Assembly: GCF_000337595.1 (NCBI RefSeq)
Contig: NZ_AOIL01000050.1
Location: 15,482-47,582 of the forward strand
Length of the DNA: 32,101 bases
Reading direction: 5' to 3'
From: Natrialba taiwanensis DSM 12281
GTDB taxonomy: Archaea > Halobacteriota > Halobacteria > Halobacteriales > Natrialbaceae
A program made the position numbers and the translations under genes. Below are positions 1 through 32,101 of this stretch, in pieces. Below the pieces are notes generated by a model. It was not told where the DNA came from and searched no databases. It saw only the letters and a list, made by a program, of their open reading frames with translations. Numbering within the stretch: the stretch's first letter is position 1; each line of letters opens with the position of its first letter.

Positions 1-31
1 ACAACTGTTCGAACGTAGTTGGCGTACTCAT
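1..31 (-). CDS. Probable start of an unidentified gene, cut by the window edge
   Basis: On the minus strand an ATG at 31-29 opens a frame reading MSTPTTFEQL before the window ends. A GGGAG purine run lies about five bases upstream, and an AT-rich stretch near 97-107 (reverse strand reads CTTATGCTAT) could be its TATA box with a leader of about 40 nt. Only ten codons are visible, so no family can be named. It would follow the methylthiotransferase gene in the same direction. The claim rests only on start-codon context. Confidence 0.35.
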   Translation of the reverse strand, partial: MSTPTTFEQL

Positions 32-122
32 TTATCTCCCGGGACAGCACACCGCCGTGCTGCCGCCAGGTTCACCATCGGTTAGGGGGTGTGATAGCAT
101 AAGCCAGTCGGTGCCCTGAACT

Positions 123-150
123 CGTCAGTCGTCAGTTGCCAGTCGCCGAT
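123..150. repeat. Heptamer tandem repeat (CGTCAGT-like)
   Basis: Four 7-bp units are in phase: CGTCAGT, CGTCAGT, TGCCAGT, CGCCGAT. They lie in the non-coding spacer downstream of the methylthiotransferase gene. A related heptamer series occurs at 24911-24935. Confidence 0.6.
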
Positions 151-260
151 CGTCCCCCTTCCTGCCCGTTCCGTACACTCGTACTGAGTCCATTATGACC
201 GCTGGCGAGTTCAGCGGAACAGAGACGGAGCAGTCGCGGTCGCTCGATCGGCGCGAGGCG

Positions 261-1514
261 TCACACCGGCTCGCCGAAGGCGTACATCGTCTCGTGGGCC
301 GTCACGTCGACGTCGATGAAGTCGCCGGGTTCGATCCCGTGCTCGCTCGCGTTTTGAACGATGATCTGTCTGTACGCGGAGTCCCGACACTTCACGGAGT
401 CGGCGGTCCCCTCCTCGACGACGAGCACGTCCTCGCGACGCTCGCCGACCATGTCCGCGTAGGCGTCGGCGACGATGTCGCGCTTGACTTCGCTCATCTC
501 CTTCGAGCGCTCCTTCTTGATCGTGCCGCCGAGGCCTTTCATGTCGGCGGCGTCGGTCCCCGGCCGCTTGGAAAAGCGGGTCACGTTGATCTTTTCGGGG
601 CGGGTTTCGCGGAGCAGCGCCATCGACTGCTCGTGATCGTGGTCCGTTTCCGTCGGGAAGCCGACGATGAAGTCCGTCGAGAGCGTCCAGTAGTCGAGCG
701 CCTCGTCGAAGGTCTCGACGACCTCGACGTACTCCTCGACCTGGTGCTGGCGGCGCATATCGCCGAGTACGTCGTCGCTGCCCGACTGGACGGGCGCGTG
801 CAGGAACCCGTAGAGTTCGTCGTACTCGGCGAACACGTCGGCCAGTTCCTCGCGGATGCCGTGGACCCCCTTCGGGTTGGCCATCCCGACGCGAACCCGG
901 AAGTCGCCCTCGAGTTCACAGATTTCGGCGAGCAGGCGGTGGAGCTTGCGCTCGCCCTCGTCCCAGCCGTAGACGCCGGTGTCCTGGCCCGTAATTCGAA
1001 TTTCCTTCGCGCCAGCGTGGATCAGGGCGCGAGCCTTCTCGACGTTCTCCTCGATCGACGGGGAGTCGATCTTGCCCGTCGCGTGCTTGGTGATGCAGTA
1101 CGAGCAGTTCGACATACACCCCCGAGCGATCGGGAGGATGCCGACGACGCCGTCCAGAATCGGTTCGGCGTCGGGCGTCGTCGTCGGACACTCGCCGTTG
1201 GTTACGGCCTCGGGGACCTCGTCCCAGTGAAGCACCTGGCCGTCGACATCGGCCTGAGCGAACTCTTCGCCCTGTGCGAGGGCCATACAACCGGTGATAA
1301 AGAGGTCGGCTGTCTCCTCGGAGAGTTCTTCGGCCCGCCGGAGCATGTTGCGCTCGGTTTTCTCGACGACGGTACAGGTGTTGAGGATGGCGACGTCGGC
1401 CTCGTCGGGGCCGTCGACCTGGTGGTGGCCGGCATCGCGGAGCCGTCGCTCGATCTCGCGGCTCTCGCCGCGATTCGATGTACAGCCGTATGTTTCGATG
1501 TGATAGCGGGCCAT
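261..1514 (-). CDS. tRNA (t6A37) methylthiotransferase, archaeal radical-SAM type
   Basis: This enzyme is predicted to convert t6A at position 37 of ANN-decoding tRNAs to ms2t6A, using two iron-sulfur clusters and SAM. The 417-residue protein has the methylthiotransferase order. The N-terminal domain carries cysteines C11, C47 and C76 for the auxiliary cluster. The radical-SAM core has CMSNCSYC (C133, C137, C140). A C-terminal TRAM-like region runs from about 355 to the end (DVLVVEEGT...VDVTAHETMYAFG). Length and layout fit the archaeal/eukaryotic MtaB-CDKAL1 branch rather than bacterial MiaB. The ATG start directly precedes the conserved ARYHIETYGCTSN. A CTTTTG element on the coding strand (1545-1550) lies about 34 bases upstream. 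The long open frame on the opposite strand is a GC-rich shadow. Confidence 0.93.
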   Translation of the reverse strand: MARYHIETYGCTSNRGESREIERRLRDAGHHQVDGPDEADVAILNTCTVVEKTERNMLRRAEELSEETADLFITGCMALAQGEEFAQADVDGQVLHWDEVPEAVTNGECPTTTPDAEPILDGVVGILPIARGCMSNCSYCITKHATGKIDSPSIEENVEKARALIHAGAKEIRITGQDTGVYGWDEGERKLHRLLAEICELEGDFRVRVGMANPKGVHGIREELADVFAEYDELYGFLHAPVQSGSDDVLGDMRRQHQVEEYVEVVETFDEALDYWTLSTDFIVGFPTETDHDHEQSMALLRETRPEKINVTRFSKRPGTDAADMKGLGGTIKKERSKEMSEVKRDIVADAYADMVGERREDVLVVEEGTADSVKCRDSAYRQIIVQNASEHGIEPGDFIDVDVTAHETMYAFGEPV

Positions 1515-1582
1515 CCGTTGTGATTCGGTTCAGGGTCGGGAAGGCAAAAGCCCGACGGATCGGGGCTCTCGAACTCGTCCGC

Positions 1583-2602
1583 TCACGTCATCCCGTACTC
1601 CTCCGCGAGTCGCTCGTAGTTGTCATCGAGGACGTTGATCGTCGCGATCAGCGCACCGAGGACGACCGGGCCGAAGAACAACCCCATCACGCCGAACGCG
1701 TACACGCCGCCGAGGACGCCGAGGATGATGACGGCGGGATTGAGCTGGGCGTACCGATCGACGACGATCGGCCGCAGGTAATCGTCGGAGATGCCGACGA
1801 TGACCGCACTGTAAGCGAACAACGCGACGGCCAGGATCGGCTGGTTCATCGCCAGGAGATAGACGACCGCGGGTCCCCAGACCAGAAACGCCCCGACCAG
1901 CGGGATGAGCGCGAGCACGATCATGATGACCGTCCAGAAACCGGCGTTCGGAATGCCGGTCGCAAAGAGGCCGAGCCCGGCGATAATCCCCTGGATGAGC
2001 GCGATCAGGACGTGACCCGCGAGGACGGCCCACATGACCTCGTCGAGTTCAGTGTAGAACTCGTCTTGCACATCCGACGGAAGCGGCGTTACGTCGCGAA
2101 TCCAGGCCAGGAGCTTGTCCCCGTCTCGGAGGAGGTAGTAGAGCAGAAACAGGGCGACGCCAAACCCGACCAGGGCGTGCGTGAGGACGCCGATCCAGGC
2201 CGTCGTCTGTTCGACGAGAACGGAGCCGAGCTGTTGTGCCGAATCCGAAAGCGTGGCCGCCAGGTCGACCTCGTACCCGGTTTCGGCCGCGATGTAGCGC
2301 TCGATCTCTGCGACCTGGAGCGTTTCCGAATCGAGATTCTGGAGCATCCGCGCCGCGTCGTCGGCGACCGCCGCGAGGACGATAACGAACGGAACGATAA
2401 ACACGGTAATCGCGAGCGCCAGGAGGGCAAACGCCGAAACCGTCGGCGAAAACCGTCGTTCGAGACGGCCCTGGAGCGGATACAGGACGAAGGCGAGCAA
2501 AATCGCCATCAGAATGTACTGGAGAAACGGCACGACGAGCTGCCAGGAGAGGTATGCAAAGATCGCGACGAGCGTGAGGAGATACCCCTTGCTGATGTTC
2601 AC
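1583..2602 (-). CDS. AI-2E family transporter (PerM-like permease)
   Basis: This 339-residue polytopic membrane protein has the AI-2E/UPF0118 pattern. Two or three hydrophobic helices lie near the N-terminus, followed by a hydrophilic stretch of about 80 residues, then five or more helices. The latter include a VGAFLVWGPA segment and a conserved C-terminal block rich in G-V-F-G-P (GVMGLFFGPVVLGALIA). Substrates of haloarchaeal members are unknown, and the family name does not imply autoinducer transport. I chose the GTG at 2602 (protein starts MNISKGYLL). A clear TATA-like TTTTATC sits about 28 bases upstream at 2625-2638. The frame remains open to an ATG at 2653, but that would place the promoter inside the gene. 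Confidence 0.85.
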   Translation of the reverse strand: MNISKGYLLTLVAIFAYLSWQLVVPFLQYILMAILLAFVLYPLQGRLERRFSPTVSAFALLALAITVFIVPFVIVLAAVADDAARMLQNLDSETLQVAEIERYIAAETGYEVDLAATLSDSAQQLGSVLVEQTTAWIGVLTHALVGFGVALFLLYYLLRDGDKLLAWIRDVTPLPSDVQDEFYTELDEVMWAVLAGHVLIALIQGIIAGLGLFATGIPNAGFWTVIMIVLALIPLVGAFLVWGPAVVYLLAMNQPILAVALFAYSAVIVGISDDYLRPIVVDRYAQLNPAVIILGVLGGVYAFGVMGLFFGPVVLGALIATINVLDDNYERLAEEYGMT

Positions 2603-2624
2603 GAGTGAACCGACCACGCTCGCC

Positions 2625-2638
2625 GGGATAAAATTGCT
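2625..2638 (-). promoter_or_regulatory. TATA box of the AI-2E permease gene
   Basis: Reverse strand reads CAATTTTATCCCGG, centred about 28 bases before the GTG at 2602. This is the spacing expected for a leaderless haloarchaeal transcript, and it decides the start of this gene. Confidence 0.6.
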
Positions 2639-2756
2639 ACCGGCATCAATCAATCTCCGCCGTTCAACCGGTCGCGAGACCCCTTACCTGCGGAAAGAGC
2701 GAGCCGACTGGCGGAGACACGTCGCCGTCTCCGTTCACCCTGTCGCTGCTCCGGAC

Positions 2757-3440
2757 CTAGTCCTCACGGTCGGCGACCGTTGCAGCGGGGACGGCCTGCC
2801 GGACGCCGTGGACGGCGCGCTTGGCGTTGGCCCGACTGGTGTAGCCCTCGCCGCTGTCGGCGAGGATGTTGCCGTTCCAGTGGACCAGCCGCCACCGCCA
2901 CTCGTCGGCGCGGTCCTGGTAGACTTCGAAGCGGCTGGTGCGGCCGAATTGGGCGTCTGTTCCCGTTTCAGCCGTTTCCTCCGCGCTCTCCCCACTGGAA
3001 CCGTCCATTTCCGCCGCGTCGTCCACCACGTCAGTTCCGGCGTCGACTCCCGGTGAAAGCATCACGGGATCGGGCCCCGACGCGTCGACATCGGTGTCGT
3101 CGACGATTCGGGCGGTTTCGTTTTCCTCGTCCCACTCGAGTTCGATTTCGAACTCGACGGTGGCGGGGCGGTCGGCGTCTGCTGTGTCCGTAGCTTCGTC
3201 CTCGTCGTCTTCATCGCCCTCGTCTGCGTCAGCCGGCTCGCGTTCGGCTTCGAGTTCGAGGTCGACCTGTGATGGGATCGTTACGGAGACGGTTCGGTCG
3301 TCGTTCTCGTCACCGAGCAGGTGAATTGGACGCTCGTCCTCGATAGCGACGGCGAGGTCTCGAAACAGTGCTCCGAGTTCATCTCGGTCGACGGCCGTCT
3401 CTCGTTCCAGTTCGAACTCCGGGGGGTGGTCGTCGTCCAT
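2757..3440 (-). CDS. Amphi-Trp domain plus DUF1508 (YegP-like) protein
   Basis: This is a soluble 227-residue, very acidic protein. Residues 1 to about 112 resemble the haloarchaeal amphi-Trp domain (paired strands ending in VEFEIELEWDEE), interrupted by an Asp/Glu linker at 66-90. A low-complexity acidic linker follows at about 113-165. Residues 168-217 match DUF1508: FEVYQDRADEWRWRL, then NGNILADSGEGYTSR and a final helix. The two-domain order is that of the HVO_2922-type family. No biochemical role is established. DUF1508 domains in bacteria are often dimeric and stress-associated, which is only weak guidance. An AT-rich CATTACAC on the coding strand about 27 bases upstream of the ATG supports the start. 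Confidence 0.8.
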   Translation of the reverse strand: MDDDHPPEFELERETAVDRDELGALFRDLAVAIEDERPIHLLGDENDDRTVSVTIPSQVDLELEAEREPADADEGDEDDEDEATDTADADRPATVEFEIELEWDEENETARIVDDTDVDASGPDPVMLSPGVDAGTDVVDDAAEMDGSSGESAEETAETGTDAQFGRTSRFEVYQDRADEWRWRLVHWNGNILADSGEGYTSRANAKRAVHGVRQAVPAATVADRED

Positions 3441-3486
3441 GGCGGAGGGTACGGCGCGCGAGGGTGTAATGGTTGCTGACGATTAC

Positions 3487-3540
3487 GGTTCGGGTTCGGG
3501 TACGGATTCGGATTCAAATTCGATTTCGGATTCGAATCCG
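3487..3540. repeat. Degenerate hexanucleotide repeat (GGTTCG/GATTCG)
   Basis: Nine successive hexamers vary around GATTCG, from GGTTCG to AATCCG. They lie in the 272-bp spacer (3441-3712) between the amphi-Trp gene and the small membrane protein. Otherwise I see nothing firm in this spacer. The phase that reads Gly/Asp-Ser dipeptides belongs to a 43-codon frame at 3469-3600 that has no promoter. Confidence 0.6.
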
Positions 3541-3712
3541 GCTCCAGTCGAGACCCGAATCAGCGACCGACTCGACGGCGATGGTACGTTGTTCCAGTAG
3601 TGGAATGAGTTCTTCGTTCGGAACTCGGATTGAAAGTGACCCGGCTGTTCGGTGACTACGTGTGCGAACTCGCCGACAGAAGGCCTATTACCCGATCAAT
3701 CGAGTAACGCCT

Positions 3713-3904
3713 ATGGTTGACTGGTCGTTTGATTATACCGTCGCTATCCTAATCACCGTCACCGTCATCCTCTCCGCGTTAGATGTCTTGGGTACTACGC
3801 AGGCGATCGCTATGCTGTTCATCACCGGATCTGCCCTGCTGTTCTGGATTGCGAAATACGTGTTACGAGGATACTCGGACGCGACGCAGGATCCGAATGA
3901 ATAA
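3713..3904 (+). CDS. Small two-helix membrane protein, function unknown
   Basis: This 63-residue protein starts MVDWSFDYTV. It has two hydrophobic segments (about 9-24 and 29-46) and a short charged tail ending DATQDPNE. I do not recognise a family beyond small haloarchaeal membrane proteins. The ATG at 3713 is preferred over the upstream in-frame start at 3662, because the extra residues are basic and not membrane-like. The downstream zinc-protein frame is open from an ATG overlapping the end of this gene, but its more likely start is at 4020. Confidence 0.6.
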   Translation: MVDWSFDYTVAILITVTVILSALDVLGTTQAIAMLFITGSALLFWIAKYVLRGYSDATQDPNE

Positions 3905-4019
3905 GGGCAAACGGGCCGCGACACGGATCGCGCGGCGGATCGGGCCCCACCCCGCTGGTCGCCGAGAAAGGGTGACCGAGGCCGGAGTGCTTTTGTCGGC
4001 GCGCTGTCTTCGCTCGCTC

Positions 4020-5033
4020 GTGACTTCCCGCGAGTGGGACATCGACCGGCGCGTCGTATTCGATCGAGACGAGTTCACCTGCCAGCACTGCGAAAGCGCG
4101 GGTGACGAGGAGACGCTTCGGCTGTATCCAGTCGGCACCGTCCCGACCGACGGCCCGGTCCACGAGAGTTCACTCGTGACGGTCTGTTCGACGTGTGCGG
4201 CTGTCCTCCGGGACGACGCCCGACCTGCTCGCGAGCGGAGCGCCGTCGACTCGGCTGCTTCGATCGACGCGGACGGCCCAGCAGCGCTGGCGGCTATCGC
4301 TCCCGACGAACTGTTCGCGCTCGTCCACGAGACGACCCGCAAGCAGGGAACGGCAGTCTCCGATGTCGCCGCGTTCGCCTCGTTCGCGACGACACTCCCG
4401 TCCGCGCTTGCGGGCTCCGACGGCGACACTGCCGGGAGTGCGGGTAGCACCGATAGCACCGATAGCGCTGATCGCGCCGAGAGCCCCGTGAGTCCCGAAA
4501 GCACTGCTCCTGCAACTGGAGACGAGACTGACGGTGAAACTGCGGATACAGCCCCTGAATCGAGCGTCGACGACCTATCACGCGAGTTCGTCACCGCTCG
4601 GCGCACGCTCTTGCTCACGCTCTCGGTCGTCGACCGCCGCCTTGCCCGTCTCGACCAGTTCGAGAGCGACGCAACCGAGTCGGCAGCAGCGCCGCTGCTA
4701 CTCGACTTCGTCGACACGGCAACGAAACTGCAGTCGGAACTCCACGACCTCGTCTCGCTGGCCGAACTCGTGGCCGCATCGATCGGTCGGTGCCACAACT
4801 GCTTCGAGCCGCTGGCCGTCGCTGCTCCCGGCGGACCGGCTCCATCACAGCCCTGCCCGACCTGTGCCCAGTCCCCCCGCGATACCGAGGCGTGGCACCG
4901 CGCCGATTCGAACGTCGTCGACTTCGAACGCCTCTTTTCGGCGACGAACGACACCCTCCGCGACGCCGCGGCCACGACCGAGACGCTCACCGAGCGAACG
5001 ACGGCACTCGCAACTGAACTCGTCGAAAAATAG
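4020..5033 (+). CDS. HNH-endonuclease-like zinc protein with two Cys pairs at each end
   Basis: This 337-residue protein opens MTSREWDIDRRVVFDRDEFTCQHC, the pattern of haloarchaeal HNH-type proteins. C21/C24 and C56/C59 would bind one zinc ion. A low-complexity Ser/Asp/Thr linker follows (about 125-190), then a helical region. A second four-cysteine zinc site (C258, C261, C279, C282) comes before a C-terminal helix of about 55 residues. The catalytic His-Asn-His triad is not obvious, so nuclease activity is uncertain. The frame is open upstream to an ATG at 3897 and a GTG at 3972. I chose the GTG at 4020 because a GTGCTTTTG element lies about 27 bases before it and the upstream extension is basic, unlike the rest of the protein. 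Confidence 0.65.
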   Translation: MTSREWDIDRRVVFDRDEFTCQHCESAGDEETLRLYPVGTVPTDGPVHESSLVTVCSTCAAVLRDDARPARERSAVDSAASIDADGPAALAAIAPDELFALVHETTRKQGTAVSDVAAFASFATTLPSALAGSDGDTAGSAGSTDSTDSADRAESPVSPESTAPATGDETDGETADTAPESSVDDLSREFVTARRTLLLTLSVVDRRLARLDQFESDATESAAAPLLLDFVDTATKLQSELHDLVSLAELVAASIGRCHNCFEPLAVAAPGGPAPSQPCPTCAQSPRDTEAWHRADSNVVDFERLFSATNDTLRDAAATTETLTERTTALATELVEK

Positions 5034-5072
5034 CGCGAAAACGGTCGGCGCTCGTGGGTCGGCGTCGCGTGT

Positions 5073-5801
5073 CTACAGGTCGGTCGCCGCTTCGAGTGTG
5101 ATATCGATTGCGCGGCCGACGTTGTTCTTTGCCTTTTCAGGGAGTTCGTCGTCCTCGGTGTCGGTTCCCTTCTGGGTCCCCTCGACGAGGTTGCCGTCGA
5201 CGGTACAGATCGCGCCGGCGCGCAGCCCCTTCCGGCGGGCGAGCGTGAAGATCGATGCGGCTTCCATCTCGACGGCGAGCAGCCCTGCGTCCTCCCAGTC
5301 GGTGATGTACGCGTCGGTCTCGGCGTAGTACGCGTCGTCCGAGGCGATCGGGCCGACGTGAACCTCCTCGTCGTTCGCTTCCGCCGAGTCGACGAGCGAC
5401 GAGAGCACGTCGTAGGACGGAACGGCCGGGTAGGAGACGTCCTCGTAGCGCTTGGACGTGCCCTCGTTCTTCGCTGCGCCGTTGGCGACGATCATGTCGC
5501 CGATCTCGATGCCCGATTGGAGTGCGCCGGTCGTTCCGACGCGCACGAAGGTCTCGACCCCGACGTTCGCGAGTTCTTCGACGGCGATGGCGGCCGAGGG
5601 GCAGCCGATCCCGGTCGAACAGATCGTCAGCTCGCGGCCCTCGTAGGTGGCGTTGACGACCTTGTATTCGCGGTTCTGAGCGACCGTCTCGGACTCGTCG
5701 CAGTGGTCTGCGATCCGGTCGACGCGACCGGGGTCCCCGGGGACGAGTGCGATATCGGTCAGGTCACCCTCCTCAACCAGTAGATGTGGTTGTGTACCCA
5801 T
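5073..5801 (-). CDS. Nucleoside phosphorylase, uridine phosphorylase type
   Basis: This cytosolic enzyme of the PNP/UDP family splits a nucleoside with phosphate into a free base and (deoxy)ribose 1-phosphate. The 242-residue protein shows the family motifs in order: PGDPGRV (21-27), which binds phosphate; STGIGCPSAAI (62-72); RVGTTG (87-92); and the VEMEAA ribose-binding motif near residue 176. Overall similarity is to uridine phosphorylases, but haloarchaeal paralogues differ in base preference, so uridine is a best guess. A T-rich promoter element (reverse-strand CTTTTTTCTC) lies about 31 bases upstream. Its product, ribose 1-phosphate, is the presumed input of the kinase and isomerase encoded at 6296-7231 and 8194-9177. 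Confidence 0.88.
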   Translation of the reverse strand: MGTQPHLLVEEGDLTDIALVPGDPGRVDRIADHCDESETVAQNREYKVVNATYEGRELTICSTGIGCPSAAIAVEELANVGVETFVRVGTTGALQSGIEIGDMIVANGAAKNEGTSKRYEDVSYPAVPSYDVLSSLVDSAEANDEEVHVGPIASDDAYYAETDAYITDWEDAGLLAVEMEAASIFTLARRKGLRAGAICTVDGNLVEGTQKGTDTEDDELPEKAKNNVGRAIDITLEAATDL

Positions 5802-5857
5802 ACCGTCGCCTTCCGCGGGTGGCGAGAAAAAAGATTCGAGAGCGACGGAGTCGACCG

Positions 5858-6157
5858 TCAGTCAGCCGAGACGACGACCTCCTCCGGATAGACGGTGACT
5901 GCGGCGTCGTCGACGCGGAACGTCACCTCCTCGACCGCCCGCGGCATCCCCGTGTTCGTGTCCTCGAAGAGGGCATCGAGGGCCTCGGGGTCGACGTAAT
6001 CGTACAGACGGGTGCTAGCTGCTGTCACGTCTTCGTCCCGGAAGCGTGCCAGTGCTGTCGCAGCGGCGATACTCGGTGGTTCCGATGCTGTTCGATCGTA
6101 CCGGACGCGCCGCCCGAGTTCGCATCCGTAGGACTTGCGTGGCCTTTGATCTGTCAT
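5858..6157 (-). CDS. HalOD1 output-domain protein
   Basis: This 99-residue soluble protein consists almost entirely of the HalOD1 domain, with a helical half (about 28-63, including RLYDYVDPEALDALFED) followed by beta strands (VEEVTFRVDDAAVTVYPEEVVVS). HalOD1 occurs fused to haloarchaeal response regulators or alone, and its partner is usually unknown. Here it stands alone upstream of the nucleoside phosphorylase in the same direction, with a 56-bp gap, so co-transcription is possible. An AATTAGCATA element on the coding strand lies about 33 bases upstream of the ATG, and a small hairpin lies in the leader. Confidence 0.75.
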   Translation of the reverse strand: MTDQRPRKSYGCELGRRVRYDRTASEPPSIAAATALARFRDEDVTAASTRLYDYVDPEALDALFEDTNTGMPRAVEEVTFRVDDAAVTVYPEEVVVSAD

Positions 6158-6165
6158 GTCTCTCC

Positions 6166-6181
6166 GTCACGTCTCCGTGAC
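6166..6181 (-). other. Leader hairpin upstream of the HalOD1 gene
   Basis: GTCAC, a six-base loop and GTGAC lie 9-24 bases before the start codon, inside the predicted leader. The stem is short and its role is unknown. Confidence 0.3.
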
Positions 6182-6295
6182 TTTCTATGCTAATTGCCAA
6201 CGGGATCGCCCATATAGCTACCGTCAGACAACATGGGGTGAGAACGCCGGACGGCGTCGACATCGCCCCACTCGAGCGTATGACGTATTTTTCGG

Positions 6296-7231
6296 TTAGA
6301 ATCGCGTTCTGAGAAACCCTTCGACTGCCGGTCTCGTCGGCGCACTTCGAGCCCCCTCCTGGCTCGCTGTCAGGGCCCCGCAAGCGTTTGCGAACTCGAG
6401 AGCGCGTTCGATATTCGACTCGGCCTCGAGTTCAGGTGTCGAGTCGGCTGTGAGTGTCGCCAGCGTGTCGACTCGGTCGAGGAGTGTCGCGATGAAGCCG
6501 GCAGCGAAGGCATCGCCGGCACCGGCCGTGTCGACGGTTTCGACGTCGAACCCCGGGTGGACGTACGAGCCGGCGGGGGTGTGAACTTCCGCGCCGTCGC
6601 CGCCGTATTTGACGGCGACGATGCGGTCGTCGAAGTCGGAGCCGACGTACTCGTCTTCGAGGAGGGCAGCGATTTCGCGGTCGTTTGCGAAGACGATATC
6701 GGCAGCAGCGAGCGCGTCGGTGTAGTCGCGGTCGCCGAGTCGTCGGCCGGGGTCGAAACTGACGGTGAGGCCGGCCTCGGTCGCCGTGCAGGCGATAGCC
6801 GCGGCGGTATCCGGGCGCTGACTCGTCAGGTGGACGTGATCGGCGGTTCGAATCCGTTCTCGATCGAGATCGGCCGGCGTCACCGCCTCGTTGATGCCGT
6901 CGTTGCCGAGGACGGCAACCTCCCCGTCGTCGTCGACGAGCAGGTACTTGACGGCCGTTTCGGCACCGTCGACGACGCGGAGCCCATCGAGGGTGACCCC
7001 AGCAGCCTCGAGTTCGCGGCTGGCGAGCAGTCCGTTGTCGTCGTCACCGACGCTGCCGATAAGGCCGGTATCGACGGCGAGTGTTGCGAGTGCGGTCGCG
7101 ACGTTTCCGGCGCTCCCGCCGCCGGACTGGTGCTGGGAGCGGATCGCAGCCTCGCAGTCGGCCTCGGGGAGCCTGTCGACGCGCAGCGTCACGTCCCAGT
7201 TGACGTGACCGGCAGTGAGCACCCTGACCAT
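6296..7231 (-). CDS. PfkB-family sugar kinase (candidate ribose-1-phosphate kinase)
   Basis: This 311-residue ribokinase-fold kinase has the N-terminal substrate motif SGGGSAGN (36-43) and the C-terminal PfkB signature DTAGAGD (234-240), with D240 as catalytic base. Domain length is normal for the family. The PfkB family alone does not identify the substrate. In haloarchaea a PfkB-type kinase phosphorylates ribose 1-phosphate to ribose 1,5-bisphosphate in the non-carboxylating pentose bisphosphate pathway. Because this gene sits between a nucleoside phosphorylase and the ribose-1,5-bisphosphate isomerase, I infer the same role. It follows the DUF63 gene by 32 bp but has its own AGACTTTTC element about 28 bases upstream. 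Confidence 0.8.
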   Translation of the reverse strand: MVRVLTAGHVNWDVTLRVDRLPEADCEAAIRSQHQSGGGSAGNVATALATLAVDTGLIGSVGDDDNGLLASRELEAAGVTLDGLRVVDGAETAVKYLLVDDDGEVAVLGNDGINEAVTPADLDRERIRTADHVHLTSQRPDTAAAIACTATEAGLTVSFDPGRRLGDRDYTDALAAADIVFANDREIAALLEDEYVGSDFDDRIVAVKYGGDGAEVHTPAGSYVHPGFDVETVDTAGAGDAFAAGFIATLLDRVDTLATLTADSTPELEAESNIERALEFANACGALTASQEGARSAPTRPAVEGFLRTRF

Positions 7232-7263
7232 GCACCGAACCGACGACCGCCGGCGAGAAAAGT

Positions 7264-8085
7264 CTAGGCAACTGCGAACAGAACGACGTTGTGAATCCCC
7301 GGTCCGAAGCCGACGGCCGCGATGAACGCAAGTAGTAGTCGGGCCTGCCGCGGCGCGTCCTCGACGTACTCGCGGAACAGTCCGAGGACGCCCATCACGA
7401 GGGCGACCTTGACGACGACGAACAGCCAGCCCGCGCCGATGAACTCGGCGGTCGGCAGCGCGGAGCCGGCATTGAGTATGAGTGCCGAGAGGGGGACTTC
7501 CTCGCCGGCGTTAAGAACGTCGTAGCCGATGGCCGTCGAGACGGCGTCGAGTGCGTGGCCGAAAATGACGAGCACACCGGTCGTGGCCGTGACTGCGGCG
7601 ACATCGGTAAACCAGAGTCCGAGGATTAGCCAGGCGATGGCAGTCGCGATACCCGCGGCGACGACGGCGATAACGGACCAGAACGGTTCGAACGTTCCGG
7701 ACTCGATACTCTGGAGGAGTGCGAACATCGTAAAGACGACGAAGAAGCCGGTGCCGACGGTCCCGAGAACGCGTTCGATCGTGGGCTGGAGCCCGCCCGT
7801 ATAGATGAAAATCGAGAGAATCCAGACGAGCCCGGCCCCGGTCGCCGTGATGAGGTAGACTGTCGGCGTGGCAAACAGGACCTCGATCGAATCCGGATAG
7901 GCCTCGAACCGGTGCAGGACGTGTAACGTCGCCCCGAACATCATCCACGGGGTCAACGCGAGAACGGTCCGGTCGGTGACCGGCGGATCGAGCGCCCACA
8001 GCAGTGCGACGACACCCCCCAGCACGGCGAGCAGCGGTACCAACAGGTACCACGGTGGCAGCACGAATCCCTCAGGCAATACCAT
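7264..8085 (-). CDS. DUF63 family membrane protein
   Basis: This 273-residue integral membrane protein has about seven or eight hydrophobic helices and belongs to DUF63, a largely archaeal family with no known function. The segment PPWYLLVPLLAVLGGVVAL is followed by conserved helices including LTPWMMFGATLHVLHRFEAYP and GHALDAVSTAIGYDV. I chose the ATG at 8085 (MVLPEGFVLPP) over a GTG at 8103, because an AT-rich GTGTTAGTTAC lies about 27 bases before 8085. Its place between the isomerase and the PfkB kinase invites, but does not prove, a transport or scaffold role for pentose or nucleoside metabolites. Confidence 0.85.
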   Translation of the reverse strand: MVLPEGFVLPPWYLLVPLLAVLGGVVALLWALDPPVTDRTVLALTPWMMFGATLHVLHRFEAYPDSIEVLFATPTVYLITATGAGLVWILSIFIYTGGLQPTIERVLGTVGTGFFVVFTMFALLQSIESGTFEPFWSVIAVVAAGIATAIAWLILGLWFTDVAAVTATTGVLVIFGHALDAVSTAIGYDVLNAGEEVPLSALILNAGSALPTAEFIGAGWLFVVVKVALVMGVLGLFREYVEDAPRQARLLLAFIAAVGFGPGIHNVVLFAVA

Positions 8086-8193
8086 ACCCCCTACTGTCGA
8101 CACCAGTAACTAACACTTTCCGATCAGCGGTGACACTTCGGGGTGGAAGATGGTCTCGAACGCGGACACAGGGCGGCGCTCCATGTCTGGGAG

Positions 8194-9177
8194 TTAGGTG
8201 GTATCCCAGGGTTCGGCGGTCGTTTCACCGAATAATTCGCGCATGAGCGTGACGATACTCTCGGGCGGGAACTGGCCGCGTTCGGTGACGATCGCATCGA
8301 CGTAGCGCGGCGGGGTAACGTCGAACGCGGGGTTTTCGACGCGCAAGGGCGGCATCTCGTCGGCGTTTCCATCAATCGCCGTCCGCTCGTCCGCCGAGAG
8401 CACTTCCGCCTCCTCGCGCATTTCGATTGCGACCGTCTGTCCCGTCATCGTGTCCGGATGCAGTTTGATCGTCTGGGCCGCAACCATCACGGGAACGCCG
8501 CGTTCGCGCGCGTTGACCGCCAGTCCGCTGGTGCCGATCTTGTTGATGACGCTCCCGTCCGCAGCGATGCTGTCCGCCCCGACGAGGACGTGATCCGTCT
8601 CGTCCAGATACCGACGCGCCGCGTTGTCGACGATCAGCGTCACCGGCACGCCCAACTCCCGCAACCGTTGGGCCGTGATGTGACCTTGCTTTCTGGGACG
8701 CGTTTCCTTGACGATTGCCTCGACGGCCGTTCCCGATTCGAGCGCCGCCTCGATGCACGCGAGCGCGTCCGTCGAATGGCAGTGAGTCATCACGACATCG
8801 CCGTCACGCAATCGATTCGCACCGATCTCCCCCAGTTTGGACTGGGCCTGCTCGAGTTCAGCGCGGAACGTCTCGGCGGCGTCGATGGTCGACGATTGCA
8901 GCGCCGAGACGGTTTCGCCCTCCGTTCCGCGGAGCACATAGCGGAGTGCGTTCGGCAGACTGACCGCCGTCGGACGCGTCTCGTAGAGTTCACGTGCACT
9001 GGCCCGCAGATCGCGTTCGAACGCCGCCGGGGTCGCCGCGTCGGAGCGTTCCGCCTGCGTCGCAAGTGCCGCTGCGGCCGCGTCCGCGATCGTCGCCGCC
9101 CCGCGAATCTGCATGGCTGCGATGTCGTCGGCGGTCGCCGTGACGGCTGGATCGACGACAGGCTGGTCCGATCCCAT
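8194..9177 (-). CDS. Ribose-1,5-bisphosphate isomerase
   Basis: This cytosolic enzyme of the eIF2B-alpha/MtnA fold converts ribose 1,5-bisphosphate to ribulose 1,5-bisphosphate. The 327-residue protein starts with a helical region containing the phosphate-binding [12 protein letters not shown] segment (24-35). It carries the two catalytic residues known for the Thermococcus enzyme at the same numbers: C133 in VMTHCHS and D202 in VGADSI. These separate it from regulatory eIF2B subunits. The [10 protein letters not shown] motif (211-220) is also present. The reverse-strand TTACTTTTGA element (9201-9210) lies about 28 bases before the ATG and diverges from the deoC promoter. Ribulose 1,5-bisphosphate would go either to a type III RuBisCO or, in haloarchaea, to a phosphatase and aldolase; none of these is in the window. 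Confidence 0.93.
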
Positions 9178-9200
9178 GCCACCTGGTTACACGCCCCAGG

Positions 9201-9225
9201 TCAAAAGTAATCGGGCGGGTTTTTG
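9201..9225. promoter_or_regulatory. Back-to-back promoters of the isomerase gene and deoC
   Basis: Within the 71-bp spacer, the minus-strand CTTTTGA (9201-9210) serves the isomerase gene. The plus-strand GTTTTTG (9219-9225) lies 24-30 bases before the deoC ATG. The second element forms the loop of a CGGGC/GCCCG inverted repeat. Confidence 0.5.
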
Positions 9226-9248
9226 CCCGTCCGCCGAGTCGGTCCGCT

Positions 9249-9908
9249 ATGGCCACGGAACTCACTCGCAGTGAACTCGCGCCGCTGATCGATCACACGG
9301 TGCTCGGGCCCGAAACGACGCCCGCCGACGTCGAAACCGTCCTCGCAGCGGCCGGTGATCACGGCATGAACGCCTGTATTCCACCCTACGCCGTCGCCGA
9401 GGCCGTCGAGTTCGAGTACGCCCCCGACGTGACCATCGCGACGGTCGTCGGCTTTCCCCACGGCCAGCACGACCACGAGGTCAAACGCCGCGAGGGCGTG
9501 GCGGCCTGGCAGGCCGGCGCGGACGAACTCGACGTCGTCATCAACGTCGGCCGCCTGAAGGCCGGCGAGGACGACGCCGTTCGCGCCGAACTGGCTGAAC
9601 TCGTCGCTGCGGTACCGGTTCCGGTCAAGGTGATCATCGAGACGGCGCTGCTCACCGATGAAGAGAAGCGTCGGGCCTGCGAGGCTGCCGTCGCGGCGGA
9701 CGCGGCGATGGTCAAGACGTCGACCGGGTTCGCCGATGGCGGGGCGACCGTCGAGGACGTCGAGTTGATGAGCGAGTACCTCCCCGTCAAGGCGAGCGGC
9801 GGTATCGGCAGCTACGACGAGGCGATGGCGATGATCGAGGCTGGCGCGGAGCGGATCGGAGCCTCGAGTGGCGTCGAGATTCTAAACGGCGCGCCGGAAG
9901 CGGAGTAG
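9249..9908 (+). CDS. deoC: Deoxyribose-phosphate aldolase
   Basis: This class I aldolase splits 2-deoxyribose 5-phosphate into acetaldehyde and glyceraldehyde 3-phosphate, the last step of deoxynucleoside catabolism. The 219-residue TIM barrel shows [12 protein letters not shown] near the start, D95 ([13 protein letters not shown]), K127 ([10 protein letters not shown]) and the Schiff-base lysine K156 in VKTSTGF. It ends with the phosphate-binding [12 protein letters not shown] and GASSG segments. It is transcribed away from the isomerase gene from its own promoter. With the nearby phosphorylase it completes a plausible deoxyribose branch, although a phosphopentomutase is not seen here. Confidence 0.96.
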
Positions 9909-10062
9909 TGCAGTCGATGGAGCAGCGTTCGGTTTCGATGGGCGGCATGAATTCTGGTCGGTGAGCAGGCGGGAAAGTGGCGAGCGATCGTCGTGGTTTC
10001 GCCCCTATAGTGACAAATCCTTTGTGAATCTCGCTGAAACGAATTTCGTGGCCGTTTCTGCT

Positions 10063-10077
10063 TTTCGGAACCCGAAA
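10063..10077. terminator. Short perfect hairpin between deoC and the potassium channel gene
   Basis: TTTCGG, loop AAC, CCGAAA forms a six-pair stem flanked by T or A residues. It sits about 50 bp past the 3' end of the channel gene and 155 bp past deoC. It may be a termination or processing signal for either converging transcript, but there is no long T tract. Confidence 0.3.
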
Positions 10078-10127
10078 CCGATACCGCGCTACGCTCTCAG
10101 CACTGCGTCCGAGCGAGTTCGAGACTG

Positions 10128-11309
10128 CTATTCCGTCTCGAGCAGCCGCGACACCACCGGCGACTCGTCCGACCCGAGCGCCGAGCGGACCAGCAAGTGA
10201 CCGCCGAGTTCAGTCAGGTTGATGACGTCGTCGGCACCGGCGCGCTCGAGTTTCGGCGTGTTCTCGCGGTCGGTGGCGGCAGCGACGATGCGAATGTCCG
10301 GTCGGAGTTCGCGTGCGGTGAGGACCGCCAGGGCGTCTCGAGCGTCGTCGTTCGTCGCGACGAGAATCGCGCGCGCATCTTCTATTTTCGCCCGCTGGAG
10401 CGGCTCTTCGTCGCTCGGGTTCGCATCGAGAACGCGAATGTCGCGGTCCGTGAGCGAACCAGTCACTGATTCGTTTTCGGTGACGATGAGAAACTGTTCG
10501 CCCGTCGCGTCGAGTTCAGTCACGATCGGTTCGGTCAGGTCCCCGTAGCCGAGGACGAGGACGTGGTCGTCTAGGAGTTCGAGTTCTGAGTCGGTCATCA
10601 TTCCGAGTGTCTTCGAGATGCGGTCCTGTATCGCGGGCCCGACGAGCGCCCCGATGGCGATACCGAAACTGGCGACGCCGAGGACGACGACGGACATGGT
10701 AAACAGCTGCGCCTCCGCGGTTTCGGGTCCGATGTCTCCGTAGCCGACGGTGCTCGAGGTGATCAGCGTGAAGTAGAAGGCGTCGAGCAGGTGTTCGATG
10801 CCGTCGAAGTCGTCTCGGAGCGCGTACGCGCCGAAGGTACCGTAGGCCTGGACGCCGACGAGCGCGCCGCCCGCGGCGAGTTGCGTCGTCGTCAGCGAGA
10901 GCGATCGATCGAAGCGCTTGTAGGTGAGAAGGAGCGTCGGCATCGAGACCAGCGACAGCACGACGAGCGGAAGCGAGTACTGACTCGCCTGGAGCAGCCC
11001 CTGGATCGCCGTCAACGGTAACAACAGCAGCGTTGCCCACCAGCCGACGCGCAAGCCGCGCCTGAGCGCGAGCGCGCTGGCGACCATGAGAAACCCGGTG
11101 AGTGCACCGGTGAACCCGACGGCTTCCTGGACGGCGAGCGGTACGTGCGGTGCGATAGGACCGAAATCGGCCGCCTCCTGATCGATTCTGAGAATGCCGG
11201 TGGCGACTGAGAGCAACGCGACGACCAGCGCGAGAACGACGGCTGCGCGCGTCGTCACGATCCAACGCCAGTTCTCCGGTACCTGCTCCGTCACCCGCTC
11301 GCCGACCAT
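10128..11309 (-). CDS. Potassium channel with RCK (NAD-binding) domain
   Basis: This 393-residue protein starts with five hydrophobic helices (about 18-160). A pore loop follows with the potassium selectivity filter TVGYGD (187-192) after FYFTLITSS, then an inner helix (203-224). The cytosolic part is an RCK/TrkA-N Rossmann domain beginning HVLVLGYGDLTEPIV (249-263). The gating ligand could be a nucleotide or an ion. Such channels let haloarchaea move the molar potassium they keep in the cytosol. I chose the ATG at 11309 because the longer frame to 11447 encodes a Cys/Arg-rich stretch unlike this family, and ACGCTTAACTACG lies about 27 bases upstream. The gene diverges from the SAMP1 gene. 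Confidence 0.88.
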   Translation of the reverse strand: MVGERVTEQVPENWRWIVTTRAAVVLALVVALLSVATGILRIDQEAADFGPIAPHVPLAVQEAVGFTGALTGFLMVASALALRRGLRVGWWATLLLLPLTAIQGLLQASQYSLPLVVLSLVSMPTLLLTYKRFDRSLSLTTTQLAAGGALVGVQAYGTFGAYALRDDFDGIEHLLDAFYFTLITSSTVGYGDIGPETAEAQLFTMSVVVLGVASFGIAIGALVGPAIQDRISKTLGMMTDSELELLDDHVLVLGYGDLTEPIVTELDATGEQFLIVTENESVTGSLTDRDIRVLDANPSDEEPLQRAKIEDARAILVATNDDARDALAVLTARELRPDIRIVAAATDRENTPKLERAGADDVINLTELGGHLLVRSALGSDESPVVSRLLETE

Positions 11310-11449
11310 ACATACCGTTTCCAGTCCGGGCGTAGTTAAGCGTCTCCGTCGATCCAGACCCACATCGCAAGCGCCACAGCGCTCCGACCAGCATCGGCAC
11401 CCACCTTCGGAGCGGTAGCTACTTGCCTCCGGCACCGATACCGCCACCT

Positions 11450-11734
11450 ATGCCAACGGAGTGGAAACTGTTCGCGGACCTCGCCGAACGCGCCGGCGAC
11501 AAACACGTCACCGTCGAGGCCACCGCCGGCGACACCGTCGGCGACGCCCTCGATGAACTCGTCGCCAACCGCCCCGCCGTCGGCGAGCGCGTCCTCACCG
11601 ATGACGGCGATCTCCGATCCCAGATCAACGTCTTGCGAAACGGAACCAACGTCCTCGTCGAAGAAAACGGACTCGCAACCGAACTCGAAGCCGACGACGA
11701 GTTGGCGCTGTTTCCGCCGGTCAGCGGCGGGTAA
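11450..11734 (+). CDS. samp1: SAMP1-type ubiquitin-like small archaeal modifier protein
   Basis: This 94-residue beta-grasp protein is related to MoaD/ThiS and closely follows Haloferax SAMP1: EWKLFADLAE at the start, a central INVLRNG, and the ending DDELALFPPVSGG. The C-terminal Gly-Gly is adenylated by the E1-like enzyme UbaA and then joined to lysines of target proteins (sampylation), or carries sulfur for molybdopterin synthesis. The frame is open to 11423, but that adds a proline-rich stretch. The ATG at 11450 has GCTACTTGCC about 28 bases upstream and leaves the usual N-terminus. No UbaA, MoaE or desampylase gene is in the window. Confidence 0.94.
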   Translation: MPTEWKLFADLAERAGDKHVTVEATAGDTVGDALDELVANRPAVGERVLTDDGDLRSQINVLRNGTNVLVEENGLATELEADDELALFPPVSGG

Positions 11735-11750
11735 CACTGTCCTGCGATCC

Positions 11751-12680
11751 CTATTCGCCGTCACCGAGTGCAACGCTGAGGACGAAGTCCGGTTCCTCGG
11801 CGATGCTGACACCGGCATACGAGGCGTCGCTAACCACGGCCGTCGTCTCGGGGATCAGCACTCGAGCTCGGTCCGCGTCGAGGGCGGCGGCGTCGCGGGA
11901 GAGTGCGGCGAGCAGCGAGCGGGCCGCGTCGATGTCGTCCCAGGCACTGACGCCGTATTCGGCCCACGTTTCGGTCTCGCCGTCGTCGTTCTCCCGCTCG
12001 TAGCTTCGGACCCGATAGGCCGCTCCCACCCCGTTTCCGTCGCGCTCGACCGAGAAGACGGCAGTGTCATCGTCACGATCGTCCGCGAACGCCAAGAAAT
12101 CCTCGCGCGTGAGTTCGCGCATGGCCCACGTCTCCTCCGGCGCAAGTCCCAGACCCCGCAGGTGTTCGTGGGCGTCGCTGTGCGTCCAGTAGCGCCACGC
12201 TGCGGCGGGATCGTTCGAGACCGGATCCGGTCCCGACGCGTTCGGGTCCGGTTTCGGATGTGCCATCCTGAACTCGGTCGTCGGCTCGAAGCCGCTCGTT
12301 CGCGCCGCGCCGAGCGAGGCGGCGTTCCACGAGAAGATCATGATCCGTCCGACGGTCGCGCCCTGCTCGCGGGCCCACTCGAAGCAGGCGTCGTTGAGCC
12401 GGCCGCTCAGTCCCTGCCGCTGGTAGTCGGGGTTGACACGCATGCCCTGAAACCAGGCTTCGTCGGGCGATACCAGGACGGCCTGGACGATTCCAGCGAT
12501 GGCGTCGCCGGCGTCGGCAACGAACGTCTTCTTGTGGCTCTCGTCCTCGTCTTCGAGCCAGTCGTGGTAGATCTCCGGAATGTAGTCGCCGCCGCGATCC
12601 TGCCAGAGCGTCTCGGTGAAGGCCGCGACACCCTCGTAGTCGTCGTGTGTCGCTCGCCGTATCTCGATTCCAACAGCCAT
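11751..12680 (-). CDS. GNAT family N-acetyltransferase with C-terminal extension
   Basis: This 309-residue protein has an N-terminal GNAT domain (about 5-140) with the acetyl-CoA-binding motif MRVNPDYQRQGLSGRL (80-95) and the usual beta strands before it. A second region of about 150 residues is degenerate and may be a second GNAT-like fold. The acceptor is unknown. The start at 12680 (MAVGIEIRRATHDDY) lies 5 bp after the gatD stop, so the two form an operon. The longer open frame overlapping gatD is an artefact. Co-transcription with gatD does not establish a functional link. Confidence 0.85.
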   Translation of the reverse strand: MAVGIEIRRATHDDYEGVAAFTETLWQDRGGDYIPEIYHDWLEDEDESHKKTFVADAGDAIAGIVQAVLVSPDEAWFQGMRVNPDYQRQGLSGRLNDACFEWAREQGATVGRIMIFSWNAASLGAARTSGFEPTTEFRMAHPKPDPNASGPDPVSNDPAAAWRYWTHSDAHEHLRGLGLAPEETWAMRELTREDFLAFADDRDDDTAVFSVERDGNGVGAAYRVRSYERENDDGETETWAEYGVSAWDDIDAARSLLAALSRDAAALDADRARVLIPETTAVVSDASYAGVSIAEEPDFVLSVALGDGE

Positions 12681-12685
12681 TGTGA

Positions 12686-13948
12686 TCACTCCCAGGGAAC
12701 CGACCGCTCCTGTAGTTCGCCGGCCAGCGAGGTCTGCATCGCCTCTTCGGCAGATGCTTCGTTCGCAAGCGCCCACATCAGTTTGACCTTCGCCGTGCCG
12801 GGAAGGGTGTCGCCGGCTTCGATCACGCCGGCGTCGAGGAGGTCGCGGCCGGTATCGTAGACCCGATCGCAGACCCGTCCCCCGAGACACTGACTGGTCA
12901 TGACGACCGTCGTCCCGTCGTCGATGAGTTCCTCGATTCGCGGGATGAGGTCGGTGTGAACGTGTCCGAGGCCGGTACCCTCGATAACCAGTCCCCCCGC
13001 ACCCTCGACGACATCGAGGAAGGTGGGGTCCATCCCCGGCGTGAACTTGAGCAGTTCCACGTCGTTCTCGAGTTCAGCGGTGAGTTCGAGTTCCGCCTCG
13101 CCGCGTTCCTGGTGGTCGCGGCGGAACGTCACTTCTTCGGCATCGTAGTCGACGGTGCCGAGCGGTTCCGCGCCGATCGTCTCGAAGGCGTCGCGACGGG
13201 AGGTGTGGTTTTTCCGGACGCGGGTCCCGCGGTGGAGGGCGCAGGTGTCGTCGGATTCGGAGGCGTGCATGCAGACGAGCACCTCCGCGCAGTCGCTCTT
13301 TGCGGCTTCGACGGCCGAGACGGCGTTCATCACGTTGTCCGAGGACGGCCGGTCGGCGGAGCGCTGGCTGCCCGTGAAGACGATTGGGACAGGCGTCTCG
13401 AGCATGAACGCGAGCGCTGAGGCAGAGTACTGCATCGTGTCGGTGCCGTGCATGACGACGACGCCGTCCGCGCCGGCCTCGATTTCCTCGAACACCGCCT
13501 GCGCGAGTTCTTGCCAGATCGGCGGCTCCATGTTCTCCGAGAGGATATTCGCGACGACGCGCCCGCGGTAGTTCGCGCGGCCGGCGAGGTCGGGAACGGC
13601 ACGCAACACGTCCTCGGCGTCGAACTGAGCCGTCACCGCCCCGGTACGGTAGTCGACCGTCGAGGCGATGGTCCCGCCGGTCGAGATCAGCGAGATGGTC
13701 GGCAGGTCGTCGTTGAACTCGATTTCGGAGTCCGCACCGGCGTTCTCGTCTTCGTCTTCGGTATCGCTCCCGTCGATCTCGTAGACGTCTTCGTCGAGGA
13801 CCTCGATGTCGGCGTCGTCCCGATCGATGCCGACGTTGTAGCCGCCGTCGAGTTTCACCACGAGGTTGTCGTCCGTGCTGGAGGGGAGCAACACGCCTTC
13901 GTACGTGCGATCCGCGCGGTCGACGCGAACGCGATCGCCTGGATTCAT
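12686..13948 (-). CDS. gatD: Glu-tRNA(Gln) amidotransferase subunit D
   Basis: With GatE, GatD converts Glu-tRNA(Gln) to Gln-tRNA(Gln) in archaea. This subunit is the asparaginase-like ammonia producer. The 420-residue protein has an N-terminal beta domain (1-55), an acidic linker (about 56-80), then an asparaginase I core with the first catalytic threonine in STGGTIAS (90-97, T93) and HGTDT (167-171, T169 and D170). The end has the family's VVMTSQCLGGRV block. The start MNPGDRVRVDRADRTYEG (13948) is typical of GatD, and the longer frame to 14041 adds a non-homologous basic stretch. gatE is not in the window, so the two subunit genes are unlinked or lie outside it. Confidence 0.95.
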   Translation of the reverse strand: MNPGDRVRVDRADRTYEGVLLPSSTDDNLVVKLDGGYNVGIDRDDADIEVLDEDVYEIDGSDTEDEDENAGADSEIEFNDDLPTISLISTGGTIASTVDYRTGAVTAQFDAEDVLRAVPDLAGRANYRGRVVANILSENMEPPIWQELAQAVFEEIEAGADGVVVMHGTDTMQYSASALAFMLETPVPIVFTGSQRSADRPSSDNVMNAVSAVEAAKSDCAEVLVCMHASESDDTCALHRGTRVRKNHTSRRDAFETIGAEPLGTVDYDAEEVTFRRDHQERGEAELELTAELENDVELLKFTPGMDPTFLDVVEGAGGLVIEGTGLGHVHTDLIPRIEELIDDGTTVVMTSQCLGGRVCDRVYDTGRDLLDAGVIEAGDTLPGTAKVKLMWALANEASAEEAMQTSLAGELQERSVPWE

Positions 13949-14027
13949 GCGAAAGCGTTGCGCGTCGGCGGACTTGAAGGCACGCTTTCGATTCCGGCCG
14001 TGGCACAAAGCTGGGTGGGCTAGCAAG

Positions 14028-14246
14028 TCAGGCGATTCCAACGACGACGAGGCCGATGCCGGTTAGCAGGAGTACGGCGGCGATCAGCGCCGTCAGTAGC
14101 CGTACCGTCGCAAGCGCATCGTCGGTGAGGTCGAGTCGGGGATAGAAGTGACGGGCTGCGGAGAGCACTCCCACCCCGATCGCGATCGCAACGATCCCGA
14201 AAGCAACCAGATCGACGTTCACACTGCACTCTAGCAGCCGAGTCAT
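14028..14246 (-). CDS. Small two-helix membrane protein, function unknown
   Basis: This 72-residue protein starts MTRLLECSVNVDLVAFG. It has two hydrophobic helices (about 13-31 and 50-70), with a short charged loop (RHFYPRLDLTDD) between them. I know no function. An alternative ATG lies at 14267 and a GTG at the VNVD position. CGCTTTGGC about 25 bases upstream of 14246 supports the chosen start. It is in the same direction as gatD but separated by 79 bp. Confidence 0.6.
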   Translation of the reverse strand: MTRLLECSVNVDLVAFGIVAIAIGVGVLSAARHFYPRLDLTDDALATVRLLTALIAAVLLLTGIGLVVVGIA

Positions 14247-14388
14247 GATAAACGTCGTTCGTGCCAAAGCGGACGGTCATCCCCCGAAACCGGATCGGAC
14301 GAGCGACTGCGCTTCCTCTCGTTCCGCTCGACGGGATAGCTGACAGCGTGGCGAAAAGACCATGGTGCCGGCCGCCCAGTCTTCGGAT

Positions 14389-15027
14389 ATGAACGATCGC
14401 TCGGACGAGGTGACCGAGCGTCGAGAGTCCCCCTCGACGGACGACCTCCTCTCAGAGACGGAGCAGTTGCTCTCAGACACCGGTTCTGGCACCAGACCGG
14501 ATACGAGTACGAGTACGAGTTCAGGAGACCGGGGACGCGAGCAGGGTGCGATCGAATCGGGCGCTACTGCTGGGCCGGTATCCGAGTCGGCTGACGAGTT
14601 CGCCCAGCCAGCCACGTCGGCCGAGCCGGCAGATAGCCGATCGGGCGGCTCTCGCCTCGCCGGACTCACGGATCGACTGTCGCCTCGCAAGTACTTCTCG
14701 CCGAAGGCGTTTCTCGCGCTGGTGTTGACAATCGGTGCGGGTCTGTTCGCCGTCGACGCGGTGCTCCCGATCGCCGGTAAGATGATCGGTATCTTCGCGA
14801 CGGCCTTTCTGGTCGGACTCATCACGTCGAAGCGGCGGTATCTGGAGCTGACCGCTGCGGGGGCCTCGGCCGGCGCGATAACGCCGTTGGCCGACCCAGT
14901 CTACGTGGCACTCGGAGCCGGCCGAACGCTCATCGCGATCGGCGTCGCAATCGGGCTGGTCGCGTCAGTTGCCGGCTACTATTTCGGTCGGGATCTCCGC
15001 GATGGTCTCTCACGAGATGTGACATAG
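14389..15027 (+). CDS. DUF456-like membrane protein with long acidic N-terminus
   Basis: This protein has 212 residues. The first 95 or so are disordered and Ser/Asp/Glu-rich, beginning MNDRSDEVTERRES and containing TDDLLSETEQLLSDT. They are followed by LSPRKYFSPKAFLALVL and three or four hydrophobic helices, including a Gly/Ala-rich segment around ITSKRRYLELTAAGASAGAI. This matches a haloarchaeal membrane family usually assigned to DUF456, with unknown role. The ATG at 14389 is preferred to 14362, because GCGAAAAGAC about 30 bases upstream is the only AT-rich element. Confidence 0.7.
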   Translation: MNDRSDEVTERRESPSTDDLLSETEQLLSDTGSGTRPDTSTSTSSGDRGREQGAIESGATAGPVSESADEFAQPATSAEPADSRSGGSRLAGLTDRLSPRKYFSPKAFLALVLTIGAGLFAVDAVLPIAGKMIGIFATAFLVGLITSKRRYLELTAAGASAGAITPLADPVYVALGAGRTLIAIGVAIGLVASVAGYYFGRDLRDGLSRDVT

Positions 15028-15135
15028 TGGCCGTTCAACCGGCCGTTGGGCCGTAACAGATCCTCTTTCCGAGCCCGTTCCGTGCCCGTAGCGTTCGGTT
15101 CTCCGAGACGAAACGATGCCCGTACGGACTGACTT

Positions 15136-15792
15136 TCAGGTCGTCGTTAGCTCCCAGCCGCGTTCGGTTCGGCGAACGAGCCCGTCGTCGGCCATCGATT
15201 CCAGCAGTTCGGCGATGATCTCGCGGGGAACATCCAGTTCGGAACGCAGTTCGCCGACGGATTTCGGCTCCGACCGGATGGTCGCCAGGAGATCGGCGTA
15301 AATACGGCTTTCCGGGCCGTCGCCGACGCTTTCGGAGATCTGATCGAGGACGTCGTAGAGTTGGCTCTGGACCCATCGCTGGGCGAGCGAGAGTTCGTTT
15401 TCGAGCTGTTCGAGCTCTTCGAGGGCCTGCAGGAGGTCACCGAGTTCGTCGAGTTCATCACAGGCGATGTCGAGCGAGAGATGCCGGCAGGTGGTGATAT
15501 CGAAGCCGTTGTTGGTCGGATAGGCGCTCTTGCTCGCGAAGCCGTAGGGAGAGACAGTGACTTCGAGGCGAACGTTGCGAGCGATATGGAAGTACTTGCG
15601 ACGTTGGTCGTCGACGCGACTCTCGACCAGTCCGGCCGACTCGAGTTTTCGGAGGTGTTCGATGACCGCCTTGGGGCTCACGCCGAGATAGTCGGAGATT
15701 TCGGTTACGTAGCAGGGTTTGCGAGCGAGAAGGCGGAGAATCCGCCTCCGGTTCTCGTTTCCCAGCAGATCCAACAAGGCGGCGGAATCCAT
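15136..15792 (-). CDS. Double winged-helix transcriptional regulator (ArsR-like)
   Basis: This 218-residue DNA-binding protein has an N-terminal ArsR-type winged helix (1-75: LLDLLGNENRRRILRLLARKPCYVTEIS, then GVSPKAVIEHLRKLESAGLVESR). A middle part follows, containing a coiled coil rich in Leu/Glu (about 120-155). A second winged helix fills the C-terminus (about 165-218: SVGELRSELDVPREIIAELLESM...DDGLVRR). C27 is the only cysteine in the first HTH, so a metal-sensing site is not evident. The ATG at 15792 opens directly onto the conserved domain and has CACGCTTTTCAGC about 28 bases upstream. Target genes are unknown. The flanking 173 bp (15793-15965) show no gene. Confidence 0.85.
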   Translation of the reverse strand: MDSAALLDLLGNENRRRILRLLARKPCYVTEISDYLGVSPKAVIEHLRKLESAGLVESRVDDQRRKYFHIARNVRLEVTVSPYGFASKSAYPTNNGFDITTCRHLSLDIACDELDELGDLLQALEELEQLENELSLAQRWVQSQLYDVLDQISESVGDGPESRIYADLLATIRSEPKSVGELRSELDVPREIIAELLESMADDGLVRRTERGWELTTT

Positions 15793-15965
15793 CGTGGGGC
15801 CGTATGGCGTCGCCGCTGAAAAGCGTGTCTGCTCGGGGAAGCCCTGACCGCGTGCGGTCATCCGGTCAGACGCCGGTCTGTCAATGCTTGATCGTATCCG
15901 ATGCCGACTACCGACAGCGATTACATCTCACTCGCTCGCGGCGTCTGGCGTGATATCCGGCAATT

Positions 15966-17147
15966 TCAGCCGTCTGCCGGCGTCTCGGTGGGTGGTGTGT
16001 CCGTGTCGCTATCGGCGTCAGTATCAGCGTTCGATGAACTCGTGTCGTCGGTGGTCGGGCCGCTAGCTGAGTCTGCGTCTGTCTCCGGCGTCGATGGTTC
16101 CGTTGCGTCGGTCGGCGGGCCGGTCCGTGCCGGCGAGCCGTTGCCCGGTGGGTCGGAGTTCTCGCCCGAATTCCCCGAGTTCTGTTCTTGAGCCGTGCCC
16201 CGATCGGACTGGTTCCCCTGCCCGGGTCCGTCGTCGGTTCCCGTCTCGTCAGTGGGCGACTCGGAGCCTGCGTTCTGTGCGGGGGTCGGAGTCAGAGTCG
16301 GATTTTGGCCGCGGGTTTGGCTCTGATTTTGGCCGTGTTCCTGGCCGCGATCCTGACCGGCTTCCTGTCCACCGTTCTCCGGGCCGATACCCGGACTGTC
16401 CGCGGCGGGCTGCTGTCCGGACGGGCCGCCAGTTCCTGCCGAGGCCGACGAGTTCGGCGGGCCGCGGTCTGCGGGCGGGCCGTTGGCGACGCCGATGCCG
16501 CCGCCCGGATGCCGGTCGACGCCGACTACCTTCTGTGCCGTCGCTGCGATGTCTGGCCCGGCGAGATCGCTCGCGTTTTGCTGGAGCGTTTCGAAGCGCT
16601 CCTCGTCGAGCCCGGCGGCGACACCTTGGGCCTTCGTCCGTTCGATCGAGCGGTTCAGCGACGCGATGGTGACCGTGAGTCTCGTCAGGCGGGCCTCGTA
16701 TGCGGCCGATGAGAGCGAGTCCTCCTGTTCACGGAGTTCCTCGCGTTCGGCCTCGAGTTCGGCGAGGCGCTGTTCGAACTCGTCGGCGCGGTCGGTGACG
16801 AGTGCGGCGCGACGCTCGGTGTCTGCGGCGTGGTACGTGGCGTCAAAGAGGCCGGTTTCGACGCTCGATTGGGCGTCTGCGCTCGTGGTTTGGAGGAAGG
16901 TTGCGACGGTCGTGTTTGTGGTTGTATTCGCCGTCTGTGTTTGCGTTTGTGCCTGTGTCTGTCCGTGTGATTGTCCCTGTACCTGCGCTTGCGCCTGTGT
17001 CTGTGTCTGTAGCCCCCCACTCGGTTCGTTCGCGCCGGCAGCCGACTGGTGGGCGGCCGGCGTTGTGAGGGCGCTCCCTGCAACCGGTGCGATCGCGAGT
17101 CCAATAACCGCTAGGAGGGCGAGACCGACGATCCGGGTGGCACTCAT
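15966..17147 (-). CDS. Secreted Gln/Thr-rich protein with coiled coil and disordered tail
   Basis: This 393-residue protein starts MSATRIVGLALLAVIGLA with a Sec-type signal peptide. A Gln-Thr/Gln-Ala dipeptide tract follows (about 50-75), then a helical region with a coiled coil (ADEFEQRLAELEAEREELREQE). The C-terminal 180 residues are low complexity, rich in Gly, Gln, Asn, Pro, Thr and Asp. It resembles the secreted haloarchaeal proteins grouped under DUF7096, but I am unsure. No C-terminal membrane anchor or PGF-type sorting motif is visible. A CTTTTTAGG element (17175-17183) lies about 30 bases upstream. An ATG at 17156 is equally possible. Confidence 0.65.
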   Translation of the reverse strand: MSATRIVGLALLAVIGLAIAPVAGSALTTPAAHQSAAGANEPSGGLQTQTQAQAQVQGQSHGQTQAQTQTQTANTTTNTTVATFLQTTSADAQSSVETGLFDATYHAADTERRAALVTDRADEFEQRLAELEAEREELREQEDSLSSAAYEARLTRLTVTIASLNRSIERTKAQGVAAGLDEERFETLQQNASDLAGPDIAATAQKVVGVDRHPGGGIGVANGPPADRGPPNSSASAGTGGPSGQQPAADSPGIGPENGGQEAGQDRGQEHGQNQSQTRGQNPTLTPTPAQNAGSESPTDETGTDDGPGQGNQSDRGTAQEQNSGNSGENSDPPGNGSPARTGPPTDATEPSTPETDADSASGPTTDDTSSSNADTDADSDTDTPPTETPADG

Positions 17148-17330
17148 CGTATTCACGTTGGCTCACTCGGACCGTCCTAAAAAGTCGATCTTTCGTTCGA
17201 ACCGTTCATTACCGATGGTGGGCGGTGAACGGTCGTGAAACGGGACCGCTCGCTCCCGCCCAGCGCCGTCCCCGCTGGTCGATCTCGCGTCGATTTTCAG
17301 CCGGCAGGAAGAACGTGAACGATGAAACGG

Positions 17331-18743
17331 TCAGTTTCGTGATGACGACTCCGCGTCGGCATCGATGTCGTCGACCAGGTCGCTCGCGATACCGGTGTAT
17401 CCGGTCGGCGTCAGTGCCCCGAGTTCGTCGCGCACGTCCGCGTCGACATCGAGTTCGTCGAACAGGTCCTGGAAGTCCTCGAGCGTGACGTTTTTTCCGC
17501 GGGTCAGGGCTTTGACCTGCTCGTAGGCATCCGCTCGGCCCTCGCGGCGGAGGATCGTCTGGACGGCTTCACCGATGATTTCGGGCGTCGATTCGAGGTC
17601 TTCGCGCATGACCTGCTCGTTCGGGACGATTTTCGAGAGACCGGCGGCCGTTTTCGAGTAGCCGATCAGACAGTGAGCGAACGCGGCCCCGATGTTTCGC
17701 TTGACGGTCGAGTCGGAGAGGTCTCGCTGGAGCCGCGAGGTCGTGATGTAGTCGCCGAGGAACGAGAGGTCAGCATTCGCCTTCGAGAGGTTCCCCTCGC
17801 TGTTCTCGAAGTCGATCGGATTGACTTTGTGGGGCATCGTCGAGGAGCCGGTTTCACCCGCGACGGTCTCCTGCCCGAGATAGCGGTCGGAGACGTACAG
17901 CCACACGTCCAGATCGAGATCGAGGAGCACGGTGTTCGCACGCTCGATCGCGTCAAATAGCGTCGCGAGGTCGTCGCAGGGATTGACCTGCGTCGTCAGC
18001 CGGGCAACGTCGAGGCCGAGTCGCTCGATGAACTCGGCGGCGACGGCCTGCCAGTCGACGTCGGGGTAGGCGGCGACGTGGGCCGCGTAGGTCCCCGACG
18101 CACCGGCGAGTTTCCCGTGCAACTCGTCGGTCGCCGTTCGGATCTGTCCCGTCGCGCGACCGAGGCGGGCCGCGTAGACGGCCAGTTCCTTGCCGAAGGT
18201 CGTCGGGGTTGCGGGCTGGCCGTGCGTGCGTGCGAGCATTGGCAGGTCCCGGTGCTCGCGAGCCATGTCGGCGAGCGTGTCCTGCACGTCGTACAGCGCC
18301 GGCAGCAGGACTTCGTCGACGGCATCGCGGACGAGCAGCCGGTGGGCGAGGTTGTTCACGTCCTCGCTCGTCAACCCGAAGTGGATCCACGCCGACGCGT
18401 CGCTGTCGTCGCCCAGCCGGTAGCGAATGAAGTACTCGACGGCCTTGACGTCGTGATTCGTCGCCTCGAACTCGTCGTGGCCCTCGGTCTCGAGTTTCTT
18501 GATCAGGCGGGCGTCCTCCTCGGCGAAGTGTTTGTACAGCCCCCGGAGCTCCTCGCGCTCGTCGAGGCCGAGTTCGAGCGGCGTCGCCTCGAGTTCGGCG
18601 AGCGTAACCAGGTACTCGACTTCGACGCGGACGCGAGCGCGCATGAGGGCGGCCTCGCTGGCGTACGGCGAGAGCCGCTCCGTTCGGTTGCCGTAGCGCC
18701 CGTCGAGCGGCGAGACCGCATACAGTGCGTCGGTGTCGCTCAT
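17331..18743 (-). CDS. purB: Adenylosuccinate lyase
   Basis: PurB acts twice in purine synthesis, splitting fumarate from SAICAR and from adenylosuccinate. The 470-residue protein is of the fumarase/aspartase superfamily. It opens with YAVSPLDGRYGNRTE and has TSEDVNN (124-130), the catalytic histidine segment ARTHGQPATPTTFGKE (170-185), and the flexible signature loop GSSTMPHKVNPIDFE (298-312) with its catalytic serine. The start at 18743 is fixed by homology and by CGCTTTTGG about 27 bases upstream. The open frame continuing to 18887 runs across the promoter. It is transcribed divergently from the purN-purH fusion, which acts in the same pathway. Confidence 0.96.
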   Translation of the reverse strand: MSDTDALYAVSPLDGRYGNRTERLSPYASEAALMRARVRVEVEYLVTLAELEATPLELGLDEREELRGLYKHFAEEDARLIKKLETEGHDEFEATNHDVKAVEYFIRYRLGDDSDASAWIHFGLTSEDVNNLAHRLLVRDAVDEVLLPALYDVQDTLADMAREHRDLPMLARTHGQPATPTTFGKELAVYAARLGRATGQIRTATDELHGKLAGASGTYAAHVAAYPDVDWQAVAAEFIERLGLDVARLTTQVNPCDDLATLFDAIERANTVLLDLDLDVWLYVSDRYLGQETVAGETGSSTMPHKVNPIDFENSEGNLSKANADLSFLGDYITTSRLQRDLSDSTVKRNIGAAFAHCLIGYSKTAAGLSKIVPNEQVMREDLESTPEIIGEAVQTILRREGRADAYEQVKALTRGKNVTLEDFQDLFDELDVDADVRDELGALTPTGYTGIASDLVDDIDADAESSSRN

Positions 18744-18803
18744 CGTGTGAGCGTTTCTATCCCTGTCCAAAAGCGTATCGAAACGATCGTCGGGTTCGCC
18801 CAC

Positions 18804-18817
18804 AGGTGTGCATACCT
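18804..18817. promoter_or_regulatory. TGCATA-centred palindrome, purB side (putative operator)
   Basis: AGGTGTGCATACCT is a palindrome with 12 of 14 symmetric positions. It is about 35 bp upstream of the purB TATA-like element and shares the core GTGTNTGCATA-like pattern with the site at 18850-18866. Confidence 0.4.
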
Positions 18818-18849
18818 CTTCTATTTCAGGCGAGATTACGGCGGTATCA

Positions 18850-18866
18850 ATACACGTGTATGCATA
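18850..18866. promoter_or_regulatory. Overlapping palindromes upstream of purN-purH (putative operator)
   Basis: ATACACGTGTAT is a perfect 12-bp palindrome (18850-18861), and it overlaps TATGCATA (18859-18866). The TGCATA core is exactly 52 bp (about five helical turns) from the core in the partner site. The block lies about 27 bp upstream of the purN-purH TATA-like element CACTTTGAC. Confidence 0.4.
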
Positions 18867-18919
18867 TCTCCCGGGGAGAGACCGCAACCACTTTGACTCT
18901 CGCGGGCGGGTTTACACCT

Positions 18920-20557
18920 ATGACGCGAATCGCCGGGATGGCCGGCAACCGAGGGCGTAACCTGTTGAACATCGCCGACCGACGACCGGGCGGCGCTGAA
19001 CTCGGGGTCGTCCTTACGACCGACGAGGACGCGCCGGTTCTCGAAGCCGCCGCCGAGCGCGGGGTTCCGACCGAAGTCGTCCCGCTCGCGGACGATATGA
19101 CCCGCCGGGAGCACGAGGAGGCAGTGCTCGAGGCGCTCGCGGACTACGAGTTCGAGCTGGTCTGTCTGGACGGCTACATGCGCATCCTTTCGGACACGTT
19201 CCTCGATGAGGTACCGATGACGCTGAACGTCCATCCCTCGCTGCTGCCGTCGTTCCCCGGCACGGACGCCTGGGGCGACGCGCTCGAGGCCGGCGTCTCG
19301 GTTACTGGGTGTACGGTCCACGTCGTCACGGACGCGACCGACGAGGAGGGCGACGTGGTCGAGAGCGAGGTCGACGGCGGACCGATCGTCACGCAGGAGC
19401 CGGTGCCGATCTACGAGGGCGACGACGCCGAGGGCCTGAAAGAGCGCGTGCTCTACGAGGGCGAGTTCAGCGCGTACCCGCGTGCGGTGAAGTGGGTTGC
19501 CGAGGGCGTCGTGACCGTCGACCGCGACGCCGGGACGGTATCCGTCGACGCCGACGTGGCGAGTACCGATACCGATGATCACAGCGGTCTGCCCACGCGC
19601 CGGTTCGTCTCGAACGACCGGGTCGATACGCTCCGGTACGGGGAGAATCCCCACCAGGACGCCGCCGTGTACGCGGACGCCACCTGCGACGAGGCGAGCG
19701 TCGTCCACGCCGAACAGCTAAACGAGGGTGCAAAGGCCCTGTCGTACAACAATTACAACGACGCCGACGGCGCGCTCAACCTCATCAAGGAGTTCGACGA
19801 GCCCGCGGCCGCGGTCATCAAGCACACGAACCCGGCCGGCTGTGCAACCGCTGGCTCGCTCGCCGAGGCGTACGAGAAGGCGCTCTCGACGGATCCCATG
19901 AGCGCCTTCGGCGGCATCGTCGCCCTGAACCGCGAGTGCGACGCCGACACCGCCGAGCAGATCATCGACTCGTTCAAGGAGGTCGTCGTCGCGCCCGGCT
20001 ACACCGACGACGCGCTCGAGGTCCTCTTCGAGAAGGATAATTTGCGGGTGCTCGACGTTGACGATCTCGGCGAGCGAACCGAACGCTTTACCGAAAAACC
20101 ACTCGTCGGCGGCCGACTCGTCCAGGAACGCGATCTGCAGTCGATTTCCATCGACGACCTCGAAATCGTCACCGAGCGCTCGCCGACCGACGCCGAACTC
20201 GAGTCGATGGTCTTCGCCTGGCAGACGCTCAAACACGTCAAATCCAACGGGATCCTCTTCGCGGACGGGACCGAGACCGTCGGCGTCGGGATGGGGCAGG
20301 TTTCCCGCGTCGACGCGGTTCGACTCGCGGCGATGAAGGCGGACGAACACGCCGAGGGCAAGGACGCCGAGGGGGCCGTGATGGCCTCGGACGCGTTCTT
20401 CCCGTTCCCGGACGGCATCGAGGAGGCCGCCCAGGCGGGTATCGAGGCCGTCGTCCAGCCCGGCGGCTCCGTCAACGACGACGACGTGATTGAAGCCGCG
20501 GACGAGCACGGGATGGCCATGGCGTTTACGGGCTCCCGTAGTTTCCGCCACGACTAA
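18920..20557 (+). CDS. Fused PurN-PurH: GAR transformylase plus AICAR transformylase
   Basis: This 545-residue fusion joins two formyl-transfer steps of purine synthesis. Residues 1 to about 200 are a PurN-type GAR transformylase: GNRGRNLLNI, then NVHPSLLPSFPG (103-114, catalytic N103 and H105) and VDGGPIV with D152. From about 225 to the end is the AICAR transformylase domain of PurH: LRYGENPHQ, SYNNYNDADGAL, KHTNPAGCATA with the catalytic Lys-His pair, and AFGGIVALN. The IMP cyclohydrolase domain that precedes this region in bacterial PurH is absent and replaced by PurN. IMP closure is left to an archaeal PurO-type enzyme, not seen here. The ATG at 18920 has CACTTTGAC about 27 bases upstream. 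Confidence 0.95.
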   Translation: MTRIAGMAGNRGRNLLNIADRRPGGAELGVVLTTDEDAPVLEAAAERGVPTEVVPLADDMTRREHEEAVLEALADYEFELVCLDGYMRILSDTFLDEVPMTLNVHPSLLPSFPGTDAWGDALEAGVSVTGCTVHVVTDATDEEGDVVESEVDGGPIVTQEPVPIYEGDDAEGLKERVLYEGEFSAYPRAVKWVAEGVVTVDRDAGTVSVDADVASTDTDDHSGLPTRRFVSNDRVDTLRYGENPHQDAAVYADATCDEASVVHAEQLNEGAKALSYNNYNDADGALNLIKEFDEPAAAVIKHTNPAGCATAGSLAEAYEKALSTDPMSAFGGIVALNRECDADTAEQIIDSFKEVVVAPGYTDDALEVLFEKDNLRVLDVDDLGERTERFTEKPLVGGRLVQERDLQSISIDDLEIVTERSPTDAELESMVFAWQTLKHVKSNGILFADGTETVGVGMGQVSRVDAVRLAAMKADEHAEGKDAEGAVMASDAFFPFPDGIEEAAQAGIEAVVQPGGSVNDDDVIEAADEHGMAMAFTGSRSFRHD

Positions 20558-20572
20558 CGGGACGAGACAGGA

Positions 20573-20977
20573 CTACCGACCGTCTCCGCCGCCGTCGGTC
20601 TCGGCCGTTCCGAGCAGAACACTACCGGCGTAGACCAGGAGGTAGCTCACGAGGTAGTAGAGCCCACCCAGCGTGAGGACGATGAGCCCCTGTCCGAGAA
20701 CGGGAACCGCAAACAGCCGTTCGAGACCGATCGGGTCGAACAACAGCCTCCTGGTCGCGCTGACTGGCATGTAGACGAGCAGCCAGAACACCCATTCGAG
20801 TTCGGTGAGCAGGGCGTCCGGAAGCGCGATCGGCTGGCGAAAGGAGAGGCCGGCGAGGACGAGCGGCCCGGTGATGAGGAGGACGAAGACGCTCGTGACG
20901 GGCCGGTCGGCCGCCCGCTCCAGGAGGGATTCGAGGCGGGTCACGTGGTCGAATTGGCGGGTTGACACTATAGTCAT
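20573..20977 (-). CDS. Membrane protein, function unknown
   Basis: This 134-residue protein starts MTIVSTRQFDHVTRLESLLERAADRPVT. It has three hydrophobic segments (around 30-48, 65-78 and 100-125) and a short Gly/Asp-rich tail ending ETDGGGDGR. I recognise no characterised family. The ATG at 20977 is chosen over the start at 21013, which would add only basic residues. It converges on the purN-purH gene, with 15 bp between stops, and diverges from the glycerophosphodiesterase gene. Confidence 0.65.
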   Translation of the reverse strand: MTIVSTRQFDHVTRLESLLERAADRPVTSVFVLLITGPLVLAGLSFRQPIALPDALLTELEWVFWLLVYMPVSATRRLLFDPIGLERLFAVPVLGQGLIVLTLGGLYYLVSYLLVYAGSVLLGTAETDGGGDGR

Positions 20978-21052
20978 TGTGGAACGACGGTGCGCACGAG
21001 GCGAACGTCTCAACTGAGAAAACTTACTATCTTCGAGAACAACGTGTCCCGC

Positions 21053-21889
21053 ATGCCTGATTGGTCACGTTGTCGTCCCTCCCGACGCCGACTCCTGGCA
21101 GGTGTGGGGACGGGAGTCTCCGCACTTGCCGTCTGGGGGCTGTCGCCGCTTATTACGAGCGGGTCAGTGCCATCGACGCGCCCGCGTATCATCGGCCACC
21201 GCGGCGCATCCGGGCTGGAACCGCCGAACACGGCAGCCGCGATTCAACGCGCCATCGAGCTCGGCGTCGACGGTGTCGAACTCGACATCCGCCGAACTCG
21301 TGACGGCACGCTAATGCTGTTTCACGACCCCGTTTTGGACTGGGATTCGACGGGTCACGGGTGGATTCGAAACACCACCTGGGAGGAGATCCAGGGCGCT
21401 CGCATCGACGGCGAACCGCTCATTTCGCTCGCCCGCGCGCTCGAACTCCTCGCCGACACCGACGTGTCGATCTATCTCGAACTGAAAGAAGCGGGCTACA
21501 CCGATGCCATCCTCGAGATGGCGCGTACCCACGGTGTTCTCGATCGGGTCACGGTGATCTCGTTCGAGGCTGCGCCGCTCGAGCAAGCACAGACATCTGA
21601 CGTCCCCACTGGCCTGGTCGGCTCGGTGCCGACGTCGGGGCTGGCGGATGAGGCGACCGACTGCGGCGCCGGGAGCGTCTTCAGTCACTACGTTCCACGC
21701 GCCATCCCGAGATTCCTCGAGACGGCGCGCGAGGCGGGACTCACCGCCGGCGTCTGGAAACTCGTCGACACCAAAGGCAGCGTCCGCGACGCACTGACCA
21801 CCGAACCCGACGTGTTCGTCACGAACCGGCCGGACTACGCGTTCGAGTTCTTGAACTCGACGCCCCGGAAGGGTGAAAGAGCGGTTTGA
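21053..21889 (+). CDS. Tat-exported glycerophosphodiester phosphodiesterase
   Basis: This enzyme is predicted to hydrolyse glycerophosphodiesters to glycerol 3-phosphate and an alcohol, outside the cytoplasm. The 278-residue protein begins with a twin-arginine signal (PSRRRLLAGVGTG, 9-21, then a hydrophobic run). The GDPD TIM barrel follows: IIGHRGASG (46-54, H49/R50), E76 and D78 in VELDIRRTRDG, the catalytic H91 in LFHDPV, YLELKE, and a C-terminal FVTNRPD. The ATG at 21053 is supported by the Tat motif and by CTTACTAT about 26 bases upstream. Archaeal lipids use glycerol 1-phosphate, so the natural substrate could be environmental phospholipid debris. Confidence 0.9.
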   Translation: MPDWSRCRPSRRRLLAGVGTGVSALAVWGLSPLITSGSVPSTRPRIIGHRGASGLEPPNTAAAIQRAIELGVDGVELDIRRTRDGTLMLFHDPVLDWDSTGHGWIRNTTWEEIQGARIDGEPLISLARALELLADTDVSIYLELKEAGYTDAILEMARTHGVLDRVTVISFEAAPLEQAQTSDVPTGLVGSVPTSGLADEATDCGAGSVFSHYVPRAIPRFLETAREAGLTAGVWKLVDTKGSVRDALTTEPDVFVTNRPDYAFEFLNSTPRKGERAV

Positions 21890-21930
21890 CCCTGGCGAAT
21901 CATTATTTGGCGTGCACGTGTCGAGAGCGT

Positions 21931-22692
21931 ATGGATCGACGACAGTTCCTTGCGGTATCGAGCGTCGGTGTTGTGGCGGCGATGGCAGGCTGTGTCGGCA
22001 GCGCGCTCTCGACCGACGATCCGGCGCAGTCGGGCGACGAGACGGGATCGAGCGCGACGGACAACGAGATTACCGTTAGCGCCGAGGGCGAGGTCGAGGC
22101 CGAGCCGGATACGGCGACGGTGAGCCTCGGCGTCGAGGCGACCGACGAGTCCGCCGAGGCGGTCAGCGACGAGTTGGCCACGCAGTCCGAACAGCTCCGG
22201 GACGCCATCGACGATCTCGGGATTCCGGACGAGAACGTCGAAGAGGGCCGCTATCGGATCAGCCCGTCGGCGGCGGCGAGACGGGAGGAGGGGGTCGACG
22301 AGTTCGCCGGAACCCACTCGTACCAGGTGACGATCGACGATGTCAACCGGGTCGGCGAGATCATCGACGCCGCCGTCTCCGCCGGGGCCGACGACATCGG
22401 CCGGGTGAACTTCACGCTACAGGAAGAGACGCGGGCGGCGCTTCGCAAGGATGCGATCGACGATGCGCTGGCGACCACAGACGAGGAGGCGGCCCACATT
22501 GCATCGAATCGAGAGGTCGAACTCGCCGGGACGAAATCGGTGACGACGAACGACGTCCGGGTGAACTCGGTGCGACACGACGTCGAGTTCGCAGCGTCGG
22601 CGGACGACGCGAGTGCGCCGCCGACCGAGATCGACGCCGATCCCGTGACCGTGACGGCGAGTGCGACGGTCGTGTACGCCTTCCAAAACTGA
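21931..22692 (+). CDS. SIMPL (DUF541) domain Tat lipoprotein
   Basis: This 253-residue protein starts MDRRQFLAVSSVGVVAAMAGC, a twin-arginine signal ending in a lipobox (AMAGC, lipidated cysteine C21). After an acidic linker comes a SIMPL/DUF541 domain: ITVSAEGEVEAEPDTATVSLGV, a helix with SEQLRDAIDDLGI, then the paired strands typical of the fold. It ends VTVTASATVVYAFQN. Members occur in the periplasm or on the surface, and functions are poorly defined. The short ORF extension to 21886 would mask the Tat signal. TATTTGG about 26 bases upstream serves as promoter. It may be independent of the preceding gene, which ends 41 bp before it. Confidence 0.85.
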   Translation: MDRRQFLAVSSVGVVAAMAGCVGSALSTDDPAQSGDETGSSATDNEITVSAEGEVEAEPDTATVSLGVEATDESAEAVSDELATQSEQLRDAIDDLGIPDENVEEGRYRISPSAAARREEGVDEFAGTHSYQVTIDDVNRVGEIIDAAVSAGADDIGRVNFTLQEETRAALRKDAIDDALATTDEEAAHIASNREVELAGTKSVTTNDVRVNSVRHDVEFAASADDASAPPTEIDADPVTVTASATVVYAFQN

Positions 22693-22748
22693 ACGCCGTC
22701 GTCAGCCGTCAGGTTTCGGCTGACCTAAATCGAATCGTTTTTGAATGA

Positions 22749-22762
22749 TTAGGTCGGCCTAA
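22749..22762. promoter_or_regulatory. DtxR/IdeR-like operator upstream of the iron-uptake pair
   Basis: TTAGGTCGGCCTAA is symmetric at 12 of 14 positions and matches the half-sites of DtxR-family metal-dependent repressors (TTAGG...CCTAA). It lies between the TATA-like GTTTTTGAA (22737-22745) and the start at 22768. A second half-site, CCTAAA (22724-22729), flanks the TATA element on its other side. Repression by an iron-responsive DtxR/SirR/Idr-type protein is the likely reading. Confidence 0.6.
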
Positions 22763-22767
22763 ACCGT

Positions 22768-23964
22768 ATGGACGACCGAAGTGTCACTGGACGGGTGGGG
22801 GTCGACCGGAGCCGCCGCCGATTCGTCGCCGCGAGTACGGCGCTCGGCGGTGCGGTGCTCGCTGGTTGCATCTCCGGCGGAGACGATCCGACCGGAAACG
22901 GCCACTCGAACGGCGACGGTCACACCGCAACGTTGCAACCGGTGGGCGACGTTTCGTTCGACACCGTCCCCGAACGCGTCTTCGTCGCCTTCCCGCAGTA
23001 CGCCGACATGGCCGTCGCACTCGGCCACGGCGATGCCGTCACCACGCTGTTTTCCACCGAGATGTCCGGCACGACGATGAACAAGTTCTACGACCACCTC
23101 CCCGGCGTCTCCTTCGACTGGGAGGGCCTCCCGAACCCGCTCGAGGGCGGCCTCCGGAAGGAACAGCTCTACGAACTCGACAGCGACGTTCACTTTCTGG
23201 ACCCGTCCTACGTCCTGAAACACGACGACTGGACCGAGGACGACATCGATGACATCGCCTCGACCGTCGGACCGTGGATCGGCAACTTCCACAGCGGCGT
23301 CCACAGCGATCCCGCGGACGCCTACGCCGACCAGTACGAGTTCTACACGCTCTGGGAACTGTTCGACCGTGTTGCGGACGTGTTCCAAGAGCGCGAGCGC
23401 TACGCGGAACTCAAAGCAGTGTACGACGAACTGCACGATCACATCACGTCGAACCTTCCGCCGGAAGACGAGCGCCCGACCGCCGCCCGCGTCACGCTCG
23501 GCGACGGCCAGTTCTATACCTACCACCTCAACGCGCCCGGCTACTGGCAGGCGGATACGCGTCCGCTCGCCGCCGCCGACGCGCTCGCCGACCGCTCCTG
23601 GTCGGGCGACTGGGGTACCGTCGACTACGAGACGATGCTCGACGTCGATCCCGACGTTATCTTGCACCTCTGGGGAATCACCTCCCAGTACAGCATCGAC
23701 AACATCCGCGACGAACTCGAAAGCCATCCCGTCGGAAGCGACCTGACGGCGGTGCAAAACGACCGCGTCGTCGCCGGCGGCATGCGATACCAGGGGCCGC
23801 TCATGAACCTCTTCCAACTCGAGATGACGACCAAGCAGCTCTATCCCGACGAGTTCGGCGCTTGGCCCGGTTACGAGCCTGGGACACCGTACCCGGATAT
23901 CCCCGAGGACGAACGGCTGTTCGACCGCGAGCGCGTCGCGGCGATCGTCCGAGGGGAGTTCTAA
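22768..23964 (+). CDS. Iron(III)/siderophore ABC transporter substrate-binding lipoprotein
   Basis: This 398-residue protein starts with a twin-arginine signal (RRRFVAAST) and lipobox VLAGC (lipidated C34). A Gly/Asp/Asn-rich linker leads to a class III periplasmic-binding fold of the FepB/BtuF type: ATLQPVGDVSFDTVPERVFVAFPQYADMAVALGHGDAV near its start, and DVDPDVILHLWGI in the second lobe. Substrate specificity (ferric siderophore rather than cobalamin or heme) is inferred from the DtxR-like operator and is not shown by the protein. It is coupled (TAATG) to the flavoprotein gene behind it. No permease or ATPase gene follows, so these must be elsewhere. Confidence 0.82.
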   Translation: MDDRSVTGRVGVDRSRRRFVAASTALGGAVLAGCISGGDDPTGNGHSNGDGHTATLQPVGDVSFDTVPERVFVAFPQYADMAVALGHGDAVTTLFSTEMSGTTMNKFYDHLPGVSFDWEGLPNPLEGGLRKEQLYELDSDVHFLDPSYVLKHDDWTEDDIDDIASTVGPWIGNFHSGVHSDPADAYADQYEFYTLWELFDRVADVFQERERYAELKAVYDELHDHITSNLPPEDERPTAARVTLGDGQFYTYHLNAPGYWQADTRPLAAADALADRSWSGDWGTVDYETMLDVDPDVILHLWGITSQYSIDNIRDELESHPVGSDLTAVQNDRVVAGGMRYQGPLMNLFQLEMTTKQLYPDEFGAWPGYEPGTPYPDIPEDERLFDRERVAAIVRGEF

Positions 23965-24866
23965 TGGGCGAATCCGCGTTGGATATCGCCGCCGAGACCG
24001 ACGTTGCCGTCGCCGTCGTCGGCGGCGGTCCCGCGGGCTGTGCAGCCGGCGTCTTCACCGCCCGATACGGCCTCGAGACGACGATCTTCGACCGCGGACC
24101 GTCCTCGTTGCGTCGATGCGCCTCCCTCGAGAATTACCTTGGCTTCCCCTGCGGGATCGGCGTCGAGACGTTCCTCGGACTGGCACACGACCACGCCGAG
24201 ACGGCGGGCTGTCGAATTCGGGACGAACTGGTCGAATCGATCACGACGCTCGAGGACGGAACCGACGGCTTTCGGCTCGAGTCGCAGTCGGGCGAATCGA
24301 TTACGGCGCGGTTCGTGATCGCTGCAACGAAGTACGACGGCACGTACCTCCGAGAACTCGACGACGAGGCGAGGATGTTCGTCGCAGATGACGACGAGGA
24401 ACGCGAGCGGTTCGATCGCGACTATCCCGGCGACGACGGAACCACGCCCGTCGACGGCCTCTACGTCGCCGGGCCGCTGGCCGGATGCGGCGATCAGGCG
24501 ATCATTGCGGCGGGTCACGGCGCGACGGTCGCTCGAACGCTGCTTCGAGACTGCCGTGAGGAAGCGGGCTTTTGGGGCTGGTTCGCGGATCACTACGACT
24601 GGCGGCGCACGACCGAGAACCGCCGCGAGGAATGGGCGGAGCCCCAGCAGTGGCTCGACCTGCTCGAGGATGACGCCCCCGACGATGTCGACCCGCACAC
24701 CGTTCGACGGCTCTCCGAAATCGCCGCCGAAGAACGTGACTCAGACTACGTCGCGTCCGACGTTGCGAATCGTCGGGCCATGCGCGGTCAGCGACGCCTC
24801 GCCGCCGCGCTCGATGACGACGTGATTCGCGAGCGGGCCGCGGAGATCGAAGCCGACGAGTTCTGA
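23964..24866 (+). CDS. TrxR-like FAD flavoprotein lacking an NAD(P)H-binding domain
   Basis: This 300-residue protein shares its first base with the stop of the binding-protein gene, so translation is probably coupled. Residues 14-45 form an FAD Rossmann motif (GGGPAG at 20-25, then an acidic strand end FDRG). A C-terminal FAD segment follows (GLYVAGPLAGCGDQAIIAAGHGATVA, about 165-190), as in thioredoxin reductases. Between them only about 40 residues remain, so the inserted NADPH domain of a TrxR (about 120 residues) is absent, as is the redox CxxC. Scattered cysteines (C26, C52, C63, C83, C175) are present. A helical tail of about 110 residues follows. A role in releasing iron from siderophores is an inference from context. 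Confidence 0.75.
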   Translation: MGESALDIAAETDVAVAVVGGGPAGCAAGVFTARYGLETTIFDRGPSSLRRCASLENYLGFPCGIGVETFLGLAHDHAETAGCRIRDELVESITTLEDGTDGFRLESQSGESITARFVIAATKYDGTYLRELDDEARMFVADDDEERERFDRDYPGDDGTTPVDGLYVAGPLAGCGDQAIIAAGHGATVARTLLRDCREEAGFWGWFADHYDWRRTTENRREEWAEPQQWLDLLEDDAPDDVDPHTVRRLSEIAAEERDSDYVASDVANRRAMRGQRRLAAALDDDVIRERAAEIEADEF

Positions 24867-24910
24867 TTCGAACTCTCGTCTCGGTACCGGCGTCACTGCG
24901 CGCTCTGGAA

Positions 24911-24935
24911 GCTGGTGGCTGGTGACTAGTGACTA
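24911..24935. repeat. Nested heptamer repeats between convergent genes
   Basis: GCTGGTG occurs twice (24911-24917, 24918-24924), then GTGACTA occurs twice (24922-24928, 24929-24935), all on one 7-bp step. They lie in the 97-bp spacer where the flavoprotein gene and carA converge. Confidence 0.6.
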
Positions 24936-24963
24936 GAGACCACGCGAAACGAATTCGAATCGC

Positions 24964-26040
24964 TCAGTCGTCCGCCGGAACCGCTCGCTGATCCGTTTTC
25001 TCGGCCATGCCGAGGACGCTGTCGAAGAACTCGAGGGTATCTTCCGGCCCGGGATTGGCCTCGGGGTGGTACTGACGGGTGATGATGTCGTGTTCGACGC
25101 CGTCGAGTCCCTCCGGAGTGTCGTCGTTGACGTTGATCTGCGTGACTTCGAGGTAGTCGCCGGGTTCGTCAACGGTGTAGCCGTGGTTCTGGGTCGTCAT
25201 GACGACCTGCCCGGACTCGAGGTCGAGGACGGGCTGGTTGACGCCGCGGTGACCGAAGTTCATCTTCGCCGTCGTGCCGCCAAGTGCCTCTGCGACGATC
25301 TGCTGGCCGAGGCAGATACCCGCGACGGGCGTTTCCTCGACGAACGCCTCGACGAGTTCGATTGCCTGCTCGTAGTTGGCGGGGTCGCCGGGGCCGTTCG
25401 AAATGAACAGGATATCGGGGTCGAGGGCCTCGACATCGGCTGTGCTCACATTGTAGGGAAGGACGTGAACCGTCGCGTTGCGGTCGAGCAGCGAGTCGAC
25501 GATCGAGCCCTTCGCGCCGCAGTCGACGAGGGCGACGGTTTCGCCGTCGTTGTCCGCGCCGTAGACGGTGTGGTCGTCGACGCTGACCTGCGCGCCGATG
25601 TCGGTGTGTTCACTCATGCCCTTGCAGGCCTCGAGTTCGGCCAGGGCGTCTTCCTCGGTGGCGTCCTCGCCGACGGCGATGCCGCATTTCATCGCGCCGC
25701 CGTCGCGGATGTCGGTGACGACGTCTCGCGTGTCGAGGTGGTCGACTGCGGGAACGCCTTCGCTCTCGAGCCAGTCGGCGACATCGTCGGTGAGTTCCTT
25801 TGCGAGCACGGCGCGGGGGTGGACGCGATCGTCCTCGAACCGTTCCGTTCGGACGCCGTAGTTGCCGATCAGCGGGTAGGAGAAGGTGAGAATCTGTTCC
25901 TCGTAGGACGGATCGGTCAGGCTCTCTTCGTAGCCGGTGTAGGCTGTCGTGAAAACCAGCTCGCCGCGAGCCGTTCCCGAAGCGCGACCACGTCCCTCGA
26001 GTACGTGTCCGCCCTCCAGTGCAACGTAGGCTGCTGTCAT
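24964..26040 (-). CDS. carA: Carbamoyl-phosphate synthase small (glutaminase) subunit
   Basis: CarA hydrolyses glutamine and passes ammonia to CarB to form carbamoyl phosphate for arginine and pyrimidine synthesis. The 358-residue protein has the CarA N-terminal domain (YVALEGGHVLEGRG; TGYEESLTDPSY) and a class I amidotransferase domain: SNGPGDP (214-220), the nucleophile C243 in GICLGQQ, GHRGVNQP, and the His-Glu pair in YHPE (H325, E327). The usual His after CLG is Gln here. carB is not in the window. The start at 26040 overlaps one of two matched palindromes, and a CTTATGCC element lies about 28 bases upstream. It diverges from the Lrp-type regulator gene. Confidence 0.96.
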   Translation of the reverse strand: MTAAYVALEGGHVLEGRGRASGTARGELVFTTAYTGYEESLTDPSYEEQILTFSYPLIGNYGVRTERFEDDRVHPRAVLAKELTDDVADWLESEGVPAVDHLDTRDVVTDIRDGGAMKCGIAVGEDATEEDALAELEACKGMSEHTDIGAQVSVDDHTVYGADNDGETVALVDCGAKGSIVDSLLDRNATVHVLPYNVSTADVEALDPDILFISNGPGDPANYEQAIELVEAFVEETPVAGICLGQQIVAEALGGTTAKMNFGHRGVNQPVLDLESGQVVMTTQNHGYTVDEPGDYLEVTQINVNDDTPEGLDGVEHDIITRQYHPEANPGPEDTLEFFDSVLGMAEKTDQRAVPADD

Positions 26041-26054
26041 TACGAACTACGTAT
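26040..26054. promoter_or_regulatory. TTACGAA palindrome at the carA start (putative Lrp-type site)
   Basis: TTACGAACTACGTAT matches the perfect palindrome at 26092-26106 at 12 of 15 positions and lies at the carA start codon, where a bound regulator could block transcription. Confidence 0.45.
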
Positions 26055-26091
26055 TGGATACACCGGCATAAGTGTTGTCTTCGAAACTCAG

Positions 26092-26106
26092 TTACGAATT
26101 TCGTAA
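26092..26106. promoter_or_regulatory. Perfect TTACGAA palindrome upstream of the Lrp-type gene
   Basis: TTACGAATTTCGTAA has seven-base arms around one central base. It lies 37-51 bases upstream of the regulator start, next to its likely promoter, and 52 bp from the related copy at carA. Confidence 0.55.
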
Positions 26107-26142
26107 TCGGTAAGTGCCACTCGTCCGTAGTCACGGATCTCA

Positions 26143-26556
26143 ATGGACGAACTCGATCGAGCGATCCTCGACGTGCTGCGACGGGACTCCCGAACTCCCT
26201 ACACGGAGATTGCGGACGAGGTCGGGACGAGTGAGGGGACGGTTCGCAATCGCGTCGAGCGGATGATGGACGACGAGGTGATCGAACGGTTTACGATCTC
26301 GACCCGGACGGGCAACGTCAAGGCGATGATCGAGATCAGCGTCGCGGTCGACGTGGATACGAAAGGCGTCTCGGAGCGAATGGCGGAGTGGGAGGAGGTC
26401 GACTTCGTCTGGATGGTTTCGGGCGAGCAGGACGTCGTCCTCGTCGTCGACGCCGCGGACACGCGCGGCGTGAACGATCTCATTACGAAAGCGCGCGATC
26501 AGGAGGAGGTCGTCAACACGAAGACGCGGCTGATCCTCGACGAACAGCCCGGCTGA
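26143..26556 (+). CDS. Lrp/AsnC family transcriptional regulator
   Basis: This 137-residue protein begins directly with the AsnC-type helix-turn-helix (MDELDRAILDVLRRDSRTPYTEIADEVGTSEGTVRNRVERM), followed by the ligand-binding RAM domain (about 60-137: VKAMIEISVAVDVDTKG...VDFVWMVSGEQDVVLVVDAAD...INDLITKA-like block). Lrp-type proteins bind amino acids and often control nearby amino-acid genes and themselves. Here the gene diverges from carA, with two matching palindromes in the 102-bp spacer. The likely reading is regulation of carA and of itself, perhaps in response to arginine or glutamine. The effector cannot be read from the sequence. Confidence 0.93.
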   Translation: MDELDRAILDVLRRDSRTPYTEIADEVGTSEGTVRNRVERMMDDEVIERFTISTRTGNVKAMIEISVAVDVDTKGVSERMAEWEEVDFVWMVSGEQDVVLVVDAADTRGVNDLITKARDQEEVVNTKTRLILDEQPG

Positions 26557-26558
26557 TC

Positions 26559-26646
26559 GGCGTTTGATTGGCGTTCAATCGGTGTCCGGTCGGCGTTCGT
26601 GCGGCGTTCGAGCGGATTTCGAGCAGCGTTCGAGCGGCGTGTCAAG
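26559..26646. repeat. 11-bp tandem repeat (GGCGTTCGAGC), eight units
   Basis: Eight consecutive 11-bp units vary around GGCGTTCGAGC, starting at 26559, 26570, 26581, 26592, 26603, 26614, 26625 and 26636. They fill almost the entire 95-bp spacer between the convergent regulator and PHP genes. Divergence is highest at both ends and lowest in units 5 to 7. Confidence 0.8.
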
Positions 26647-26651
26647 GCGGC

Positions 26652-27368
26652 TTACTCCGTCGACTCTTCTCCCGGCGGCGTTCCGACCCCCGGCGTCGGC
26701 CGCTCGATCGCGTCGATGACGCGCTTGCGGCGGTGGATGGCCCGGTACCCGCGTCGCACCACTTCATCCAGCGTCGACCGGGAGACCTGGGCCTCGACAC
26801 GGCCGTCTCGAATCGCTTCGACGACCGCCTCGGGCGTGAGCCGCTCACTCTCGATAGTCGTGTACGCTCGTCCGACCTCGAACGGATAGTGGGCGTCGCT
26901 GCCGCCGACGAGCGGCAGGTTGCGTTCCGACGCCAACTTCTCGACCAGCGGACGCGACCGCGGGTGTTTGCCGTTGACCTCGATGGCGTCGAAGGGAACG
27001 TCCGTGAGCTCGCGAACGGTGCTGTTTCGAAACGGGTGTGCGACAATAGCGGCGCAGTCGTGATCGTGGGCCAGCGCAACCGCCTCCGCCGGGGACAACG
27101 CCCCCGGTTTCGTCTCCGCCGGCGGATCGGGTCCGACGACGAGGACGTGACCGCGATCGGTCGTGATCTCGATTCCGGGCAGGGAGATCGCGTCTGCGGC
27201 AGGGTTCAGGCGGGTGTAGTAGTCGTGGTTCGTCGTCGCGACCCCGTCGAGCCCGCGTCTCGCAGCCATCTCGGTGAGCACTCGTGCACCAAGCGGGTCG
27301 AATCGATCACCGAGAGACCGGTGACCGTGAAAGAATCGCGTGTGCGCGTGAAGATCGACGAGATACAC
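26652..27368 (-). CDS. PHP-domain metal-dependent phosphoesterase
   Basis: This 238-residue protein is predicted to be a metal-dependent phosphoesterase of the PHP family, which also includes histidinol phosphatases and 3',5'-nucleotide phosphatases. Metal ligands are visible in order: H7 and H9 in YLVDLHAHTRF, the NHDYY segment, GIEITTDRGHVLVVG, IVAHPFR and GGSDAHYP. The substrate is unknown. The start is a GTG at 27368, just ahead of the DLHAHT motif. The open frame continues far upstream through the divergent lipid kinase gene, which cannot be real. The promoter is the CTTTTG element shared with the divergent gene. Confidence 0.85.
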   Translation of the reverse strand: MYLVDLHAHTRFFHGHRSLGDRFDPLGARVLTEMAARRGLDGVATTNHDYYTRLNPAADAISLPGIEITTDRGHVLVVGPDPPAETKPGALSPAEAVALAHDHDCAAIVAHPFRNSTVRELTDVPFDAIEVNGKHPRSRPLVEKLASERNLPLVGGSDAHYPFEVGRAYTTIESERLTPEAVVEAIRDGRVEAQVSRSTLDEVVRRGYRAIHRRKRVIDAIERPTPGVGTPPGEESTE

Positions 27369-27392
27369 ACGAAGGCAAACGCCAGCCAGACC

Positions 27393-27398
27393 CTTTTG
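27393..27398. promoter_or_regulatory. Single CTTTTG/CAAAAG element placed midway between two divergent starts
   Basis: This hexamer's centre is 27.5 bases from the lipid-kinase ATG (27423) and 27.5 bases from the PHP GTG (27368). No other AT-rich element lies in the 54-bp spacer, so it may act as TATA box for both genes. Confidence 0.5.
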
Positions 27399-27422
27399 CG
27401 CTCGGCCGGCATACGGTGGGGT

Positions 27423-28391
27423 ATGCACTCGGAGGGTAGAGACAGCGACGCCGATCCCCGCCGCGTCCTCGTTCTCAATCCCGTCAGCGGCAGCCAGGAC
27501 CACGTCGACGATATCGTCGAACTGGCGGCCGACTACGGGTTGACGGTCCGGCAGACCGAGGGAGCAGGGGACGCGATGCGGTTCGCCCGCGACGCCGCAC
27601 CCGAGGCGGACCTGATCGCCGCCGCCGGCGGCGACGGCACCGTCAACGAAGTCATCAACGGAATCGCGGCCGCGGACGAACTCGAGACGACGACGCTCGC
27701 CGTCGTTCCCGCGGGCACCGGCAACAACTTCGCGACGAACATCGGCATCACCGGCCTCGAACACAGTTTCGAGGTGCTCGAAACCGGCCGGCGGCGGCGG
27801 ATCGACCTCGGCGTCGCGAACGACCGCGCGTTCGTCAACTCCTGCGTCGGCGGCGTGACCGCCGAAGCCAGCAGCGAGACGACGCCGGACGGCAAACGAG
27901 CGCTCGGCGTCCTCGCATACGTGAAAAACACCGTCGCGACGGTCGCGGACTTCGACTCACTCTCGCTACGGGTCGAGACGGTCGAAGGACCGAACGGCGA
28001 GGCCGCCCAGTCCTGGACCGGCGACGCGATGTTCGTCCTCATCGGCAACTGCCGTCGATTCACCGGCACGCGCACCGCACAGGCACACGTCGAAGACGAA
28101 CTCTTCGAGGTCACGATCATCGAAGACGCGCCAGCGACCAACCTGCTCGGCGACGCCGCCCTCGAAGGGCTGTTCGACCGCGAGAGCGCGCACATCATCC
28201 GCCGACGAACGCCGTCGCTCACCGTCGAAAGCCTCGAAGACTCCATCGAATACAGTCTCGACGGCGAAATGCTCGAAACGGAGACGCTACGGCTCAAAGT
28301 GAACTCGCAGCCGCTCGAAGTCGCCGTCGGAGAGAGCTATCAAGAGAATCCCGACGCGGACGAAGGGTGGCCGCTCGAACCGACGCACTAG
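27423..28391 (+). CDS. Diacylglycerol/lipid kinase family protein (DagK/YegS type)
   Basis: This 322-residue ATP-dependent kinase is of the DAGK catalytic family, predicted to phosphorylate a lipid alcohol at the membrane. Motifs in order are RRVLVLNPVSGSQ (13-25), GGDGTVNEVINGI (69-81, nucleotide binding), PAGTGNNFA (96-104), and a second beta domain with IDLGVANDRAFVNSCVGG. It ends with DGEMLETETL and LEVAV strands. In archaea the substrate may be an archaeal-lipid intermediate, but this is not shown. The ATG at 27423 is chosen because the upstream open frame overlaps the divergent PHP gene and CCCTTTTGCG lies about 27 bases upstream. Confidence 0.87.
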   Translation: MHSEGRDSDADPRRVLVLNPVSGSQDHVDDIVELAADYGLTVRQTEGAGDAMRFARDAAPEADLIAAAGGDGTVNEVINGIAAADELETTTLAVVPAGTGNNFATNIGITGLEHSFEVLETGRRRRIDLGVANDRAFVNSCVGGVTAEASSETTPDGKRALGVLAYVKNTVATVADFDSLSLRVETVEGPNGEAAQSWTGDAMFVLIGNCRRFTGTRTAQAHVEDELFEVTIIEDAPATNLLGDAALEGLFDRESAHIIRRRTPSLTVESLEDSIEYSLDGEMLETETLRLKVNSQPLEVAVGESYQENPDADEGWPLEPTH

Positions 28392-28484
28392 GCGAGCACC
28401 GAGTTCAGTTCAGACGGTCGAGTTCTGTGGTCCGGGTTCCACGGGGCCAGTAGCAGGCGCTCCTTCCCGTCGTTCAGCGGTAGA

Positions 28485-28490
28485 TATAAG
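28485..28490 (+). promoter_or_regulatory. TATA box of a candidate small RNA
   Basis: TATAAG lies in a good AT context and is flanked by the inverted repeat GGTAG (28479-28483) / CTACC (28494-28498). Initiation about 27 bases downstream would fall at or just before the first base of the folded element at 28515. Confidence 0.5.
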
Positions 28491-28514
28491 TCACTACCAG
28501 TTAACAATTAGGAC

Positions 28515-28573
28515 GGAAGCCACATCGGACATGAAAGTGTCCCGGATGTTGGAGCATCCGAGACGTGGCTTCC
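28515..28573 (+). ncRNA. Candidate structured RNA: three-way junction
   Basis: These 59 bases fold almost completely. P1 pairs GGAAGCCAC (28515-28523) with GTGGCTTCC (28565-28573), continued by T25-A63 and C26-G62 after one A-C mismatch. P2 is GGACA, loop TGAAAG, TGTCC (28527-28542). P3 is CGGATG, loop TTGGAG, CATCCG (28543-28560). Only A28561 is unpaired at the junction. A TATA box sits at the right distance upstream, and no convincing protein frame covers it. It lies in the 318-bp spacer between the lipid kinase and the zinc protein. It could be a free small RNA, a leader element of the downstream gene, or the hairpin end of a lost IS200/IS605-type element. The opposite strand would fold equally well. 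Confidence 0.5.
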
Positions 28574-28612
28574 ACCCCGCAAGGGTCAAAGCCATGATTG
28601 CGTACATTCTCA

Positions 28613-28630
28613 CGGGATATAAACATCCCG
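28613..28630 (+). other. Hairpin downstream of the candidate RNA
   Basis: CGGGAT, loop ATAAAC, ATCCCG form a perfect six-pair stem whose loop side includes TATAAA. It could end the candidate RNA, or the TATAAA could start the next transcript. Confidence 0.35.
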
Positions 28631-28709
28631 CACGACTGACGGATCGGTATCCCAAGCGAGCAGCGGCTCTTACAGGCGGTCTCGGGAACGCGCCGAGGTG
28701 TTCGACTGC

Positions 28710-29060
28710 GTGACCGACGACGATGCCGCACGCAACGCGACTAGCGACGGCACCGGCAGAACGGTCGAGACGAGCACGGCTGGCACTGATACCGGCGAGA
28801 CGGACGACGCGGAATCCCTCGGGTCGGAGGTGTCCATGACGGATCCCGACAATGCGGACCCCGACAATGCGGACCCCGACAATACGGACCCTGGCGACAC
28901 GACGGACGGTCCAGAAACCCCGTTTCCGCGCTGTCCGCGCTGTAACACGCCCATCGTCCAGCGGACCATGATCGGGCCGGGCGAAGCCATCGCCGGTCCC
29001 TGCGGCTGTCGCGTCGCCCCCCGCGTCGGCACGCGCTCACAATCGGACTCCGACGACTGA
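28710..29060 (+). CDS. Small CPxC zinc-ribbon protein with disordered acidic N-terminus
   Basis: This 116-residue protein has residues 1-70 disordered and rich in Asp, Thr and Gly, with a PDNAD repeat. The compact C-terminal part has CPRC (75-78) and CGC (C98, C100), a probable zinc site of the small haloarchaeal CPxCG-type proteins. Most such proteins have unknown functions. Start choice is uncertain: GTG at 28710 (MTDDDAARN) fits haloarchaeal N-termini, GTG at 28698 lies 26 bases after CTCTTACAG, and ATG at 28836 would leave only the repeat and zinc part. Confidence 0.6.
   Translation: MTDDDAARNATSDGTGRTVETSTAGTDTGETDDAESLGSEVSMTDPDNADPDNADPDNTDPGDTTDGPETPFPRCPRCNTPIVQRTMIGPGEAIAGPCGCRVAPRVGTRSQSDSDD
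28845..28889 (+). repeat. 15-bp tandem repeat inside the zinc-protein gene
   Basis: Three copies of CCCGACAATGCGGAC (the third with one A substitution) encode PDNAD-PDNAD-PDNTD. The first two copies are identical, which points to recent slippage. Confidence 0.85.
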
Positions 29061-29504
29061 GCCACCGCACGCCGAGTTCAGTTCACCTGCACTCGGGTCG
29101 CGGCGGCCAGCCGAGTTGGCGGGGGTGTGCGAGCGGATCACCGCGGTCCGTCCGCCACTACCATCACCACCACCACCATCGGAACCACACCACCACCGCC
29201 CAACTCGGTCCGTATCCGCGACACCGATTCGAAGCGATGAACTCGTCGCACGCCTGAGCAGACTGGACAGATTCTCAGAGTGTACCGATTCTCACAGGCT
29301 ATCTCTATGCGGTTGGCCCCGTACTACGGGTCGTGAACGATTCATGCCGACCGACAACCGACAGTACGGAGCGATTGGTCGTCACTACGGCCGACCGGTG
29401 AAGGACGGGAACGCGAGAAGAACCGCCCGAGGAACCCGAACTGGCGTTCTTCGCGCTGACAACGCTGCCGAAATCCCACCAGTTTCCGGACGAGGTCAGC
29501 GGGC
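29061..29504. other. Gene-free spacer with ACC-rich tract
   Basis: I see no supported gene in these 444 bases. An ACC/CAC simple repeat runs from 29158 to 29199. It is enclosed by the 9-bp inverted repeat CCGAGTTGG (29111-29119) / CCAACTCGG (29200-29208). A 54-codon basic frame at 29344-29508 runs into the next gene and is unlikely to be coding. Confidence 0.4.
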
Positions 29505-29996
29505 ATGACGACTCCGAACGGTGGGGGACCGAGCACGCAGGTGACAGTGGGTATTGACGCCCCGCAAGAGGAAGTTTACCGAGCGTTCCTCGATCCCGAC
29601 GCGGTGGCCACGTGGCTGCCGCCGGAGGGCATGGATGGGCACGTCCATTCCTTCGATCCGCGGGAGAGCGGCGAGTTCAGAATTTCGTTCACGTACCGGG
29701 ATCCCCGGAACGATTCGCCGGGAGGAGAGGGTGGGAAGACCGCTGACGATACGGATACGCACCGCGGGCGGTTCGTCGCGCTGGTGCCCCACGAGAAAAT
29801 CGTGGAGACCATCGAGTTCGAAACGACGGACCAGCGATTTGCAGGCGAGATGAGAGTCACCGTGTCTCTAGAGGAGACCGACGAGGGAACTGCAGTCACG
29901 TACCGCTGTGAGAACATCCCGGAAGGTATCCGCCCCGAAGACAACGAAGCCGGGAATCGATCGTCCTTACGGAACCTGGCTGAACTCGTCGAGTGA
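29505..29996 (+). CDS. SRPBCC (AHSA1-like) family protein
   Basis: This 163-residue soluble protein has the START-like fold of AHSA1/SRPBCC proteins: STQVTVGIDAPQEEVYRAFLDPDAVATWLPP (start of the fold), a middle GRFVALVPHEKIVETIEFE, and a final MRVTVSLEETDEGTAVTYRCENIP with a C-terminal helix. These bind small hydrophobic ligands or act as chaperone activators, and the ligand here is unknown. It looks monocistronic. The ATG is the first in frame, and no strong promoter is visible. Confidence 0.85.
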   Translation: MTTPNGGGPSTQVTVGIDAPQEEVYRAFLDPDAVATWLPPEGMDGHVHSFDPRESGEFRISFTYRDPRNDSPGGEGGKTADDTDTHRGRFVALVPHEKIVETIEFETTDQRFAGEMRVTVSLEETDEGTAVTYRCENIPEGIRPEDNEAGNRSSLRNLAELVE

Positions 29997-30172
29997 ATCG
30001 CTGTCTCTCGTGCGGAACAGTCGCTGCTCTTTACCGGTTACATACTCTAGGCCGCGGTTAGAGTCCGGTAAATCGCGTATCTGTTAGCAGAACACGAAAA
30101 AGACGTATTATTTTCCACAAACACGATTCTGTAGGCTAAAGTACTTGTTAGGTGAGAACCATTCTAGAGTGT

Positions 30173-30721
30173 ATGTGTCCGCCACTATCTCGTCGGAAGC
30201 TACTCGCCGGTGGTTCTATTGCTGGTCTCAGTACTCTCGCTGGCTGTCAAGGGGCAATGAGCCCGTTGACCCAGCGTACACCGGACAAAAGCGAGACTAA
30301 CGGGGGCGGCAAATCACTCGGACTCGCCTACTCAGAAAGCCGTACATCCTTCCCAAGCGAGAAGGAGACTCACAGCGGATGGGTTCACATCGTCAGTGAC
30401 GGTGAATCAGCAGATTTGACGTTTGATGTCAGGCTATGTAGCGAATTAGGAGACGTTGAACCGGAACTGACCAATGCTATTTCGAATGAATACGTCTTGA
30501 GATTCACTGTGAGTGGTGAATTCAGTAGCGGCACGCCGTCCAATGAATCGACCGGTGATTCGGAGTGCAGTTCCGTGACTCACCTTGTCGGTGGTGCAAA
30601 TGTTCCGAACGACTGGGAATCGCTCACCGTCGCGGTGAACAACGATGAAATCCAAACGATTGAGCGGTCAGGATCGACGCCGGAACTCCGGCCGCTTCCG
30701 GACCCAGTACGTCCTCGATAG
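30173..30721 (+). CDS. Tat lipoprotein, function unknown
   Basis: This 182-residue protein starts MCPPLSRRKLLAGGSIAGLSTLAGC, with a twin-arginine motif and lipobox (lipidated C25). The remainder is Ser/Thr/Glu-rich with predicted beta strands and two further cysteines that could form a disulfide (in RLCSELG and ECSSVTH). No family was recognised. Its base composition is visibly less GC-rich than its neighbours, as is the 176-bp spacer before it, which suggests later acquisition. GTACTTGTTA about 27 bases upstream serves as promoter. The last 98 bases overlap a possible antisense gene. Confidence 0.65.
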   Translation: MCPPLSRRKLLAGGSIAGLSTLAGCQGAMSPLTQRTPDKSETNGGGKSLGLAYSESRTSFPSEKETHSGWVHIVSDGESADLTFDVRLCSELGDVEPELTNAISNEYVLRFTVSGEFSSGTPSNESTGDSECSSVTHLVGGANVPNDWESLTVAVNNDEIQTIERSGSTPELRPLPDPVRPR

Positions 30722-30872
30722 TCTCACACACTGTTCCGAGTGGTTCTGACGGGGAGTCTGCCGGAACGACCCGTTCTCCAGTGTCTATATCGGCCCATTC
30801 CCTGTACCCAGCACGCGATTCTATACGTCGGCTCGGTAGATCAGCACCGGCGTGCTCATCGTCCACTGACAC
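30624..30872 (-). CDS. Possible small antisense gene, function unknown
   Basis: An 82-residue frame starts with GTG at 30872 (MSVDDEHAGADLPSRR). It continues through AGYREWADIDTGERVVPADSP and TVCETIEDVLGPEAAGVPASIL, an acidic first half like a haloarchaeal protein, with a more basic tail. AATTAAC (30894-30900 region) lies about 25 bases upstream on the coding strand, which supports expression. It overlaps the lipoprotein gene's 3' end by 98 bases, tail to tail. I cannot assign a family. Confidence 0.4.
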   Translation of the reverse strand: MSVDDEHAGADLPSRRIESRAGYREWADIDTGERVVPADSPSEPLGTVCETIEDVLGPEAAGVPASILTAQSFGFHRCSPRR

Positions 30873-31022
30873 CAGATTGACTCTAAACACCAGAATTAAC
30901 GACACATGTGTATGATCTACTGTCCTCTCCCGCAGTGCAACTCGCTTCTCGTGTTCATCGATGCCGCTACCGAACGACCAAAAGCCGATACTGGTTTCAC
31001 GACCCTCTGCAATGATGCAGAC

Positions 31023-31586
31023 ATGACTACGCCGCGGGACGACGACTTGCAGCACGAAAACGCCGGCCAGGACGTCATCGCCGTCGACGCCGACGACACC
31101 GAACTCGAACTCGTCAACCGACTCGAGGCCCACACCGGTGACGGCATTCGCCACCGGGCGTTTACCGCCCTCGTCTTCGACGACGAAGACAACGTCCTGC
31201 TGGCCCAGCGCGCCCCCGACAAACGCCTCTGGGGCACCTACTGGGACGGCACCGTCGCCTCCCATCCCGTCGACGGCCAGAGCCAGACCGACGCCACGCG
31301 CCAGCGACTCGAAGAAGAACTCGGCATCACCCCCGACCAGTACGACAACCTGCGCCTGACCGACCGCTTCGAGTACAAACGCTACTTCGAAACCGCCGGC
31401 GTCGAGCACGAAGTCTGTGCCGTCCTCAAACTCACCCTTTCCGATCGCGAACTCGAGCCGAACGAGGACGAGGTCGCCGGCCTGCTGTGGGTCCCCTACG
31501 AGCGGCTTCACTCGAACCCAGAGTGGTACCGTCAACTCCGGCTCTGTCCGTGGTTCGAAATCGCGATGCGTCGGGACGTGCGCTGA
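31023..31586 (+). CDS. Type I isopentenyl-diphosphate isomerase homologue (NUDIX fold)
   Basis: This 187-residue protein is a close match to type I IPP isomerase layout: RHRAFTALVFDDEDNVLLAQRAPDKRLW (43-70), then the modified NUDIX box EELGITPDQYD and EHEVCAVL. Metal and acid residues are kept: H44, H81 in ASHP, E128 and E130. The catalytic cysteine of the bacterial enzyme (NSVCGHP) is replaced by alanine (GTVASHP, A79). The family interconverts IPP and DMAPP for isoprenoid lipids, but without that cysteine this protein may use a different residue or be a NUDIX hydrolase. The ATG at 31023 is chosen. The longer frame to 30906 reads a Cys-rich, unrelated stretch. Confidence 0.8.
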   Translation: MTTPRDDDLQHENAGQDVIAVDADDTELELVNRLEAHTGDGIRHRAFTALVFDDEDNVLLAQRAPDKRLWGTYWDGTVASHPVDGQSQTDATRQRLEEELGITPDQYDNLRLTDRFEYKRYFETAGVEHEVCAVLKLTLSDRELEPNEDEVAGLLWVPYERLHSNPEWYRQLRLCPWFEIAMRRDVR

Positions 31587-31597
31587 GACGCCCACGT

Positions 31598-32101
31598 TCA
31601 GTAGCCACCACTGTGTTGCTCCCGCCTTTCTGCGCCGCTGTCGTTTTCACCCACAGGATCGGCTTCGTCGCGAGCCGTCCCACCGGTATCATCCGCTACC
31701 GGCCGGTCGAGCCGACCCGAACGGACGACGACGGTGTCGGCCACCCGATCCCCGACGCGCTGGCCGGACGGCGAGACGGCCGACGCAAGGACGCCCACGG
31801 CGTATAGCAGCGGCGGAACGCCGAGGCCGTCGACGTACCGCAGGAGGTTCCGCACCGCACTGGCCCTGAGCGTACACGGCTCCCCCTCGGCCGTGGTGAC
31901 CATCAACGAGCGGGCGACCTTGCCGGGCGTACGACTGTACCGCCACTCGAAGACGAACGTATAGGTGAGGTTGACCGGGATGAGAACACCGAACGAGAGT
32001 GCGACCGCGACCGGTCCCTGCGCATCCAGCACCGGCAACACGGAGAGGATGACGTAGCAGATCGGCGCGACGAGCAGGACGTAACAGAGCCCGAGATCGA
32101 T
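31598..32101 (-). CDS. RDD family membrane protein, 5' end cut by the window
   Basis: The frame is open to the right edge, so the N-terminal part is missing (twenty residues, IDLGLCYVLLVAPICYVILS, are visible upstream of an internal GTG at 32041). Two hydrophobic helices precede the diagnostic RDD segment: SRTPGKVARSLMVTTAEG, then SAVRNLLRYVDGL. A last helix follows, and an acidic tail ends ERREQHSGGY. RDD proteins are membrane proteins, some with proposed ion-transport roles, but most are uncharacterised. It converges on the NUDIX gene, with an 11-bp gap. Confidence 0.82.
   Translation of the reverse strand: MDLGLCYVLLVAPICYVILSVLPVLDAQGPVAVALSFGVLIPVNLTYTFVFEWRYSRTPGKVARSLMVTTAEGEPCTLRASAVRNLLRYVDGLGVPPLLYAVGVLASAVSPSGQRVGDRVADTVVVRSGRLDRPVADDTGGTARDEADPVGENDSGAERREQHSGGY

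Follow-up and report, generated by a model that had tools for sequence, protein, structure and literature searches.

To our knowledge, very few natural translational switches have been found in archaea. As of 2021 the fluoride riboswitch of Thermococcus kodakarensis was the sole natural archaeal riboswitch shown by experiment (PMC8241225), and structured archaeal leaders, some with a multistem junction, are known from ribosomal protein genes such as that of S15 in Halobacteria (PMC7247131). Translational coupling by termination-reinitiation at overlapping stop and start codons (ATGA) has been reported for archaea including Haloferax (PMC6728339). In Halobacterium, a small basic ORF adjoins a small zinc-finger gene in the Brz/Brb and Bp4/OE2447F pairs, which are reported to be co-transcribed and in the case of Bp4/OE2447F overlap by 7 bp (PMC3184054). 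The haloarchaeal C(P)XCG zinc-finger micro-proteins, e.g. HVO_2753, are short zinc ribbons with two cysteine knuckles, and PATEs and IS605-type transposons occur as many dispersed copies with palindromes (PMC3119063). The locus described here resembles each of these systems in part. Its structured RNA lies 5' of two coupled coding ORFs, and we consider it likely that it is a cis-acting, riboswitch-like leader which gates translation of a two-gene mRNA, a prediction made from sequence.

The leader lies in the 32,101-nucleotide stretch of DNA that we analysed (the window). A previous sequence-only reading had described a TATA box followed at promoter distance by a three-way-junction RNA beginning 27 nucleotides further on. 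The positions agree with this: the TATA element, read directly, is TATAAG at 28485-28490 (plus strand) and P1 starts at 28515, and 91 of 98 copies of the leader have a TATA-like element upstream of P1, at a median distance of 27 nt. This spacing would place the transcription start just upstream of the three-way junction. The GGTAG/CTACC inverted repeat that the same reading saw around the TATA box does occur in the window (28479-28498, read directly), but even a 4-bp inverted flank is present in just 21 of 98 copies, so that the repeat is probably incidental, and as an operator it was rejected for this lack of conservation.

The three-way junction itself (28515-28573, plus strand) is well supported. 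Its helices are P1 (28515-28523/28565-28573), P2 (28527-28532/28537-28542) and P3 (28543-28548/28555-28560), of 9, 6 and 6-7 bp, within the 5 to 11 bp proposed at first, although the junction leaves three unpaired bases (A28524, A28561 and C28564) where a single one had been expected. The segment 28485-28573 folds at -36.1 kcal/mol, compared with -19.1 +/- 2.9 in dinucleotide shuffles (z -5.93, 0/200). Over 99 copies, 97.0% of the cells of P1-P3 and P5 (a hairpin further downstream) are paired, and 10 of 27 pairs show double changes, in 107 cells against 28.5 in shuffles (0/500), in a model-based alignment (A6) that was fitted to the covariance model, so these counts lean towards the model structure. 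A6 was used because P2 of long variants is misplaced in the MAFFT alignments A1 and A5. Compensatory changes are found in all three stems (0/500 shuffles), and the covariation signal was destroyed by a partner-sliding control. The stem structure is under selective conservation. Outside the modelled helices, the junction strand AGAC (28561-28564, plus strand) is conserved at 100, 97, 91 and 100% over the 99 copies, and A28535-A28536 in the P2 loop are near-invariant in the same set. Between P1 and the start codon lies a small hairpin of variable sequence, P4 (28576-28585, plus strand), whose pairing arms differ among copies and whose region folds at -4.4 kcal/mol, compared with -1.3 in shuffles (98 copies). 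The covariance model also gives a weak match of 28 bits to the minus strand at 28480-28576, as palindromic stems would lead one to expect.

This RNA is widely distributed. The window's genome has 18 dispersed copies of the block, and DNA searches found 2 to 19 in sister genomes. Of 125 genomes from the family to which the window's genome belongs, 82 match a covariance model built from 26 copies; they represent 23 of 29 genera, and some have at least 28 copies. Weaker matches to the model lie in five other families of the order. Relatives could also be traced by the zinc-ribbon protein encoded downstream, in Natrialba, Halopiger, Halovivax and Natrarchaeobius. Others lie on plasmids of Natrinema, Natribaculum, Halomontanus and Halopiger. 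The earlier impression that no described RNA has this shape agrees with Rfam, where the leader has no match at the gathering threshold or at E up to 5; a search of the stretch for tRNA and tmRNA found none. Pattern scans of IMG/VR yielded chance matches only, among the matches listed and inspected, and blastn of one divergent relative against phages gave no match. Some copies are decayed: at L012:2140-2263 (minus strand) the TATA element, the start codon (ACG) and P5 are all degenerate, and in genomes G002 and G005 similarly weak copies adjoin a good copy.

Dispersed, multi-copy sequences with palindromes could point to mobile DNA, and the fold had indeed been suspected to be the end hairpin of an old IS200/IS605 element. 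Such an origin, as a PATE or some other derivative of IS200/IS605 that ends in this fold as a hairpin, would find a precedent in the PATEs common in Haloquadratum (PMC3119063), but the flanks of the copies are highly similar in sister species. Each of the 17 loci fetched in the window's genome has one or both flanks in common with a locus of genome G005, in most cases both, and mostly at 91-98% identity. The genome contains 14 TnpB-domain loci, none of them near the 18 copies. One locus without a copy in G002 retains a truncated 5' fragment beside the conserved flank, and its copy was therefore lost by deletion and not by clean excision; another locus has no matching flanks in G002. Neither clean empty sites nor recent new insertions were seen when flanks were compared with the sister genomes. 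At the window's own site the copy is limited to a three-species cluster, while the other genomes have the upstream gene without a copy and a different neighbourhood, so old gain or loss at sites occurs. The copies are vertically inherited in sister species and not mobile. They differ from PATEs and IS605-type transposons in this inheritance, in the missing association with TnpB, and in carrying a conserved promoter and ORFs, including a gene under purifying selection. We regard a transposon origin as extremely improbable.

Directly after P4, at 28594, is the ATG of a small ORF of 39 codons, MIAYILTGYKHPARLTDRYPKRAAALTGGLGNAPRCSTA (28594-28713, plus strand). Its TGA (28711-28713) overlaps the GTG start (28710) of a gene for a small acidic zinc-ribbon protein of 116 aa with the motifs CPRC...PCGC (28710-29060, plus strand). 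A downstream CxxC...CxC ORF is present in 80 of 98 copies, and in 79 of these 80 the stop of the small ORF falls no more than 16 nt from the zinc-ribbon start (49 at -1), compared with 2/160 for the other two frames. The single outlier is explained by copies with an internal N and a duplicated stretch of the zinc ORF (L011, L015), probably an assembly join artefact. A Shine-Dalgarno-like GAGGTG, read directly, precedes the zinc-ribbon start at 28695-28700 (plus strand), and 43 of 80 copies have such a motif. From the overlap, and by analogy with the termination-reinitiation known in haloarchaea, we infer that translation of the small ORF and the zinc-ribbon gene is coupled.

The hairpin P5 (28613-28630, plus strand; 98% of cells paired) had been noticed as a separate hairpin following the fold. 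The hairpin exists and is conserved. Rather than forming an element of its own, however, it sits inside the coding frame at a fixed distance from the AUG: the spacing from the AUG through P5 is a constant 40 nt in 98 of 98 copies. In one of its pairs, 16 copies carry a GC-to-AU double change that alters the peptide; judged by its sequence variants, P5 is kept as RNA. A TATA-like string in the P5 loop was considered as an internal promoter and rejected, because P5 variants such as GGGACTTGAATGTCCC do not retain it. The tail of the small ORF evolves as if neutral, with a nonsynonymous fraction of 0.715 against a neutral expectation of 0.713 and an even spread of changes over the three codon positions (94, 88, 91) in 35 ortholog comparisons between non-independent pairs from three species. 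The length of the ORF differs in just 2 of 37 comparisons. A neutral tail with a preserved frame, and a stop kept on the start of the zinc gene, suggest that the small ORF probably hands ribosomes on by termination-reinitiation, and that its importance would lie in the path it gives to ribosomes, not in its peptide.

The zinc-ribbon gene, in contrast, is constrained, with a nonsynonymous fraction of 0.483 compared with 0.734 (10 comparisons), indicating purifying selection, and its CPxC and PCGC motifs vary hardly or not at all. No Pfam or NCBIfam model scores above its cut-off for this protein, which sets it apart from the C(P)XCG micro-proteins. An AlphaFold model of one member has a mean pLDDT of 79.7, and a fold search of the PDB with this model gave nothing significant (best E 0.25). 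In its N-terminal part the protein carries acidic DPDNADPDNADPDNTD repeats (28846-28893 in the window), whose number varies among sister species. With a median pI of 11.4 for the small ORF and 4.2 for the zinc protein, the adjacent basic and acidic zinc-finger ORFs, overlapping in 79 of 80 copies, recall the Brz/Brb type. The selected basic protein of that type is lacking here, as the tail of the small ORF is neutral in the 35 ortholog comparisons. Bp4, moreover, would start about at the transcription start, and no structured leader was seen for these pairs in the passages of that study that were consulted (PMC3184054). In five loci (L115, L136, L145, L154, L157) what follows the leader is another small protein rich in cysteine (CYRCDRDVAP...CCPDCAAAMNLSEFSE), whose frame likewise overlaps the small ORF at -1. 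Neither the small ORF nor the zinc gene is listed for two plasmid loci in the PLSDB gene tables, although these tables are incomplete, and on NC_015667.1 (pHALXA02; L190) and NZ_CP082248.1 (L191) the conserved leader and downstream part lie in stretches without a listed gene. The gene family seems to be under-annotated.

Our duplex calculations connect the leader to the start codon. The switching strand CGUGGCUU (28564-28571, plus strand) has two possible partners, the 5' arm of P1 and the start-codon region. In the latter, the 8 nt AAGCCAUG (28589-28596, plus strand), of which the last three are the small ORF's AUG, mimic the P1 5' arm. Over 98 copies the alternative duplex has a mean energy of -11.0 kcal/mol, compared with -4.8 for shuffled AUG regions. 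When the two states are imposed, the AUG-hiding (OFF) minus the AUG-free (ON) energy has a median of -1.75 kcal/mol over 98 copies and is +1.9 in the window, where the junction form is favoured; these energies apply to 37 C at standard salt instead of molar KCl, and the minimum-energy fold does not tell which state is dominant in the cell. In some relatives the OFF helix is part of the minimum-energy fold. That the two folds are nearly isoenergetic in these models suggests a translational switch by two competing helices.

The alternative helix is 84% paired within the Natrialbaceae set and shows no double changes there, because the P1 3' arm is nearly invariant in this set. Its covariation comes from divergent relatives only, where the pairs read GGTCTTT/AAAGACC (L168), GGCTTTCC/GGAAAGCC (L173) and TGCGGTCG/CGAACCGCA (L180). 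When 15 arm types were permuted with fixed alignment windows, the observed value of -133.4 was lower than any of 20,000 permutations (-96.4 +/- 8.7; 0/20,000 as low), and a hand-picked arm set likewise gave 0/20,000. The signal is weaker for the nine weak-hit arm types of the divergent relatives alone (37/20,000). As both partners change together in divergent relatives, the partners of the switching strand behave as competitors. In a minority of copies (e.g. L088, L050, L162) the alternative pairing is poor. The mutually exclusive helices at the start site are computed structures, with covariation in divergent members.

These observations also bear on the proposal that the locus encodes a new small RNA family. 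The new RNA family part of it stands, as there is no Rfam match, copies are many and the structure is kept in at least 23 genera. For the small RNA part there is a better reading, in which the fold forms the 5' leader of an mRNA with translational coupling and is able to pair with the start codon of that mRNA. A separate, trans-acting small RNA with incidental downstream ORFs could explain the TATA box of its own, the compact fold and the many near-identical copies, but the start-codon complementarity, the fixed 40-nt AUG spacing through P5 (98/98) and the overlap of stop and start (79/80) connect the RNA with the ORFs, and we think such an RNA improbable.

For the favoured cis-acting leader we propose the following mechanism. 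In the computed ON state, with the junction closed by P1, the small ORF would have a free AUG. In the computed OFF state the P1 3' arm would leave the 5' arm and pair with the AUG region, with P4 in the loop, hiding the start codon. With the AUG free, ribosomes would read the small ORF, terminate at the overlap and reinitiate at the zinc-ribbon gene; given this stop-start overlap with reinitiation, the switch would also control the zinc-ribbon protein. The balance might be tipped by a ligand or protein at the conserved junction, or by co-transcriptional folding kinetics. The structured 5' leader, the mutually exclusive helices and the predicted hiding of the start codon in one state are shared with translational riboswitches, to which we liken the leader. 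It differs from them in hiding the AUG rather than the Shine-Dalgarno sequence and in reaching at least 28 copies in some genomes.

Within this model, different agents could set the balance. Zinc ribbons are often nucleic-acid binders, which raises the question whether the leader is a protein-binding site, perhaps for the zinc-ribbon product itself, with feedback as in ribosomal-protein leaders. The same two folds would serve, and a small-molecule ligand would not be needed. Within one genome the copies all have this leader and code for homologous proteins, and junction mimicry is known from ribosomal-protein leaders in Halobacteria (PMC7247131), from which our leaders differ in having no ribosomal protein gene among their genes and no Rfam match. 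But related leaders elsewhere precede unrelated proteins (PadR-like, CxxC and SWIM-like), and the zinc-ribbon protein has no significant sequence or fold match, so we hold the protein-binding version as a tentative possibility. Somewhat less likely still is a metastable fold that acts as a timer or as a temperature or ion sensor, in which P1 would form first and be rearranged later without a specific binder. Near-isoenergetic states and the 5'-to-3' order of the arms are in keeping with this version, as is a synthetic riboswitch in Haloferax with switching 12-fold up from 3 to 4 M NaCl (PMC8241225), whereas a binding pocket or a tertiary contact is suggested by the near-invariance of AGAC in the junction and of the A residues in the P2 loop.

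The divergent relatives show how far the leader has spread. Contig C7 of genome G233 (219,066 bases), possibly a plasmid or an integrated element, has 11 divergent leader copies; a TnpB and a weak PIN-domain match lie nearby (L188, L189). Some of the divergent leaders of G233 stand before a PadR-like regulator, whose Pfam match (E 1e-5) narrowly misses the cut-off, and others before small CxxC proteins, and by our own reading of the sequences SWIM-like proteins follow related leaders in other genomes. Several of the relatives with other genes retain the stop-start overlap and P5, which argues that the leader architecture may be a portable control device. It is conceivable, though speculative, that the leaders form a new natural archaeal riboswitch class, which would sense a specific small molecule or ion. 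By sequestering the start codon and using an ORF dedicated to ribosome delivery, this class would control dozens of homologous small genes in each genome, and other haloarchaeal families would have divergent subclasses of it.

The leader family is present in the majority of the genera sampled from a large haloarchaeal family, reaches at least 28 copies in some genomes and marks a poorly annotated gene family. Its small ORF offers a natural example of an ORF that is apparently retained for the frame and not for the peptide, and would link a structural switch to termination-reinitiation. The family offers a clear two-state model that is open to testing, and if the switch is true, it would be a new and very abundant riboswitch-like family in haloarchaea.
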